A DNA stretch of 64,000 nt from Myxococcota bacterium. Its GTDB lineage: Bacteria > Myxococcota > XYA12-FULL-58-9 > JALHOP01. The position numbers were made by a program, and so were the translations under genes. A model generated the notes under the pieces. The model searched no databases, was not told the DNA's origin, and was given only the letters and a program-made list of their open reading frames with translations. The DNA lies in the NCBI GenBank assembly GCA_022842935.1, contig JALHOP010000008.1, positions 62,001 through 126,000 of the forward strand, in the 5' to 3' direction. Positions 1 to 64,000 of the stretch are shown in pieces (within the stretch, counting starts at the first letter, position 1; every line of letters starts with the position of its first letter).

Positions 1-2627
1 CCATGCCGCTCGCGGCGACGGTTTCGGCGCACAATGTTGCCCTTGCGTCCATCACGAATGGCCACGCAGCGGGCAGGCTCGTCATCGACGGTGAGCTCGG
101 CGGCACGCTGCAGGCGCCACGCGGGCAGCTCGTCCTCGGTGTCGACGATCTTGCGGCGCGTGGAGTCGTCTTCAGCAGAGCACGCGCGGTCGCGGTCCTC
201 GAGCCCGAGCATTTGACGGTGCGAGAACTGGCGCTCGACCCGAAAGACGGAGGCGACTTGCAGGCCAAAGGTCGCTACACCTTCGCAAGCGCGAAGGTGG
301 ATGGAGAGGTCACAATCACGGATCTGCCCCTCGTCGCCGTGCTCGCGCTCAGCGCGCCAGACGTCCCGTTACGTGGCAGCGTCGCGTCACGACTCGCGAT
401 CAGCGGACCGGTAGCGGCTCCCAGCATCACGGGACAGGTCCGCGTCAGCGAGCTCGCGTCGGGCAACGTCGTGATCGGTACGCTGACCGCCGATATCAGC
501 GACGCCAAGATTGTGAGCGGCAAGGGGCAGGCTCTGCAGGTCACCGCGCAACTGCGCGGGCCGCTGGGTAAGGCCGACGTCGACGCGGGGTTCGTCCCCG
601 CGACGGGTCACATCGAAGCGAAGCTCACGGTCGGCGACGTCGGAGTAGCGAACGCCCTGAGCGCGGCGAAGCTCGACCTACCGCTCGATGGTCGATTCGT
701 CGCGACCGCGGACCTCCAAGGCGAGCTGCCCTACCCGAGCGTCAATGCGAGGCTCGAAGTCGCGGACATCTCGCTCGACGGTGTCGCGCCAGCAACCAAC
801 GTCATCACGGTCGTCGTCACCACCAATACGGCAGACACGCGCTATGACGCCCGTGTCGACTTCGGTGAGATTCTAACAGCGAGTCTCGAATTCTGGCCCG
901 CGCGTGGCCCGGTCGCCGAGCTACGAGCAACCTTCGACGACTTCCGCGCCTCGGCCTTCTCGCCCAAGCTGGCAAAGGCTGGATACGAGCTCACGCTCAG
1001 CGGCAACACCCATGTCCGCTACAACGCCCCGAGCGCCGTCGACGGGACTCTGACGCTCGACAGACTGGTCGCGAGCGTCGACAGACATGCCGTGCAGCTT
1101 GCGCGCCCCACGACGATTTCGTTTCAAGGCACGAACGTTGACATCCCCGGCTTCACGCTCGAGGGCGCTGGCAGCACGCTGACCGTAAAGGGAGCACTGC
1201 GCGACGGGGACATCGACGGAGAGATGGAGGGTGACCTCGACCTCGCCGTCCTCGGACCTTTCGTGACAGCCGTTTCCGAGCCGACCGGCGTCTTGCATGT
1301 GCTCGCCAAAGCAAGCGGCAGGCTCGCTAGCCCCGAGCTAACCGGCGAGGTGAGCATCGCGAAGGAAGTGCGCGGGCGGCCGCGAGGGATCGCGCAGGAG
1401 CTCGTCGTTACCAACGGTCGCGTTACCCTTGACGGCGACAGCATCGTCGTCAGCGACTTCGCGGGGCGCCTCGAGACCGGCAGCTTCGAGGTGCGCGGCC
1501 GCATCGGCCTCCGCGACTGGCGACCCGACAGCTACGACGTACGCTTGCTCGGGAGGAAGCTTGCGTTCCAAAGCCGCGAGGTCCGCGTGGAGGCCGACGC
1601 AGACCTCAGACTCTCGGGGCGTGGTCGCATCCCAGACGTTGCGGGGGAAATCGTCGTTCTCACGGGCCGCTACAGCAAGAAGTTTGCTCTCAGGGACTTC
1701 AACTTCGTTGGCGGTGAGCCAGACACCTCTGCACCGCTATCGCAGACGATGCCGTTTCTCGCGGACATGGAGCTCGACCTTCACGCCACCAGCCGAGAGG
1801 ACGTCGAGGTTGCCGTCGACGCTAGCGCCTTCGCGATCGCCTTGCCGCTGCAGCTCGACCTGCAGGTGCGCGGCACCCCGCTGTCACCCTCGATCGGCGG
1901 CCGCATCACAGCCCAAGCTGGGAGCATCAGATTCCCAGAGGCGACTCTCACCGTTCAAGAGACCCTGGTGAGCTTCACGCCCGGACTATCGCCAGCGGAG
2001 GGCGCCAACATCCAGCTCGTCGCCGAGGGCGAAGTCCCCGCCAAGGGTGAAGATTCAACCGCCGACGAGATCTATCTCGTATCGATGACACTCTCGGGCA
2101 CGCTCGCCGAAATGCACTTCGATCTATCGGCGTCGCCGGGGCTCGACCGCAATCAAACCTTGGCGCTGCTCATCACGGGCAAGGCCGGCTTCGACCAACT
2201 GTTCTACGGCACCGGTACAACAGGCACGGCATCGAGTCGCAGTACGTCCCCAGAGGTCGACGCAGCCATCGCGCTCGCTGGCGCCGGCGTCACTGGGCCG
2301 CTCACAGGCTTCGTCGAGAATCAGCTCGAAGACCGCATCAACTTACGTGTCGATCTCTCTGCGTCTTTCACGAGCGACCAGGTGCGCGTCACCGCGCGCA
2401 AGGAGTTGACGCCCCGCCTACGCCTCGAGGGCTCGGTTCAACGCGCGCTGCAGGCGAGCGGCACCAACCTCAATGTCGCCACGGCCACCTTCGTGCTCGG
2501 CAACCGCTGGTTCTTGCAAGCCATCGCTCAGGCGGCACAGGGCAACAGTGTCCTCACCGACAACTCGGTGGTGCGTCCGCGCAGCGACAATCGCCTCGAG
2601 ATGCGCTACCGGCTGATTGGCGACTGA
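1..2627 (+). CDS. tamB: TamB/DUF490 translocation and assembly module protein, C-terminal part (5' end outside window)
   Basis: About 875 residues of open frame run in from the window edge; the Met at base 3 is probably internal because TamB proteins are usually well over 1000 residues. The sequence is long, repetitive beta-strand-rich AsmA/TamB-like material (alternating hydrophobic residues, many short repeats of the type L-x-G-x-L/V), ending in the conserved DUF490 C-terminal region (roughly residues 540-874) that finishes in strands typical of an outer-membrane-facing end. TamB is an inner-membrane-anchored periplasmic bridge that works with an Omp85 partner in outer-membrane protein or lipid transport. 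The stop codon overlaps the start of the downstream Omp85 gene (TGATG), which supports a TamA/TamB-type pair. Partial; function assigned by family and context. Confidence 0.85.
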   Translation, partial: MPLAATVSAHNVALASITNGHAAGRLVIDGELGGTLQAPRGQLVLGVDDLAARGVVFSRARAVAVLEPEHLTVRELALDPKDGGDLQAKGRYTFASAKVDGEVTITDLPLVAVLALSAPDVPLRGSVASRLAISGPVAAPSITGQVRVSELASGNVVIGTLTADISDAKIVSGKGQALQVTAQLRGPLGKADVDAGFVPATGHIEAKLTVGDVGVANALSAAKLDLPLDGRFVATADLQGELPYPSVNARLEVADISLDGVAPATNVITVVVTTNTADTRYDARVDFGEILTASLEFWPARGPVAELRATFDDFRASAFSPKLAKAGYELTLSGNTHVRYNAPSAVDGTLTLDRLVASVDRHAVQLARPTTISFQGTNVDIPGFTLEGAGSTLTVKGALRDGDIDGEMEGDLDLAVLGPFVTAVSEPTGVLHVLAKASGRLASPELTGEVSIAKEVRGRPRGIAQELVVTNGRVTLDGDSIVVSDFAGRLETGSFEVRGRIGLRDWRPDSYDVRLLGRKLAFQSREVRVEADADLRLSGRGRIPDVAGEIVVLTGRYSKKFALRDFNFVGGEPDTSAPLSQTMPFLADMELDLHATSREDVEVAVDASAFAIALPLQLDLQVRGTPLSPSIGGRITAQAGSIRFPEATLTVQETLVSFTPGLSPAEGANIQLVAEGEVPAKGEDSTADEIYLVSMTLSGTLAEMHFDLSASPGLDRNQTLALLITGKAGFDQLFYGTGTTGTASSRSTSPEVDAAIALAGAGVTGPLTGFVENQLEDRINLRVDLSASFTSDQVRVTARKELTPRLRLEGSVQRALQASGTNLNVATATFVLGNRWFLQAIAQAAQGNSVLTDNSVVRPRSDNRLEMRYRLIGD

Positions 2628-5600
2628 TGCGCGGCTCACTCGCCATAGCCGTTCTCTTTGTATCCGCGATGCCCGCCAGAGCGGACACACAACCTTTGGT
2701 CCTGTTGCCGACGCTGCAGCCGGGGACGCCGTCCACCCTATGCAGCATGCGCACCGACGGGACGATCTCATCCGACGAAACTGGTCCCGTCGACATCCGT
2801 ATCATCGGGGTCGAGCTTGGTCGTAGTTGGCGGCGTTTGTGCTCCCACATGGTCCAAGCCGCGCACGTCCAGGACCCGCCCTTCGACGGTCGCACCATCC
2901 AGCTGTTTCACGAGCACCTTCTCAGGCTCGGCTACTTCGAAATGGCGCGCTGTTCGCTCGACAAGAGCCAGACACGTCTGTCGTGCGACGTCACCCCGAA
3001 GCAAATGGTCTACTCGAACGCGGTGTCGGGTGACCTGCCGTGGTCCATCTTGCGCAGTGACGTCAAACAGCGCCTCTACCTGCGACCTGGTGCCCTGCTC
3101 GACGGCGACAACGAGAGCCTCGACCGCCAAGCCCAGCGACTGCACGACTACTTGCAGGAAGCGGGCTACTTCGACTCGGACGTTACACTCGAGCTGTCAC
3201 CCCACCGGGGTGCCGAGCCAAACGCGGGGGTGCACGTCGAGGCGCGCGTCACCCATGGCAAGAAGTACCGGCTGGGCAAGATCGTCATCACGGGAACGCC
3301 ACTGCTCACCGAAGACGAGGCGCGCGATGTCCTCACACATTACTGGCTGCCGTTCTTGCGCATCCACTTTCAGCCGCTCGAGCTAAGCGCCGATCTCGAC
3401 CGCTTGTCACGGAAGTTACAGCGCCGTGGTTGGCCGCAAGCGCGCGTGAAGGGCAGCTACCAACTCGACGACAGCAAAGGCCTCGCCAACATCACGCTCG
3501 AGATCGACAGCGGCCCCATCGTGCGTGTCGCCTTCATCGGCAACCGTGCCCTCGACGACGACGACCTGCTCGACGAGTCGACCTTCGAGGACGCCCAGTC
3601 CGTCGATAGCGGCACGGTCCAGGACATGGCCGACAAGATCCGAGAGCGCTATCAGCGTGAGGGGTACTACGACGCGCGTGTCGAGGGCCAACTGCGCTCG
3701 GTCAGCAAAACGGTCGCCGAAGCCGTGTTCACGATCACCGAAGGCCCCAAGGCGAAGCTCACGCGCGTCGTCTTCGTGGGCAACGACACCTTCGGCGCGG
3801 ACTGGCTCGATGAGAGTGTCGGCCTTTTGCTGAACGGGTCGAAGCGTTGGGTGTACTCGTACTCGGACCACGATATCGCGGTGCTCCGCGACTTCTACTT
3901 CCGGCAGGGCTTCGCAACCGCACAGGTCGGCACCAGCATCCAGCAGGTGAGCGACGGTGAGCTCGAGCTGACGTTCACCATCGCCGAGGGACCACGTCGC
4001 ACCATCGAGAGCGTGACCCTTAGCGGTCTACCCGATACCCCCAACGCCGAGCTCGCGCGCAAGCGGCTCGAGGCCCGTACCGGCCAGCCATTCATCGCCG
4101 ACCAAGCCGAGGACGACAAACGCATGATCTCCGCCCTCCTCGCGGCGGACGGCTATCCCCGTGCCGAGGTCGCCCAAGAGGTGGAGGGCCCTCCCGCCGA
4201 GACTGGCGGCACGATGCGGATTTCCTATCGCGTCACGCCGAACGATCGCAGCCGCTATGGCGGACTTCTCCTGCGGGGCGACTTCCGCACCCGGCGCAGC
4301 CTCATCGAGAAAGAGCTGGGGCTCGAGCAAGGCGACCCACTCGACGTCGTTGCGGTCGGAGCGGCAACCCGGAGGCTGCGGGCGCTCGGTATCTTCAGCT
4401 CGGTGCAGCTCACCCCGCTCGACGACTACGGCGGTGGCGAGACCTGGTTACTCGCCGCTCTGCAGGAGCGACCGGCCATTCGGCTCGACGCCACGGTAAG
4501 CTTTTCGACCAACGATGCTTTCCAGGTGGGCGGCGACTTCACGGACCGCAATGTCCTTGGCCGCGGAATACAGTTCACGCTGCGTCTGCGCTGGGGTAAC
4601 GCGAATCAGGGCCTCGCCTTCTTGCCGGCCATCGGCAACATGGACGAAGCGGTCGCGACCCTGCGCGCGCCTCGCCCTCTGGGGCTGCCCTTCGACGTGG
4701 TCTACCGGGCAAGCTACGTTTACGAAGACCGTAGTCGCTACGACGAAGTGTTCGACACCACCAACGATCTCGATCCCAGCGTCGACCGCAGCACGCTCGG
4801 CGACTACGACGAGCGGCGTGTACGCGGTGCCGTTGCTTTGATACGTACCCTCGTCGAGCGAGGCAAATGCACGCTTTGTCCCCAGGTGGTGGGGAGCTTG
4901 AACTACGAGGTCTCGGGCGTCACGACGTGGTTTTCGGATGGCCGTATCACGGCAAACTTTGGCCGCGTCTATCCGCTCGTCAGCCTCGATGCGCGCGACT
5001 CGGCAACGGACCCGCAGAAGGGATACTACGCCGAGGGCCGCATCGAGGCCGCGCAACGCTTCATGGGGCTCGTGCTCGAGAATCCGCAGTCGTTCTGGCG
5101 GTTCATCTCTCGGCTGTCGATATTCATCCCGCTGGGACGTCCGCTAGAGCGTCCACATCCAAAAGACGATATTGCGATCGGGGGGCCTCTCGTGCTCGCC
5201 CTGAGTGGCACCTACGGAATCGGCGCACCGATCGGCGCGAGTGACGCCACCTGCGACCAGAGTGGTGAGCAACGCTGCGAGCTTCCACCGTCCGAGGTGT
5301 TCGCTTATGGCGGTGATTTCAGCTTGCGCGGCCTACGATTGCGCGAGTCGTTCGACGCAGTTTCGGACGCGCGCACCATTTTCAACGGCACCGCCGAGCT
5401 GCGCTGGTACATGATCCCGAACCTGGGCTTTGGAACTCTACAAGTCGCGGCGTTCATGGATTACGGGAGCGTCGCCAACAAGGACGGCGCCCTATTCGCC
5501 GACCAAACGTTGAGCGCCGGCCCCGCGCTTCGTTACGTCACGCCGGTCGGCCCCTTGAGCATCGCTTACGGGCACGTCATCCAGGTAGCAGACCAACTCA

Positions 5601-5674
5601 TCAACTACAGCCAGTTGAACGGCACCAGCCCACCCAAAGGTCGATTCGTCATCGGCTTCGGCTATACCTTTTGA
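2627..5674 (+). CDS. Omp85-family outer-membrane assembly protein (TamA/BamA-like) with about seven POTRA domains
   Basis: 1015 residues, N-terminal signal peptide (MRGSLAIAVLFVSAMPARA, cleavage near residue 19). POTRA-like modules recur about every 80 residues, each with a strand of the form V/I-x-F/I-x-G: near residues 54, 135, 214, 298 (VRVAFIGNRALD), 378 (LTRVVFVGNDTF), 458 and 542. A C-terminal surface-antigen beta-barrel follows from about 620 and ends in aromatic FGYTF, the classic outer-membrane terminal strand. Omp85 proteins insert or export outer-membrane components. Its ATG overlaps the tamB stop by one base, so the two are probably translated together and form a TamA/TamB-like complex. 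E. coli TamA has three POTRA domains and BamA five, so this is an enlarged version. The stop overlaps the convergent LysR gene by 26 nt. Confidence 0.92.
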   Translation: MRGSLAIAVLFVSAMPARADTQPLVLLPTLQPGTPSTLCSMRTDGTISSDETGPVDIRIIGVELGRSWRRLCSHMVQAAHVQDPPFDGRTIQLFHEHLLRLGYFEMARCSLDKSQTRLSCDVTPKQMVYSNAVSGDLPWSILRSDVKQRLYLRPGALLDGDNESLDRQAQRLHDYLQEAGYFDSDVTLELSPHRGAEPNAGVHVEARVTHGKKYRLGKIVITGTPLLTEDEARDVLTHYWLPFLRIHFQPLELSADLDRLSRKLQRRGWPQARVKGSYQLDDSKGLANITLEIDSGPIVRVAFIGNRALDDDDLLDESTFEDAQSVDSGTVQDMADKIRERYQREGYYDARVEGQLRSVSKTVAEAVFTITEGPKAKLTRVVFVGNDTFGADWLDESVGLLLNGSKRWVYSYSDHDIAVLRDFYFRQGFATAQVGTSIQQVSDGELELTFTIAEGPRRTIESVTLSGLPDTPNAELARKRLEARTGQPFIADQAEDDKRMISALLAADGYPRAEVAQEVEGPPAETGGTMRISYRVTPNDRSRYGGLLLRGDFRTRRSLIEKELGLEQGDPLDVVAVGAATRRLRALGIFSSVQLTPLDDYGGGETWLLAALQERPAIRLDATVSFSTNDAFQVGGDFTDRNVLGRGIQFTLRLRWGNANQGLAFLPAIGNMDEAVATLRAPRPLGLPFDVVYRASYVYEDRSRYDEVFDTTNDLDPSVDRSTLGDYDERRVRGAVALIRTLVERGKCTLCPQVVGSLNYEVSGVTTWFSDGRITANFGRVYPLVSLDARDSATDPQKGYYAEGRIEAAQRFMGLVLENPQSFWRFISRLSIFIPLGRPLERPHPKDDIAIGGPLVLALSGTYGIGAPIGASDATCDQSGEQRCELPPSEVFAYGGDFSLRGLRLRESFDAVSDARTIFNGTAELRWYMIPNLGFGTLQVAAFMDYGSVANKDGALFADQTLSAGPALRYVTPVGPLSIAYGHVIQVADQLINYSQLNGTSPPKGRFVIGFGYTF

Positions 5675-6596
5675 CGCCGCCTGTGTTCGACGCAGTGCTC
5701 GCGCCAAACGCCCGCGCTCCCCAGGCCACGATGACGTCGATGAAGGCCCGCTGTGCTGGCGGCATCAGCTCGCGCTCACGGTAGACGACGGCGAAGCGTA
5801 CTGGCGTCTCGAGCACCCCGGGTAGGACGGCGACGAGCTCGCCCGACTCGAGATGGGGCCGCACCAAGATCTCCGGGAGGAACCCGATGCCGAGATGCCG
5901 ACGCGTCGCCGACAGCAAGAGATGCAACGCGTTGCTGCTAAAGACCGTCGCCACCGCCAACTTGCCGCCGCTCGCGAGGGGCCAACTTGGTTGCGGCAGC
6001 TCGCCACGCATGAAGCCAGAGAGGCACTTGTGGCGGGCGAGCTCGCGCGTGTTCTTGGGCATCCCGTGCTCGTCGATGTAGCGGCGCGAGGCCACCGCGA
6101 GGAGCCGTGTACGAGAAAGCGTCCGGGCGATAAGGCCAGGCTCAAGGCTCGTACCGGCGCGGATGGCCACGTCGTAGCCCTCACGGTTCAGATCGACGTA
6201 ACGCGTGGACACGTCGATGGTGAGCTTCACGCGCGGATGCTTCGCCGCGAAGTCGAGTAGCACGTTCTCAAAGTCGTCATCCATGACGGGCGGCAGAGAA
6301 ACGCGCACCTCGCCGGACAACTCGTCGCCAGCAACGCGAACACTCGCCGCTGCCTGCTCCACGGCATCGATGGCGATACGCGCCTGCCGGTAAAAGACCT
6401 CGCCAGCATCGGTGAGCGCTAGGCTCCGTGTCGTCCGCTTTAGGAGACGCACGTTCAGGTGTCGTTCGAGGCGCGAGAGTCTCCTGCCGATCGTAGCGCG
6501 TGGCACGCCAAGCTCGTTCGCCGCGCGAGACAACGACTTGGCATCGACGATGCGGGTGAAGGCTTCGAGCTCGGCGAATTCGATGGGAGCGCGCAT
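5649..6596 (-). CDS. LysR-family transcriptional regulator
   Basis: 315 residues from the chosen ATG (MRAPIEFAELEAF). The N-terminal winged HTH (about residues 5-65) shows the LysR pattern FTRIVDAKSLSRAANELGV and GRRLSRLERHLNVRLLKRTTRSL; the rest is a periplasmic-binding-like effector domain. The frame stays open 120 codons upstream, but that stretch crosses the divergent DoxX-like gene and does not look like protein; an ATG at 6626 is a possible alternative. Its start lies 97 nt from the divergent DoxX-like start, and a 22-bp near-perfect inverted repeat sits between them, so it probably regulates that gene and itself. Effector unknown. Confidence 0.9.
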   Translation of the reverse strand: MRAPIEFAELEAFTRIVDAKSLSRAANELGVPRATIGRRLSRLERHLNVRLLKRTTRSLALTDAGEVFYRQARIAIDAVEQAAASVRVAGDELSGEVRVSLPPVMDDDFENVLLDFAAKHPRVKLTIDVSTRYVDLNREGYDVAIRAGTSLEPGLIARTLSRTRLLAVASRRYIDEHGMPKNTRELARHKCLSGFMRGELPQPSWPLASGGKLAVATVFSSNALHLLLSATRRHLGIGFLPEILVRPHLESGELVAVLPGVLETPVRFAVVYRERELMPPAQRAFIDVIVAWGARAFGASTASNTGGVKRYSRSR

Positions 6597-6615
6597 TAGG
6601 ATCGTTTTGTAGCAT

Positions 6616-6637
6616 ATGATGCGCATTTGCGCGTCAT
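6616..6637. promoter_or_regulatory. Near-perfect inverted repeat, candidate LysR operator
   Basis: The arms ATGATGCGCA and TGCGCGTCAT flank a TT spacer with one mismatch. The repeat lies in the 97-nt divergent gap between the LysR start (6596) and the DoxX-like start (6693). LysR regulators usually bind such dyads in divergent promoters; the assignment is inferred from position. Confidence 0.5.
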
Positions 6638-6692
6638 TGTCGCCAATGCTCCGGGCGCACATGTTGAAGCCTCCATGTTTCAAGGGGCCCTC

Positions 6693-7112
6693 ATGAACAA
6701 GCAAACGATCGGCTACTGGGTGGCGACGGTTCTCGTCGCCTTCGTTTTTCTCGCTGGCGGTGTCTTCGACCTCATGCGGCCACCGCAGATCGTCGAAACC
6801 CTCCAGCACTTGGGCTACGCATCTTACGTCGCCGTCATCCTGGGCGGCTGGAAGGTCGCAGGTGCGCTCGTCATCGTCGCACCGCGCTTGCCGCTGCTGA
6901 AGGAGTGGGCGTACGCCGGGATGGTCTTCGACCTCACGGGCGCCGCGCTCTCGCATGGCGCCGTCGGTGACCCTGCGAGCGCGGTCGCCACCCCCGTCAT
7001 CATTCTTGGCATCGTCGCCGCGTCGTGGTTGTTGAGACCGGCAAGCCGGCGTCTTGCTGACACCGTCTGGAAGGGCGTGCTACAGCCTGCCCCGCTTGCC
7101 ACCCAGCGCTGA
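6693..7112 (+). CDS. DoxX-like small integral membrane protein
   Basis: 139 residues starting MNKQTIGYWVATVLVAFVF; an AGGGG motif lies about 8 nt upstream of this ATG, which is why the longer frame from 6627 was not used. Four hydrophobic segments are visible (about residues 6-28, 45-65, 72-92 and 98-118), with the DoxX-like pattern F-L-A-G-G-x-x-D-L near residue 20 and LGGWKVAGA near 50. DoxX-like proteins are small inner-membrane proteins, several of them linked to thiol or oxidative stress; no precise role is visible here. Divergent from the LysR gene that probably controls it. The next gene's frame overlaps its 3' end. Confidence 0.82.
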   Translation: MNKQTIGYWVATVLVAFVFLAGGVFDLMRPPQIVETLQHLGYASYVAVILGGWKVAGALVIVAPRLPLLKEWAYAGMVFDLTGAALSHGAVGDPASAVATPVIILGIVAASWLLRPASRRLADTVWKGVLQPAPLATQR

Positions 7113-8211
7113 CACACTTTTCGTCGCTTGCGCACCGGGATGCGAAGACCTCCTTGCGCGTGAGCTCGGGCGACTTGGCTATCCGGGCGAGGCGAGCGCG
7201 GGAGGAGTGACGGTCACCGGTGGCGACGACGCCATCTATGCCATCAACTTACGCTCCCGCATCGCTGGGCGGGTCTTGCTCCGACTCGCCTCGTTCCCCG
7301 CGAAGTCCTTCGGCGCGCTCGAGAACGGCATCGCGTCCATTCGCTTTGGCGGACGGCTCGACAAGCGCGCCCCCCTTGCGGTGCGCGTGAGCTGTCACCG
7401 CTCCAAGCTGTACCACACGAAGGCGGTCGCTGAACGCGTCCACGGCAAGCTCGGTGCTCCCCCGGCGCCGGTTTCGCACCTCGACGAAGACGACGCACCG
7501 CCGCCGACTCTGCTCGTACGCGTCGACCACGACGTTTGTACCGTCAGCCTGGACACCTCGGGGGCGCACCTGCACAAGCGAGGCTACCGCTTGGCGACGG
7601 CGAAGGCGCCGATACGCGAGACCTTGGCCGCGGCCTTACTCGCCGCCGCCGACTACGACGGCAGCGTGCCGTTCGTCGACCCGATGTGCGGTGCTGGCAC
7701 GATTGTCATCGAGGCCGCGCTTATCGCGTGTCGCAAAGCCCCAGGGATGACTCGGCGTTTCGCCTTCGAGAGCTGGCAAGCCTTCGACCCGAAGCTTTGG
7801 CGCGAGCTGCGCGATGCTGCGCGGCGTGAGGAGCGCCGCGCCATCGTGCCCATCGCCGCTGCCGACCGCGATAGCGGCGCCATCGAAGCGACGCGCGCGA
7901 ACGCTGCGCGAGCTGGGGTTCCTGTCGAGTCTGCCATCCAGCCGCTATCTCGCTCCGTACCGACGGCCGCCTCGGGTCTCGTGCTCGCAAATCCTCCATA
8001 TGGCGCGCGCATCGGCGACGCGTCGCACTTGCGCGATCTCTATGCCACGCTCGGCAATCTCGCGCGCGGCCCGTTCGACGCATGGACGTTCGGCTTCGTG
8101 ACCACCGATCCGAAGCTCGCCCGCGCCGCAGGCGAAGGGTTTTCCACGCCCTACCCGCCCATGGCCCACGGCGGCCTGAAGATCCGTCTCTGGCTCAAGA
8201 GGCCAAGTTGA
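7054..8211 (+). CDS. THUMP-type class I SAM-dependent RNA methyltransferase (RlmL/TrmN-like)
   Basis: Up to 385 residues. The N-terminal third resembles a THUMP-type RNA-binding region beginning LFVACAPGCEDLLARELG (typical of RlmL and related enzymes). The C-terminal Rossmann methyltransferase carries FVDPMCGAGTIVIEAALIA (SAM-binding motif I) and NPPYGARIGD (motif IV, N-methyltransferase type), which fits guanine-N2 methylation of rRNA or tRNA. The start is uncertain: the longest frame starts with TTG at 7054, inside the DoxX-like gene; CTG 7087 and TTG 7096 are alternatives, and conserved sequence only begins near 7110. The end overlaps the convergent CHAD-CYTH gene by 17 nt. Which RNA base is modified cannot be told. 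Confidence 0.87.
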   Translation: MLTPSGRACYSLPRLPPSADTLFVACAPGCEDLLARELGRLGYPGEASAGGVTVTGGDDAIYAINLRSRIAGRVLLRLASFPAKSFGALENGIASIRFGGRLDKRAPLAVRVSCHRSKLYHTKAVAERVHGKLGAPPAPVSHLDEDDAPPPTLLVRVDHDVCTVSLDTSGAHLHKRGYRLATAKAPIRETLAAALLAAADYDGSVPFVDPMCGAGTIVIEAALIACRKAPGMTRRFAFESWQAFDPKLWRELRDAARREERRAIVPIAAADRDSGAIEATRANAARAGVPVESAIQPLSRSVPTAASGLVLANPPYGARIGDASHLRDLYATLGNLARGPFDAWTFGFVTTDPKLARAAGEGFSTPYPPMAHGGLKIRLWLKRPS

Positions 8212-9586
8212 CGTTCGCGTATTCAGATTCGTCGGTGACGTCGCGAACGACGTAGGGTGTGAGCCACTCGGGAATGACGATCGCGCGGCTCTCACTGTCG
8301 ACTTCGATCTCGCAAAGCACGAGCTTGCGCCCGCGAAAGACGTCGAACACCCAGGTGTCCTCGCCGACGGCGACGATGTAGCGCCGCTTGATGACACGCT
8401 TTCCGCGCGTCAGAGGCCAGAGCTTCTTGAAGAGATCGGCTGTCGTCTCTTCTTCGATCTCGGTGCGCACCATGCCGCTGCCGAACTTCATCGTCCTGTA
8501 GAAGCGCTCGCCGCTTTGGCCCCTCACGCGTCGGAGACGCTCGAGGAGACGCTCGCCTGGCAAATAGCCCTGTTCGATCTGGTCGTACGGGGCTTTGCGC
8601 ACATCGCGCGGGAGCTCCGTCAGCAGGTACTTGCGCTCGATCTCGACGTCATCGCGCTTCGCCAAGGTGTCCGCGATGGCCCGCACGTGCCCAACAAAGC
8701 TCGCCAGCTTGTCCGGACTCCAGTTCTCCTGGAAGCGTGCGTAGAGTCGATCGCGGTCCGTGCGAGCGGCGTCGGTGAGCCATAGGAGTCCTTCGCACTC
8801 CTCGCGCTGAAGCTGTGACACCGCGACTTCCATCGCCGCAGCCAAGGTCGCGCCGACCACGTGCATATCGTGGATTTCGCCGAGCACGTCTTGCAGGTCT
8901 TTGAGCCGCTTCACCAACCCACCGACGCCCTCGACTTCGCTCTTGATTGGCTCGAGCAGGTAACGGAGGCGCTTGGCCGCAATGCGGGTGTTGTGGATGT
9001 TCTCTTGTTCGGTTGGGTCCGCCACCGAGCCGTGTTGGCCGATGAGGTCCCCAGCGTGTTCGCGGAGCAAGTCGGCGGTGACCTCACCAAAGGTCGGTTG
9101 CCGAACCTGCTCACCGAGACGCACACGCAAATCGTAGTACGACAGCCGTTCGCGCAGCGCCCGCTCGGCCTTGGCGAAGTGTCCGGTGGTCTCGCCACGC
9201 GCCGAGGCATAGCCAGCCTCCATCCGGGCGCGAACCTGTGGCAGTAGCCACGCGATGCCAGCACGCATGGTCACCGGCGCTTCCTGCAACCGCGCTTCGA
9301 GCCAGAGCAGCTGCACTTCGGCGTCCCGCCCGTCGTTCGTGCCTCGGGCAATAGCAGCGATGCGGTCCCGATCTTTGGCCCGCACCGTGTCCGAGAGCTC
9401 TCCCTTGTAGGCGCGAAGAACACTTCGGAGCCGGCGCAAACCGACCCGGAAATCATGCAGGGATTCGGTGTCATTTGGGTCAGCGAGGCGCGGAATCGCT
9501 TGCGTCGCCTCATCCAGGTAGCGCAGGGCGAGCAGGCGCGCGCCCTCGGCGGCCGGGCGGCCACGGAGGCGAGCTTCATCGGACAT
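8195..9586 (-). CDS. CHAD-CYTH domain protein (putative inorganic polyphosphate/triphosphate enzyme)
   Basis: 463 residues from ATG 9586 (MSDEARLRGRPAAEG). Residues about 15-290 form a CHAD domain, an alpha-helical polyphosphate-binding fold with repeated H-D-x-R-V-x-x-R-R-L-R signatures (SLHDFRVGLRRLRSVLRAY and again NTRIAAKRLRYLLEPI). Residues about 300-463 form a CYTH triphosphate-tunnel domain with the diagnostic EIERKYLL and many alternating charged strand residues. CYTH domains bind or hydrolyse triphosphates such as PPP-i; CHAD domains bind polyphosphate. The order is the reverse of E. coli YgiF, where CYTH comes first. Divergent from the EAL gene (51 nt apart). The longer upstream frame is the antisense of the EAL gene and was rejected. 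Confidence 0.92.
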   Translation of the reverse strand: MSDEARLRGRPAAEGARLLALRYLDEATQAIPRLADPNDTESLHDFRVGLRRLRSVLRAYKGELSDTVRAKDRDRIAAIARGTNDGRDAEVQLLWLEARLQEAPVTMRAGIAWLLPQVRARMEAGYASARGETTGHFAKAERALRERLSYYDLRVRLGEQVRQPTFGEVTADLLREHAGDLIGQHGSVADPTEQENIHNTRIAAKRLRYLLEPIKSEVEGVGGLVKRLKDLQDVLGEIHDMHVVGATLAAAMEVAVSQLQREECEGLLWLTDAARTDRDRLYARFQENWSPDKLASFVGHVRAIADTLAKRDDVEIERKYLLTELPRDVRKAPYDQIEQGYLPGERLLERLRRVRGQSGERFYRTMKFGSGMVRTEIEEETTADLFKKLWPLTRGKRVIKRRYIVAVGEDTWVFDVFRGRKLVLCEIEVDSESRAIVIPEWLTPYVVRDVTDESEYANVNLAS

Positions 9587-9636
9587 GCAACTTAGTCTTG
9601 CGTCAAAGCGCGATCGCAAACAAGGTTGCGGTAGCG

Positions 9637-10383
9637 ATGGCATTGTTTGGACGCTCCGCCACTCCCAAGAACCCTCCCACCAGCCCCATCCGCGAGGCCA
9701 TCGCCGCGCGCGCCGTCTCCATTGCCTATCAGCCCATCGTCGATGTCCACACGGGCAAGATCTTCGCCTACGAGGCCCTGGCTCGCAGCAAGACACCGGC
9801 GTTCAAGGGTCCTCTGGAGCTTCTAACCGCGGCTATCGAAGAAAAGGTCATGGGTGAGCTCGGCCACGTCCTCCGCCAGATGACGGTGGAGGGCTGTCCG
9901 GGCCGGCCGCTCTTCGTCAACGTCAACCCCAACGAGTTCGACGAGGGCTGGCTCGTCCGCACGGACGACCCCATCTTCTTCCACGACGAGCAGGTCTACC
10001 TCGAGATCACCGAGTCGGTACCGCTTTCGCACTTCGCCTTCTGCAGCAGCGTCCTCCACGAGATCCGCGGAAAGGGTGTACGCCTGGTCATCGACGATTT
10101 CGGCGCCGGCTACTCGAACTTGCGCTACATCGCAGAGCTCGTCCCGGACATCGTCAAGCTCGACATGGACCTGGTGCATGGCATCAGCAAGAACGAGCGA
10201 ACCCGCCGGTTGGTGCGCTCGATCGTCACCTTGTGCAATGACATGGGGAGCCGGGTCGTCGCTGAAGGTATCGAGGAACGCGACGATTTCCTCGCGGTGC
10301 GCGACGCCGGTGTCCACTTCGGACAGGGCTACCTGCTGGCAAGACCAGCGTTTCCACCTCCTGCAGTCACCTTCCCGACATAA
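9637..10383 (+). CDS. Stand-alone EAL-domain cyclic-di-GMP phosphodiesterase
   Basis: 248 residues, essentially one EAL domain from about residue 20 to the end. All usual catalytic signatures are present: YEALAR (EAL, Glu46), NVNPNEF, EITES, DDFGAGYSNL, VKLDMDLV, VAEGIEERDD and QGYLLARP, so hydrolysis of c-di-GMP to pGpG is expected. No sensor, receiver or GGDEF domain is attached; a short basic N-terminal extension precedes the domain. The start is the ATG at 9637 (MALFGRSATP); the longer frame reads through the divergent CHAD-CYTH gene. Predicted cytoplasmic. It lies 196 nt upstream of the M4 peptidase array in the same direction, but nothing ties the two functionally. Confidence 0.93.
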   Translation: MALFGRSATPKNPPTSPIREAIAARAVSIAYQPIVDVHTGKIFAYEALARSKTPAFKGPLELLTAAIEEKVMGELGHVLRQMTVEGCPGRPLFVNVNPNEFDEGWLVRTDDPIFFHDEQVYLEITESVPLSHFAFCSSVLHEIRGKGVRLVIDDFGAGYSNLRYIAELVPDIVKLDMDLVHGISKNERTRRLVRSIVTLCNDMGSRVVAEGIEERDDFLAVRDAGVHFGQGYLLARPAFPPPAVTFPT

Positions 10384-10579
10384 TCCACGAAACCAGATCG
10401 CGCCGCACCGCGATAAGTCACGCACACCGCAACATGTCGTGAGCACCGCGTAGCGAGCCTCAGCTGCAAGAGCAGCGGCGTACGACGCTCCACTCTGTTT
10501 CGGTCCCACCATCGTGACGCGTCGAACCAACGAACGACGCGCCGCACCATTGTTCCCAAAAACCATAGTGAGCTGCCAA

Positions 10580-12451
10580 ATGACCGACACAATCCGCGTC
10601 AATAAGACCTCAATCGCCGGCCCCGCCGTCGCGGGCGATGCCACCCCAGCGGTCAAAACGTCCAAGAAAGCCTCCGCCGTCGCGCCGCAAGCTCCGGTCG
10701 CCGGCCTCGCCGCCGCCGCGAGCCGCCCCCAGCCGATGGCGATGGATGAAAGTCAATCGACGACACACATGGGCGGCGCGCTCAAAATCCTATCGGGCGC
10801 CGCTGCTTTCGGACCGCAGTTCAAGTTCATCAACATGAGCGAAGCGAAGGCAGTCGCCGCGGTCCACACCGCCATGGCCGCGCTCAAGTCGCGCCTCGCT
10901 TTTGCTCCTACGAAGCACGGCTTTGCCCCTGCCCTCGCAACGACCGACGAGCTCGGCAAGACCCACGTCCGCATGAATCGCCTCTATGACGGCATCCCGG
11001 TCTTCGGTGAGCAGGTCATCAGCCACCTCGACGCCAGCGGCAAGGTGGCGGACTTCACGGGCAACACGTTGCCAGCGCAGCTCCTCGTCGACACCAAGCC
11101 GACGCAATCGGCCGAGTCCGCTCTAGCGACAGCGCGCGCCTGCTTCTCCGGTAAAGCCGAGCAGATCGGCGGCCCAACGTTGCTCATCGCCAAGACCGAC
11201 GACGGCGTCTATCACCTCGCTCATCACGTCACGGTCGCGACCTACGGTGACGCCAGAGCTCCACGCAAGATGCACTACTTCGTCGACGCCCACAGCGGCG
11301 ACGTCTTGCCGCTCACCTTCAACGAGCACGGCGGCTTCATCCCGGACTTCCGGCTGCAGGGCGCTCGGGAAAAGGCGGCGACGCAAGGCAAGGCGTTCAC
11401 TGGTTCGGTCGTCGAAGGCACCGGCAACAGCATCTACCTGGGCAACGTGTCGCTCTCGACCACCGAAGAGAACGGAAAGTTTCTGCTGCGTGACCCGCAA
11501 GCCAACAACGCCGAAACCCGTGACGCGCGCAACGGCTCTGGCGGCACGGGCTCGAGCAACGTCGTCTTAACCGACAACAACAACAAGTGGGGCGAGACCT
11601 CCGACGACATGCGCCAGCGCGCGGGCATCGACGCGCAGTTCGGCGCCGTGCAGTTCCTGAAGTTCTTGAAGGACTTCTTCGGTCGCGATTCGCTCGACGG
11701 CAGGGGCATGCGCCTCTTGTCGAACGTCCACGTGCGCTCGAACTACGTGAACGCGTACTGGGATGGCTCGACGATGAACTACGGCGACGGCGACGGCCGC
11801 ACTGCCGGCCCCCTGGTCGACAAAGACGTCGCGAGTCACGAACCGATGCACGGCCTCACTCAGGCGGCAAACGGGTTGGTCTATCGCGGTGAGTCGGGCG
11901 CCCTGAACGAGGCGGCCTCCGACATCCTCGGCAGCGCCGGCTTCAGCTGGTTCCTCCGCGGCATGAAGGACACCGGTATCGAGACCGACTTCCTCATCGG
12001 TGAGGACTGTTGGACGCCAGCGACTCCTGGTGACGCGCTCCGCTACATGAACGACCCGATGCGCGACCGTGAACAGCGCAGCGGCGACCTGTACTCGCGC
12101 GACAACTACAAGTCCCGCTACACCGGCAGCGGCGACAACGGCGGCGTCCACTTGAACTCCGGCATTGCCAACAACTTCTTCTACCTCCTGAGCCAGGGCG
12201 GGACGAACCGTACCTCGCAGATGAAGGTCGAGAAGGGTATCGGCATGGAGAAGGCGCTCAAGATCTACTACCGCGCTCACACCGTCTACACGACGGCGAG
12301 CACGAACTTCGCGCAGGCGCGCGAGGGCTGGATCAAGGCGGCGACCGATCTCTACGGCGCCGATTCCGTCGAGACCAAGACGGTGATCCAAGCCTGCAAT
12401 GCGGTTGGCATCGAAGCACGTCCACGTGCCGACTTCGCGTTGGTCGCCTAG
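10580..12451 (+). CDS. M4 (thermolysin-family) metallopeptidase paralog 1, with unusual HEPMH zinc motif
   Basis: 623 residues from ATG 10580; the longer GTG start at 10514 gives an implausible basic leader. Order: Ala/Pro/Ser/Lys-rich N-terminus without a hydrophobic Sec signal (1-75), FTP/PepSY-like propeptide beginning FGPQF and including VRMNRLYDGIPVFGEQ (about 75-280), then the peptidase domain. Zinc ligands are H420, H424 and E444 (GALNEAASD), the correct 24-residue spacing, and the catalytic-His region HLNSGIANNFF is intact. The motif itself is HEPMH: Pro inside the active-site helix is very unusual, so activity is doubtful. The protein ends in an 11-residue tail after AVGIE, finishing ALVA. 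First of four tandem paralogs, 196 nt after the EAL gene. Confidence 0.93.
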   Translation: MTDTIRVNKTSIAGPAVAGDATPAVKTSKKASAVAPQAPVAGLAAAASRPQPMAMDESQSTTHMGGALKILSGAAAFGPQFKFINMSEAKAVAAVHTAMAALKSRLAFAPTKHGFAPALATTDELGKTHVRMNRLYDGIPVFGEQVISHLDASGKVADFTGNTLPAQLLVDTKPTQSAESALATARACFSGKAEQIGGPTLLIAKTDDGVYHLAHHVTVATYGDARAPRKMHYFVDAHSGDVLPLTFNEHGGFIPDFRLQGAREKAATQGKAFTGSVVEGTGNSIYLGNVSLSTTEENGKFLLRDPQANNAETRDARNGSGGTGSSNVVLTDNNNKWGETSDDMRQRAGIDAQFGAVQFLKFLKDFFGRDSLDGRGMRLLSNVHVRSNYVNAYWDGSTMNYGDGDGRTAGPLVDKDVASHEPMHGLTQAANGLVYRGESGALNEAASDILGSAGFSWFLRGMKDTGIETDFLIGEDCWTPATPGDALRYMNDPMRDREQRSGDLYSRDNYKSRYTGSGDNGGVHLNSGIANNFFYLLSQGGTNRTSQMKVEKGIGMEKALKIYYRAHTVYTTASTNFAQAREGWIKAATDLYGADSVETKTVIQACNAVGIEARPRADFALVA

Positions 12452-12461
12452 CAAGGCCTAC

Positions 12462-12515
12462 GGCGCGCCGTGACCACCACGCGGCGCGCCTTCTCTTCCT
12501 CTGCTCTCTTCCCCG
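12462..12515 (+). terminator. GC-rich hairpin plus pyrimidine tract between M4 paralogs 1 and 2
   Basis: Two copies of GGCGCGCC (12462-12469 and 12483-12490) pair into an 8-bp stem, extended by GTG/CAC, and are followed by a pyrimidine-rich tract (TTCTCTTCCTCTGCTCTCTT). This resembles an attenuator or intrinsic terminator, although the T content is lower than usual. Because each arm is itself palindromic, the arms could also fold alone. It would separate paralog 1 from paralogs 2-4. Confidence 0.4.
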
Positions 12516-12526
12516 GGTCCCGCGCC

Positions 12527-14428
12527 ATGAACGACATCCACAGCCTCGTTTCCGCCTTCACCAAAATCGCGCCTGACTCGTGTTTCGTGCCGCGCGGCGC
12601 AGCGCCATCTCAAAAGGCGGGCGTCACACCGGATGCTCCCGTCCTCGATCTGTCGGCATCGCTCATCCGTCCGCGACCGCTGTCCGCGCAAGCGAGCAAG
12701 CAGTCCGCTGGTGTGGCGGACGCCATCTCGGCACTCGCCGGCATCAAGGCGTTCGGTCCGCAGTTCAAGGTGGTTGGCTTGAGCGACGAGCGCGCCTTTG
12801 CCGCCACCGTCGCTAGCCTGAACGCAGTCAAGTCGAAGATCGTCGGAGCGGGCTTCGCCACGTCGCCACATGGCTTCGCGCCAGCCATCGCCTTCAAGGA
12901 TGAGCTCGGTCGCGTCAATGTCCGCATGAACCGTGTCTACGACGGCGTGCCGATCTTCGGCGAGCAAATCGTCTCCCATCTCGGCGCCGACGACACGGTA
13001 ACCGACATGACCGGCACCAAGCTCCCAGCGCGTCTGCCGGTCGACACAAAGGCAACCATCACGGAGGAAGCAGCGCTCTCGACCGCGCTCGCCGTTTTTG
13101 GCGCGCGGCCGACCCGGCCCGCGGGCTCGCGCCTGGTCATCATCGCCGACGATGCCGGCGCTTATCACCTCGCCCACCACGTGGTGCTTTTCGCACGCAC
13201 CGAAACGGGCGCGACCAAGATGCACTACTTCGTCGACGCGCACAGCGGCGCCATGTTGCCGCTCTCCTTCGACGAGCTCGGCGGCTATGCCGACCCGGAG
13301 CACGTCGAAGCGGTGCGCAAGTCGTTGCCGCGGGGTCCCCGCATCGGCGCGCCGACGCCATCACCCGCGCCCGCGATCGCGGATGGCAGCGGTAGCTCGG
13401 TCTACTCTGGTGTCGTGCCGCTCGCGACGACCAAGGACGCATCCGGTAAGTTCATCTTGCGCGACCCCGGCACGAGCAAGACCGAGACGCGTGACGCCTT
13501 GAACGGGGACGGCGGCGCCGGCTCTGCGAACAGGGTGTTCACCGACGATAACAACAAGTGGGGGGAGACAACGGACGACGCTCGGCAGCGCGCGGGCATC
13601 GACGCGCACTACGCGGCGGTTTCGTTCTTGAGTCTCCTCAAGCAGCTCTTCGATCGCGACTCGATCGACGGCAAGGGCCAGCAGCTGCTCTCCAACGTCC
13701 ACGTGCGTGAAAATTTCGTCAACGCCTACTGGGACGGCGACACCATGAACTACGGCGATGGTGACGGCCGTGTCGCTGGGCCCATGGTCGACCGCGACGT
13801 TGGCGGACACGAGATCACCCACGGCCTGACGCAGCACACGAGCGGCCTCATCTACCGCAACGAGTCGGGGGCTCTGAACGAAGCGGGCTCGGATATCCTA
13901 GGTAGCGCAGGGCTCTCTTGGTTCATGCGCGGCATGAAAGATCAGGGCATCGATCGCGACTGGCTCCTCGGAGAGGACTCGTTCACGCCCGGCAAAGAAG
14001 GCGACGCCTGGCGCTACATGGACAGCCCGACGCGCGACAAGGCGACGCGCGGCAACACCAACTACTCGCGCGACAACTACAAGGACCTCTACAAGGGCGG
14101 CGGCGACAACGGCGGCGTCCATATCAACTCGGGGATCGCCAACAACTTCTTCTTCCTACTCGCTGCCGGCGGCGAGAATGCGACCTCGAAGCTCAAGGTC
14201 GAAAAGGGCCTGGGCATGGAAAAGGCGCTGCGCATCTACTACCGCGCGCACACCGTCTACTTCACCCCGAGCACCAACTTCGCGCAGGCCCGTGTCGGTT
14301 GGGAGAAGGCGGCCGCCGATCTGTACGGCGCCGATTCCGTCGAGCTGAAGACTGTTCGTGAAGCCGCCGCCGCGGTCGGTATCGAAGCACCCCCGCCCGC
14401 ATCGGGCGGCGTCACTCTTGTCGGCTGA
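12527..14428 (+). CDS. M4 (thermolysin-family) metallopeptidase paralog 2
   Basis: 633 residues from ATG 12527 (MNDIHSLVSAFTKIAP). A GTG at 12470 would add a TTRRAF leader that superficially resembles a Tat motif but lacks the hydrophobic stretch and lies in a predicted hairpin, so it was not used. A low-complexity N-terminus (1-80) precedes the FTP/PepSY propeptide with VRMNRVYDGVPIFGEQ, then the peptidase domain: HEITH with zinc ligands H428, H432 and E452 (ALNEAGSD), and HINSGIANNFFFLL around the catalytic His. All catalytic elements are intact. The tail after AVGIE is Pro/Ala/Gly-rich and ends TLVG. It is followed 11 nt later by paralog 3, so they are probably cotranscribed. No Sec signal peptide is visible. 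Confidence 0.95.
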   Translation: MNDIHSLVSAFTKIAPDSCFVPRGAAPSQKAGVTPDAPVLDLSASLIRPRPLSAQASKQSAGVADAISALAGIKAFGPQFKVVGLSDERAFAATVASLNAVKSKIVGAGFATSPHGFAPAIAFKDELGRVNVRMNRVYDGVPIFGEQIVSHLGADDTVTDMTGTKLPARLPVDTKATITEEAALSTALAVFGARPTRPAGSRLVIIADDAGAYHLAHHVVLFARTETGATKMHYFVDAHSGAMLPLSFDELGGYADPEHVEAVRKSLPRGPRIGAPTPSPAPAIADGSGSSVYSGVVPLATTKDASGKFILRDPGTSKTETRDALNGDGGAGSANRVFTDDNNKWGETTDDARQRAGIDAHYAAVSFLSLLKQLFDRDSIDGKGQQLLSNVHVRENFVNAYWDGDTMNYGDGDGRVAGPMVDRDVGGHEITHGLTQHTSGLIYRNESGALNEAGSDILGSAGLSWFMRGMKDQGIDRDWLLGEDSFTPGKEGDAWRYMDSPTRDKATRGNTNYSRDNYKDLYKGGGDNGGVHINSGIANNFFFLLAAGGENATSKLKVEKGLGMEKALRIYYRAHTVYFTPSTNFAQARVGWEKAAADLYGADSVELKTVREAAAAVGIEAPPPASGGVTLVG

Positions 14429-14439
14429 GGAGAAGTTTC

Positions 14440-16323
14440 ATGGCTAGTGATCTCTTGGGTCCCGTTCGCCCCGCGCCCGTCGCACCGACGCAATCCCAGA
14501 TGGTCCTCGATGCGCAGCCGTCGGCGCTCGACGGCACTCCCCTGCCCTTCGAGCTGCCGCCCGCGGTGACCACCCGCTTCAGCGGACCCGCGGCACCCCC
14601 GCAGAGCGCGCTGACCTTTGGACCTCAGTTCCGCTACAGCCGGATGAGCGAGGCCGAAGCGGTCGGAGCGGCGAACGCGGCAGTCGCTGCCGCACGCAGC
14701 CAGGTCGCAAGCACTGGCTTCGTCGGGAACCCGCACGACTTCGTGGCGTCTCAGGCCTTTCGCGACGAGCTTGGTCGCAACCACGTGCGTATGGACCGCA
14801 CGTACAACGGCGTGCCGATCTTCGGCGCCCAAGCCATTGCGCATCTCGACGAACAAGGCCGAGTCGCGTCGATGACCGGGGCGCCAATCCCCTCGCGCCT
14901 GCCGCTCGACGTTACGCCCACGGTGAGCGCGGCGGTCGCCCAGGCAACAGCGGTCGCTTCTCTCGACGCCGCCCCGAAAGAGGTCGCGGCGCCCGAGCTC
15001 GTCATCGTGCAACTCGATGACGGCAGCTATCGGCTTGCTCATCATATCGTCGCGCTGGTCGACGAGCCCGAGCACGCGCCGCACCGGATGCACACGTTCA
15101 TCGATGCCCACAGCGGCGAGCTCTTGCCGCTTTCGTTCGAAGAGGGGTGCGGCTTTCTCGACGAGGCCGAAGTCGAGCGGACACGCACTCATCTGGGCAG
15201 CCGCGCCACTACGGGCTTCGCTCTGCGTCCGCAGGCAGCTCCGTCAGCCATTCCGCCAGGTCACGGCAACTCCATCTACTCGGGCGTCGTGCCGCTCGCG
15301 ACCTCGCGCGGCGGCTTCAATGGCTACATCTTGCGCGACCCCGCGAGTGGCAGCGAAACGCGGGACGCAGGCAATGCGCAGGGCCTCTTCGGCGGACTCG
15401 GGGGCATCTTCGGTGGCCGCAGTGCCGCGGGTGGGCAGCCCATCACAGACGCCAACAACGTCTGGGGCGAGCGCGGCGACAGTGAGCGCCAGCGGGCAGG
15501 TATCGACGCGCACTTCGCGGCGGTGAGCTACCTGCGCTACTTGCGCGAGATGTTCGGTCGCAACTCGATCGACGACCGTGGCGCCCGCATCATCTCGAAT
15601 GTCCACGTCCGCCGGAACCTGGTGAACGCCTACTGGGACGGTTCGAGCGTAAACTATGGTGACGGCGACGGCCGGGTCGCGGGCCCGATGGTCGACCCCG
15701 ACATCGCCGGGCACGAGATCACCCACGGTCTCATCGCGAACACCAGCCGACTCGTCTACCGTGGCGAGTCGGGGGCCTTGAACGAAGCAGCAGCCGACAT
15801 CCTCGGGAGTGCCGGATTGTCGTGGTTCCTCCGCGGCCGCAGCGACCAAGGCATCGCAACCGACTATCTGGTTGGCGAAAACGCGTTCACGCCGAGCATC
15901 GACGGCGATGCCCTTCGCTACATGGATCAACCATCGCGCGACCGACGCAACCCGACGAGCGAAATGTACTCGCGCGACAACGTGCGGAACATCTACCGAG
16001 GCGACCAGGATCGCGGCGGCGTTCACATCAACTCGGGCATCCCCAACAACTTCTTCTACCTGCTCGCGAACGGCGGCGCGAATCCAACCTCGGGTCAGCG
16101 GGTCGCGCAGGGCATCGGTATGGAGAAAGCCCTTCGCATCTTCTACCGGGCCAACACGGTCTACTTCACTCCCAACACCACCTTCGTCCAGGCTCGCGCG
16201 GCGTGGGAGCGCGCGGCCGAGGACCTCTACGGACGCGACTCGGCGGAGCTCCGCACGGTTCGGGCGGCAGCGAGCGCGGTCGGTATCGAGGCGCAAGCCA
16301 CAGCCGTCGGGCTGGTGAGCTAG
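14440..16323 (+). CDS. M4 (thermolysin-family) metallopeptidase paralog 3
   Basis: 627 residues; ATG 14440 is preceded by a strong ribosome-binding site (GAGGAGAAG). N-terminus Pro/Ala-rich without signal peptide (1-60), propeptide with FGPQF, VRMDRTYNGVPIFGAQ and MHTFIDAHSGELLPLSF, then the peptidase domain. Zinc ligands are H425, H429 (HEITH) and E449 (ALNEAAAD); HINSGIPNNFFYLL holds the catalytic His. Unlike its sisters it has a Gly-rich insertion (QGLFGGLGGIFGGRSAAGGQ, about residues 312-331) near the N-terminal part of the mature domain, before the conserved NNVWGE. The C-terminal tail is short and ends GLVS. Paralog 4 begins 4 nt after its stop, so translational coupling is likely. Confidence 0.95.
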   Translation: MASDLLGPVRPAPVAPTQSQMVLDAQPSALDGTPLPFELPPAVTTRFSGPAAPPQSALTFGPQFRYSRMSEAEAVGAANAAVAAARSQVASTGFVGNPHDFVASQAFRDELGRNHVRMDRTYNGVPIFGAQAIAHLDEQGRVASMTGAPIPSRLPLDVTPTVSAAVAQATAVASLDAAPKEVAAPELVIVQLDDGSYRLAHHIVALVDEPEHAPHRMHTFIDAHSGELLPLSFEEGCGFLDEAEVERTRTHLGSRATTGFALRPQAAPSAIPPGHGNSIYSGVVPLATSRGGFNGYILRDPASGSETRDAGNAQGLFGGLGGIFGGRSAAGGQPITDANNVWGERGDSERQRAGIDAHFAAVSYLRYLREMFGRNSIDDRGARIISNVHVRRNLVNAYWDGSSVNYGDGDGRVAGPMVDPDIAGHEITHGLIANTSRLVYRGESGALNEAAADILGSAGLSWFLRGRSDQGIATDYLVGENAFTPSIDGDALRYMDQPSRDRRNPTSEMYSRDNVRNIYRGDQDRGGVHINSGIPNNFFYLLANGGANPTSGQRVAQGIGMEKALRIFYRANTVYFTPNTTFVQARAAWERAAEDLYGRDSAELRTVRAAASAVGIEAQATAVGLVS

Positions 16324-16327
16324 CCTC

Positions 16328-18226
16328 ATGACGGACGTGGGCCGGAGCATCAACCCGTCCGCTCGAGCAAACATCGAGCATCGCTCGCTCGCGGTTGGCC
16401 CCAGGCCGTCCGGCGGCGGCGTTTGGTCATCGGCGGGCGGAGCTCGGCCGTCGGCCATCGTTGCAGCGACGGTCGGTACTCGGCCATCGACGCTCGCCGA
16501 GCGCCCCTCAGCCGGGGTCGTGCGCCCGTCGCCAAACGCGGTCGCCTCTACCGACAACCTGGGTCGTTCCCTCGCCCTCCTCTCCGCCAGCGAGATCTTC
16601 GGACCCGAATTCGACTACGTGCGGATGTCGGAGCGCGAGGCGGTGGCCGCCACCATGGCAAGCCTCACCGCTCTGCAGTCACGCATCATCGGCTCGGCCC
16701 ACGGCTTCGCGCCGCGGCTCGCCTTCCGCGACGAGATCGGTCGCACGAACGTTCGCCTGGCGCGCACCTACGACGGCGTTCCCATCTTCGGCTGCGAGGT
16801 GGTGACACACCTTGGCAGCGACGGCACCGTCCGCGATGTTACGAACGGCACCGTGCCGACCGACCTCGCGCTCGACACCAAGCCGCGCATCAGTGAACGG
16901 GCCGCCATGGCTACTGCCGCGCGAGAGTTCGCTGCCGCGCCCGAACGAACGCAAGGTCCGAATCTGGTCGTCGTAAGGCTCGATGACGGCGAATACCGCC
17001 TCGCGCACTACATCGCGCTATCCGCTTTCACGGACGGAACGCCTCGGCGCACCCACTATTTCGTCGACGCACACAGTGGTGAGCTCTTGCCGCTCACCTT
17101 CAGCGATCGCACGGGCGTGCGTCACGAGCACCTCGCACGTCAAGTCGCGAAGGTTCGTGGCCAGACTATCGCGGCAACGCGCGCTGACCGCGATGCGCCG
17201 GCCGAAGGGACCGGCAACTCAATCTTCAGCGGGAGCGTCCCCCTAACCACGACGCGCGACGGCGACCGGTACATCTTGCGCGATCCCACCAACAACGACG
17301 CCGAGACGCGCGACGCGCACAACGGTTCAGGTGGCACCAGCTCGCGCAACACCGTTTTTACGGACAACGACAACCGCTGGGCAGGCCCAGGTGACGACGC
17401 CCGCGTTCGCGACGCGGTCGACGCGCAATACGCCGCGGTTCAGTATCTGCGCTACCTGCGTGAGATCTTCGGGCGCAACTCGCTCGATGACCGTGGCAAG
17501 CGCCTCATCTCGAACGTCCACGTCTACAACAACTACGCCAACGCCTTCTGGGACGGCGAGACGATGAACTACGGCGACGGTGACGGTGGCGAGAACCTCT
17601 CGCAAACCGACTCCGACACTGGCGGTCACGAGGCGACCCACGGCCTCACGGACGCAACGAGCCGCCTCATCTATCGTGGCGAGTCCGGCGCGCTGAACGA
17701 GGCCGGCTCCGACGTCATTGGCGCAGCCGGCTTCAATTGGTTCCTGCGGGGGGCGCGCGGGGCGGGCGTGCTCCGTGACTATCTGTTGTTCGAGGACAGC
17801 TACACCCCCAGCAATCCCGACGACGCCATCCGGTACATGAACGACCCGGTGAAAGACGGCGCTTCGCGTGACAACTACCGCACGCGCTACACGGGCAGCG
17901 CCGACAACGGCGGCGTTCACTGGAACTCCGGCATCGCCAACAATTTCTTCTATTTGCTGGCGGAAGGCGGCGCGAACCGCACCTCTCAGGCGCGCGTCGC
18001 GCAAGGCATCGGCATGGAGAAGGCGCTGCGCATCTACTACCGCGCCCACAACGTCTACTTCACCCCCGATACGACCTTCCAGGCCGCCCGCATCGGCTGG
18101 CTCAAAGCCGCGACCGATCTCTTCGGGGCGGACTCGGCCGAAGTCCGCACGGTAGCGCAAGCCGCTGACGCCGTCGGCATCCCCGGCCCCCCCCGGCCGC
18201 CGACGACCGTGGCCCTGCTCGCCTAG
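16328..18226 (+). CDS. M4 (thermolysin-family) metallopeptidase paralog 4
   Basis: 632 residues from ATG 16328, 4 nt after paralog 3. The N-terminus (about 20-75) contains five R-P-S units spaced 7-14 residues apart, with no Sec signal. Propeptide: FGPEF, VRLARTYDGVPIFGCE and HYFVDAHSGELLPLTF. Peptidase domain: HEATH with zinc ligands H434, H438 and E458 (ALNEAGSD), and HWNSGIANNFFYLL around the catalytic His, so it is probably active. Just before the zinc motif it has GENLSQTDSDTGG where paralogs 1-3 have a RVAGPMVD-like stretch. The tail after AVGIP is Pro-rich and ends ALLA. It is the last peptidase before the ATP-grasp gene, 154 nt downstream. Confidence 0.95.
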   Translation: MTDVGRSINPSARANIEHRSLAVGPRPSGGGVWSSAGGARPSAIVAATVGTRPSTLAERPSAGVVRPSPNAVASTDNLGRSLALLSASEIFGPEFDYVRMSEREAVAATMASLTALQSRIIGSAHGFAPRLAFRDEIGRTNVRLARTYDGVPIFGCEVVTHLGSDGTVRDVTNGTVPTDLALDTKPRISERAAMATAAREFAAAPERTQGPNLVVVRLDDGEYRLAHYIALSAFTDGTPRRTHYFVDAHSGELLPLTFSDRTGVRHEHLARQVAKVRGQTIAATRADRDAPAEGTGNSIFSGSVPLTTTRDGDRYILRDPTNNDAETRDAHNGSGGTSSRNTVFTDNDNRWAGPGDDARVRDAVDAQYAAVQYLRYLREIFGRNSLDDRGKRLISNVHVYNNYANAFWDGETMNYGDGDGGENLSQTDSDTGGHEATHGLTDATSRLIYRGESGALNEAGSDVIGAAGFNWFLRGARGAGVLRDYLLFEDSYTPSNPDDAIRYMNDPVKDGASRDNYRTRYTGSADNGGVHWNSGIANNFFYLLAEGGANRTSQARVAQGIGMEKALRIYYRAHNVYFTPDTTFQAARIGWLKAATDLFGADSAEVRTVAQAADAVGIPGPPRPPTTVALLA

Positions 18227-18380
18227 CGCCTCGGCTTCGATTTTCTTCAGCCTGAGCAACGAATTGGCTAGCGGTATTTCAATAGCCATCAGCCGCGCCA
18301 GCCTCCTCTAGCCACCCGTCTCGCCAACAAAATTGGGCGACTTCGCAACGATCGCGTGATTAGTGACGATAAGTCAGGGT

Positions 18381-19970
18381 ATGGGAAGCAGCTCGATAGC
18401 TGATCAGGGGCTGTCTCGGCTCAGTCAGCCCCCAACCTCCGAGGCGAAGGAAAACGCCCAGCCACCGGCTGTGAGCTTTGCCGTTGGCCCGGGAGCTCAA
18501 ACCGTCGCGGCGCCGGTCATGCAGACCCCCCATGGGAGCATGCCGGGCAACACGCTGTCGTTCGTCGTCCCCAACGAAGTGCTCGTCAACGGGCGCCGCT
18601 TGGACCTGAGCGTCGCGGGCCTCATTGGCATTGCTCGGGGGCCCCAGGTGCTCGAGCAGGAGGGCCTGCTCGGCAGCTTCACGACCGCCACCTTGAAGGC
18701 CTTCACGACCCGCCTGCAGGTTCTGCCGGGGGTTGGTGAGGTCGTCCGTCAGGGCGCCGAGACCTGGTTGCGCGGGAGCACCTGGCTTGGCAGCGCGGGT
18801 GCTGGTGTCAGCGCCGCCCTCGGCCATCTCGTCGATACGCGGCCACGCAACGTGATCCACTTCGACATGACCGCGCTCGATATTGACTTGAACGCGATCT
18901 ACTGTGGCGCTCAGTACGGCATGCGCGGACTCGGCATCGCGACGAATGCGTCCGACATCGTGGTCTTGCCCGAGGATATGCCGCAGGAAGGCATCGACGC
19001 GGTTCGCCGCTCGCGGCGGCTCGCTGGGTTGCCGAACCCGTACATCATCAGCGAGGGCGACTTCCGCAAGCATCGCCGCGAGCTCGAGCGCGAGTACGGG
19101 CCCGTGGAAATGTTCATGCGCGACGCCAAGCACGTGGACCAGAAATCCGTCGCGTGGAGCAAGATCCTCAACAACAAGCTCGACGGAGCCACCATCTGCC
19201 AGCGACTCGGCGTTCCGCTCCCACAAACGTTCCACAACGACGTCGCGGGCAAGCTCGACTACACCCGCATCCCCGCAAACACCCCGCTGATCCTCAAGGC
19301 CGAATACTCGGCCGGGGGTTCGGGCGTGAAGTTCGTCGCGAACGTCGATGACCTCAAGGAACGCGTAGCCGCGCTCAACGCGACGGACCGCATCCAGGTC
19401 CAGCGCTGGGTGCCCGGCGAAGACATCAGCTTCCTGTTCCACTGCGGCGAGCACGGCGCGACGCTCATCTCGTCGAGTCAGCAGGAGATGGAAGGAGGCG
19501 TGAGCCACGTCGGAAATGCCATCCCAGGTGACCGCCATCGCATCCGTGATGCCTACGCGACGGCCATGAAGCCGTTCGCGGACTACGCGCAGCGCAAGGG
19601 CTTCCGCGGTCACTTGGGCATCGATGCGCGCATCAGCGACGTCGATGGCGAGGTCGATTTCATCGAATGCAACCCGCGCCGCACCGCAGTGTCGACACCG
19701 ACCGTCATCGCGACGCAGCTCGGCTTCCCGGAGTTCTGTCACCGGCAAATGGTGTTCAAGGACAAAGCGAGCCTCGACATAACGCTCGATCGATTCGCTT
19801 ACCGTCCCGACAACAAGCAGGGCGTGGTGATCACGACCTGCCTCGGTAAGCCCGGGAACAAGTACAAGTCAGAGTTCGTATTTTTGGAGAGCGGCGCCGA
19901 CGGGACGAAGTTCCGCGACGAGGTGATCCGCTGGGCAAAGGAGATGGGTTACCTCTACGACGCGAAATGA
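18381..19970 (+). CDS. ATP-grasp domain ligase-like protein next to the M4 peptidase array
   Basis: 529 residues from ATG 18381 (a GTG at 18363 adds six residues; neither has a clear ribosome-binding site). After a Ser/Pro/Ala-rich N-terminus (1-55) and a pre-ATP-grasp region (about 60-230), an ATP-grasp fold is visible: nucleotide-binding Lys306 in PLILKAEYSAGGSGVKF, a Gly-rich loop after it, and the metal-binding IECNPRR with E429 and N431. ATP-grasp enzymes activate a carboxylate as acyl phosphate and join it to an amine, thiol or hydroxyl; some modify protein termini or RiPP precursors. The substrate is unknown. Same strand and close to four M4 peptidases, hence a possible partner in their modification; this is inference only. 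Confidence 0.87.
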   Translation: MGSSSIADQGLSRLSQPPTSEAKENAQPPAVSFAVGPGAQTVAAPVMQTPHGSMPGNTLSFVVPNEVLVNGRRLDLSVAGLIGIARGPQVLEQEGLLGSFTTATLKAFTTRLQVLPGVGEVVRQGAETWLRGSTWLGSAGAGVSAALGHLVDTRPRNVIHFDMTALDIDLNAIYCGAQYGMRGLGIATNASDIVVLPEDMPQEGIDAVRRSRRLAGLPNPYIISEGDFRKHRRELEREYGPVEMFMRDAKHVDQKSVAWSKILNNKLDGATICQRLGVPLPQTFHNDVAGKLDYTRIPANTPLILKAEYSAGGSGVKFVANVDDLKERVAALNATDRIQVQRWVPGEDISFLFHCGEHGATLISSSQQEMEGGVSHVGNAIPGDRHRIRDAYATAMKPFADYAQRKGFRGHLGIDARISDVDGEVDFIECNPRRTAVSTPTVIATQLGFPEFCHRQMVFKDKASLDITLDRFAYRPDNKQGVVITTCLGKPGNKYKSEFVFLESGADGTKFRDEVIRWAKEMGYLYDAK

Positions 19971-20008
19971 GTGTGGCCGACGACCAGTGGCCTCGACAGC
20001 TCAAACTC

Positions 20009-20119
20009 GACCGATGACCGATGACCGATGACCGATGACCGATGACCGATGACCGATGACCGATGACCGATGACCGATGACCGATGACCGATGACCGATG
20101 ACCGATGACCGATGACCGA
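20009..20119. repeat. Tandem heptamer array, about 16 copies of GACCGAT
   Basis: A 111-nt run of perfect 7-nt repeats (GACCGAT on the plus strand, ATCGGTC on the minus strand) fills the gap between the convergent ATP-grasp and dksA-like genes. The same heptamer forms a second, degenerate array at 28206-28296. It does not code for either gene; no spacers, so it is not CRISPR. Confidence 0.97.
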
Positions 20120-20127
20120 GGTGCGCC

Positions 20128-20547
20128 TTAGCGCCCTGCTCGGTTACCTTTTTCTCGCTCGAGCTGCTCTTTGTACTCCAGTGAGTACCGCGTCCACGGG
20201 CGGATCTCGAGGCGGCGGAGCTCGATAGGCTCGCCGGTCCCTTCGCACACGCCGTACGTGCCATGCTCGAACTTCGCGAGCGCATGATCGATCTCGGCGA
20301 GGAGCTTGTGCTCTTTGTCGGCCAAGCGAAGCAGGTAGGCCTGGTCGGAGTGCCGCGTCGCCATGTCCATTTCGTCGGCGAGGTTATCGCGGTCCTCGGT
20401 GGCCTGCGTGACGTGACTATCGAGACGGGAAAGGACGCGGCCGCGCTCTTCGAGCAGCGCCTTCTTCAGCCCATCAAGATCTTTCTTGGTGAGCTCGCGG
20501 TCTTCTTGTTCCTCTTGTCCCTTACGTCCACGCTTGGCCAATGCCAT
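20128..20547 (-). CDS. DksA/TraR-family RNA-polymerase-binding regulator lacking most zinc cysteines
   Basis: 139 residues; AGGAG precedes the ATG at 20547. A basic N-terminus (MALAKRGRKGQEEQ) is followed by a coiled-coil segment (about 20-95, rich in Leu, Glu, Lys and Arg) and the C-terminal DksA/TraR region YGVCEGTGEPIELRRLEIRP. Classic DksA has four cysteines (C-x2-C and C-x2-C); here only one Cys remains, the others being replaced (CEGT, RYSLEY), so zinc is probably not bound. Zn-independent DksA variants are known and can still bind the RNA polymerase secondary channel, where they act with ppGpp. Convergent with the ATP-grasp gene, from which it is separated by the heptamer array. Confidence 0.9.
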   Translation of the reverse strand: MALAKRGRKGQEEQEDRELTKKDLDGLKKALLEERGRVLSRLDSHVTQATEDRDNLADEMDMATRHSDQAYLLRLADKEHKLLAEIDHALAKFEHGTYGVCEGTGEPIELRRLEIRPWTRYSLEYKEQLEREKGNRAGR

Positions 20548-21068
20548 TTGCAGCTCCTACCCCAGTGAATACGCTCCGCGCGCAGGGCGGTTCGTCAAGC
20601 AGCCCAAGGTGGCGCGGTTTCAAGCCGAGCGCAAGGGCTTATGTGGTGGCGTGATCGCAGTCAGGCGTTAGAGGTCCCCGACCAAAGGCTGCCTCATCGC
20701 GAGCGACAACCGCGTAAAATCCATGGGTTTGGAGATGCGCGCATGCCGAATTGTCCGTGGCGGGTGCCTCGACAGCGGCAATCTAGGCGCGCGGCTTGTT
20801 TTGCGGACTGGCCGCAAAAGGCCCGCGCCCTCCGCGGGACACCGCTATTACGGACAAAGACCACCTCGTCAGCGGGCCACGCTTGGAATGAATATCCCTG
20901 GGGTCGGCCGCGTCGTCATGGCCACGTTGATGAACGAGCAGCGACTTGCTCCCCCAACGCGCGCGATAAACCCTTCGCAGCGGTCTCGGTGGGCATCCGT
21001 CGTCGCCCCCAAGGCTTGCGGTTTGGGCGCGTTTTGGTATGACGCGCCCGCCCAACAAGGACACCGTC
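20548..21068. other. 521-nt intergenic region between dksA-like and inositol-phosphate synthase genes
   Basis: The two flanking genes are divergent, so promoters for both should lie here. The only clear structure is a perfect 8-bp inverted repeat, TTTTGCGG (20799-20806) and CCGCAAAA (20812-20819), with a 5-nt loop, which could be an operator. A 133-codon plus-strand frame in this stretch is rich in Arg, Trp and Pro and looks like chance. No tRNA or known RNA fold was recognised. Confidence 0.5.
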
Positions 21069-22382
21069 ATGAAGAAACCCACTGCGATCAAGCCCGCCAG
21101 CGGCAAGCTCGGCATCCTGCTTCCCGGTATGGGAGCGGTCGGAACGACCATCATCGCCGGCGCCATGCTCGTCCGTAAGGGCCACGCCAAGCCGTTCGGC
21201 TCGCTCACGCAGATGGGCGCTATCCGTCTGGGCAAGCGTACCGACAACCGCTCACCGCTCATCAAGGACTTCATCTCGCTCGCAAGCCTCGACAATGTGG
21301 TGTTTGGCGGCTGGGACCTCTTCCCTGCGAACGCCTACGAATCGGCCATGGACGCCAAAGTGCTCACGGCCGACCACCTGAACCTCATCAAAGACGAGCT
21401 CTCGGCGGTGAAGCCGATGGAGTCGGTGTTCTTCCCCGAATACGTGAAGCGTCTTCGTGGCGAAAACGTGAAGAAGCAGACATCGAAGCGTGAGCTCGCT
21501 GAGGCGGTCCGCGAAGACATTCGCAACTTCAAGAAGACCAACGGTCTCGACCGCGCCGTCGCAGTTTGGTGCGGCTCGACCGAAGTGCATCGCGAGCCGA
21601 CGGCGGTCCACGCCTCGCTCAAGGCGTTCGAGAAGGGGCTCGATAGCTCGGACGGCTCCATCGCGCCGTCGCAAATCTACGCCTACGCGTGCTTGATGGA
21701 AGGCGTCTCGTACGCAAACGGCGCTCCTAATCTGACCGTCGACGTGCCGGCCATGCTCGAGCTTGCGCGCGAGCGGCAGGTGCCCATCAGCGGCAAGGAC
21801 TTCAAGACCGGTCAGACGTTGATGAAGACCATCCTCGCGCCTGGCCTGAAGTCCCGCATGTTGGGCATTCGCGGCTGGTTCTCGACCAATATCCTCGGCA
21901 ATCGCGACGGCGAGGTTCTCGACGATCCAGAGAGCTTCAAGTCGAAGGAAGTGTCGAAGCTCGGCGTTCTCGAGCAGATCCTGCAGCCGGAGAAGTACCC
22001 AGATCTCTACGGCAACATGTACCACAAGGTCCGCATCGAATATTACCCGCCACGCGGTGACGAGAAGGAAGGCTGGGACAACCTCGATATCTTCGGTTGG
22101 CTGGGCTACCCGATGCAAATCAAGGTCGACTTCCTTTGTCGCGACTCGATCCTCGCGGCCCCTGTCGCGCTCGACCTTGCGCTCTTCTCCGACTGGGCGC
22201 ACCGCGCGGGCATGCACGGCATCCAAGAGTGGCTGTCGTTCTACTACAAGTCACCGCAGGCGGCGCCCGGCCTCTACGCCGAGAACGACCTGTTCATTCA
22301 GCAGATGAAGCTCAAGAACACGCTGCGCTGGGCGCAGGGTGAAGAGCAGATCACGCATCTCGGCCACGAGTACTACGACTAG
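21069..22382 (+). CDS. ino1: Inositol-3-phosphate synthase
   Basis: 437 residues from ATG 21069 (MKKPTAIKPASGKLG), chosen over ATG 21039 because an AAGG motif lies 8 nt upstream and the Rossmann fold starts soon after (GILLPGMGAVGTTIIAGAML, NAD-binding). Conserved family elements follow: NAYESAMDA-like segment, NGAPNLTVDVPAM, and the signature SGKDFKTGQTLMKTILAP that includes active-site lysines, then a domain with FLCRDSILAAP. The enzyme converts glucose-6-phosphate to 1L-myo-inositol-3-phosphate with internally recycled NAD, the first step to inositol lipids and other inositol compounds. Length fits bacterial homologs of the long type. Stands alone; followed by a hairpin and a 663-nt noncoding stretch. 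Confidence 0.93.
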   Translation: MKKPTAIKPASGKLGILLPGMGAVGTTIIAGAMLVRKGHAKPFGSLTQMGAIRLGKRTDNRSPLIKDFISLASLDNVVFGGWDLFPANAYESAMDAKVLTADHLNLIKDELSAVKPMESVFFPEYVKRLRGENVKKQTSKRELAEAVREDIRNFKKTNGLDRAVAVWCGSTEVHREPTAVHASLKAFEKGLDSSDGSIAPSQIYAYACLMEGVSYANGAPNLTVDVPAMLELARERQVPISGKDFKTGQTLMKTILAPGLKSRMLGIRGWFSTNILGNRDGEVLDDPESFKSKEVSKLGVLEQILQPEKYPDLYGNMYHKVRIEYYPPRGDEKEGWDNLDIFGWLGYPMQIKVDFLCRDSILAAPVALDLALFSDWAHRAGMHGIQEWLSFYYKSPQAAPGLYAENDLFIQQMKLKNTLRWAQGEEQITHLGHEYYD

Positions 22383-23045
22383 TCAGTGATAACCGCTCCT
22401 TGGCTGGGTGCGCGTCGCGCATCCAGCGTTGCCGCATGAGTTCGTCTGAGCTCAGCGGGAGAGCGCTATTTTTGCGGACGCTCGCGGCGCAAGCTTGGAT
22501 TCTTGTGCCGCGCGGCACGCGTCCGATGCGTCGCTGACCGCGCTGTTCGGTATGCGCGGACGAGCCTCATCTCGTCGTTCGCTTTAACGGATGCAGGCGC
22601 GCAACGATTGTCCGCCATGGCAGACGGGCGCAGCTCCGCTTAGGGGGCCGCGTCGCCCGCGAACGATTCTGGCGCGTCTGAATGGGCCCACGTGCACGCG
22701 ATGATGCCAAGGCGTCAGCGCCGATGAACGCTAAAGCGGGAAGCCGCCCTACTTACGCTGGACTGCGTTTGAACGCAAAAAGTCCACCGAATAATCGACC
22801 ATTGCGCGTACATTTCCGATCGCCCGGCCAAAACACGAGTCATGACGATGAGTTGACGCACGGCGCCAATGTGCGTTTTGGGGATCTGGATCCCCTCCGC
22901 GATCCCACAACCGCACAAACCCACTTCTGTCAGACCCCTTTTGTATTTAACTGCCCATCACAACAAACACGTCGGCGGACGTGCGAGTTGCGACTTACCA
23001 CCACCCGGCAGCGCGTGACTGTCGAACCGAACGGGGCCAAGCGGC
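22383..23045. other. 663-nt noncoding region upstream of ribonucleotide reductase alpha gene
   Basis: Apart from the hairpin at its start I see no gene here. The part from about 22770 to 22970 is distinctly richer in A and T than its surroundings, as expected for a promoter or leader. I looked for paired NrdR boxes and for an obvious cobalamin-riboswitch core and could not find either by eye. A 141-codon frame from 22682 that runs into nrdA looks like chance. Confidence 0.5.
22404..22426 (+). terminator. Hairpin downstream of inositol-3-phosphate synthase
   Basis: CTGGGTGC and GCATCCAG can pair with one G-T wobble, 21 nt after the stop codon. No T-tract follows, so it could stabilise the 3' end or act with Rho rather than as a classic intrinsic terminator. 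Confidence 0.35.
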
Positions 23046-25874
23046 ATGCAACAGACTGGCGTCGATCAAGCGAACGGTGTGTCTCACGGCGGGTCAAGCG
23101 CTGCTGATAAAGCTAAGCGCAAAGAGCCAGCCCACAGCGTCGGAACCGGGCGTATGCATGTGCGCAAGCGCGATGGCGCGCTCGAGCCCGTCGACCTGAA
23201 CAAGATCGTCCGCGCGGTCGAGCGCTGCGGTGAAGGCTTGGTCGATGTCGATCCCATGCGGGTCGCAACACGCACGATTTCGGGTCTCTACGACGGTGCA
23301 ACCACCGCTGAGCTCGATCAGCTCTCGATTCAGACCGCAGCGTCACTCATGGCCGAAGAGCCGCAGTACTCGCGACTCGCGGCTCGCCTTCTCTGTACGT
23401 ACATCGAGAAAGAAGTCTCTGGCCAAGAGATCCACTCGTTTTCGCAGTCCGTGAAGACGAATCTGCAGCACGGGATCGTGGCTCCGAAGGTCGCCGAGTT
23501 CGTGCAGAAGAATGCGCGCAAGCTCAACGACGCCATCAAGCCTGGCCGTAACGACCTCTTCGGCTACTTCGGTATCCGCACGGTCTACGATCGCTACCTA
23601 CTGAAGAACCCGGAGACGCGCAAAGTCACCGAGACGCCGCAGCACTTCTTCATGCGCGTTGCCTGCGGTCTCGCCGAGTCGCCCTCCGAAGCCATCGAGC
23701 TCTACGAGCTGGTGAGCTCGCTCGCCTATCTGCCAAGCTCGCCAACGCTGTTCAACGCCGGCACCCTGCACAGCCAGCTATCGAGCTGCTACCTGCTCGA
23801 CTCGCCGCAAGACGAGCTCGTCTCCATCTACAACCGCTACACCGACATCGCGAAGCTGTCGAAGTATGCGGGTGGCATCGGCCTCGCGTTTCACCGTGTC
23901 CGCAGCCAGGGCTCGCTCATCCGCAGCACCAACGGCCTGTCGAACGGCATCGTCCCTTGGCTCAAGACGCTCGACTCGTCCGTCGCGGCGGTCAATCAGG
24001 GGGGACGTCGCAAGGGTGCTTGCTGCGTCTATCTCGAGACCTGGCACGCCGACATCGAGCAGTTCCTCGAGCTGCGTGACAACACGGGCGACCACGCACG
24101 TCGCACCCACAACCTCAACCTCGCCAACTGGGTCCCCGACCTCTTCATGCGCCGCGTCGAAGAGGACGGCATGTGGTCGCTCTTCGATCCCAAGGCGGTC
24201 CCCGAGCTCACCGATCGCTTCGGTCACGAGTTCGAGCGGGTCTATCTCGACGCTGAGGCGCGCAAGCAGTACGTCCGCCAAATCAAGGCGCGCGAGCTGT
24301 ATGCGCGCATGATGCGGACTCTCGCCCAGACTGGCAACGGCTGGATGACCTTCAAGGACGCGTCGAACGCCAAGTGCAATCAGACCGGCAACGGTGGCAC
24401 CGACGGCAAGGTCGTTCACAGCTCGAATCTCTGCACCGAGATCATCGAGGTCACGAACGCCGGCGAGACCGCCGTCTGTAACCTCGGCTCGGTCAACCTT
24501 GGTGCCTTCGTGCGCCAGGTGAACAACCAGCTCGAGTTCGACTACGACGCCCTGCGCACCTGCGTGCGCATCGCGGTGAAGTACTTGGACCGCGTCATCG
24601 ACATCAACTACTACCCGACCGATGAGGCAGGCGCCTCGAACAACCGCTGGCGCCCCGTGGGCCTCGGCTTGATGGGCCTGCAGGACGTGTTTTTCAAGAT
24701 GCGTCTGCCATTCGAGAGCGCGCAGGCTCGCGAGCTGTCGAAGCGCATCCAAGAAGAGATCTACTTCGGCGCGTTGACGATGTCGTGTGACCTTGCCGAG
24801 CAGCTCGGCCCGCACAAGGCATTCGCCGAGACGCGCGCCGCCAAGGGCGAGTTCCAGTTCGATCTCTGGAACGTCAAGCCGTCGGGCATGGAGCGCTGGA
24901 ATCAGCTCCGCGAGCGCATGATGAAGGTTGGTCTGCGCAACTCGTTGCTCATCGCCATCGCGCCGACCGCGACCATCGCGTCGATCGCTGGCTGCTACGA
25001 GTGCATCGAGCCGCAGGTCTCGAATCTCTTCAAGCGTGAAACGCTATCCGGCGACTTCCTGCAGGTGAACACCTATCTCATCAATGACTTGAAGCGTTTG
25101 GGTCTGTGGACCGAGGAGATGCGCAACCGCATCAAGCAGGCCGACGGATCGATTCAGGGCATCGATGAAATTCCTGCGGACCTGCGCACCGTTTACCGCA
25201 CGGTTTGGGAGATTCCTCAGAAGGCTTTGGTCGACATGGCGGCCGAGCGCGGCCCCTATATCGATCAGTCACAGTCTCTGAACCTGTTCATCGAGACACC
25301 GACCATCGGAAAGCTGTCGTCGATGTACGCCTACGCCTGGAAGGCCGGCCTCAAGACCACGTACTACCTGCGTTCACGTCCAGCGACGCGTATCGCTCAG
25401 ACCACTGCCTCGAACGACGGTGGCATGAGCACGCGCAACTCGGGCTCTGCGGGCGGTATGGCAGCGAGCAGCGCTGCCGGCGCCTCGGCAGTGAGCGCTA
25501 CGGTAACCGCGGCGAGCGCCACCGAGCCAAGCGCTTCGGCGCTCGTTCCCAGCAGCACTGCGGAGCAAGCGCAAGGGGCGGCGGCTACTGGCGAACCCGT
25601 GAGCACGGCCTCGGCGACGAGCGCCGAGCCAACCGTGGAGAGTGCCACGACGTCGACGATGGTCATGGCACCCTCGGTGTCTGACAGCGTTGCCGAGCTA
25701 GCGTCCGCAGGAGCAGACACGACACCGGTGACGGCGGACGTGAACCTCGACCTCGGTGATTCGTTGCGCGACGACACGCCGATTGGTCTCGGCTTCGAAG
25801 GCGCCGAACGTTCGGATCTCGAGATCATTGCTTGCTCTCTCGAGAACCCCGAAGCCTGCGAGGCTTGTCAGTAG
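23046..25874 (+). CDS. nrdA: Ribonucleoside-diphosphate reductase class I, alpha subunit, with long C-terminal linker
   Basis: 942 residues. An ATP-cone (about 35-125, starting MHVRKRDGALEPVDLNKI) precedes the reductase barrel. Catalytic residues are visible: SSCYLLDSP (active-site Cys), SNLCTEI (Asn/Cys/Glu triad) and AVCNLGSVN (second active-site Cys), plus TYYLRSRPATRIAQ at the end of the barrel. Between about residues 785 and 925 lies an Ala/Ser/Thr/Glu-rich low-complexity linker not normal for the family, before the redox tail ACSLENPEACEACQ. The enzyme reduces ribonucleotides for DNA synthesis; the beta subunit is encoded at 29185. ATG 23046 is the first in frame; conservation begins about 35 residues later, so the start could be further downstream. 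Confidence 0.94.
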   Translation: MQQTGVDQANGVSHGGSSAADKAKRKEPAHSVGTGRMHVRKRDGALEPVDLNKIVRAVERCGEGLVDVDPMRVATRTISGLYDGATTAELDQLSIQTAASLMAEEPQYSRLAARLLCTYIEKEVSGQEIHSFSQSVKTNLQHGIVAPKVAEFVQKNARKLNDAIKPGRNDLFGYFGIRTVYDRYLLKNPETRKVTETPQHFFMRVACGLAESPSEAIELYELVSSLAYLPSSPTLFNAGTLHSQLSSCYLLDSPQDELVSIYNRYTDIAKLSKYAGGIGLAFHRVRSQGSLIRSTNGLSNGIVPWLKTLDSSVAAVNQGGRRKGACCVYLETWHADIEQFLELRDNTGDHARRTHNLNLANWVPDLFMRRVEEDGMWSLFDPKAVPELTDRFGHEFERVYLDAEARKQYVRQIKARELYARMMRTLAQTGNGWMTFKDASNAKCNQTGNGGTDGKVVHSSNLCTEIIEVTNAGETAVCNLGSVNLGAFVRQVNNQLEFDYDALRTCVRIAVKYLDRVIDINYYPTDEAGASNNRWRPVGLGLMGLQDVFFKMRLPFESAQARELSKRIQEEIYFGALTMSCDLAEQLGPHKAFAETRAAKGEFQFDLWNVKPSGMERWNQLRERMMKVGLRNSLLIAIAPTATIASIAGCYECIEPQVSNLFKRETLSGDFLQVNTYLINDLKRLGLWTEEMRNRIKQADGSIQGIDEIPADLRTVYRTVWEIPQKALVDMAAERGPYIDQSQSLNLFIETPTIGKLSSMYAYAWKAGLKTTYYLRSRPATRIAQTTASNDGGMSTRNSGSAGGMAASSAAGASAVSATVTAASATEPSASALVPSSTAEQAQGAAATGEPVSTASATSAEPTVESATTSTMVMAPSVSDSVAELASAGADTTPVTADVNLDLGDSLRDDTPIGLGFEGAERSDLEIIACSLENPEACEACQ

Positions 25875-26085
25875 CAGTTTGCGGCTCGGAGGCTCTTCGA
25901 GCTAGCCGAGACGGTCGCTCGCGGCTCGCGCCGCGGCTGGCCCCGTAAGGTCTTCGTTTGCTGTCACGCGTGGCTGCGCAGGCGCCGCGTCGCGAAGCAA
26001 ACGAGGCTTTACGGGGCATCCGTCGTTCTGGCGTACTGATCGCCAGACACTTTGCGTGGGCGGCCTAAGGGGTATGCTGTTTGGC

Positions 26086-26757
26086 ATGGGGCCAGTGGGT
26101 CGCATTCCGAGAGCACCGGGTACGGCGCACGCACCCGAGGACACCGTCGCCCCGTCAACCCAGGAGGGCGGCGCCGTCGTCCCCTTCGGTCCATCGGACC
26201 CAAGTCGCCTGATTGGCGGCGTAGCGACCCACCGTGTGGCCCTCGCCGACCCGGTCGCGGTCGCGGTCGACATCAACGACGCTGTGAACGTATCGACCGG
26301 ACGCTTCGGGATCATTACACGCGACACTGCCGCGCAGGTCCTTCAGACCGCCGGAGCCGGGCCATGCGTCGTCGTCGTGCTGCATGATGCGACCCATGGT
26401 GTCGCTGCCCTGGCGCACTTCCATCCAAACCAAGACGCCACCCGCTCGGTGGCAGCCATGGTCGACGCTGCCCGCAGGGCGGGGCTCAACCCGGCATCGA
26501 CCGTGGCACACGTCACGGGTGGACGGGACGACGCTCCGGAGCTTCCGCCGCGCGTGCTCGCTGCGCTCGCGCCCTATGGGTTCGCGCCGGGCGAGTCAGA
26601 CCTCTTGGGCCTTGGCGTTCGCGATGTTCAGTTCCACCTGCGCAGCGGCCGCATTGAGCGGTATCGCGAAGTGGTTAGCGACAGGCCACCGAATGCCCAC
26701 GAGGGCAGTGTTGCGGCGCTCGAGAGGCACCCCAGGGCTTGGCGGCCACGCCGATAG
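26086..26757 (+). CDS. CheD-like deamidase-family protein, orphan
   Basis: 223 residues if it starts at ATG 26086 (AAGGGG lies 13 nt upstream; ATG 26074 and GTG 26056 are alternatives). After a Pro/Ala-rich N-terminus (1-45), the core resembles CheD, the chemoreceptor glutamine deamidase: TAGAGPCVVVVLHD and GVAALAHFHP match the CheD pattern T-x-G-x-G-S-C ... A-H-x-x-x-P with Thr88, Cys94 and His111 in the right spacing (Cys to His 17 residues). The usual Ser before the Cys is Pro. The C-terminal third continues with a VTGG segment as in CheD. No chemotaxis gene is nearby, so the target is unknown. Convergent with the SH3 lipoprotein gene. Confidence 0.7.
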   Translation: MGPVGRIPRAPGTAHAPEDTVAPSTQEGGAVVPFGPSDPSRLIGGVATHRVALADPVAVAVDINDAVNVSTGRFGIITRDTAAQVLQTAGAGPCVVVVLHDATHGVAALAHFHPNQDATRSVAAMVDAARRAGLNPASTVAHVTGGRDDAPELPPRVLAALAPYGFAPGESDLLGLGVRDVQFHLRSGRIERYREVVSDRPPNAHEGSVAALERHPRAWRPRR

Positions 26758-26784
26758 GCGCGTTGACCCAGCCCCGAAGGCGCA

Positions 26785-28140
26785 TCAGCGCTTGGTTTGC
26801 ACGTGCCCGGACTTCGCGAGCACGAACCGTCGCAGCCCTTCGAGCGTTCCGAGAGCCTGCACTCTGCCTACCGACGCGCTACTCGAGACGATCCGCGCCA
26901 GGCTATCGAGCGTCGCCAAGCACTGCTCGACACGCTCAGCGTTTCTGTCGAGCTCGAGGCGCTCGTCGTTTTCGCCGCGCGGCCGCAGCTCCGCAATCGC
27001 GTCCATCGCCTCCTGCGCATGCACGCCGTTGGGGTAGCGGGCGAGATACTCGCCCCAGTAGGCTCGCGCGCGCGCCACGGCACAAGCCACCTCGCGGCCG
27101 CAGATCTTCGGCACGGCTGAATACGCCGCCGCGGTCCACGCTAGAGCCTCGGCCGCGGGTTCTCCGCGATACTTTTCCTCGGCTGCCCACATATCACCGG
27201 CGCGTACGGCGTAGCCATCAGGGTCCCAATCGAGCTGTCCGCCGTAGCGTTGCATGAAGCCCTTGTACGGCTCGGCGAGCTTATCGCTGCGCTCGACCAT
27301 CTCCGCCGCGCGTCCAAGCGCGATGGCACGAGCAAGGAACAACTCCGCAGCGTCGCGGTTGTTGCCCGACTCGCCGAGCGCCCGGGTCAGGCACGTCACA
27401 TAGTCGACGCGTTCGAGGAAACGCTCGCGGGTCGTCGAGGCCTCATCCTCGGCTTCGCGCGCGACACCGCAGCAACGCAAGTATCCAAGCCCCTCTTGGC
27501 CTGGCGCGACCTCGTGGGTGGCGGTCTCGAGGATCCAGCCTTTCTTGCCGTCGGCCTCGACATGCAACCAATCAGACACATCACCGTTGCCGGCAAGGCC
27601 GGCTTGCCCTCTTTTCACCAGCTTCAATCGGGTGCCCACGGGCAAGCGAGCGACCGCGCCCGACTCTTCGCTGGCCGATTTGTGCAGGGGGTAACGGGGC
27701 CTGCAGCTCAAGCGCTGACGGGGACGGTTGTCGACGACCGCCTTGGCTGCGTCCTTCTTGGCATCGGGGGCCGGTGCATCATCGGGATCAGGCGCGAACG
27801 GATCGAGGGCCTTGCCCATCACGGTATCGAACGCCGCGTCGGCGCGGTGGGCATCATCGACGTCGTATTCGGTGTCGTAGCCTTCAGGTAGGTCGAAGAG
27901 CCCAGGCTCTCTCTGCTCGACCGGACGCTGCTGGTCCGGCAGCCGCGGCGGAGGGTCCGGAACGACCGGAACGACTTTCGGCTCGGCCTTGGGAGGCGGT
28001 GCGCTGGTGATGATCTGGGGCGCGGGACGCTCCCGTTTACGGTCACCCGCGTCGGCCGGTTCATTCGAGCAGGCCGAAGCCACAATGATGGAAGCCCAAA
28101 ACGCCGCCCGCATCGCCGGGCGCGCACAACGACGGCTCAT
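26785..28140 (-). CDS. Putative lipoprotein with SH3-type domain
   Basis: 451 residues. The N-terminus has a basic start, a short hydrophobic stretch (FWASIIVASAC) and a Cys at residue 24 in a weak lipobox, followed by Asn-Glu-Pro, so it is probably exported and lipidated. Residues 30-140 are Pro/Asp/Ala-rich and look disordered. Residues about 145-215 resemble a bacterial SH3 domain (HKSASEESGAVARLPVGTRL, then WLHVEADGKKGWIL), often a cell-wall binding module. The C-terminal half is helical, with TPR-like composition. ATG 28140 was taken; ATG 28113 is possible but has no ribosome-binding site. The start faces the O-methyltransferase gene across the second heptamer array. Role unknown. Confidence 0.82.
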   Translation of the reverse strand: MSRRCARPAMRAAFWASIIVASACSNEPADAGDRKRERPAPQIITSAPPPKAEPKVVPVVPDPPPRLPDQQRPVEQREPGLFDLPEGYDTEYDVDDAHRADAAFDTVMGKALDPFAPDPDDAPAPDAKKDAAKAVVDNRPRQRLSCRPRYPLHKSASEESGAVARLPVGTRLKLVKRGQAGLAGNGDVSDWLHVEADGKKGWILETATHEVAPGQEGLGYLRCCGVAREAEDEASTTRERFLERVDYVTCLTRALGESGNNRDAAELFLARAIALGRAAEMVERSDKLAEPYKGFMQRYGGQLDWDPDGYAVRAGDMWAAEEKYRGEPAAEALAWTAAAYSAVPKICGREVACAVARARAYWGEYLARYPNGVHAQEAMDAIAELRPRGENDERLELDRNAERVEQCLATLDSLARIVSSSASVGRVQALGTLEGLRRFVLAKSGHVQTKR

Positions 28141-28205
28141 GTACCAACTTTCGACGGCACGGCCACGATTGTCAAAGGCCGTAACGGCAGGCGGCGAATC
28201 CCGGC

Positions 28206-28296
28206 ATCGGTCATCGGTGTTCGGTCATCGGTGTTCGGTCATCGGTGTTCGGTCGTCGGTGTTCGGTGTTCGGTGTTCGGTCATCGGCCATCGGTC
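28206..28296. repeat. Degenerate heptamer array, 13 units of (A/T)TCGGT(C/G)
   Basis: Thirteen consecutive 7-nt units, mostly ATCGGTC, ATCGGTG or TTCGGTC, fill the divergent gap between the SH3 lipoprotein and the O-methyltransferase. It is the same heptamer as the array at 20009-20119 but with substitutions. It probably lies within or beside both promoters. Confidence 0.93.
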
Positions 28297-28371
28297 GTCC
28301 TGGCGCTTTTGCGTGCCCCACACTCCCCGCGCGTTGCATCCTCTGCGCACCCGCGCTAGCGATGCGGCCGC

Positions 28372-29043
28372 ATGTCGCGTTCCCTGAGCGTTTCCGGCCC
28401 TATCCTCGACTACGTCCAAACCGTCGGGGTGCGTGAGCATCCCACGCTCGTCCGTTGCCGCGAGGAGACACGCTCGATGGCCGATGGCCGCATGCAGATT
28501 TGCCCCGAGCAGGGAGCATTCATGCAGACGATGGTCGCCGCGACCCGCGCGCGCAGAGCGGTCGAGATCGGGGTCTTCACCGGCTACTCGTCCCTCGCAG
28601 TCGCGCTCACGATGAAGGAGCTGCACGGCAGCCAAGCCAGGCTCATTGGCTGCGACATCTCCGAGGAGACCAGCAGCAAGGCACGAGGTTACTGGCGCGA
28701 GGCTCACGTCGACGACGTCATCGACCTGCGCATCGGGTCGGCGGTTGACACGCTCGACCGCCTCATCGCCGATGGGGGCGCAGACACCTTCGACCTCGCC
28801 TTCATCGACGCCGACAAGACCTCCTACGGCCGCTACTACGAGCAATGCCTCACCCTTCTGCGCCGTGGCGGGGTCATTCTGATCGACAACATGTTGTGGA
28901 GCGGCCACGTGGCCGACCCCACCAATCATGAGCCGGACACCGCCGCCTTGCGGGCGCTCGCGAAGACCATCCACGCAGACAAGCGGGTCACCATGACCCT
29001 CGCGACCATCGGCGATGGGGTCTCGATCGTGGTCAAGCGGTAG
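28372..29043 (+). CDS. SAM-dependent O-methyltransferase (catechol/caffeoyl-CoA type)
   Basis: 223 residues, matching the usual 215-230 of this family. Motifs in order: RRAVEIGVFTGYSSLAVAL (SAM-binding motif I), IGCDISEE (acidic residue binding the ribose), DLAFIDADKTSYGRYYE (divalent-metal Asp) and VILIDNMLWSG (second metal site). This is the metal-dependent class that methylates hydroxyls of catechol-like compounds, in bacteria often of unknown substrate. ATG 28372 lies just before the first helix (SVSGPILDYVQTVGVREHP). Its upstream region holds the heptamer array. It precedes nrdB on the same strand, but two hairpins separate them. Confidence 0.92.
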   Translation: MSRSLSVSGPILDYVQTVGVREHPTLVRCREETRSMADGRMQICPEQGAFMQTMVAATRARRAVEIGVFTGYSSLAVALTMKELHGSQARLIGCDISEETSSKARGYWREAHVDDVIDLRIGSAVDTLDRLIADGGADTFDLAFIDADKTSYGRYYEQCLTLLRRGGVILIDNMLWSGHVADPTNHEPDTAALRALAKTIHADKRVTMTLATIGDGVSIVVKR

Positions 29044-29050
29044 CTAGACG

Positions 29051-29115
29051 GCGATCATTTTTGATCGCGACGGCCACGAATAGCCGTTTTCGGGTTGGTC
29101 TCGGCGCCCCGAGAC
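29051..29115 (+). terminator. Two short hairpins between the O-methyltransferase and nrdB genes
   Basis: A 7-bp stem GCGATCA/TGATCGC with a TTTT loop (29051-29068) and a 7-bp stem GTCTCGG/CCGAGAC with a 4-nt loop (29098-29115) follow the O-methyltransferase stop. They could end that transcript or structure the nrdB leader; a short TTTTCGGG run lies between them. Confidence 0.4.
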
Positions 29116-29184
29116 GAGGATGCTCAAAATGATCGGACCCGCCTGGTAGTCCTAGGCCGTGTCGATTCGCACGTGGAGGTCACG

Positions 29185-30183
29185 ATGATTCTCGATCCCG
29201 GCTTCAACCTCACGCTCCGCCCCATGAATTACCCGGCGTTCTACGAGATGTATCTGAACGCCATCAAGAACACCTGGACCGTCGACGAGGTCGACTTTTC
29301 CACTGACGTCGCCGACCTCCACAACCGCCTCCTCCCTGCCGAGCGCCACATGGTGCATCGCTTGGTCGCGTTTTTCGCCACCGGTGACAGCATCGTCTCG
29401 AACAACCTGGTCCTGAACCTCTACAAGCACATCAACTCACCCGAAGCGCGCATGTACCTGTCGCGCCAGCTCTACGAAGAGGCGCTGCACGTTCAGTTCT
29501 ACCTGACGCTCCTCGACACCTATATTCCCGACATCAAAGAGCGCGAGCGCGCCTTTTCGGCGGTGGCCAGCATCCCGTCCATCAAGCGCAAGGCCGACTT
29601 CTGCTTCAAATGGATCGACTCCATCAACGAGCTCCAGGCCACCGAGACCGACGCGCAAAAGCGGCAGTTCTTGCTCAACATCATCTGCTTCGCCGCATGC
29701 ATCGAAGGACTCTTCTTCTTCGCCGCCTTCGCCTACGTCTACTTCATGCGCTCGAAGGGCCTTCTCGGTGGGCTCGCGTCGGGTACCAACTGGGTCTTCC
29801 GTGACGAGAGCTGCCATATGACCTTCGCCTTCGAGGTCGTCGAGACCGTCCGGCGCGAGGCCCCGCACCTCTTCGACGCCGAGCTCAAGGCCGAAATCGT
29901 CACCATGCTGCAGGAAGCCGTCGACTGCGAAACGCAGTTCGCCGAGGACTTGTTGGGCGAAGGTGTCCCGGGCCTCTCGGTCCGCGACATGCGCCAGTAT
30001 CTCGAGTTCATGGCCGACCAGCGGCTCCAGAACCTCGGCCTCACGCCCGTCTTCAACGTGAAGAACCCCTTCTCGTTCATGGAGTTGCAGGACGTGCAGG
30101 AGCTCTCGAACTTCTTCGAGCGCCGGGTTTCTGCCTACCAGATGGGCGTCGGCGGTGACGTTTCGTTCGGGGAGGCCTTCTAG
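29185..30183 (+). CDS. nrdB: Ribonucleoside-diphosphate reductase class I, beta subunit
   Basis: 332 residues from ATG 29185, which has GGAGG 6 nt upstream; the longer frame from 29095 lacks conserved sequence. The R2 four-helix di-metal fold is visible: D68 ([12 protein letters not shown]), E99 and H102 ([10 protein letters not shown]), then Glu in IEGLFFF and Glu and His in RDESCHMTF. Tyr106 lies four residues after the His, the place of the E. coli radical Tyr122, so a tyrosyl-radical (class Ia/b-like) enzyme is expected. The beta subunit generates and holds the radical needed by NrdA. It is 3.3 kb from nrdA, with three unrelated genes between. A hairpin follows the stop. Confidence 0.94.
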
Positions 30184-30187
30184 ACCC

Positions 30188-30211
30188 GGCGGGCGGACCG
30201 TTCCGCCTGCC
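30188..30211 (+). terminator. Hairpin downstream of nrdB
   Basis: GGCGGGCGGA (30188-30197) pairs with TCCGCCTGCC (30202-30211) with one wobble and a 4-nt loop, starting 4 nt after the nrdB stop. No T-tract follows. Confidence 0.4.
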
Positions 30212-30425
30212 CGCGCCCGCTTGGAAAGAAGCGGTCGTTCAGCCCCGGCGGACGGCCCACCAGTGTAGCGTCGGGCAGAACGGCGACCCGCTGGGGCGCT
30301 TGCTCGAGGTGTGCGCGGGGTTCGGAGGTTGCCCAGGGAGGGCACCCCCAGTTCGTGAGTGGTTTGCTCTTGCTTTTTTTGGTGCGCGTCGGCATGAAGG
30401 CGCGCTCGATTCCCGAGGTCGTGTC

Positions 30426-30656
30426 ATGTCTAGAGTTTGTGAAGTCACTGGTAAGCGTCCGATGAGCGGCAACAAAGTGTCGCACTCCAACATCAAGACG
30501 CGTCGCCGTTCGCTCCCCAACGTCCGCCTGCAGCGCTTTTGGGTCCCCACCCAGAATCGGTTCGTGAAGCTCAAGGTGAGCGCGCGCGGCATCAAGATCA
30601 TCAACAAGATCGGCATCGAGCAAGCGCTCAAGCAGATCGCCCAGCTTCAGGGCTAA
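30426..30656 (+). CDS. rpmB: 50S ribosomal protein L28
   Basis: 76 residues starting [20 protein letters not shown], the conserved L28 N-terminus, followed by [12 protein letters not shown] and [20 protein letters not shown] sequence lies 8 nt before ATG 30426. L28 is a small basic component of the large ribosomal subunit. It is immediately followed, 12 nt later, by rpmG (L33), the usual rpmB-rpmG order. The single N-terminal CEVTGKRP has one Cys; the zinc-binding C+ set of four cysteines is not present. Confidence 0.97.
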
Positions 30657-30668
30657 GCGAGGAACACC

Positions 30669-30821
30669 ATGCGCGAGAAAATCCGCCTCAATTCGTCGGC
30701 CGGCACGGGTCACTTCTACACGACGTACAAGAACAAGAAGACCACGCCAGACAAGATCAAGAAGAAGAAGTACGACCCGGTCGTGCGTAAGCACGTCGAG
30801 TACGTCGAAGGCAAAATCTAG
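30669..30821 (+). CDS. rpmG: 50S ribosomal protein L33
   Basis: 50 residues read directly from the bases: [14 protein letters not shown], then [20 protein letters not shown] and [16 protein letters not shown], a full-length L33 of the zinc-free (C-minus) type, since the cysteine pairs of the other type are absent. Twelve nt after rpmB, with GAGGAA just upstream, so the two are an operon. It is followed by two hairpins, the second with a T-rich tail that looks like the operon terminator. Confidence 0.97.
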
Positions 30822-30830
30822 TGCCTTTGT

Positions 30831-30910
30831 GCTAGCGGGTCGACGCTAGCCTTCAAGAGCCGCGTCCTGCGAGGTGCCGTTTTGCCCCTTGCGACGCGGC
30901 TTTCGTTTTT
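30831..30910 (+). terminator. Intrinsic terminator after rpmB-rpmG
   Basis: A 7-bp hairpin GCTAGCG/CGCTAGC (30831-30850) is followed by a 9-bp stem AGCCGCGTC (30858-30866) with GACGCGGCT (30893-30901), then TTCGTTTTT. The second hairpin with its T-run is the likely terminator. Confidence 0.75.
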
Positions 30911-31021
30911 GCGTAGCGTTGCGCGGGCCAAAGGTCTCGAAACTATCGGCCTCCCCAGCATTCGGCGTTGCCCAGTGGGGGCCTAGCCCGGTGTCAGGCT
31001 CGTCAGACGGATCGTGCAGTC

Positions 31022-33439
31022 CTAACCGCGCAGCGTCACGAGGGTGACCCCGTCGCCACCCTCGTGTCGCTCGCCTGGGCGGGAGCTCTCGACGTATGGC
31101 GAGAGCTTGAGCGTGTCGCGGATGGCGTCCTTGAGAGCGCCGGTGCCGTGGCCGTGCACGACGACTCCAAACGACGCGCCTTTGAGGTAGAGCGCGTCGA
31201 GAAAAGCCTCGAGGTTACGAATGGCGTCGTCGGCGCGCTGACCGCGGATGTCGAGCCGTGCGGACGGCTCGTCCGCTCCTAGCGCCCCACCGCGCGCGGC
31301 CCGCGCCTTCTCGTCACGCGTACGGCCGCGCAGGCCGTCCCCCCCCTTGGCGGCACCGCCAGCAGCCTTCACAGGCACGAGGTCCTGGAGCTTCGCGCGA
31401 GTACGGAGCGCACCGACCAACACGGTCGCGACGTTGTCAGCAAGAGCAATGACCTCGCCGTCTTTGCCGAGACTCGCCACCCGCACCTTGCTACCGACTT
31501 TGATGGCGCCTCCCGCCGCACGATCGCTCGCGCGCACCTCCGCGACGTTTTGCTCTCGCATGCTCTGCGCCGCGAGCTCTTGCGCTTTCTCGGCGAGCTC
31601 GCGCTGCGCTCGCTGGGCCTCACGCATGTCAGGCGCCGCCTGCAGGTGAGCGATGAGCTTTGCGACCTGCGCGCGGGCCGCATCGATCTCGCTGGCGAGC
31701 TCGGCGCGAGCCTCGGCCCGAGCTTGGTCGCGAGCGCGAGCAGCGTCTTGCTCGATCGCTGCGGCCGCCGCACGGATCCGCTCGGCTTCCTCGAGAGCTT
31801 CACGCGCCCTCGCCCGATCTCCTTCGGCGGACCGGGAGAGCTCGTCGAGCCTCGCGAGCGCCTGACTGAGCTGCGAGCCCTCGCTCATGCGTTTGCGGGC
31901 GACCTCGAGAATAGCCGGCGGCAGCCCGACCTGCCCCGCAACCTCGAGCGCGTTCGACATACCCGCGGTGCCCAGTTGCAGCGCATAGGTCGGTCGCATC
32001 GTATTCGGGTCGAGGCCAACGCGCGCGTTCACGAAGCGCTCGTCGGTCACGGCCAGCGCCTTCACCTCTTCGAGATGCGTGGTGACGAAGGTTCGCGCTT
32101 CTTTGTCCGCAAGATAGTCGAGCACAGCCGTGGCGATGGCAGCGCCTTCACGGGGATCGGTGTCGGCCGCGATTTCGTCGACCAGCACCCAGTGCCCGGC
32201 GCGAGCGACCTCGAGGACATCCTTCAGACGGGTGAGGTGTGCCGAGAAGCTCGACAGGCCTTGCGCCATGTTCTGAGCGTCCCCCACCACCGACAGCACC
32301 CCTCGGACCAACGGTAGAGCGGAGCTGTCGCTCGCGGGGATGGGCAGACCCGCCCGCAACATGAGGGCACACAACCCAGCAGCCGTGATGGTGACTGTCT
32401 TGCCACCCGCATTGGGGCCAGACACGACCAGCGTGGTCTGCCGTTCACCGAGCACGACGCGGTTGGCGACCACGTCCTTGCCCTGCAGGAGCAATATCGG
32501 GTGACGTAGCCGCTCGAGTACCACCTCGCTCCGCGATGGAGGAACGATGCGAGGCACGGCGGCGTCGAGCTCGTTGGACAGCCGCGCTGCCGCTTGCACG
32601 AAGTCGAGCGCCGCGAACGCCTGCGTCGCCGCGCGAATGGCCTCGACCTGACCTGCGACGTCTTCGGAGAGCTCGTGTAGGACTCGGCGCTCCTCCTCGG
32701 CGGCCAGCGATTCGGCGATGGAGAGCTCGTTGCCGAGTCCGATGATCTGCTCGGGCTCGACGAAGATGGTCTGCCCGCTCTGCGATGCGTTGTGCACGAT
32801 GCCGGGAACGCGTGCACGATACGAGGCATTGATAGGCAAGACGTACCGATCGTTGCGCGTACTGAAATAGCTATCCCGCAGGTTCTCCGCGAACATCGGA
32901 TCGCGCATGAGCTCGTCGATGCGCGCTTGGATCTGTTGATGGAGAGCTCGCGCCCGCTGGCGGTACATGGCCAACGCGTCACTCGCCGTGTCGCGTACCG
33001 TACCCGACGGCTCGAGCGCGTCATCGATTCGCGAGCCGATGGGGCCTAGGTTGGGAACAGCTTGGGCTTCCCGCGCAAGGAGCGGCGCCTCCATGGCCTG
33101 CTGACGCCCAAAAGCGCGCACGCGTAGCGCCGTGTGCGCGACCCGCGCGACCGCCAGCAGCTCGGTGGCGGCCAAGGGGGCGCCCTTGGAAACGCGGTCG
33201 AGCGCCGGCCGCACGTCATCGGTGCCAGCCAAGGGGACCTCGAGCTGCTTGCGCAAAATAGTCCGCGCTTCCTCGACGCGAGCAAGTGACGTTTCGACTT
33301 CCCCTTCGCTCGCCAAAAACCCGAGTGCGGCCGCGGGTTCGCGGCCTAGGCTACTACCGCAGCGGGCGACCAGCGCCTCACGGATACGCGGCCAGCCGAG
33401 CTCGTTGAGGGTCGTGTCGTTGACTTGGAAGGATGTCAT
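31022..33439 (-). CDS. mutS2: Endonuclease MutS2 (ribosome/recombination-linked MutS homolog with Smr domain)
   Basis: 805 residues from ATG 33439 (a TTG two codons upstream is possible). MutS core: Walker [16 protein letters not shown] and the following D-E and TTHLEEV elements, in the order of MutS2 (no mismatch-recognition domain I). A long charged coiled coil (about 500-640, rich in E-A-R) precedes the C-terminal Smr endonuclease domain, which shows [12 protein letters not shown] and the [13 protein letters not shown] motif. MutS2 suppresses recombination or, in Bacillus, resolves collided ribosomes. The C-terminus faces the rpmG terminator; the start lies 51 nt from the divergent sod gene, so they share a promoter region. 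Confidence 0.95.
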
Positions 33440-33490
33440 GGCCAATACGTCTACGTCCTACAACCTGGTCATGCCCGAAAGGAAACGACA

Positions 33491-34111
33491 ATGGCCTATC
33501 CGTTCAAGCTTCCAGAGCTTGGTTACTCGTACGACGCAGTCGAGCCACACGTCGACAGCAAGACGATGGAAATCCACCACACCAAGCATCACAACACCTA
33601 TGTCACCAACCTGAACAAGGCGCTCGAGAGCAAGCCCGACCTCCAGAAGATGGAGCTCGAGGAGCTGGTCGCGAAGTGCAACAGCCTCCCAGAGGACGTA
33701 AAGACGGTCGTCCGCAATAACGGAGGCGGTCATCACAACCACTCGCTATTCTGGCAGTGGCTCAAGCCGAAAGGCCCGGCGGCGCCAACCGGCAAGCTCG
33801 CCGACGCCATCACCAAGAAGTTCGGTGACCTCGAGAAGCTCAAGACGCTGTTCAACGAAGCAGCCACCAAGCGCTTCGGATCTGGCTGGGCCTGGCTCGT
33901 CGTCGACGCCAAGGGTGAGCTCGAGGTGATGTCGACCGCGAACCAAGACTCGCCCCTGATGGACGGCAAGACCCCTGTGCTGGGTCTCGATGTGTGGGAG
34001 CACGCGTACTACTTGAAGTACCAAAACAAGCGCCCCGACTACATCACGGCGTTTTGGAGCGCGGTGAACTGGGACGCTGCGGCGAAGATGTACGATGCGG
34101 TGAAGAAATAA
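33491..34111 (+). CDS. sod: Superoxide dismutase, Fe/Mn type
   Basis: 206 residues from ATG 33491, with AAAGGAAA 8 nt upstream. Metal ligands of the family are evident: His in [13 protein letters not shown], His in [14 protein letters not shown], and Asp and His in [19 protein letters not shown]. The enzyme dismutates superoxide to oxygen and peroxide; no signal peptide, so it is cytoplasmic. I do not try to decide between Fe and Mn from the sequence. Divergent from mutS2; a strong hairpin downstream is shared with the convergent bcp gene, a peroxidase that could remove the peroxide formed. Confidence 0.97.
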
Positions 34112-34126
34112 GATCTGGCTTGGCGA

Positions 34127-34165
34127 GCGAAAACCGGTGATCGCAGCTCGGTCATCGGTTTTCGC
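34127..34165. terminator. Bidirectional terminator between sod and bcp
   Basis: A 17-bp stem (34127-34143 with 34149-34165, two G-T wobbles, 5-nt loop) lies between two convergent genes. It starts GCGAAAACC and ends GGTTTTCGC, giving T-runs on either strand. Its right arm contains the CGGTCATCGGT sequence seen in the heptamer arrays. Confidence 0.85.
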
Positions 34166-34186
34166 TTGTTGGCACGCAGCTCTCGT

Positions 34187-34642
34187 TCACTCTGTCGCTG
34201 CTTCGAGGACCTTCTCGACGTGGCCCGGCACCTTCACCGGCGACCACACCTTGAGCACCTTGCCCTTCTCGTCGATGAGGACGGTCGTACGTATCGTCCC
34301 CATGACTTTCTTCCCGTACATGTTCTTTTCGCCGTAGGCCCCGTAGGCTTTGGCGACCTTGTTGTCTGCGTCGCTCAACAGCTCGAACGGTAACTTCTGT
34401 GCCGCGCGAAACTTCTCGTGCGACGCAAGCGAGTCCTTCGAGACGCCGACGACCGCGGCGCCGGCCTTCTTCAAGCGCGCCATATTGTCGCGAAAGTCGC
34501 AGGCCTCTTGGGTGCAGCCCGGCGTCGCGTCTTTCGGATAAAAATACAACACCAGCTTCTTGCCGGCGTAGTCCTTGAGCGACTTCTCGCCACCCTCAGT
34601 CGACGGCAGCGTAAATTGGGGGGCCTTGTCACCTGCTTCCAT
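34187..34642 (-). CDS. bcp: Thioredoxin-dependent peroxiredoxin (Prx Q/Bcp)
   Basis: 151 residues, a single thioredoxin-fold domain. The peroxidatic Cys43 is in YPKDATPGCTQEACDF and a probable resolving Cys48 lies five residues later, the typical atypical-2-Cys Prx Q pattern. It reduces hydrogen or organic peroxides using thioredoxin. The ATG (34642) overlaps the end of the DUF4412 gene by 14 nt, so it is the last gene of a corA-DUF4412-bcp operon. Its 3' end meets the sod terminator. Sits opposite sod, the enzyme that makes peroxide. Confidence 0.95.
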   Translation of the reverse strand: MEAGDKAPQFTLPSTEGGEKSLKDYAGKKLVLYFYPKDATPGCTQEACDFRDNMARLKKAGAAVVGVSKDSLASHEKFRAAQKLPFELLSDADNKVAKAYGAYGEKNMYGKKVMGTIRTTVLIDEKGKVLKVWSPVKVPGHVEKVLEAATE

Positions 34643-35339
34643 TTTCTTCTCCTCGCGGCGGCGGCGGCTTTGCCTCCGCGTCGTCGGCAGCCTTGGGCGG
34701 CGCCGTCTTTGTGTAGCCCTTCGGAACCTCGAACGCGTCGTCAGCGAGCTTCTTGCGCTCGACCTTCACGGTCGTCACCGTGATGACGTGGCCGGCTTCG
34801 TTGCTGATGGCCTTCATCGGATAGCCGCCAAAACCTCGGCGCACCAGAGCGTCGCCGAAGCGCTGATCGTTCCCGATCTCGGGTGCGATCAGGGTGAACG
34901 CGCCCTCGACAACAATGTCTGGAGTCAACCAGACGTCGATGACCGCCCCGGAGGGAACCTCGCGCAACTGCACATGTTCGGTCATGACGCCCGACACCCG
35001 CTCGCGGCCGATCCGCTTGACGTCGATGGTCTTGGGCAGCTCCGGCGGTCCCTCGGGGAGTGACGCACCGACCGCTTCAGCCGAAAGCTCCACCCACTGC
35101 TTCTCGTCGTGCAAGAGCTGTACGACGCGCGCGGGCTGGTCGTGCCAGCGCAACATGCTGACCTGAGCGTCGACGCCCCCGCCGGCCGTATCGACACGCG
35201 AGTCGCCATTTCTACGTACGAGGACGTGGCTCTTCACGGCTCCCACCTGCTCAATGGTCGCTTCGACGTGGAGCACCCCTTCGAAAGGCGGCGGAGCCTT
35301 TGCCGGAGCTGTCCCCAGCAGTGACAGGAGCAGCAGCAT
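34629..35339 (-). CDS. DUF4412-like exported protein
   Basis: 236 residues from ATG 35339. N-terminal signal peptide MLLLLSLLGTAPAKA, then a beta-rich mature domain with HVEATIEQVGAVKSHVLVRR, VVQLLHDEKQWVEL and the Ala/Pro-rich C-terminal tail. The arrangement resembles DUF4412/LolA-like lipid-binding folds, but the function is not known. The start codon overlaps the corA stop by one base (TGATG), so translation is coupled, and its 3' end overlaps bcp. It may be involved in envelope homeostasis; that is inference from context only. Confidence 0.72.
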   Translation of the reverse strand: MLLLLSLLGTAPAKAPPPFEGVLHVEATIEQVGAVKSHVLVRRNGDSRVDTAGGGVDAQVSMLRWHDQPARVVQLLHDEKQWVELSAEAVGASLPEGPPELPKTIDVKRIGRERVSGVMTEHVQLREVPSGAVIDVWLTPDIVVEGAFTLIAPEIGNDQRFGDALVRRGFGGYPMKAISNEAGHVITVTTVKVERKKLADDAFEVPKGYTKTAPPKAADDAEAKPPPPRGEENGSR

Positions 35340-36367
35340 CACAACCAGTCGCGGCGCTTGAAGTACCAATAGGGGGTGATCGCCGAGACCAACATCAACA
35401 CCAGTGCAAGCGGATACCCGGCGCGCCAACCGAGCTCCGGCATGAACTGAAAATTCATGCCGTAGATACTCGCGATGAGCGTCGGCGGCAGGAAGACGAC
35501 TGCCACGACCGAGAAGAGCTTGATGATGTTGTTCTGCTCGATGTTGATGAGCCCGAGGTTGGCGTCGAGCAGAAAACTGACCTTCGCGGACAGCGCGGCG
35601 GCATGCTCGCTGAGCGCCCGAAGGTCGCGCGAGACGCTCTTCTCGCGCTCACGCACCGCTGGAGCGGACCACGAGGGCTTCACGTTCAACCAGAAGGCGA
35701 GCAGACGCGTGATGCTAACGATGCTGTCTTGCGCCTTCGAGACCAGTTCGCCCTGCCGCCCCAGCCGCCGCAAGACCGCCTGCAGGGTGTTTTCCGTGTC
35801 GACGTTCAAGTTCTTGCGCACCAGGTGCCTGGTCGGCCGGGGGGCCGCATCGCCACCAATCGAGCGCGAGCTGAAGATATGGCGCGAGACCTCTTCGGCT
35901 TGGTGCCCGACCGCCTCGAGAACATCGGCCATGCGCTCGACCAGGGTCTCGAGCAAATTGATGAGCACCAACTCGCCCGACGAGCAGAACGTCGGATGCT
36001 TGAGCAGACGGCTCTCGTAGATGCTGAAGGCGCGCGCGCTGCCATAGCGGATCGTTACGAGAAGCGCTTTGGTGAGAATGAATGTGCAGGGGATCTGCTC
36101 GGGCTCTTCCGTATCGGCGCGCGTGAGCAGGGTCGCAGTCATGAAGATGGCATCGCTCTCTTCATAAAAGCGGCTCGAGAACTCGATACCCTCCATCTCT
36201 TCGCGGGTGGGGGCGTTCAAGCCCAGGACCCCTTCGACCAGCTCTTCCTCGGTGGGGGTCGGTTCGAGCAGATCGATCCAGACCGCACCCTTGGGCATGG
36301 TCCCGTCATCGTTCCAAGGGAGCTTCTTGACGGTTATGCCGTTCTCGAGCACGTAGACCGACAACAT
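35339..36367 (-). CDS. corA: CorA-type Mg2+/Co2+ transporter
   Basis: 342 residues. A large N-terminal cytoplasmic domain (about 1-270) ends in a long helix, followed by two transmembrane segments: FSVVAVVFLPPTLIASIYGMNF and, after a short loop, YPLALVLMLVSAITPYWYF. The GMN motif at the end of TM1 is diagnostic of the family, which forms pentameric channels for Mg2+. C-terminus is short and basic. It is the first gene of a coupled operon (corA-DUF4412-bcp). ATG 36367 has AGGGCCC upstream; divergent from tex with 147 nt between. Confidence 0.95.
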   Translation of the reverse strand: MLSVYVLENGITVKKLPWNDDGTMPKGAVWIDLLEPTPTEEELVEGVLGLNAPTREEMEGIEFSSRFYEESDAIFMTATLLTRADTEEPEQIPCTFILTKALLVTIRYGSARAFSIYESRLLKHPTFCSSGELVLINLLETLVERMADVLEAVGHQAEEVSRHIFSSRSIGGDAAPRPTRHLVRKNLNVDTENTLQAVLRRLGRQGELVSKAQDSIVSITRLLAFWLNVKPSWSAPAVREREKSVSRDLRALSEHAAALSAKVSFLLDANLGLINIEQNNIIKLFSVVAVVFLPPTLIASIYGMNFQFMPELGWRAGYPLALVLMLVSAITPYWYFKRRDWL

Positions 36368-36514
36368 AAGGGCCCTGGGGCGACCCTCTGGTCGCCAGCT
36401 AGCGAAGCGATATACGAAGCCGCAAAGCGGCGTGGGAGCCTGGAGGGCTGAATGCCCGACTGGTGCCTAGGTAGCAATGTCGCCCCATGGGCCGCAATCT
36501 GGAGTTGATGTCCC

Positions 36515-38839
36515 GTGAAGGTATCGAGATCTGACCTCTTGGCCAGCGAGCTCAAGGTCGCACCCCGTCAGGTGGACGCGGTGCTCACGCTCTTCAAGGA
36601 TGGGGCGACCGTCCCCTTCATCGCACGCTACCGTAAGGAGGCGACCGGCAACCTCGACGAGGTGCAGATCCGGGCCATCCAGGAGCGAAACGAATATCTG
36701 ACGCAACTCGATGACCGTCGCACGGCGATCGTTAGCTCGGTCCGTGAACAAGGCAAGCTCACCCCAGAGCTCGAAGCCAAGCTCATGGCCGCGGACTCCA
36801 AGGCCGCGCTCGAGGACCTCTACGCCCCCTTCAAGCCCAAGCGGCGCACCCGCGGCACCATGGCTCAAGAAAAGGGCCTCTTGCCGCTCGCCGAACGCAT
36901 TCTCGCCCAAACGACCATCGGCGACCCGGCTGCGGAGGCCGCTGCCTACGTCAGCGAAGAGCGCGGCGTGAAGAGCGCCGAGGAAGCCCTCCAGGGTGCG
37001 CGTGACATCGTCGCGGAGGTGGTCGCGGACAATTCTGAGATCCGCACGCTCGTGCGAACCGCCATGGTCGAGCATGGCGTCGTGGCGAGCCAGCCAGTTC
37101 CGGAAAAAACCAAAAGTCCGACGAAGTTCGAGCAGTACTACAGCTTCCGAGAGGCCTTCAAAACCATCCCGTCGCACCGCTTTCTGGCCATTCGTCGTGG
37201 CGAGCGCGAAGGCGTCCTCAAGCTTCACGTCGAGCTCGACGGCGCGCCGCTCGTCGCCCGCATGCACGCCATCATGGGCGTCTCGGCGCAGTCCCCCTTC
37301 GCGAGAGACCTGAGCGCCGCTATCCAGGACGGCTATGACAGGCTCATCGTGCCCAGCGTCGAGACTGACGTTCGGGTCGACGTGAAGATGCGTGCCGACC
37401 GCGAAGCGGTCGAGGTCTTCTCCACCAACTTGAAGAGCCTCTTGTTGTCGGCGCCGCTCGGCGCGCGCAGCGTCATCGGGATTGATCCGGGCGTGCGAAC
37501 GGGCTGCAAATGCGCCGCGGTCGACATGACCGGGAAGTTCCTGGACGCCGTCACCATCTATCCGACACAAAAAGCCGAGGAGGCGGCGGTCCAGCTGCTC
37601 GCATTCGTTGCCAAGCACCAGCCCTACGCGCTCGCGATTGGCAACGGCACGCATGGCCGCGAAACCGAGACCTTCACCCGCAAGGCCCTCCTGGCAGCCA
37701 AGGTCGAGGGCGTGATCGTGGTCAGCGTCAACGAGTCCGGCGCGAGCGTGTACAGTGCTTCAGACGTCGCGCGCGACGAGTTCCCCAATCTCGACCTCAC
37801 GGTGCGTGGCGCCATTTCGATCGCAAGGCGCCTTCAAGACCCGCTCGCCGAGCTGGTGAAGATCGACCCCAAAGCCATCGGGGTCGGGCAGTATCAGCAC
37901 GACGTCCATCAGCCGCTGCTCGCCCGTAAGCTCGATGAAGTCGTCGAGAGCTGCGTCAACCACGTCGGAGTCGAGCTCAACACGGCGAGCGCCCCCCTGC
38001 TCGCCCGCGTCGCTGGCATTGGACCTGCTCTTGCGAAGAAGATCGTCGCGCATCGCGAGGAACGCGGCGCGTTCAAGAGCCGGGCCGACCTTCACGAGGT
38101 CGCAGGTCTCGGCCCGCGGGCGTTCGAGCAGGCCGCAGGCTTCTTGCGCGTCCGCAACAGCGACCATCCGCTCGACGACTCGGCAGTGCATCCCGAACGC
38201 TACGACTTGGTCGCCCGAATCGCTCGGGACCTCGGCGTCGAGCTCGCCGTGCTGGTGGGCAACCGGGAGCTCGCCAAGAACATCGACGTCGAGAAGTACG
38301 TCGGTGAGGGCGTCGGCGTCCCGACGTTGAAGGACATCGTCAGCGAGTTGCAGAAGCCTGGCCGTGACCCGCGCGAGACGTTTACGCCACCCAAGTTTCG
38401 CGACGATGTTTTCAGCGTCGAAGATTTGAAGCCGGGCATGACGTTCGAGGGCGTGGTCACGAACGTGACTGCATTCGGCGCCTTCGTCGATATCGGAGTG
38501 CACCAGGACGGCCTCGTGCACGTGTCGCAGCTCGCGAACGGCTTCGTGAAGAACCCCGCCGAAGTGGTCAAGGCGGGCGACAAGCTGCAGGTGCGCGTCC
38601 TCGAGGTTGACCTGCAGAGGAAACGCATCGCGCTGTCGGCCAAGAGCGAGCAGCCGCGCGTCGAGCGGCCACGGCGTGAAGAGCGGCGGCCGGATCGGCA
38701 GGCACAGAGCGAGGCTCAGGCACGAGGCCGAGGCGGCAGACGCGGCGGCGGTAGACAAAACGACCGGCGCGAACAACCCCAGCAACCCGAGAAACCACGT
38801 TTTTCGAACAACCCGTTCGCAAACCTCAAGATCCGGTGA
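36515..38839 (+). CDS. tex: Tex-family transcription accessory protein with S1 RNA-binding domain
   Basis: 774 residues, starting GTG at 36515 with GGAG 10 nt upstream. Elements in order: N-terminal helical Tex domain (FIARYRKEATGNLDE), YqgF/RuvX-like nuclease fold (VIGIDPGVRTGCKCAAVD), helix-hairpin-helix repeats (about 500-560), and S1 domain (MTFEGVVTNVTAFGAFVDIG, about 645-715). The C-terminal 55 residues are Arg/Gln/Gly-rich and probably disordered, an unusually long basic tail. Tex binds nucleic acids and affects transcription, toxin expression in Bordetella and stress survival. Monocistronic as far as the window shows. Confidence 0.96.
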   Translation: MKVSRSDLLASELKVAPRQVDAVLTLFKDGATVPFIARYRKEATGNLDEVQIRAIQERNEYLTQLDDRRTAIVSSVREQGKLTPELEAKLMAADSKAALEDLYAPFKPKRRTRGTMAQEKGLLPLAERILAQTTIGDPAAEAAAYVSEERGVKSAEEALQGARDIVAEVVADNSEIRTLVRTAMVEHGVVASQPVPEKTKSPTKFEQYYSFREAFKTIPSHRFLAIRRGEREGVLKLHVELDGAPLVARMHAIMGVSAQSPFARDLSAAIQDGYDRLIVPSVETDVRVDVKMRADREAVEVFSTNLKSLLLSAPLGARSVIGIDPGVRTGCKCAAVDMTGKFLDAVTIYPTQKAEEAAVQLLAFVAKHQPYALAIGNGTHGRETETFTRKALLAAKVEGVIVVSVNESGASVYSASDVARDEFPNLDLTVRGAISIARRLQDPLAELVKIDPKAIGVGQYQHDVHQPLLARKLDEVVESCVNHVGVELNTASAPLLARVAGIGPALAKKIVAHREERGAFKSRADLHEVAGLGPRAFEQAAGFLRVRNSDHPLDDSAVHPERYDLVARIARDLGVELAVLVGNRELAKNIDVEKYVGEGVGVPTLKDIVSELQKPGRDPRETFTPPKFRDDVFSVEDLKPGMTFEGVVTNVTAFGAFVDIGVHQDGLVHVSQLANGFVKNPAEVVKAGDKLQVRVLEVDLQRKRIALSAKSEQPRVERPRREERRPDRQAQSEAQARGRGGRRGGGRQNDRREQPQQPEKPRFSNNPFANLKIR

Positions 38840-39000
38840 GGGGCAACGAAGCGATTCGAGCCCTTAAGGCCAACTCAGCTCGGTTGAACGCCGTGCGGTA
38901 CTCGCGAGCCGCAGGTCGGTGCAGCTCACAGCGGCGGGTCGCGGCGCTGCCGTGAAGGTGATCAACCCAAGCGATGGCTTGCAACGGCGTCGCGAGCGTC

Positions 39001-39759
39001 CTACCCGCTCTGCGAACTGCTGTCGTCCCCGGTAGACAAGACTCGACCGCTGCGCTCAGGGGCGAGCAGGCCTGCATCGAGAGCGTAGCGCACTAGATCG
39101 GCGCGGTTCTTCAAGCCGACCTTCTCGGCGACGCGGGCCCGATAGGTCTCGACGGTCTTCACGGACAGCCCCAGGCTGTCGGCGATTTGCTGGTTGGTGT
39201 AACCGTGCGCGACGCTGGTTAGCACTTCGCGTTCGCGCTGCGACAAGCGTACGTCACGCCATCCGCCGTCGCGGTCGCCTGCCTTGGGGTTCACGATCTC
39301 TTCGAGGCTGCCTGTGCTCGCGAGCGAGACATCGATGTAGGATCGGCCTTGGCTCACCGTACGAATCGCAGAGAGAAGCTCGGAGTCCGCCGCACGCTTG
39401 ACCACGAAACCCGCGCCGCCCGCCGCGAGAACGGAGCGCACATAAGCGTATTCGTCGTGCATGGTGAGTACCAACACGCGTGTCCGCGGGTAGCGCTCGC
39501 GAATCACCTCCAAGGCGCGGATGCCGCCCATTCCAGGCATCGACAGATCGAGAAGCACGATGTCGGGGTCGAGCTCGCCGACCCTGCGGATAGCGTCTTC
39601 ACCATCGACGGCTTCTCCGACGACCTCCATGTCGTTCTGCGTGTTGATCAACATGCGCAGCCCGCTGCGCAGGATGGCGTGGTCATCCGCCACGAGAATG
39701 CGAATACGGGGTGTTCCTTCGTCGTCGACACGCCCGGGGGTAACGTCTTCGCCGTTCAT
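39001..39759 (-). CDS. NarL/LuxR-type response regulator
   Basis: 252 residues from ATG 39759 with GAGGAAAAA immediately upstream; the longer frame lies inside the upstream gene. Receiver domain (about 20-140): acidic pair D25-D26 in LVADDHAILRSG, phosphoacceptor D71 in IVLLDLSMPGMGG, then VLTMHDEYAYVRS and Lys in FVVKRAAD. C-terminal LuxR HTH (about 180-240): LSQREREVLTSVAHGYTNQQ and SVKTVETYRARVAEK. Expected to be phosphorylated by a histidine kinase, not found in the window. ATG overlaps the stop of the degenerate sigma-54-activator-like gene (ATGA), so the pair is coupled. Confidence 0.95.
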   Translation of the reverse strand: MNGEDVTPGRVDDEGTPRIRILVADDHAILRSGLRMLINTQNDMEVVGEAVDGEDAIRRVGELDPDIVLLDLSMPGMGGIRALEVIRERYPRTRVLVLTMHDEYAYVRSVLAAGGAGFVVKRAADSELLSAIRTVSQGRSYIDVSLASTGSLEEIVNPKAGDRDGGWRDVRLSQREREVLTSVAHGYTNQQIADSLGLSVKTVETYRARVAEKVGLKNRADLVRYALDAGLLAPERSGRVLSTGDDSSSQSG

Positions 39760-41216
39760 TTTTTCCTCGCGTCTGCTTCTCGCGTTAGTCCGAGTTTCTT
39801 CATCTTGCTCTGGAGAGTCGATGGCTTGAGGCCAAGCAGGGCTGCCGCGCCTCGTGAGCCATAGATCCGCCCGTCCGTAAGCTTCAACACCTGGGCGATG
39901 TGTTGGCGCTGCACGCTGGCGAGAGTGGGCACGTTCGCGTGGTCCGCAGAAGTGGACGCGCGCACGTCGAGGATGTCGGCATCGATGACCGGATCCTTGG
40001 TAACGATGGCCGCACGCTCGAGTACGGTTGCCAGCTCGCGCACGTTTCCGGGCCAACCGTAGCGGCAAAGCTTCTTCAAGCCTTCGTCGCTAATCCGTAG
40101 ACCCTGCCGACCAGTGCGCCGCTCGATATCGGAGAGCAGCGCCGCGCACAGCTGCGCGAGGTCGCGCCCGCGCTCACGAAGAGCCGGCACGTTCAGCGTG
40201 AAGGCGACGAGACGTTCGAAGAGCTCGGCATCGAAGTGGTCGACCCCAACTTCGGCTTCCAGCTGGAAGGCAGCGAGCGAGCTCGCCGCGATGAGACGGA
40301 CGTCGGGAGCCGCGTCGAGGGCGCGCACCAGGCGACGCTGAAGCGCGAGAGGCAGCGCATGGATGCTCGAGAGATAGAGCGTGCCGCCGCGCGCGAGGTC
40401 CACCCGTCCACGCGTCTCGAGGCTACCAAAGAGGTCCCGCTCACAATCGCCCTCACTCGTGCAATCGACCGCGACGAAGGGTTCTTGTGCCCTCTTGCTC
40501 CATCCGTGCACCGCGCGCGCGAGCCTGCCTTTGCCGGCGCCATCTTCGCCGCAAATGAGCACGGGTGCGTCCGCCATAGCAACCTGACGGGCGCGGGTGA
40601 CCAACCGTCGCATGGGTGAATCGTTGCTGTCGTCGTAGTCGAGCAGCGCCGTGCCAACCAGTTCGCGTTCGAGCAAGCGGACCTGTTCGCGGTCACGCTC
40701 ATGCAGCCGCGCGAGGCTCACACCGCGCTGCGCATTGACGATCGCGAGCGCGAGCACCTGCCCATAGACCTCGACGAGGTTCACGACCGCAGGCGCGTAG
40801 GCCTCACAGCGTTCGCGATCGAGGGTCATGACCCCGTAGCTCACGTTGCCGGCGCAAAGCGGCACGACCATACAGGAGTGGCCAGGCGCAAGGTCGAGCA
40901 CGCCGTCGAAGGGATCGCCGTCCCCGTGCGCGTGGTCATCTTCCGAGAAGCCCCGCGCACGTCGGGTTTCGAGCGCTTCGCGAATGGTCGGGAACGCTGC
41001 GAGGTCGAGCCGATGGCCGCGCACCGCTTCGCTGGCGAGGCGGCCGCGGGCGCAGCGCACCACCAGGTGGTGGCCCTCGAGGACGAGGATTGCCGCCAGG
41101 TCGTAAGGGGCAACCCTCTCGATCCAATCCAGGCCCCGCCGCAGGAGGTCGTCGAGATCTCCTTCGCCCCGCTCGGACGTCGTCGTTGGCTCAGGCGCAG
41201 CGTGCAGACTCGACAT
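39756..41216 (-). CDS. GAF-AAA+-Fis protein resembling sigma-54 activators but lacking key motifs
   Basis: 486 residues from ATG 41216. GAF-like N-terminal domain (about 20-165), AAA+ domain (about 195-420) and Fis-type HTH at the end (PSTLQSKMKKLGL). It belongs with sigma-54 enhancer-binding proteins: Walker A GEDGAGKGR (223-231), LRERGRDLAQL and GWPGNVRELATVLERA. However the GAFTGA loop is missing (DLFGSLETRGRVDLARGGTLYL instead, 261-282 in short pieces), and the Walker B Asp-Glu are replaced by Ser283-Ser284 (YLSSIHALP in place of FLDEIGELP). ATP hydrolysis and contact with sigma-54 are therefore unlikely. Probably a GAF-regulated DNA-binding protein; coupled to the response regulator and divergent from ahpC. 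Confidence 0.88.
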   Translation of the reverse strand: MSSLHAAPEPTTTSERGEGDLDDLLRRGLDWIERVAPYDLAAILVLEGHHLVVRCARGRLASEAVRGHRLDLAAFPTIREALETRRARGFSEDDHAHGDGDPFDGVLDLAPGHSCMVVPLCAGNVSYGVMTLDRERCEAYAPAVVNLVEVYGQVLALAIVNAQRGVSLARLHERDREQVRLLERELVGTALLDYDDSNDSPMRRLVTRARQVAMADAPVLICGEDGAGKGRLARAVHGWSKRAQEPFVAVDCTSEGDCERDLFGSLETRGRVDLARGGTLYLSSIHALPLALQRRLVRALDAAPDVRLIAASSLAAFQLEAEVGVDHFDAELFERLVAFTLNVPALRERGRDLAQLCAALLSDIERRTGRQGLRISDEGLKKLCRYGWPGNVRELATVLERAAIVTKDPVIDADILDVRASTSADHANVPTLASVQRQHIAQVLKLTDGRIYGSRGAAALLGLKPSTLQSKMKKLGLTREADARKK

Positions 41217-41280
41217 CACACCCAATTAAAGCCGTTCAGAACAAGAAATCAAGAGGTGCACCGATATGATGGTATTATTG

Positions 41281-41306
41281 CACCGAAAAATCGGTGGCGT
41301 TTTTAG
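41281..41306 (+). promoter_or_regulatory. Hairpin with T-run in the ahpC leader
   Basis: CACCGA and TCGGTG pair around an AAAA loop, followed by GCGTTTTTA, about 93 nt upstream of the ahpC start. On the plus strand this looks like a small intrinsic terminator or attenuator in the ahpC leader; it lies in the 182-nt divergent gap and could also be an operator. Confidence 0.35.
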
Positions 41307-41398
41307 GCTCTGCCCTCTTGCACCGGCCCCTTGGTGTAAGCAGTATGTGCCGCACCTTTATACCGCTCGCTGTTTCGGCGAGCCCGGAGAGACGCACG

Positions 41399-41935
41399 AT
41401 GTTGACCGTTGGTGACAAGCTGCCGAAGTTCAAAATGCTCGCGACCGTTAGCCTCGAGAAGGGCAAGGAGTTCGTGGAGATGACCGAGAAGAGCCACGAA
41501 GGCAAATGGCTCGTCCTCTTCTACTGGCCCAAAGACTTCACCTTCATCTGCCCCACCGAGATCGCGGAGTTCGGCCGCATGAACAAGGATTTCAAGGCGC
41601 GGGAAGCTCAGGTGCTCGGCGCCTCGACCGACAGCGAGTTCGTCCATTTGGCGTGGCGCAACAATCACAAGGACCTCAAAGACCTCCCCTTCCCGATGCT
41701 CGCCGACATCAAGCGCGAGCTCGCTCAGGACCTCGGCATCCTGCACAAGAGCGAGGGTGTCGCTCTGCGCGCCACGTTCATCGTCGACCCCGAGGGGACC
41801 ATCCGTTGGGTCAGCGTCAACGACCTCTCCGTGGGCCGTAACGTCAAGGAAGTGCTGCGCACCCTCGACGGCTTGCAGACCGACGAGCTCTGCCCATGCA
41901 ACTGGGAGAAGGGTCAAGCGACCCTCAACCCATGA
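41399..41935 (+). CDS. ahpC: AhpC-type peroxiredoxin
   Basis: 178 residues from ATG 41399 (GGAGAG 8 nt upstream). Peroxidatic Cys51 in the classic FTFICPTEIAEFG; the resolving Cys is in DELCPCNWEKG near the C-terminus, which carries an additional Cys. It reduces hydrogen peroxide and organic hydroperoxides. The stop overlaps the AhpD-like start by four bases (ATGA), a pairing known from actinobacteria and other lineages in which AhpD helps reduce AhpC; no AhpF is nearby. Divergent from the degenerate activator-like gene, which is a candidate regulator. Confidence 0.96.
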   Translation: MLTVGDKLPKFKMLATVSLEKGKEFVEMTEKSHEGKWLVLFYWPKDFTFICPTEIAEFGRMNKDFKAREAQVLGASTDSEFVHLAWRNNHKDLKDLPFPMLADIKRELAQDLGILHKSEGVALRATFIVDPEGTIRWVSVNDLSVGRNVKEVLRTLDGLQTDELCPCNWEKGQATLNP

Positions 41936-42453
41936 GCGGGATCGAAGCACTCCGCGACGCGCTACCTGACGCCGCAGCGGACATCCGGCTCAACCTGCAA
42001 TCGGTGCTCGACAACTCGTCGCTCAACGATGCGCAGCGCTGGATGGTCGCGATAGCGAGTGCGCTCGCGGCGCGCAACGAGCGCTTACGCGACGCGGTGC
42101 TTGCCGATGCATCCGCCAAAGTGTCCTCCGAGATCATCGAGGATGCGAAAGCGGCTGCGGCGCTCATGGCCATGAACAACGTCTACTACCGCTTCCGTCA
42201 CTTCATGGAGACGAAAGAGGTCTACAAGACGCTGCGCGCTGGTCTGCGCATGAACCGCATCGCCAGGCCTCTGTCGAACAAGATCGACTTCGAGCTCGCT
42301 TGCCTTGCGGTGAGCGCCATCAACGGTTGTGAAGCCTGCGTGCGGAGCCACGAAGAGGTGGTCATCAAGGGCGGTCTCACCGAAGAGAACGTCAACGACG
42401 CCGTGCGCATCGCGGCAACGATGCACGCCGTGGCTCAGGCCATCGAGCTGTGA
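41932..42453 (+). CDS. ahpD: AhpD-type alkylhydroperoxidase (carboxymuconolactone decarboxylase fold)
   Basis: 173 residues, all-helical. The redox motif CEACVRSH gives Cys133, Cys136 and His140, the E-x-C-x-x-C-x3-H type of AhpD active site. Helices before it include a YYRFRHFMETKEVY stretch typical of the family. AhpD reduces AhpC and has weak peroxidase activity. ATG overlaps the ahpC stop by four bases. A 12-bp hairpin follows 10 nt after the stop, shared with the convergent cyclase gene. Confidence 0.95.
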   Translation: MSGIEALRDALPDAAADIRLNLQSVLDNSSLNDAQRWMVAIASALAARNERLRDAVLADASAKVSSEIIEDAKAAAALMAMNNVYYRFRHFMETKEVYKTLRAGLRMNRIARPLSNKIDFELACLAVSAINGCEACVRSHEEVVIKGGLTEENVNDAVRIAATMHAVAQAIEL

Positions 42454-42462
42454 GGGTCGAGA

Positions 42463-42492
42463 GCTCGCGCCGCCTTCCGCGGTGGCGCGAGC
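42463..42492. terminator. 12-bp hairpin between ahpD and the cyclase gene
   Basis: GCTCGCGCCGCC (42463-42474) pairs with GGTGGCGCGAGC (42481-42492), with one wobble and a 6-nt loop, between two convergent genes. No T-tract on either side; it could serve as a bidirectional or Rho-assisted end. Confidence 0.5.
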
Positions 42493-42493
42493 G

Positions 42494-43852
42494 CTACTCC
42501 AGAGCCTTGATGGTTTCGACTGCTTCCTTCTGAAGGCAGCCGTTCTTGAACGAGTTGATGAAGCCGTCGCTTGCGAGCTCCCGAAGCTGCGGCAACGCTT
42601 CTTTGGTCGCGTGCTCGCGCACCTTCTTTACGGCGGCGAGCCGTTGACTGCAGTCAGGTGCTTCTCTGAGGTCCGCTAGAGCGGTTTGCTCTTCGTCGAT
42701 GCGGTCGGTCTCGCCCGTCTGCTCGAGAACCTCATTGGCGCGACGACGCCCCCAGTAGCCGGCCTGGCGACTACGCTCGCCCAGGGCGTCGGCCGACGCG
42801 CCGCTTGGGTAGGCAACGAGAACGTCTTGCGCGGGTTTACCTACCGACGCGAGCGCATCGACCAGGTTTTTGACGAGGCGCGGGTTGTCGCGCAGAGAGC
42901 CATCGGCAGCAAGGGCCCGTTCGTAGGCCTTGATGCCAGTCTGACGGCTCCCACGCGCGAAGGCGACATGCCCCGAAACGAGCAGCCCTTCAGCGTCGGT
43001 GGGGTCGTCAACGAGCCGCTGTTGCGCCTTGGCTTCGGCCTCGGCAACGCGACCCGCCGCGAGCAACTGCTCGGCGTCGTCGCGGATCGAGCCGCAGGAG
43101 CCCCGCGCCACCACAAAGAGCAAACCCACCGCCGCGATCGTCGCAACGACGGATGCAACCTGACGGCGCGGAAGCCTCTCGACCACGGCACGCGCCTGGG
43201 CCGTGGCCTGGATGATTGCATGGCCCCGCGGAGTAACGGCGCGGTGCAAGCCGCCGAATGGCAGCTTCTGGTCGTCGGCCTTGAAAGGAACCACGCGATA
43301 GACCGTCACGGGCTCGGGGATACCCTTAAGCTCATGGGTACCGACGCGTTCGTTCGGGACCTCGGCCTTGGTCATCGCGAGATACACAGACTCGCTGAAG
43401 TAGACCTCACCCGCCGGCGTCAGCGCCTCGATGCGGGCGGCGATGTTCACAGGCTCACCGAAGACATCGCCCTTCTCGAACCGCACCTCCCCCTGGTTCA
43501 ATGCGACGCGCACATGCATCGCGCTCTCGGGCGGACGCGCCTGGTTGTGTTCATGCAAAGCGTCTTGCACGGCCATGCCGCAGCGCACGGCATCGGTGGG
43601 CGAGGTGAACACCACCAGGAGAGCGTCGCCGATGGACTTGATTCGACGACCGCCGAAATGAGCAACGATCGGCAGCAACAGGTCGTCGTGGGCCTTGAGC
43701 ATCGCGGCGTTTTCGGCCCGCGATTGCTGAGACGTGCGGGCCGTGAAGCCCGCAATGTCCGTAAACATGATGGTGAGAGTCTGCGACCTGGCCACGGAGG
43801 GCCGATCTAGAAGATTTGCAGCTCGCCCACCAGACCCGTCGAGATCCGCCAC
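42494..43852 (-). CDS. Class III adenylate/guanylate cyclase with membrane anchor
   Basis: 452 residues from GTG 43852; GTG 43795 is equally possible and would avoid the overlap with the upstream gene. Catalytic domain (about 20-195): MFTDIAGFTART (first metal Asp), RIKSIGDALLVVF (Lys and second metal Asp) and FGEPVNIAARIEAL (Asn and Arg transition-state pair), so it should be active; the nucleotide preference is not decided here. One membrane segment (VASVVATIAAVGLLFVVA, about 231-248) follows, then a helical TPR-like region (about 260-452), which would be periplasmic if the catalytic domain is cytoplasmic. Likely a receptor-type signalling protein. Convergent with ahpD. Confidence 0.88.
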   Translation of the reverse strand: MADLDGSGGRAANLLDRPSVARSQTLTIMFTDIAGFTARTSQQSRAENAAMLKAHDDLLLPIVAHFGGRRIKSIGDALLVVFTSPTDAVRCGMAVQDALHEHNQARPPESAMHVRVALNQGEVRFEKGDVFGEPVNIAARIEALTPAGEVYFSESVYLAMTKAEVPNERVGTHELKGIPEPVTVYRVVPFKADDQKLPFGGLHRAVTPRGHAIIQATAQARAVVERLPRRQVASVVATIAAVGLLFVVARGSCGSIRDDAEQLLAAGRVAEAEAKAQQRLVDDPTDAEGLLVSGHVAFARGSRQTGIKAYERALAADGSLRDNPRLVKNLVDALASVGKPAQDVLVAYPSGASADALGERSRQAGYWGRRRANEVLEQTGETDRIDEEQTALADLREAPDCSQRLAAVKKVREHATKEALPQLRELASDGFINSFKNGCLQKEAVETIKALE

Positions 43853-44601
43853 GCATCACCGACGTACATCGGCAGGGCTTCGACGCCGATGCGGAGGGCT
43901 GCAATATCCTTGCGCTGGTAGACGGTCACGCCTGCACGCAACGACGCTCCGACTCCCACTTGCCCATCGGTGTCGTGAAAATCGCCTTCGTCGGTATCCT
44001 CGACGGATAACCGCACCGTGTCGAGAGTGCCGCCGAGACCGACACCAGCGGCCAACATGAACCGGTCAATCGGGAAAAACTGAATCTGCGGGCCGACGAA
44101 ATATGCGGTCCGTCCGCGATAACGTATTGCGTCGCGGTCCTCGCCGTCAGCAAAGAGGCTCTCGTCGTCGTTGTCGTTCACCGAGGAGGCAACGACCCGC
44201 AACAAGAGCGCAGTCCGTTCGTTGAGGAAATAACCGATGCTACCACCGAAGGCCCCCGCGACCCGCCGGTCGTCCTCGAGGTACTCGCTCGTGTAGTGGA
44301 TGCCCGCGCCCAGCTCGAAGGTGAAGCCTTCACGCGCGATGGGGTTGGTCCGCTCGCGTGTCTCGGTCGCTGCCTCGACGGCCGGCGCAGGCACCGATTT
44401 GACTTCCGTCTTCTCGACCACCGCCTCGTGCGCCTCCTTCATGTCATTGGAGAGCTGCTGCTGCTCCGTCGCGGGGGCCTCGCTCGAGCTCTCGGCGCGG
44501 ACCGCTTCGGCGTCGACATCGTTCATCAACTGCGCTTCGCCCGCGCTCGCCGTAACGCTCATGCTAAGGGCCAAAACCGCGATCGCCACTGCTGCCTTCA
44601 T
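43807..44601 (-). CDS. Outer-membrane beta-barrel-like protein
   Basis: 264 residues from ATG 44601 with GGAGGAG 9 nt upstream. Signal peptide MKAAVAIAVLALSMSVTASA, then an acidic, Ala/Glu-rich linker (25-105), then about eight amphipathic strands (FTFELGAGIHYTSEY, GGSIGYFLNERTALLLRVVA, AYFVGPQIQFFPIDRF, and so on) ending in GELQIF, a terminal Phe as in outer-membrane barrels. It probably forms a small outer-membrane barrel of the OmpA/OmpW size class; function unknown. Its 3' end overlaps the longest frame of the cyclase gene, so they may be cotranscribed. Confidence 0.8.
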   Translation of the reverse strand: MKAAVAIAVLALSMSVTASAGEAQLMNDVDAEAVRAESSSEAPATEQQQLSNDMKEAHEAVVEKTEVKSVPAPAVEAATETRERTNPIAREGFTFELGAGIHYTSEYLEDDRRVAGAFGGSIGYFLNERTALLLRVVASSVNDNDDESLFADGEDRDAIRYRGRTAYFVGPQIQFFPIDRFMLAAGVGLGGTLDTVRLSVEDTDEGDFHDTDGQVGVGASLRAGVTVYQRKDIAALRIGVEALPMYVGDAWRISTGLVGELQIF

Positions 44602-44695
44602 CGGAAACACTCCTCCGTCACGACGTCCTGGCTGCACCCGACATTCACCCACGTGACCTACATCACGCGTGCACCCTTTGGAAACGCCGCGTAAA

Positions 44696-45559
44696 ATGAC
44701 ATCCGTGCCGACCACCGCTTCGCGCCTGACCCGTTGTGAGACCTGCGCTCGCGTCTTCGACACCAGCCCCTACAACACCGGAGCCTCCTTTTCGTGTCAC
44801 TGCGGTGCCAACGTCGTGGTGCGCGACATCACAGCCCATGACAGCCCCGTCATTCGCTGCTCGTCCTGTGGTGGCTCGCGTCCCACGAAAGCTGACGCAT
44901 GCGGCTTTTGCGGCGCTTCGTTCACGTTGCGCGACAAACAACTCACGGGGCTGTGCTCGGGGTGCGGTGCTCGTGCAAGCAGCACCGACATCTACTGTCG
45001 CGCCTGCGGCGATACGTTGGTGACAGGAGAGCAAGCGGCGCACCCGGGCACCAAGAGCTGCCCGGTCTGTGACGACCATCCCGCCTTGCACCATCGTGGA
45101 CTGCAAGACGTGGCCTTGCTCGAGTGCATGCGCTGCGGCGGCGTTTGGCTCGATCGACATGCGTTCGGCGCGCTAGCGGCTCGGGCGCGCGAGCAGGCTC
45201 GACTCACGGGGGCGGCCAAATCGAAGGTCCCTAGCGGCGTGCGGCCGCAGCAAGGCCCTGCGTATCGCCGCTGCATCGAGTGCGAAACGGTCATGCAGCG
45301 CAAGAACTATGGTCGCAAGAGCGGCGTCATCATCGACATCTGCGCTCGCCACGGCATGTGGTTCGACCTTCACGAGCTCGAAGAGCTGCTGGGCTGGCTG
45401 CGAGCAGGTGGTGTCGAAGCGAAAGACCCGGCGCCTACGCAACGCACCGAGAGAGTGACAGGGGGGTTCAGCAGCGCATCGCTCGAGCCGCGGGCGGATT
45501 CACTGCTGAGCGTCGGTGACCTGCTCACCGACATCCTGCACACCTTCTTCTTTCGTTAG
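44696..45559 (+). CDS. Zinc-ribbon protein with TFIIB-type zinc-finger domains
   Basis: 287 residues from ATG 44696 (GTG 44669 is possible). Cysteine pairs fill the first two-thirds: C-x-x-C at the start (RCETCARVF), IRCSSCGGSRP, ACGFCGASF, LCSGCGARA and YCRACGDT, then two zf-TFIIB-like modules, SCPVCDDHPALHHRGLQD with CMRCGGVWLDR (about 130-170) and YRRCIECETVMQRKNYG with a CARHGMWFDLHELEEL motif (about 195-235). It therefore probably binds several zinc ions. The tail is hydrophobic (LLTDILHTFFFR). Role unknown, possibly protein or nucleic-acid binding. Divergent from the outer-membrane barrel gene with 94 nt between. Confidence 0.85.
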   Translation: MTSVPTTASRLTRCETCARVFDTSPYNTGASFSCHCGANVVVRDITAHDSPVIRCSSCGGSRPTKADACGFCGASFTLRDKQLTGLCSGCGARASSTDIYCRACGDTLVTGEQAAHPGTKSCPVCDDHPALHHRGLQDVALLECMRCGGVWLDRHAFGALAARAREQARLTGAAKSKVPSGVRPQQGPAYRRCIECETVMQRKNYGRKSGVIIDICARHGMWFDLHELEELLGWLRAGGVEAKDPAPTQRTERVTGGFSSASLEPRADSLLSVGDLLTDILHTFFFR

Positions 45560-45655
45560 CACTCCCGCCCGCGATGCGAGTGTGGTTTAGCGAGACACGA
45601 TGAGGCGCCGTCCGGTGGAGCTCCGTCGATGCACTCATCGTCAAGCTCGTACGCG

Positions 45656-46192
45656 TCAATACGGCAGGTTTAGCTGCAGCTTCGCCTCGTCACTCATCTT
45701 GTCCGGCGTCCACGGAGGCTCCCAAACCACCTCGGCTTTGGCAGAGGTCACGCCAGCAACGCTCGCGACTTTCTGCTCGACCTCGGGTGGCAGTGTTCCG
45801 GCCACGGGACAGGCAGGCGATGTCAGCGTCATGCGAATGAGCGCGCTTCCGGCATCGTCGATGACGATGTTGTAAACCAAGCCGAGCTCGTAGATGTTCA
45901 CGGGGATTTCGGGGTCGTAGATGGTCTTCAACGCCTCGACGATGCCAGCGCGCATCTCCTGCGTGCCACCGACCAACACGACCTCGTGTTTGGCAGCTGG
46001 CTCTCCTGGTGCGTGGACGCTGTCGGTGACCATGCCGACCGGCCCCCCGCGCATTGCCTCATCGTCGGCGACCGGTACGCCAAACGCGTTGCGGCGAGGC
46101 TCACCCTCGCGGCGCGGCTCGGCATCGTGGCCAACGGCGCGCGGCTCCTCCATGATCACCGGTGTCATCTGCGAAAGAAGATCATCGCTCAT
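45656..46192 (-). CDS. sufT: SufT/MIP18-family (DUF59) iron-sulfur assembly factor
   Basis: 178 residues. A variable N-terminal half (1-75, Glu/Pro-rich, no fold evident) leads to a DUF59 domain (about 78-178) with the family signature TIYDPEIPVNIYELGLVYNI and MTLTSPACPVAGTLPPEV, including the conserved Cys in SPACP. SufT-like proteins help Fe-S cluster maturation or carrier function. The ATG overlaps the sufD stop by four bases (ATGA), so it ends the rrf2-sufB-sufC-sufD-sufT operon. The N-terminal extension is longer than in most SufT. Convergent with the zinc-ribbon gene. Confidence 0.9.
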   Translation of the reverse strand: MSDDLLSQMTPVIMEEPRAVGHDAEPRREGEPRRNAFGVPVADDEAMRGGPVGMVTDSVHAPGEPAAKHEVVLVGGTQEMRAGIVEALKTIYDPEIPVNIYELGLVYNIVIDDAGSALIRMTLTSPACPVAGTLPPEVEQKVASVAGVTSAKAEVVWEPPWTPDKMSDEAKLQLNLPY

Positions 46193-47511
46193 GACACGCC
46201 TCCTGCGAGAGCACGGTTCAAGGCATCGTCGACCACGCCCGCAACAAGGGCGCGAATGGCCGGATGCGCAATGCTGTGAACAACCTCTCCGGCGAAAGCC
46301 TGCGTGAGGATTCGCTGGGCCGCGGCGCGCTCGATGCCACGGGCGCGTAGATAGAAGAGCGCCTCGTCGTCGAGCCGTCCAATGGTCGCACCGTGGCTAC
46401 ACTTCACGTCGTCGGCATAGATCTCGAGTTGCGGGCGCGTGTCGACGACGGCGCTATCCGAAAGCAAAACATTGCGGTTGCTCTGGAAGGCGGCGGTCTT
46501 CTGAGCATCCTTGCGAACAAGCACCTTGCCGTTGAAGACACCCCGCGACATGTCACCGAGGACACCCTTGTACAGCTCGTTGCTCGTGCATTGCGGCACT
46601 GCGTGATCGAGAAACGTGGTGTGATCGACGAGCTGGCGACCGCGCGCCACATAGGCACCAAAGAGCTGCGCGTCGGCGCCTTCTCCGAGCAGCGCCGAAG
46701 AGATCTCTGTCCGTGCCAAAGCGCCGCCAGCTGCCGCGGAGCAAGAGTAGAAGCGCGAGTTGCGCGCCTGCTCACAAGCGATAGTCGCGACATGGAAGGC
46801 GCTCTGTCCTTCGCGCTGAATCTTGACGTGTGCGAGACAAGCGGACTCGGCAAGGCTCGCCTCGGTCACGCTGTTGGTCAACGACACCGCGTTGCCGTCC
46901 CCCAGATAGTGCTCGACGACGGTCGCCTCCGCGTTCGCTTCGACGCGGACGAGATTGCGCAGGTTCGTCGAGACCGGCTGCACTTGGTTGCTCGCGATCG
47001 ACAGGATCTCGATGGGTTTTTCGACCCGCACACCGCGTGGCACCGCGATGAATGCACCGTCGCTCGCCATCGCGGTGTTGAGCGCCGCAAACCCGTGCCG
47101 CGAAGCGTCGACGAGCTTGCCGAATGCCATCCGCACGCGATCGCTATGCGAGCCGAGGGCCGACGCGAGATTCGTTACGACCACGCCATCAGGCAGGCCA
47201 GCGAGGCGCGAGGCTTCGGCAATATACACGCCGTCGACGAAAACCAATCGGTAGGCATCGGTGAGCCCGCCACTCTCGGCCAAGCTCGCCGCCCGCGCGG
47301 TCGCGAGACTCGTTGCCGGCGAAAACGGTACCGTGAGCAGTTGGGCTACATCGGTGTAGCGCCACGCCTCGTCACGCGTGGTGGGAAAGCCAGTGGACGC
47401 AAGAGCCGCCATCGCCGCGCGACGCTTGTCGACGAGCCACGGCACCGCGCTACCCGGAAGGCCGTTTTCACTGCCCGCGAACGCGGACGTGTAGTGCGCG
47501 ACTGCGTTCAC
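46189..47511 (-). CDS. sufD: Fe-S cluster assembly protein SufD
   Basis: 440 residues from GTG 47511, which overlaps the sufC stop (GTGA) and has AGGGAGC just upstream; the longer frame to 47535 is inside sufC. The SufB/SufD-type beta-helix is seen in the central part (about 170-400), with KTAAFQSNRNVLLSDSA and the C-terminal DDVKCSHGATIGRLDDEALF, RGIERAAAQRIL elements typical of SufD. SufD joins SufB and SufC to form the SufBC2D scaffold on which Fe-S clusters are built. Fourth gene of the suf operon; its stop overlaps sufT. Confidence 0.95.
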   Translation of the reverse strand: MNAVAHYTSAFAGSENGLPGSAVPWLVDKRRAAMAALASTGFPTTRDEAWRYTDVAQLLTVPFSPATSLATARAASLAESGGLTDAYRLVFVDGVYIAEASRLAGLPDGVVVTNLASALGSHSDRVRMAFGKLVDASRHGFAALNTAMASDGAFIAVPRGVRVEKPIEILSIASNQVQPVSTNLRNLVRVEANAEATVVEHYLGDGNAVSLTNSVTEASLAESACLAHVKIQREGQSAFHVATIACEQARNSRFYSCSAAAGGALARTEISSALLGEGADAQLFGAYVARGRQLVDHTTFLDHAVPQCTSNELYKGVLGDMSRGVFNGKVLVRKDAQKTAAFQSNRNVLLSDSAVVDTRPQLEIYADDVKCSHGATIGRLDDEALFYLRARGIERAAAQRILTQAFAGEVVHSIAHPAIRALVAGVVDDALNRALAGGVS

Positions 47512-48260
47512 GCCTGCGCTCCCTGCTGTAGCCACTCGTAGCCACGCTTTTCGAGCTCGAGTGCCAGCTCTTTTCCAGCGGTCTTTACGATCCGCCCCCC
47601 CAAGAGGACATGCGTGATGTCGGGGACCAGGTAGTCGAGTAAGCGCTGATAGTGCGTGATGACGATGAGGGCGCGATCTGGCGAGCGCAGCGCATTCACC
47701 CCGCTCGCAACGATCCGCAGAGCGTCGATATCGAGGCCGCTGTCGGTCTCGTCGAGGACCGCGAGCTTCGGGGCCAACATAGCCATCTGGAAGATCTCGT
47801 TGCGCTTGCGCTCACCACCAGAGAAGCCCTCGTTGACGGCCCGGTTGAGCATCTTCTCGTCCATGGCGACGAGCTTCATGTTCTCGCGAGCGAGCTTGAG
47901 GAAAGCACCTGCATCGAGCTCGGGCTCACCGCGGTGCTTCCTATGGGCGTTGACGGCCGAGCGCATGAAGTACGCGTTCGTCACGCCGGGGATCTCGACC
48001 GGGTACTGGAAGGACATGAACACGCCCTCGCGAGCCCGTTCTTCCGGCGCAAGCTCGAGCAACGACTTGCCGTCGAGGGTGACGCTGCCCTGCGTGACTT
48101 CGTACTCTTCGCGGCCCGCGAGGACCTTGGCGAGTGTGCTCTTTCCTGCGGCATTGGGCCCCATGATGGCGTGAACTTCGCCCGGCTTCACGGTGAGGTT
48201 CACGCCCCGGAGGATCTCTTTACCGTCTACGCGAGCGTGCAAATCCTTGATGACCAGCAT
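47508..48260 (-). CDS. sufC: Fe-S cluster assembly ATPase SufC
   Basis: 250 residues from ATG 48260 (MLVIKDLHARVDGKEIL), 2 nt after the sufB stop; the longer frame is the antisense or the sufB tail. ABC ATPase motifs: Walker A MGPNAAGKSTLAKVL, Q-loop FMSFQYPVEIPGV, signature FSGGERKRNEIFQMAML, Walker B KLAVLDETDSGLDIDAL (the LDExDSGLD form is typical of SufC) and H-loop ITHYQRLL. It powers the SufBC2D scaffold. Length fits the family exactly (about 250). Coupled to sufD by GTGA. Confidence 0.97.
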   Translation of the reverse strand: MLVIKDLHARVDGKEILRGVNLTVKPGEVHAIMGPNAAGKSTLAKVLAGREEYEVTQGSVTLDGKSLLELAPEERAREGVFMSFQYPVEIPGVTNAYFMRSAVNAHRKHRGEPELDAGAFLKLARENMKLVAMDEKMLNRAVNEGFSGGERKRNEIFQMAMLAPKLAVLDETDSGLDIDALRIVASGVNALRSPDRALIVITHYQRLLDYLVPDITHVLLGGRIVKTAGKELALELEKRGYEWLQQGAQA

Positions 48261-48262
48261 GA

Positions 48263-49716
<1,454 letters not shown>

Positions 49717-49720
<4 letters not shown>

Positions 49721-50190
49721 GATTGCACCCGCGCGGTTGGAAGGGGGACGAGCTGGAGGCGCTGGCTCATCACGCCTTCGGAGGTCAAAAGATCGGAGAG
49801 GCTGATTGCCGATAGCGCGGCGCGTACGGCATCACCGAGCCAGGTCCACATACTGCGCATGGAGCAGTCACCCATGTGGACACAGTCGGCCTTCAGGCCG
49901 GCATGCGAGTTACAGAGGCTCTCGGAAAACAGCGGTCCCCCGAGGATCTCGAGCGCCTGCCAGACGCTGATGGCAGTGGCGGGCCGAGCAAGCACGTAGC
50001 CCCCGGCGGCGCCGCGCGTGCTGGTGAGCAGCTCACCCTGGCGCAGGACGCGGAGGAGCTTCGCGGTGTAGTCGGGGGACAGACCCTCGGCATCGGCCAC
50101 CTCGGCGATGCCGACCGGACCTTCGCCGCAGCGCCGTGCCACCTGGACAAGGCAGCGTAATCCGTACTCTTCTTGGGCAGACAGATGCAT
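49717..50190 (-). CDS. Rrf2-family Fe-S-sensing repressor of the suf operon
   Basis: 157 residues. Winged HTH at the N-terminus ([18 protein letters not shown], then [20 protein letters not shown] and [14 protein letters not shown], the typical Rrf2 hallmark). Three cysteines Cys93, Cys103 and Cys109 lie in the position where IscR and related proteins bind a 2Fe-2S cluster, although the spacing (9 and 5 residues between) differs from IscR. It heads the suf operon, overlapping sufB by four bases, so autoregulation of suf through cluster state is likely. AGGGAG lies about 10 nt before ATG 50190. A partial palindrome upstream is a candidate operator. Confidence 0.93.
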
Positions 50191-50210
50191 GCGCGCGGCT
50201 CCCTACGGAA

Positions 50211-50229
50211 ACTGTACTAATATGTCAAG
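50211..50229. promoter_or_regulatory. Candidate Rrf2 operator/promoter between suf operon and persulfide dioxygenase
   Basis: ACTGTACTAATATGTCAAG is partly palindromic (the minus strand reads CTTGACATATTAGTACAGT), an A/T-rich island in GC-rich DNA. TTGACA on the minus strand could be a -35 box for suf. Rrf2 regulators bind such dyads; the site is inferred from sequence and position 21 nt upstream of the rrf2 start. Confidence 0.5.
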
Positions 50230-50247
50230 ATTAACCTGGGAGGGCGC

Positions 50248-50937
50248 GTGATATTCCGCCAGCTCTTCGACAACACGAGCTCGACCTACACCTATCTGCT
50301 TGGAGACGAAGCGACCGGTAGGGCCGTGCTCATCGATCCGGTGCTCGAGCTCGCGGATCGAGATCTGACCCAGATCCACGACCTCGGGCTCACGCTTTCA
50401 CACGTGCTCGACACACACGTTCATGCCGACCACGTCACGGCCGCCGCTGTCTTGAAGAGCAAGACGAGCTGCACGACGGTCTCATCGGAGCGCGGCGCAC
50501 TCTGCGCCGACGTGAAGATCAAGCACGGAGACACACTTCGCGTTGGAGCAATCGCCATACGAGCGCTCGCGACGCCGGGTCATACAGACGACAGCTTGTC
50601 TTACGCGCTGGATGACCGCGTTTTCACGGGCGACGCCCTGCTCGTCCGCGGCTGCGGACGCACCGATTTCCAGAACGGCGACCCCGAGACACTGTATCGC
50701 TCGATCACGGAGGTTCTATTCGCTTTACCGGACACCACGCAGGTGTACCCTGCGCACGACTACAAGGGACTGACGGTGACGACAATCGGCGAGGAGCGCC
50801 GCTACAATCCACGCGTCGCAGGCAAATCGATGACCGAGTTTTCTGCGATCATGCGGGGCCTGAATCTGCCGCCGCCGAAGCTCCTCGACAAGGCCGTCCC
50901 GGCGAACCGTCTCTGTGGCAACCTACAGATGGGTTAG
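50248..50937 (+). CDS. ETHE1-like persulfide dioxygenase (metallo-beta-lactamase fold)
   Basis: 229 residues from GTG 50248 with GGGAGGG just upstream. The metallo-beta-lactamase fold shows THVHADHVTAAA (metal ligands H-x-H-x-D), TPGHTDDSLSYAL, FTGDALLVRGCGRTDFQNGD (the last segment is typical of ETHE1 persulfide dioxygenases) and VYPAHDYKG. ETHE1 oxidises glutathione persulfide to sulfite with a mononuclear iron. It is divergent from the suf operon across a 57-nt gap, so both may respond to the same repressor and to sulfur or persulfide stress. The adjacent lipoprotein gene follows 75 nt later. Confidence 0.94.
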   Translation: MIFRQLFDNTSSTYTYLLGDEATGRAVLIDPVLELADRDLTQIHDLGLTLSHVLDTHVHADHVTAAAVLKSKTSCTTVSSERGALCADVKIKHGDTLRVGAIAIRALATPGHTDDSLSYALDDRVFTGDALLVRGCGRTDFQNGDPETLYRSITEVLFALPDTTQVYPAHDYKGLTVTTIGEERRYNPRVAGKSMTEFSAIMRGLNLPPPKLLDKAVPANRLCGNLQMG

Positions 50938-51012
50938 CGATTCCGCAGTGACCGCGATCCGACGACCTCGCGATGATTGTCCGGTGGCGTCTCGATGCGC
51001 TAAGGCCCGCCA

Positions 51013-51417
51013 ATGAAAAAGACTATCGTCGTCCTGCTGCTCGGCGCGTTCGTCGGATGTGGCGTCTCCGAGAAGGAAGCCAAGGAGACACTTCAAGGCA
51101 TCGAGAGCATCGCAGCGGCGCCTGCGGACGTTCGTGTCGTGCTTCTCGGGAGCTTGTGCGTCGAAAGCGAGGCTTGCGCCAGGGACTGCAGGGAGGTCTT
51201 GAAAGCACTCGGTAGCGTCGCCCCGCAAGACCGCATGCTGCTCGTCAGCCAGTGCGACACGAGCGTCAAACCACTCCCGGAGACGGATGGACAAAAAGCG
51301 TTCGCGGAATGGATGGCCAAACGCATCGGCCTGTACGTGAAGGGCGTGCGCGAGGCGCTCCCCGAGGCAGAGCGCGCGCGTCTCGACCAGGCGTGGAACG
51401 GAATCAAGGCGAACTAA
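51013..51417 (+). CDS. Small putative lipoprotein
   Basis: 134 residues. The signal MKKTIVVLLLGAFVGCGVSE has a lipobox FVGC, with lipidation expected at Cys16. The mature part is helical and charged, with three further cysteines (CVESEACARDC), which could form disulfides in the periplasm. Unlike the neighbouring persulfide dioxygenase, no catalytic motif is seen; function unknown. ATG 51013 has AAGG 8 nt upstream. Convergent with serC, 47 nt apart. Confidence 0.85.
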   Translation: MKKTIVVLLLGAFVGCGVSEKEAKETLQGIESIAAAPADVRVVLLGSLCVESEACARDCREVLKALGSVAPQDRMLLVSQCDTSVKPLPETDGQKAFAEWMAKRIGLYVKGVREALPEAERARLDQAWNGIKAN

Positions 51418-51464
51418 CCCCAGTGCTCTGAGCGGCGGGGCAAAGAGACCGCCGAGCCGACCCC

Positions 51465-52553
51465 TTAGCCGGCGGCCTTCTGGAAGTCGCGCATGAAGGC
51501 GACGAGCGCGTCGACGGCGGTCACGGGAACCGCGTTGTAAATGGAGGCGCGTAGGCCACCGACACTACGATGACCCTTTAGGCCGACAAGACCCGCCGCC
51601 GCCGACTCCTTGACGAACCTGTTCTCGAGCTCTTCGCTGGGCAAGCGAAACGTCACGTTCATGAACGAACGGCTATCGGCGACGGCATGTCCGCGATAGA
51701 AGCCGCCCGACCCGTCGATGGCATCGTAGATTTTCTTGGCCTTGGCTTCATTCACCTTGGCCATGGCGGCGAGCCCGCCCTTGTCGATGAGATATTTGGT
51801 GGTCAAGGCGCACATGTAGATGGCGAACGATGGCGGCGTATTGAACAGGGAGTTGTGCTCGGCCATGAGCGCGTAGTTGAACATCTCGGGGAGAGCCTTG
51901 TCGGAGCGCGCCAGCAGGTCCTTACGCACGATGACGACGGTCACCCCGGAAGGGCCGATGTTCTTCTGTGCCCCAGCGTAGATGAGTCCGAACTTGGAGG
52001 CGTCGAGAGGAGTCGACAGGATATCGCTCGACATGTCGCATACCAGCGGCACCTGTCCGCTATCGGGGACATAGTGATACTGCGTCCCGTAAATCGTGTT
52101 GTTCGAGGTGTAGTGGAAGTAGGCCGCCTTTGGGTCGACGACCAGCGTCCCCTGCTTGGGCACGTGATTGTGCTTGCTCGCGGCCGAAGAGAAGGTCTCG
52201 CGTACGTCACCGAGCTTCTTGCCTTCTTTGATGGCGCCCTCGGCCCAGACGCCGGTGATGGCGTATTCGGCGAACCCCTGGCGGGGTAAGATGTTCATGG
52301 GCACCAAGGCGAACTGCGTGCGCGCACCGCCCCCCATGAAGAGTACCGCGTGGTCGTCGCCGAGCTGAAGGAGCGTCTTAAGGTTGGCGATGGCTTCGTT
52401 GTGGACGGCCTCGTAGGGCTTGTCGCGATGGCTCATCTCCATCACCGACATCCCTGTCCCCTTGTAGTCGAGGAGCTCGGCTTGGACCTTCTCCAAAACC
52501 TCGAGTGGGATAGCAGCTGGACCAGCAGAAAAATTATGAGCGCGTCGTGCCAT
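51465..52553 (-). CDS. serC: Phosphoserine aminotransferase
   Basis: 362 residues from ATG 52553 (MARRAHNFSAGPAAIP); ATG 52559 and 52565 are alternatives. The PLP enzyme is recognised by HNFSAGPAAIPLEVLEKVQAE, GGGARTQFALVPMNI (PLP-phosphate region), CDMSSDILSTPLD, and the PLP-lysine region LIYAGAQKNIGPSGVT with a Lys after AGAQ. Near the end RLPSEELENRFVKES and GLKGHRSVGGLRASIYNA complete the family pattern. It transfers the amino group to 3-phosphohydroxypyruvate in serine biosynthesis, and makes pyridoxine precursor. Located 53 nt after the AttH-like gene, same strand. Confidence 0.96.
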   Translation of the reverse strand: MARRAHNFSAGPAAIPLEVLEKVQAELLDYKGTGMSVMEMSHRDKPYEAVHNEAIANLKTLLQLGDDHAVLFMGGGARTQFALVPMNILPRQGFAEYAITGVWAEGAIKEGKKLGDVRETFSSAASKHNHVPKQGTLVVDPKAAYFHYTSNNTIYGTQYHYVPDSGQVPLVCDMSSDILSTPLDASKFGLIYAGAQKNIGPSGVTVVIVRKDLLARSDKALPEMFNYALMAEHNSLFNTPPSFAIYMCALTTKYLIDKGGLAAMAKVNEAKAKKIYDAIDGSGGFYRGHAVADSRSFMNVTFRLPSEELENRFVKESAAAGLVGLKGHRSVGGLRASIYNAVPVTAVDALVAFMRDFQKAAG

Positions 52554-52606
52554 ACGCATGGCCATGCCCGATCGCGTGGCAGGCTTCAAGACACGGCACC
52601 GCGCGC

Positions 52607-53680
52607 CTACAAGCCGACGCGTAAAACCTGGCCAGCGTGTGGGCCATACCCGGTGAGCTCGACGAAGCCGCGTCCCGAGACGCTCCCAACCACCTTCACG
52701 GCTCCCTCCCAATAGTAGAGCGCGGGGATGGCTCTGCTGACGTTCTCCTGGGCTCTGGCCTCTGCGTCGACCTCGAGTATGAGGCCATGGGCGGGGAGGC
52801 TTACTTTCCAATGCGTCGGATAACGTGCTCCGCTCGCCTGGCTGACCCAGGCTCCGCTCGAAGTAATCGAGAAATCCTCGCGGCCGAGATATGTCGGCGC
52901 GCCGTGGCGATCGACCAGAGTGCCGCTCGCCCAGTCGACCCCGCCGTCGGCGCGTCGCAGCACGTAAAGCATCAGCTCACGCCCGTCCTCGAGCTGCAGG
53001 CTGAACCAATCCCAACCTACTTGGTCCCCGCCGAGCAGGTTCGAACCGAACTCCTTGTCCATCCAGCTCTCGCCCGTCACGTCGTAACGGGTGCCATCGA
53101 GCTCGATAGAGCCATGCGTCGCGAGCCGCGTTTGGCTGTAGTAGAGGCTCGCGGCGGCCTGGTCGCGGCCCTTCTTTGACAGCCCGTTCGGCCCTTCGAA
53201 GACAAGGGGCTTGGCCTCACGCGTCGATAAGTTCATGGCGAACTTCTGTCTGCTATCGCGTGCTCGGAAGGTGAAGCCCCCGTCTTCCCAAACGAGCTCC
53301 CAGGGCTCGCTAGTCCCGGCAGGCCCGCGGCACCAGATGATGAGGGGCTCGGGATACACCCCGTATCCGGCGAGCTCCGGCTGTACGCGTTGAAGGACCT
53401 CCGCGAAGCGATGCTCACCACTCGCAAGATCGGTGAGGGCGACATGGCCCATGACCAAGGTCTCGGTCGACCACCGGCTGCCAGGTAGCTGCGTCTGCGA
53501 CAATCCGACCTTGAACATCGTGAACTGATAGGCGAATCGGCCGGCGTGGCCGGTGAAGTACCACCATTCGGTCTTGTAGCCGTGATGCCCCCAGTGATCC
53601 TCGGGGAAGCGCCATGCGTAGTCCGCTTTGGCATTCGTCCATGCCAGCGCCATGACCGTAACGAGACTAGAGATCGTCAC
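52607..53680 (-). CDS. AttH/carotenoid 1,2-hydratase-like lipocalin-type secreted protein
   Basis: 357 residues from GTG 53680, with AGGAG 7 nt upstream; signal peptide MTISSLVTVMALAWTNAKA. The mature part matches the AttH/CrtC family: KTEWWYFTGHAG near the N-terminus, WSTETLVMGHVALTDLASGE, GESWMDKEFGSNLL, and WDWFSLQLEDGRELMLY. Carotenoid hydratases share this fold, but the gene follows an FtsX-like permease and an ABC ATPase on the same strand, the arrangement of attEFGH-type operons, so an exported partner of the transporter is more likely than carotenoid chemistry. The start overlaps the permease stop by 14 nt. Confidence 0.85.
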   Translation of the reverse strand: MTISSLVTVMALAWTNAKADYAWRFPEDHWGHHGYKTEWWYFTGHAGRFAYQFTMFKVGLSQTQLPGSRWSTETLVMGHVALTDLASGEHRFAEVLQRVQPELAGYGVYPEPLIIWCRGPAGTSEPWELVWEDGGFTFRARDSRQKFAMNLSTREAKPLVFEGPNGLSKKGRDQAAASLYYSQTRLATHGSIELDGTRYDVTGESWMDKEFGSNLLGGDQVGWDWFSLQLEDGRELMLYVLRRADGGVDWASGTLVDRHGAPTYLGREDFSITSSGAWVSQASGARYPTHWKVSLPAHGLILEVDAEARAQENVSRAIPALYYWEGAVKVVGSVSGRGFVELTGYGPHAGQVLRVGL

Positions 53681-56156
53681 GCACGAGCTCCTGTGACGGT
53701 GTTCGCGAGGCGCGCATGGCGGGATAAAGCGCGGCGAGCACCGCGGCCGCAAGAATCGTGGCGGCTTGCTCGGCGAGAGCCCATCCGGGCAGCGCCAAAC
53801 GAATGGTCCAACCGAAATAGGCGCGGTTGATGAGCAGAATCAGCACCATGACGAGCGCTGCGCCGCCGATCGCTCCGAGAACGAGGCCAAAAGCGCCGAG
53901 CGACAGACCTTGGCCGACGAAGATACGGAACACCTGGCAGCGCGTCGCTCCGAGCGCCCGATACAAAGCCAGCTCGGCGGCACGCTCGCGCGCAGCGATG
54001 AGCAACGTGAGCGCGATGCCAGCGACCGCGATGAGAAAGCTCATCGCCTGCAAGATGACCGTGATAGCGAAAGTCTGGTCGAAGATGTCGAGGATGGTGG
54101 CCCGCAGGCGCTGGTTGCTACGCACGACCACCGGTGAGTCGCCGAGGCGCCTCTGGAGATCGCGCACCGTCGCGTCGATGTCGACCCCATGGTTCAGATA
54201 GAGCGCGACGCTGCTCGGTGCCACGGGCCCAACCAGGCGCACAAACGTCGCGGTGTCGACGACCATGGTGCCTTGTTCGGTCGTATAGTCATAGAAGACG
54301 CCGGCGATGGTGAGCTCATGCTCGCCGGTGAGCGTCCGTAGTTGGATTCGCTCGCCACGCGCTAGGTTCGCTTTGCGAGCAAGGGGCTCGCTCACCAGCA
54401 AGCCCCCACCCGCGACCGCCTCGAGCACGCCCCCTTCCGCATGCAGAAGAGGCCAGCGAGAAGGCACGCCGGGAAGCGACACATTGACTCCACTAAGACG
54501 GACGGTTCGTTCACCCATCCGCGCTTCGCCCTTGCGCAAGACGTCGCTCGCGCGAGTTCCTGGTGTCGCAGCGATGGTCCGCAAGACATCGTCGTCGAGC
54601 CGGCCGCGCGTCTCCGTCGATACGTAAATGTCGGCACGCACGGTGCTGCCGATCCACGACTCGAGCGTCGCCCTAAAGCTTCCGACCATGGCGGTGATGC
54701 CGAACATCATGCTGACGGCAATCGCGAGCGAAGCCACGGCAAACGCGTTGGCCGCGAGCTTCTGACCGAGAGACCGCATGCTGTAGCCAAAACCGAAGCC
54801 GCGCGGTCTTACCAGGCGAGACACGCGCAACACGAGCCAGGGTGTCGCGAGCACCACCGTCGCGAGGATCGTCACCGCGATAACAAACCCAGCCGGTGCC
54901 CATGAACGCGCCGCGACCCCAAAGATCGCGGTCGCGCTGCCGAGTAGCGCTGCCCCAACGAGGAGCCGAGGCGCGAGCACCAGCAAGCTCTCCTGCAGGG
55001 TCGAGACGACGAGCAACGCGCGCGCGTCCTCCCGCCGTAGCTCGATGAGAGAGAGCGTCGCCCCGAGTAGAGCACTACCCAAACCGACCGCCGCGCCGAC
55101 GGCGATGACCCATACGGGGACACGGAGCTCCTCGACGGTCTGGAGCAGATAGAGATTCGTGAGCGTCCCACTCACGACATCGATGTTGGCCCGCGCCGCG
55201 ACGACGCCCAACGGCAACCCAAGCGCGGTCCCGAGGCAGCCGATGAGCATGACCTCACCGATGACGAGACCCACGACCTGGCGCCGCGTCGCGCCGAGGG
55301 CGCGGAGCACGCCGAGCTCGGTCCGTCGTCGCAAAAGCGTCGCCTGAAGCGCACCGTGAATGAGGAAGACTCCCACCGCGAGACTGATGAGGCTCAGAGC
55401 GGTGAGGTTCAGGCGAAATGCCGCGAGAAGTCCTGCCGCTTCCTCGGCGCGCTCGTCTGGCGTCAGGACGCGGGCGCGCTCACCAAGCACCTCACCAATT
55501 CGCGCCGCCGCCGCGAGCACGTCGGCGCCGTCGAGCAGATCGATCGCGACCTCGTCGAGGCCGGGCGACAGGCCGAAGACCGCCTGCGCTTGGGCGATAT
55601 CCATGACCGCGATCGACGATGGAGCAAGCGGCAAAGTCGCTTTGAAGTCGACCAGCGCCCCTGCGGTGAGCACGACCCGTCGACTGCCGTTTACGGCGGT
55701 GAAGGTACCGCCGGGAGTCACCCCGAGCCGCGCCGCGAGCTCGTGCGACAACGCTATCCACCCCGGCGTGACGAGTGGGTCACCCGCGCGCTCAGCGCCT
55801 AGCTCGAGGGGGCCGCGCGTCGGCTGCGTGAGGTCGGTGGCAACGATGCTGAGGCGCTCTTCGCCCGCGAGGGCATCGACCCGAACGATGGGACGAGCCG
55901 TTTGGGTTGCGGCGTCCGCGAGCGCCACGCGCATGGCGCTGTCGTCGAGCGCCCCCAAGGTCGGCACGATGGTGAGCTCGTCGTCGCCTGTGACGGCGCG
56001 AACACTTGCAGCGAAGGCCGCGATCGCGTTGTCGTTGATGAGCTGAATCGTGACGACGCTTGCAACCCCCAACGCGACGCCAAGTACGGTTAGCACGTAG
56101 AGAACAGGGCTCTTGGCGACCATCGCAGCAAGCGCCTTTGCGAAATAGCGGACCAC
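53667..56156 (-). CDS. FtsX-like ABC transporter permease (fused two-half, AttF-AttG type)
   Basis: 829 residues from GTG 56156, which directly abuts the ATPase stop. N-terminal membrane segment (VLYVLTVLGVALGVASVVTI), a large periplasmic MacB-like domain, a first FtsX block of three helices (about 250-360), a further TM pair (about 390-450), a second N-terminal helix (ANAFAVASLAIAVSMMFGIT, about 463), a second periplasmic domain and a final FtsX block (about 690-800). The duplication suggests a fusion of two permeases. Such transporters act on lipoproteins or lipids rather than importing nutrients. Coupled to the ABC ATPase and AttH-like genes. Confidence 0.93.
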   Translation of the reverse strand: MVRYFAKALAAMVAKSPVLYVLTVLGVALGVASVVTIQLINDNAIAAFAASVRAVTGDDELTIVPTLGALDDSAMRVALADAATQTARPIVRVDALAGEERLSIVATDLTQPTRGPLELGAERAGDPLVTPGWIALSHELAARLGVTPGGTFTAVNGSRRVVLTAGALVDFKATLPLAPSSIAVMDIAQAQAVFGLSPGLDEVAIDLLDGADVLAAAARIGEVLGERARVLTPDERAEEAAGLLAAFRLNLTALSLISLAVGVFLIHGALQATLLRRRTELGVLRALGATRRQVVGLVIGEVMLIGCLGTALGLPLGVVAARANIDVVSGTLTNLYLLQTVEELRVPVWVIAVGAAVGLGSALLGATLSLIELRREDARALLVVSTLQESLLVLAPRLLVGAALLGSATAIFGVAARSWAPAGFVIAVTILATVVLATPWLVLRVSRLVRPRGFGFGYSMRSLGQKLAANAFAVASLAIAVSMMFGITAMVGSFRATLESWIGSTVRADIYVSTETRGRLDDDVLRTIAATPGTRASDVLRKGEARMGERTVRLSGVNVSLPGVPSRWPLLHAEGGVLEAVAGGGLLVSEPLARKANLARGERIQLRTLTGEHELTIAGVFYDYTTEQGTMVVDTATFVRLVGPVAPSSVALYLNHGVDIDATVRDLQRRLGDSPVVVRSNQRLRATILDIFDQTFAITVILQAMSFLIAVAGIALTLLIAARERAAELALYRALGATRCQVFRIFVGQGLSLGAFGLVLGAIGGAALVMVLILLINRAYFGWTIRLALPGWALAEQAATILAAAVLAALYPAMRASRTPSQELVRDDL

Positions 56157-56825
56157 CTAAGGCGCCTTCTCGAGCACACCACTATGGAGAACGAAGCGCG
56201 CGTCAGCGAGCGCTGCGAGCTCTTGGCTGTGGGTCACGTAGACGAGGGTCGCTCCTTCGTCGCCGCACGCCTCGAGCAGGAGTCGCATGACCTCACGTCC
56301 GGTCACGTCGTCGAGATTGCCGGTAGGCTCATCGGCAAGGATGAGCTTTGGAGACAAGAGCAAGGCGCGGCAGATGGCGACCCGCTGCATCTCACCCCCC
56401 GAAAGCTTCTGCACCGAGTCTGCGGAGCGGTCGGCGAGCCCAACCCGGGTCAGCAAGTGCCTGACGCGGTCGCGCATGCGGCCCGACATCGTGCCCGCGA
56501 TCATGGCAGGCAGACCCACGTTCTCGGCGACGGAGAGATGCGGCAACAAGAAAAACGACTGGAAGACGAGGCCCACCGCGTCACGTCGCAGAAGGGTGCG
56601 CCCACGGTCATCGAGCTCGTGCAAAGCCTTCCCGAAGAGGCCGACGGTACCTTGGGTGGCGACTTCGATGCCGGCCGCGATGTGCAAGAGCGTCGACTTA
56701 CCGCTGCCACTGCGCCCGACGACGGCATAGCGCGCCCCGCGAGGGACCTCGAGCGAAACCGCATCGAGCACCAAGCGTCCGCCCTCGAACCGCTTGCTCA
56801 CCTTGTCGAAGACCAGCGCACTCAC
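56157..56825 (-). CDS. ABC transporter ATPase (LolD/MacB type)
   Basis: 222 residues from GTG 56825, which overlaps the pdeM stop (GTGA). Motifs: Walker A VGRSGSGKSTLLHIA, Q-loop VGLVFQSFFLLPHLSV, signature KLSGGEMQRVAI, Walker B PKLILADEPTGNLDD and H-loop YVTHSQEL. The length, and the LxxLxxRD-less form, fit the LolD/MacB family that powers FtsX-like permeases. It drives the fused permease encoded next on the same strand. The coupling to pdeM links an envelope exporter to the DNA-damage genes. Confidence 0.95.
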   Translation of the reverse strand: MSALVFDKVSKRFEGGRLVLDAVSLEVPRGARYAVVGRSGSGKSTLLHIAAGIEVATQGTVGLFGKALHELDDRGRTLLRRDAVGLVFQSFFLLPHLSVAENVGLPAMIAGTMSGRMRDRVRHLLTRVGLADRSADSVQKLSGGEMQRVAICRALLLSPKLILADEPTGNLDDVTGREVMRLLLEACGDEGATLVYVTHSQELAALADARFVLHSGVLEKAP

Positions 56826-57463
56826 AACGGCACTACGTGTCCGTCAGCAACGGCATACAAAGCAACCCCTGGCGCGGCCGACATCACCAAACCATTGGTG
56901 AATGTGCTGAACGCCGGCAGGACCCCGTAACGCTGGGCGACATAGAAGCACGGGAGGCGCAACTTGTCGCCCCCACCTTCGAGGCGCACCGTCGGGTGCA
57001 GATGCCCGCCCCAGACGAATCCACGCTGGTCGACCTCGGGAGTATGCCGGAAGCAGAACGGCCCCTCGCAAAGCGCGACACCCTGACGCTCGATGTGCCA
57101 GTTTTGCGGCAGCTCGCTCGTATCGTGATTGCCCGTGACCAGCTCGATGCGCACCGCCTGGGCCGACCGCCATGAAGCGACAACGGCGACGAGCCGCGGC
57201 GTCAGTCCGCGTCGCGCGTGAACCAGGTCGCCGAGCACCAGCAGCCGTTCCGCCATCGTGTCCGTGATGGCGGCAGACAGCCGTTGGAGGTCCACGTCCG
57301 TCGCGCCGAGCGCAAGTGGAACTCCTGAGGCGACGAAGGTCTCGCTCTTCCCCCAGTGGAGATCGGCCACGACGAGTGTCCGCCGCCGCGGCCAATAGAG
57401 AGCGCGGTGTGGCGTAAGCACCAGGTTCTCCCCGGCAACGATGACGTTCACGCCGTTTGCCAT
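56822..57463 (-). CDS. pdeM: Ligase-associated DNA-damage endonuclease/phosphoesterase PdeM
   Basis: 213 residues. Calcineurin-type metallophosphoesterase motifs: ADLHWGK (D-x-H), LGDLVHARRG (G-D), TGNHDTSE (G-N-H-D) and GGHLHPTVRL (G-H-x-H). PdeM is known from ligase-associated DNA-damage gene sets with an Lhr-type helicase, an ATP-dependent ligase and an MBL exonuclease, all of which are nearby here. Its ATG (57463) overlaps the helicase stop by 16 nt; GAAGAGG lies just upstream. It is followed by the ABC ATPase at a GTGA overlap. Confidence 0.9.
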   Translation of the reverse strand: MANGVNVIVAGENLVLTPHRALYWPRRRTLVVADLHWGKSETFVASGVPLALGATDVDLQRLSAAITDTMAERLLVLGDLVHARRGLTPRLVAVVASWRSAQAVRIELVTGNHDTSELPQNWHIERQGVALCEGPFCFRHTPEVDQRGFVWGGHLHPTVRLEGGGDKLRLPCFYVAQRYGVLPAFSTFTNGLVMSAAPGVALYAVADGHVVPL

Positions 57464-59931
57464 TGCCTCTTCAGACGCTCGATACGCTCGAGGAGAGATT
57501 CACTCGACAAGCGTGCGCCAACGCGTTCGACGAGGAGCGGCAAGGCGAGCGGCGTCGGTCTGCGCGGCATCACAACGAGCTTCTTGGCTTTGCTCAACCG
57601 GCGCAGGGTATCCACGAGCCGCGACTCCTCGAAGTGCTGCTCCATGACCTCACGCCGCGCTTGCGCGAGCAAGAGGTTCTCCGGGTCGTATCGCGCGAAA
57701 ACATCGTAGATGAGCGCGCCGCTCGCCTGAAGCTGGCCCGCCGTCTTCTGACGCCCGGGATAGCCTTGCACGATGAGCCCCGCGACGCGCGCGATGTCAC
57801 GGAACTGGCGCCTCGCGAGCTCGCCGACATTGACGCTCTCGAGAGCGTCCTCGCCGACGCGCTCGGGAGAGAACAGTGTCTCATCGAGCTCGCTCGCGAA
57901 CTGAAAGCTGTCGTGGGTGAGTAGCTCGAAGCCATAGTCGTTCACGGAGATCGCGAAGGTTGCCTTGTGTCGACGCGACAGACGCAACGCGACGATCGCC
58001 GCGAGCCCCTCGTGAACGAGCCGACCCTCGAAGGGGAAGACGAAGAGATGGTGGCCGTCGCGCGTGGTCGTGCTCTCGATGAGTACCTCGTCCAGCGCTG
58101 GCAACGCGGATAGGCGCATTTGCACTTCGAGCACCGGCCAAACCGCCTCCATCTCGGTCCAAGGCCTCTCGCCTCGCTTGGCGGCGTCGAGCATGCGCCG
58201 CACCGCCTGCGAGAGCTGCGCCGACCATGGGAGGCGACCGCCGAGCCAGCGCGGAGTCACGGTTGCCGGACGCGACGCGGCACGCACGTAGGCCGTCATG
58301 TCGCGAAGCTTCAACACCTCGAGATCTTTTCCGCCGAAGCGAAAGACCTCACCCGTCTTGAGCTTGGAAAGAAACTGCTCTTCGACAGAACCAAGAGCCT
58401 TGCCGGTCATCGTCTTGATCACGAACGACGTGTCACTCGCGATGGTCCCGATGTTCATGCGGTGCATGCGAGCGACCTTGTCGTCACGCGCGAGGTAGCG
58501 ACCATCACGAGCGACGAGCCTCTTGTATTCTGGATACGCCTGCAGGGTCTTTCCGCCGTCAGCGGCAAGCTCGATTGTCCAGTCGAGCTCCGCGCGGGTG
58601 AGGTCAGCGTAGGCGACCGTCGTGCGCAGCTCATCGAGTAGCTCGTCGGCGGCAAAGCCACCACCGAGCGCGCAGGTCACGAGGTGTTGAACCAACACAT
58701 CGAGGGGTTTGTGCAAAGGTGTGCGTCGCTCGATCTCACCGCGCGCCATCGCATCGCGCGCTGCGGCGATCTCGATCAGCTCGAAGGCGTGCGTCGGTGC
58801 GCAGCTCAGCACCGCCTTCTCTCCTGGTCGGTGGGCAGAGCGCCCCGCCCTTTGCAGAAGACGAGCCACGCTCTTGACCGAGCCGAGCTGCACCACCTCT
58901 TGGACCGGCCCGAAGTCGACACCGAGGTCCAGGGACGCCGTGCAGACGACCGCGCGCACCGCCCCGCTCTTCAACCCTTGTTCGACGCGCTCGCGCTCGT
59001 CGCGGTCGAGTGAGCCGTGATGAACAGCGAGGGCATTGCCCCAGTCCGGCAGCGCCGAAGCGAGGGCGTCGTACCAGCGTTCGGCCTGTGAGCGCGTGTT
59101 TGTGAACACCAGCGTCGAGCGCGAACGCTTGAGCACCTCGACGACCCGCCCGACCATCGCTAGACCAAGATGTCCAGCCCAAGGAAACGCGTCGACCGAG
59201 TCGGGCAGCAACGTGTTGAGCTCGAGATCGCGGGTGGCGCCGCTGCGCACCACCACGGGTTTGCTACCCAGTCCGCAGGCCGTGCGCGCGGCTTCGTCAA
59301 GGTTCGCGATGGTCGCGGAGAGCGCCCATGTCCGCGAATGCGGAGCAAGCTTACGCAGTCGCGCCAGGGCAAGCTCGGTTTGCGTGCCACGCTTGGTTCC
59401 CATGAGCTCGTGCCATTCGTCGACAATGACGCAGCGAAGCGACGCGAAGCGCTCGGCGGCGAGCGCATGTGTGAGAAAGAGTGAAAGCGACTCTGGGGTC
59501 GTGACTAGCACGCTCGGTAGGCGACTGCGTTGTTTGGCGCGCGTTGCCTGCGTCGTGTCCCCCGTGCGCGTCTCGACGAGGAACGGCAAACCGAGCTCGG
59601 TCACCGGTGCCAGGAAGGCAAGCTCGACGTCGCGCGACACCGCGCGTAACGGGCTGACATACAAGACGGTGATGCCACTCGCGGGTTGGTCGATGAGCTC
59701 GGCTAAGGGACCCAGAAAAGCGGCGTAGGTTTTGCCCGCGCCGGTCGCGACGTTGACGAGTCCCGAGGAGCCGGCAGCGTAAGCGTCCCAGGTGGCGCGC
59801 TGGAAGTCATGGGGCAGCCAACCGCGTGCAGCGAACCAGGCTTCGATGCGCGCGCGCCCCGCTCCGGATTGACTCCCGGTCGAGTTCCCGAGGACATTTC
59901 GCCCGCCTTTACGCATCGAGGGTTCTTGCAT
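57448..59931 (-). CDS. Ligase-associated DEXH-box helicase (Lhr-like)
   Basis: 827 residues from ATG 59931; ATG 59916 or an even shorter start is possible. Helicase core: Walker A NVATGAGKTYAAFL, motif Ia LYVSPLRAVSRDVELAFL, motif II VDEWHELMGTKRGTQTEL, motif III LSATIANLDEA and motif VI QRAGRSAHRPGE, then Lhr-specific winged-helix and C-terminal regions. Lhr-type helicases unwind DNA or RNA-DNA during repair; with the ligase, exonuclease and PdeM it forms the ligase-associated damage response. Overlaps pdeM by 16 nt. Its 5' end lies beside the divergent small ORF at 59930. Confidence 0.94.
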   Translation of the reverse strand: MQEPSMRKGGRNVLGNSTGSQSGAGRARIEAWFAARGWLPHDFQRATWDAYAAGSSGLVNVATGAGKTYAAFLGPLAELIDQPASGITVLYVSPLRAVSRDVELAFLAPVTELGLPFLVETRTGDTTQATRAKQRSRLPSVLVTTPESLSLFLTHALAAERFASLRCVIVDEWHELMGTKRGTQTELALARLRKLAPHSRTWALSATIANLDEAARTACGLGSKPVVVRSGATRDLELNTLLPDSVDAFPWAGHLGLAMVGRVVEVLKRSRSTLVFTNTRSQAERWYDALASALPDWGNALAVHHGSLDRDERERVEQGLKSGAVRAVVCTASLDLGVDFGPVQEVVQLGSVKSVARLLQRAGRSAHRPGEKAVLSCAPTHAFELIEIAAARDAMARGEIERRTPLHKPLDVLVQHLVTCALGGGFAADELLDELRTTVAYADLTRAELDWTIELAADGGKTLQAYPEYKRLVARDGRYLARDDKVARMHRMNIGTIASDTSFVIKTMTGKALGSVEEQFLSKLKTGEVFRFGGKDLEVLKLRDMTAYVRAASRPATVTPRWLGGRLPWSAQLSQAVRRMLDAAKRGERPWTEMEAVWPVLEVQMRLSALPALDEVLIESTTTRDGHHLFVFPFEGRLVHEGLAAIVALRLSRRHKATFAISVNDYGFELLTHDSFQFASELDETLFSPERVGEDALESVNVGELARRQFRDIARVAGLIVQGYPGRQKTAGQLQASGALIYDVFARYDPENLLLAQARREVMEQHFEESRLVDTLRRLSKAKKLVVMPRRPTPLALPLLVERVGARLSSESLLERIERLKRQWQTA

Positions 59932-60034
59932 GGGTCTCGCTGAGCGTCGTCGCATCACCACCATCAGAGGTCAGCACGCGCCACGCTTTCAGAAAGAAGA
60001 CGACCTGCGCAAGACGCTCGAGGACGTGCTGTAA
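59930..60034 (+). CDS. Possible small protein, 34 residues
   Basis: An ATG at 59930 opens a short frame beginning MGLAERRRITTI and ending EDDLRKTLEDVL, with charged helical composition. It ends 3 nt before the next gene (60038), suggesting coupling. However the start shares its CATG with the helicase start on the other strand and I cannot support it beyond composition and spacing. If real, the helicase may begin further inside. Confidence 0.35.
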   Translation: MGLAERRRITTIRGQHAPRFQKEDDLRKTLEDVL

Positions 60035-60037
60035 GTC

Positions 60038-60721
60038 ATGCGCGACGAGCACAAGCGTCTGCGGGCGTTGCCGGCTCGCCCTACCGACGAGGTCTTAGCC
60101 GCACTGGCGTCCGTTTCAGCGGATGCGGGCAAGAGCAGTGAGGGCCTGCCGGTCGTGACGCTGCATCTCGCTAGCGGGCGCGACCTCACCGGCTGTGTCG
60201 TCGCGCTCGGGGACCGACGCGGCACGACGGTCGTCGTCATGCAGACGGGCAGCAGTGGCCGTCACGACGCCGGCAGCGATGCGACGTACGTGGCGCTGGG
60301 GTCCATCGCCGCGGTGACGGTACACGACGCCGCGAGCATCGCGGAGGCGCTCGCGGGAGGCGCCCTGCACACAAACGAGCCGCCGCCAACCCGCCTTGCC
60401 GCGCGTCGCAGCGTCCTCGAGGATAGCGGCCGTCTTTCGAACGCGCTCGGCACGCAGATTGTTTACCGTGTCGATATCGACGGCACAGCCGACGGGGAAC
60501 CGATGCGCTCGCTCACCGAGGCCTCCCGTCGCACCTGCAGTGTCTTGATCGCTGTCGCCGGCGACGACATGGGTAGGCAGGCGCTCGCGCAGGTCCGCGA
60601 AGTCGCGGTCGAGGTTGGCGGCATCGCCAACGCCCGTCGCAACGGAGGTACCCTACTCGTCACCGCTGACAACCGTGTCGATCCCGCCGAGCTCCTCAAA
60701 GTGATCGAAGCCGCGCTCTGA
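60038..60721 (+). CDS. Hypothetical protein with possible Sm-like N-terminal region
   Basis: 227 residues, ATG 60038. No family recognised with confidence. Residues about 40-100 show alternating beta strands, VVTLHLASGRDLTGCVVAL followed by RRGTTVVVMQ and YVALGSIAAVTVHD, reminiscent of an Sm-like RNA-binding fold. The C-terminal half (about 150-227) contains PMRSLTEASRRTCSVLIAV and looks alpha-beta. It is on the opposite strand to the ligase and helicase genes that flank it, and faces the membrane-protein gene at its 3' end (16 nt between stops). Role unknown; the gene splits the repair cluster. Confidence 0.75.
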   Translation: MRDEHKRLRALPARPTDEVLAALASVSADAGKSSEGLPVVTLHLASGRDLTGCVVALGDRRGTTVVVMQTGSSGRHDAGSDATYVALGSIAAVTVHDAASIAEALAGGALHTNEPPPTRLAARRSVLEDSGRLSNALGTQIVYRVDIDGTADGEPMRSLTEASRRTCSVLIAVAGDDMGRQALAQVREVAVEVGGIANARRNGGTLLVTADNRVDPAELLKVIEAAL

Positions 60722-60736
60722 CGCGCGGGGTCGGCA

Positions 60737-61549
60737 TCAAGCGCGCGGTTTCGCGCCCGCCTTGTCGAGGAAGATGTCGGCATAGATGGGATAAAGCGCC
60801 GCGATGAACGCGGGGCCGGCGACGAGAAGGCCCAAACCAAGTGGGATCATCGCCACGACGATCACGACGAAGGCACCAACGCCGTAGAGCAAGAAAGGCA
60901 CGAAGTTCTTCAAACAAGCGTTGAAGCTCTGTTGCATCGCCTCGACGGCGCCGAGGTTGTTGAACATGACGAGCGGGGGCGCAAACCAAGCCGCCATCAT
61001 CACGGGCACGAAGAGCAAAAGCACGACGAGATAGGCGAGCACCATCTTGCCGACGAAGTCTGCCGGGGGCTCGCCGCCTCCGGCCGTGATGGCGCCAAAC
61101 AGCGCCGGCCCGCCGGCCAATACGAACCCGATCCCCAGGATGACGATGCTCGCCACGAGGACGAGCCCGCCGACCGCCAAGAGCTGAGCCGTGCGCCTGC
61201 GAAACCCATCGAATACGACGCCAACCGGAAACTTACCGGTCCGCGCCTGGGCCTCGCCAGCAGCGAAGAAGCCGCCCAAGATGATGGGGTTCATGAACGG
61301 CGACGCGATGACCATTAGAATGTTCAAGAGCGGGATGACCGCCCCGAGAATCAGCGCGCCATAGAGCGCGAGGATGCCGAGGAACCACGGGCCTGGCGCC
61401 GCGAAGAGCTGGCGAAAGCCCATCTTGATCCACTCGATGCCCTGCCCCGCGTCGACCTGTTTGCCGTTAGGGACGAAGGTTCCCCCCAATTGCTCCTGGG
61501 GTTGGGCGAGTGTGGCGGCGGGGGTGGCATACGGATTGGTGTCGGTCAT
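60737..61549 (-). CDS. Multi-pass membrane protein (BPSS1780-like)
   Basis: 270 residues from ATG 61549 (MTDTNPYATPAATLAQ). About five or six hydrophobic helices can be seen: FLGILALYGALILGAVIPLL, LNILMVIASPFMNPIILG, LLAVGGLVLVASIVILGIG, LAYLVVLLLFVPVMMAAW, and FVVIVVAMIPLGLGLLVAGP. The N-terminal 30 residues are soluble and contain NPYATP, seen in related families. It resembles BPSS1780-family proteins of unknown function. It lies 33 nt after the ligase gene on the same strand, so it may be cotranscribed with exonuclease and ligase. Confidence 0.82.
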   Translation of the reverse strand: MTDTNPYATPAATLAQPQEQLGGTFVPNGKQVDAGQGIEWIKMGFRQLFAAPGPWFLGILALYGALILGAVIPLLNILMVIASPFMNPIILGGFFAAGEAQARTGKFPVGVVFDGFRRRTAQLLAVGGLVLVASIVILGIGFVLAGGPALFGAITAGGGEPPADFVGKMVLAYLVVLLLFVPVMMAAWFAPPLVMFNNLGAVEAMQQSFNACLKNFVPFLLYGVGAFVVIVVAMIPLGLGLLVAGPAFIAALYPIYADIFLDKAGAKPRA

Positions 61550-61582
61550 GGCGCACGAAAATTCCACGACCACGAGTTGATT

Positions 61583-63169
61583 TCAACGAACTTCGCCGAG
61601 GAACGCCCGCAGCCGGTCTAGTGTATCGGCCTCGGCTGCCACCTTGTCGGTTCGCCAGCGCGCGATCCGCGGAAAGCGCAGCGCGAGACCCGCCTTGTGT
61701 CGACCGGACGGTTGAATCGCTTCGAAGTGCAGCTCGAATACTTGGACCGGCTCGACGGCCCGCACCGGCCCGAACTTCTCGGTGGTATGGGCGCGAATCC
61801 AACGGTCGAGCTCGGCGATCTCGGCATCGGTGAGGCCGCTGTACGCTTTAGCGACAGTGGTGAGTGCTTCTCCTTGCCAAACAGCGAAGGTGTAGTCGGT
61901 GTAGAGACCAGAGCGCTTGCCACTCCCGGGTTGCGCGTAGGTGAGGACCGCATCGATGCTGTAGGGGTCGATCTTCCATTTCCACCAGTCGCCTCGCTTA
62001 CGGCCAGCCCGGTAGGGAGAGCTCTTGCGTTTGAGCATGAGGCCTTCGACGCCGAGCGTCCGAGCCTCTTCGCGGCGGATGGCAAGCTCCGACCAGGTCG
62101 ATGCGCCGATCAACTCGGACGCTGGGAACATGGGCGAGGCTGCCTCGAGGCGCGCGCGGCGGTCGCTCAAGGGTTGCTCGCGGATATCGGCGCCGTTCAG
62201 CTCGAGCACGTCGTAGACCATGAAAACGACCGGTGCGTGGGCGAGCACGCTGGGCGTGAGCTTGTTGCGACCAATACGCTGCTGCAGCACAGCAAAGGGC
62301 AACGGTCGGCCGTCACGAAAAGCGAGAATCTCGCCGTCGAGTACCGTGCCGTCGCCTAACGCTAGGCCCCGCGAGACAACCTCGGGAAACCTGTCGCTCA
62401 CCAGCTCTTCACCCCGAGACCACAGATAGACGACTCCTCCGCGCTTCACGAGCTGGGCGCGAATACCGTCCCACTTCCACTCGGCCTGCCATTCAGCAGG
62501 GTCGCCGAGGACACCGACGGCGGTCTCGAGGGGCGATGCCAAATAGAACGGATACGGTCGTGACGCGTCGATGTCGCTGCCATCGGCGCGCAGCAAACGC
62601 GCCACGAGATCTGGCGTCGGGTCCCAAGCACCCATCAGCCGATGCGCAATTGCGGCTGGCGGCAGATCGGCGACCTTGGCGAGCGCGCGGGTCACGAGCG
62701 TCTGCGAAACACCTACGCGCAACGCTCCCGTCAGGAGCTTGTTGAAGATGAAGAGCTCGCGACCGCTCAGCTCACTCCACCAGCTGCTGACAGCCTCTCG
62801 TTGCGCCTCTCGCGTCATGCCACCGAGCGTGAGAATCCGCTCGGTGAGCCAGCGGTGGAGCGGTAGGTCGCTCGCTCGCCGCTCGCGACTCTGGTCGTCG
62901 AGCAGGAGCGATACCGTCTCGGCGAGGTCTCCAACGCGCGCGTAAGACTCCTCGATGAGCCAACCCGGTAGACCGGTCGCCTCGCCAACCCACCCGGCGA
63001 GCTGCCGTACGCTCATCAGACGCGTGAGCCGCCGGCCAGTCAGGAAGAACAACACCCATGCCGCATCTGCCGGCTCGGCCACGGAAAAGTACTCCACCAT
63101 CGCTTCAACTTTCGCGTTCGTCGAGGTGGTGCGGTCGAGACGCTCATAGAGCTCGGCGAAGGCTCTCAA
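61583..63169 (-). CDS. ATP-dependent DNA ligase (LigB/ligase-associated type)
   Basis: 528 residues. The start is TTG 63169 (MRAFAELYERLDRTTSTN aligns with the usual family start) and it overlaps the exonuclease stop (TTGA). DNA-binding domain (about 1-200), adenylation domain with catalytic Lys232 in EWKWDGIRAQ (motif I K-x-D-G-x-R), then LDGEILAF, YDVLELNG, EGLMLKRKSSPY and WWKWKIDP (motifs III to V), and an OB-fold to the end. It seals nicks with ATP; of the type found next to MBL exonuclease, Lhr-type helicase and PdeM genes. Not the NAD-dependent replicative ligase. Confidence 0.94.
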   Translation of the reverse strand: MRAFAELYERLDRTTSTNAKVEAMVEYFSVAEPADAAWVLFFLTGRRLTRLMSVRQLAGWVGEATGLPGWLIEESYARVGDLAETVSLLLDDQSRERRASDLPLHRWLTERILTLGGMTREAQREAVSSWWSELSGRELFIFNKLLTGALRVGVSQTLVTRALAKVADLPPAAIAHRLMGAWDPTPDLVARLLRADGSDIDASRPYPFYLASPLETAVGVLGDPAEWQAEWKWDGIRAQLVKRGGVVYLWSRGEELVSDRFPEVVSRGLALGDGTVLDGEILAFRDGRPLPFAVLQQRIGRNKLTPSVLAHAPVVFMVYDVLELNGADIREQPLSDRRARLEAASPMFPASELIGASTWSELAIRREEARTLGVEGLMLKRKSSPYRAGRKRGDWWKWKIDPYSIDAVLTYAQPGSGKRSGLYTDYTFAVWQGEALTTVAKAYSGLTDAEIAELDRWIRAHTTEKFGPVRAVEPVQVFELHFEAIQPSGRHKAGLALRFPRIARWRTDKVAAEADTLDRLRAFLGEVR

Positions 63170-64000
63170 GTGGCCTCCCCTTCGTCGTCGTTCTCCGAAA
63201 ACTCGGTGCTAAGGACGTCGGCGCTAAGCCCAGCCTCTCGACATGCACGCGCAAGGACATCTTTGTATCCATGTGTCGCAAGGACGCGCTGCGCGCCACA
63301 CTCCGCGATGGTGGTCAGCAAACCGTTCCAGTCGGCGTGGTCCGACAGCGAGAAGCCCCGATCGAAGCCCTGACGCCTGCGATTGCCGCGCACGCGCATC
63401 CATCCAGAGGCGAACGCGGTCTCATAGTCGCCGAAGCGGCGCAGCCACGTACTTCCATAGGCGCCTGGCGGAGCAAGGACGAGCTCGCCCGCGAACCGCC
63501 GACCCTTTTCGGCATTGGTGACCTTCAACGTCGGCAAGAGCGCAACGCCAGCCGCGCGATACGCCTCGACGAGCGGCTCCAGCGCGCCGTGCACGTAGAC
63601 CGGCCGGTCGACCAGCCGCGCCAGCTCTCCGAGGATGCGTTGCGCTTTACCGAGCGCATAGCAAAAGAGGACACAGGCGTGGCCTCGCCGGACGCCTTCG
63701 TCCCACCAGGCGAGAATCTCCCGTGCGGTCACCTCGCCGGGCGCCCAGCTGTAAATGGGGAGCGCAAAGGTCGCCTCGGTGATCAGAACGTCACACGGCA
63801 CGACCTCGAACGGTGCACAGGTCGGATCATCGCCTCGCTTGTAGTCGCCGGTGCAGACCCAGACCTCGCGTCCGTCGCTCACGCGGACCTGCGAGGAGCC
63901 AAGCACATGGCCGGCCGGATGAAACGACACCGTCACGTCACCAACACGCAGCGCATCACCTGACCGTACCGTGGCAATGTTCGCCGCCTCGCCCACCCGC
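63166..64000 (-). CDS. Ligase-associated MBL-fold exonuclease, C-terminal part (5' end outside window)
   Basis: At least 277 residues; the start lies beyond the window edge (the GTG near 63996 is internal). A beta-CASP metallo-beta-lactamase fold is evident: FHPAGHVLGSSQVRV, VCTGDYKRGDDP, LITEATFALPIYSW, and the late motif SLSDHADWNGLL (Asp-His pair). This family is the exonuclease partner of the ligase-associated DNA-damage set. Its stop overlaps the ligase start (TTGA), so the two are coupled. Confidence 0.92.
   Translation of the reverse strand, partial: RVGEAANIATVRSGDALRVGDVTVSFHPAGHVLGSSQVRVSDGREVWVCTGDYKRGDDPTCAPFEVVPCDVLITEATFALPIYSWAPGEVTAREILAWWDEGVRRGHACVLFCYALGKAQRILGELARLVDRPVYVHGALEPLVEAYRAAGVALLPTLKVTNAEKGRRFAGELVLAPPGAYGSTWLRRFGDYETAFASGWMRVRGNRRRQGFDRGFSLSDHADWNGLLTTIAECGAQRVLATHGYKDVLARACREAGLSADVLSTEFSENDDEGEAT

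What the first reader, a model, noticed from the sequence alone, without database searches (positions are those of the whole stretch)
10580..19970. Four tandem M4 metallopeptidases without Sec signals followed by an ATP-grasp enzyme
Seen: four paralogs of 623-633 residues with a thermolysin-type propeptide and catalytic domain, gaps of 75, 11 and 4 nt, then an ATP-grasp gene on the same strand 154 nt later. None of the four starts with a hydrophobic signal peptide, although M4 enzymes are normally secreted through Sec. Each, and the ATP-grasp protein, begins with a Pro/Ala/Ser-rich low-complexity stretch of 55-80 residues. Known: ATP-grasp ligases modify protein termini (RimK), peptides (PGM1-like) or RiPP precursors (graspetide enzymes). 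Inference: the enzyme may modify or load the peptidases, or the N-termini may be signals for a non-Sec export route (for example contractile injection systems).
Basis: partly seen in the sequence, partly recalled or inferred. Interest (0 to 1): 0.75.

Follow-up and report, generated by a model that had tools for sequence, protein, structure and literature searches.

The report
Signal-less M4 protease array, Myxococcota
Four neighbouring genes encode thermolysin-like protein-digesting enzymes that lack the usual export tag; they are a local expansion of an old branch of such enzymes shared with predatory myxobacteria, so they probably leave the cell by another route, while the ATP-using enzyme next door is most likely an unrelated neighbour.

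Summary
Four M4 (thermolysin-type) zymogens (10580-12451, 12527-14428, 14440-16323, 16328-18226) with intact zinc sites lie in tandem, followed by an ATP-grasp gene (GTG 18363 or ATG 18381, to 19970). None has a Sec-like signal, even from upstream starts. The genome belongs to the Myxococcota. All six of its M4 genes are signal-less, as is the related branch in Myxococcus, Corallococcus, Archangium and Hyalangium. These form one supported clade apart from signal-bearing M4s, so the loss is old and not an annotation error. The four tandem genes are one lineage-specific expansion (support 100/98). The ATP-grasp link is not supported: no ortholog in 194 other Myxococcota genomes and none beside any other M4 locus. 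Contractile injection is not supported: marker genes were not found. The genome does hold a type III-like export apparatus resembling Myxococcus T3SS*, whose effectors are unknown, and PopC is a precedent for signal-less protease secretion. A new observation: the four enzymes share a C-terminal motif, [FV]xL[VL][AGS]-COOH (3 of 200,000 shuffles reach it).

The parts
10580..12451 (+). M4 metallopeptidase 1 (623 aa): disordered N-terminal tail, FTP propeptide, catalytic domain (HEPMH), C-terminal tail ...DFALVA
12527..14428 (+). M4 metallopeptidase 2 (633 aa), HEITH, C-terminal tail ...VTLVG
14440..16323 (+). M4 metallopeptidase 3 (627 aa), HEITH, C-terminal tail ...VGLVS; GAGGAG ribosome-binding-like site upstream
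16328..18226 (+). M4 metallopeptidase 4 (632 aa), HEATH, C-terminal tail ...VALLA
10580..10804 (+). N-terminal low-complexity, predicted disordered tail of peptidase 1 (residues 1-75); the other three have equivalents of similar make-up
12413..12448 (+). C-terminal extension beyond the M4 fold in peptidase 1 (EARPRADFALVA); equivalents end each of the other three genes
12462..12490 (+). terminator-like hairpin (11 pairs, 10 G-C) plus pyrimidine-rich tail between peptidases 1 and 2; may separate gene 1 from genes 2-4; the total terminator-like count is no more than in shuffles
18363..19970 (+). ATP-grasp enzyme (535 aa; alternative ATG start 18381), P/S/A-rich N-terminus; not conserved with the M4 genes

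Best explanation
The array is a lineage-specific tandem expansion of a Myxococcota branch of thermolysin-type M4 zymogens that lacks the Sec signal and carries a disordered P/A/S/T-rich N-terminal tail instead. SHOWN: array, intact catalytic sites and propeptides, absence of signals, single clade, monophyly of the four, absence of contractile-injection markers, presence of a type III-like export apparatus. INFERRED: the enzymes are made as inactive zymogens in the cytoplasm (kept inhibited by the propeptide), leave the cell by a non-Sec route with the disordered tail as the likely address, and digest protein outside the cell or in prey; several diverged copies widen the range of substrates. 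Candidate routes are the type III-like apparatus (as in Myxococcus T3SS*) or a PopC/Oar-like route. The ATP-grasp enzyme is a lineage-restricted ligase-type protein that most probably only sits downstream.
For: Own genome: six M4, none with a signal. Myxococcaceae relatives: same kind of tails, no h-region. M4s with lipoprotein or Sec-like signals exist in three other Myxococcaceae loci (L056-L058) and in Actinomycetota, so the contrast is real. Tree: the 33 signal-less rows form one group (96/97), the six own M4s one clade (100/99), the four tandem ones one clade (100/98). Disordered tail, folded propeptide. Export apparatus SctJ, L, N, O-like, Q-like, R, S, T, U at G000 C6; all 66 M4-positive Myxococcota genomes also carry an SctU/FlhB-family gene, 96 of 129 negatives do. 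PopC precedent: signal-less protease secreted by M. xanthus (PMC6434023). T3SS* is needed for prey lysis and its effectors are unknown (PMC12075869).
Against: No export was measured; sequence cannot show it. The N-terminal tails share no clear motif across the window's four and the Myxococcaceae members. The M4 array is not beside the type III-like genes (different contig), and the co-occurrence is confounded by relatedness and counts flagellar FlhB. An intracellular role, as for protealysin, is not excluded.
Confidence: 0.55

Rival explanations
1. The enzymes are intracellular proteases that never leave the cell, like protealysin of Serratia, and work on the cell's own proteins or are set free on lysis.
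For: No signal of any kind. Protealysin is an M4 enzyme described as intracellular and not secreted (PMC9505478). Most window neighbours are housekeeping genes.
Against: Six diverged copies of a full-size thermolysin-type zymogen in one genome look like digestive enzymes. Protealysin is paired with the inhibitor emfourin in one operon; no such gene was seen next to the array in the Pfam scans (small ORFs not scanned).
Confidence: 0.27
2. The ATP-grasp enzyme modifies the peptidases, for instance at their shared C-terminal tail or N-terminal tail, or makes a peptide that inhibits or loads them.
For: Same strand, 136-154 nt downstream, no terminator-like site between; similar composition of N-termini. 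The four array enzymes, and neither their two own-genome paralogs nor the Myxococcaceae relatives, end in [FV]xL[VL][AGS].
Against: No ortholog in 194 other Myxococcota genomes or in the GTDB scan; absent from the flanks of all other M4 loci. The profile match to RimK is not significant (E 0.015).
Confidence: 0.08
3. The peptidases are cargo of a contractile injection system, loaded through the N-terminal tail.
For: eCIS cargo lacks Sec signals and has a disordered hydrophilic N-terminus (PMC11297309).
Against: No sheath, baseplate J or T6SS sheath match in a 97% complete genome, with positive controls ringing.
Confidence: 0.03
4. The true starts lie elsewhere and a Sec or Tat signal has been missed.
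For: Peptidases 1 and 2 have in-frame GTG starts upstream.
Against: Upstream extensions hold no hydrophobic segment, gene 4 has no room upstream, and all relatives read in the clade lack one too.
Confidence: 0.02

Closest known systems
Thermolysin/bacillolysin (M4) zymogens
   Same: FTP propeptide, M4 catalytic and C-terminal helical domains, intact zinc site
   Different: no Sec signal; disordered N-terminal tail; C-terminal extension after the fold
Protealysin-like M4 proteases (Serratia protealysin, grimelysin)
   Same: M4 enzyme without secretion signal; intracellular synthesis
   Different: long FTP-type propeptide rather than the short protealysin one (own knowledge for the latter); no emfourin seen beside the array
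PopC of Myxococcus xanthus
   Same: signal-less protease in a myxobacterium; secreted full length by a route that needs the Oar transporter (PMC6434023)
   Different: subtilisin family, not M4; no sequence comparison made
FibA of M. xanthus
   Same: M4 protease of a myxobacterium, extracellular matrix (PMC3236237)
   Different: FibA has a predicted signal sequence and PPC domains; not of this signal-less architecture
PGM1-type peptide ligases (pheganomycin) and related ATP-grasp enzymes
   Same: ATP-grasp fold with ATP and metal-binding motifs; a profile made with a PGM1-related row finds PGM1 (3wvq, E 1.6e-8)
   Different: the enzyme alone finds no solved structure; about 25-27% identity to the nearest relatives; a profile without the PGM1-related row does not find PGM1

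Membership tests
M4 (thermolysin) peptidase family | HExxH plus third-ligand glutamate and catalytic histidine | tested here: met
   conserved in all four; Pfam matches above cut-off
M4 (thermolysin) peptidase family | FTP-type propeptide | tested here: met
   PF07504 in all four; propeptide modelled with confidence
M4 (thermolysin) peptidase family | Sec-type secretion signal (usual, not defining) | tested here: not met
   no h-region
Protealysin-like proteases | short protealysin-type propeptide | tested here: not met
   Pfam scan gives FTP only
Protealysin-like proteases | emfourin inhibitor gene in the operon | tested here: inconclusive
   none among the scanned window genes; small ORFs not scanned, emfourin model not searched genome-wide
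Contractile injection system cargo | a contractile injection system in the genome | tested here: not met
   PF04984, PF04865, PF05943 absent
Type III (T3SS*-like) substrate | non-flagellar type III export apparatus in the genome | tested here: met
   SctJ, L, N, R, S, T, U and Q/O-like genes at C6; no secretin seen in the 35 kb examined
Type III (T3SS*-like) substrate | translocation depends on that apparatus | not testable with these tools
   needs mutants
PopC-like secreted proteases | Oar/TonB-dependent secretion without signal | not testable with these tools
   CarboxypepD_reg matches are present in large ORFs (924-1190 codons), but none shown to be Oar
PGM1-type peptide ligase | specific sequence match over the full length | tested here: inconclusive
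RimK / graspetide ligase | match to RimK or graspetide ligase models | tested here: not met
   only ATP-grasp_3 (Pfam) and weak, below-cut-off NCBIfam hits to other ATP-grasp families; RimK only at E 0.015

The most novel reading that the evidence does not exclude
The array enzymes are predation effectors exported by the type III-like apparatus through their disordered N-terminal tails. Their shared C-terminal tail [FV]xL[VL][AGS]-COOH, which resembles the end of this organism's own tmRNA degradation tag (ANSDKEYALAAA as given by ARAGORN), is a degradation or recognition handle that the neighbouring ATP-grasp enzyme caps or extends to stabilise the stored zymogens.
Probability: 0.05. Interest if true: 0.85.

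Novelty: new variant of a known kind. Interest (0 to 1): 0.45.

Why it matters
The effectors that the Myxococcus needleless type III apparatus uses to lyse prey are unknown, and how signal-less proteases such as PopC cross the inner membrane is open. An old, widely conserved myxobacterial branch of full-size protease zymogens without Sec signals, with true signal-bearing M4s in related genomes as controls, gives concrete candidates for both questions. Reporter fusions of the tails would be a direct test.

Tried and rejected
ATP-grasp relatives: GTDB scan found none, Myxococcota searches only domain-level hits at 26-32% identity, plasmid records gave Acaryochloris at 25% over 60% and PGM1-related at 26%. 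An own-genome search with the two-row ATP-grasp profile found no paralog. Single-sequence AlphaFold of the ATP-grasp failed (pLDDT 36), so no fold search was made. The second SctU/FlhB copy lies about 25 kb from one of the other M4 genes, but that cluster holds flagellin and hook genes by eye, so it is flagellar and the nearness is not evidence. FibA was considered as the experimental precedent but has a predicted signal sequence. No Rfam match in the window; no PHROG or PADLOC match for the ATP-grasp or peptidase 4. Literature searches did not find a description of the signal-less clade; the library is open-access only.

Full report
OBSERVATION. The window lies in contig 8 of a 6.28 Mb, 97.4% complete genome. 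Its phylum is Myxococcota: named relatives of the M4 genes are Myxococcus, Corallococcus, Archangium and Hyalangium, and the M. xanthus locus groups with genomes marked 'same phylum' in the tree. All four carry FTP, Peptidase_M4 and Peptidase_M4_C and keep the zinc and catalytic residues, so all are likely active.

NO SIGNAL, AND NOT BY CHANCE. Hydrophobicity scans of the N-termini and their in-frame upstream extensions find no signal-like core. AlphaFold with 16 relatives models the propeptide well and leaves residues 1-75 unstructured. The genome has six M4 genes in all; the other two, on contigs 1 and 2, also begin with proline-rich tails and no signal. In a search of 195 Myxococcota genomes, 66 (this one included) have a close match. 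The members of the clade whose N-termini were read lack a signal and begin with P/A/S/T-rich tails. Three other M4s in the same family of genomes (L056, L057, L058) begin with lipoprotein or Sec-like signals, and nearly all actinobacterial relatives have a hydrophobic core. The scan is a simple Kyte-Doolittle measure; SignalP was not available, a few values lie near the border (1.6-1.9; for window peptidases 1 and 4 the highest values lie in the propeptide helix, not at the N-terminus), and one actinobacterial row scored low because the region tested missed its N-terminus, though it scored high.

ONE OLD BRANCH, ONE LOCAL EXPANSION. A maximum-likelihood tree of 49 sequences puts the 33 signal-less sequences in one group (96/97), the six of this genome in one clade (100/99) and the four of the array in one clade (100/98). 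Rooting is by midpoint and two long branches lie next to the group, so the exact sister is unsure. At 51-57% identity of the other three to the first the four are not recent copies.

OTHER SIGNAL-LESS HYDROLASES. Near the Myxococcaceae M4 loci, an M23 peptidase and two alpha-amylases begin with the same kind of low-complexity tail. This suggests that the tail is not specific to M4 enzymes.

THE ATP-GRASP GENE. It has no ortholog in 57 relatives or in 194 other Myxococcota genomes, none was found in the GTDB scan (which finds close relatives only), and it is absent from the flanks of all other M4 loci, many of which extend 10 kb. Tandem M4 pairs and one triple occur in Streptomyces and other Actinomycetota without it. 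Nearest relatives are an Acaryochloris plasmid protein (25% over 60%) and PGM1-related proteins. ATP and metal-binding motifs are kept. The link to PGM1 rests on a profile that contains a PGM1-related row and disappears without it. It may be co-transcribed, since no terminator-like site lies in the gap, but a functional link to the peptidases is not supported by conservation.

A SHARED C-TERMINAL TAIL. The Myxococcaceae relatives aligned end at the fold (AVGV plus one or two residues). The four array enzymes continue for 11-14 residues after AVGI and end FALVA, VTLVG, VGLVS, VALLA. The similarity of the last five residues is reached by 3 of 200,000 shuffles of the tails, and one of 164 other gene calls fits the pattern. 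The two other M4s of the genome have long proline-alanine tails that end TSLRRR plus one residue. Shared ancestry alone could keep part of this similarity. The pattern resembles the end of the organism's tmRNA tag, which ARAGORN gives as ANSDKEYALAAA; this is a lead, not a test.

EXPORT ROUTES. Contractile systems: three marker families absent, with controls positive. Type III: two SctU/FlhB genes; the one on contig 2 lies in a flagellar cluster, the one on contig 6 lies with SctJ, SctL, SctN, SctR, SctS, SctT and SctO/SctQ-like genes, with a FliG-like protein and no secretin found in the 35 kb looked at. That resembles the needleless T3SS* of M. xanthus, which is needed for prey lysis and whose effectors are not known (PMC12075869). 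All 66 M4-positive Myxococcota genomes carry an SctU/FlhB-family gene, against 96 of 129 negatives, but relatedness confounds this. PopC shows that a myxobacterium can secrete a signal-less protease (PMC6434023).

VERDICT. The array is real, and the absence of Sec signals is an old property of a myxobacterial branch. Non-Sec export is the most likely meaning, with an intracellular role as the main rival.

Noticed in passing
window 20009-20119: Perfect tandem repeat of GACCGAT, about 16 copies, between the ATP-grasp gene and a gene on the minus strand (20128-20547) whose product looks DksA/TraR-like by eye.
   Followed up: no
C-terminal ends of 10580-12451, 12527-14428, 14440-16323, 16328-18226: Shared C-terminal motif [FV]xL[VL][AGS]-COOH on the four array peptidases, absent from the Myxococcaceae relatives aligned.
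   Followed up: partly
L001 and L002 (own genome, contigs 2 and 1): Two further signal-less M4 genes with long proline-alanine tails ending TSLRRRA / TSLRRRT.
   Followed up: partly
L174-L175 (own genome, contig 6: 70000-105000): Non-flagellar type III-like export cluster with SctJ/L/N/R/S/T/U, FliG-like and YscO-like genes, no secretin seen.
   Followed up: partly
L061:2919-3617, L062:13929-15989, L069:16296-18001: Signal-less M23 peptidase and alpha-amylases of Myxococcaceae with the same kind of low-complexity N-terminal tail.
   Followed up: partly
L095 (9932-12106) and related loci: A second form of the signal-less M4s carries a P_proprotein domain between propeptide and catalytic domain.
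   Followed up: no
window 12462-12490: Terminator-like GC-rich hairpin after the first peptidase gene, which may split the array into two transcripts.
   Followed up: partly
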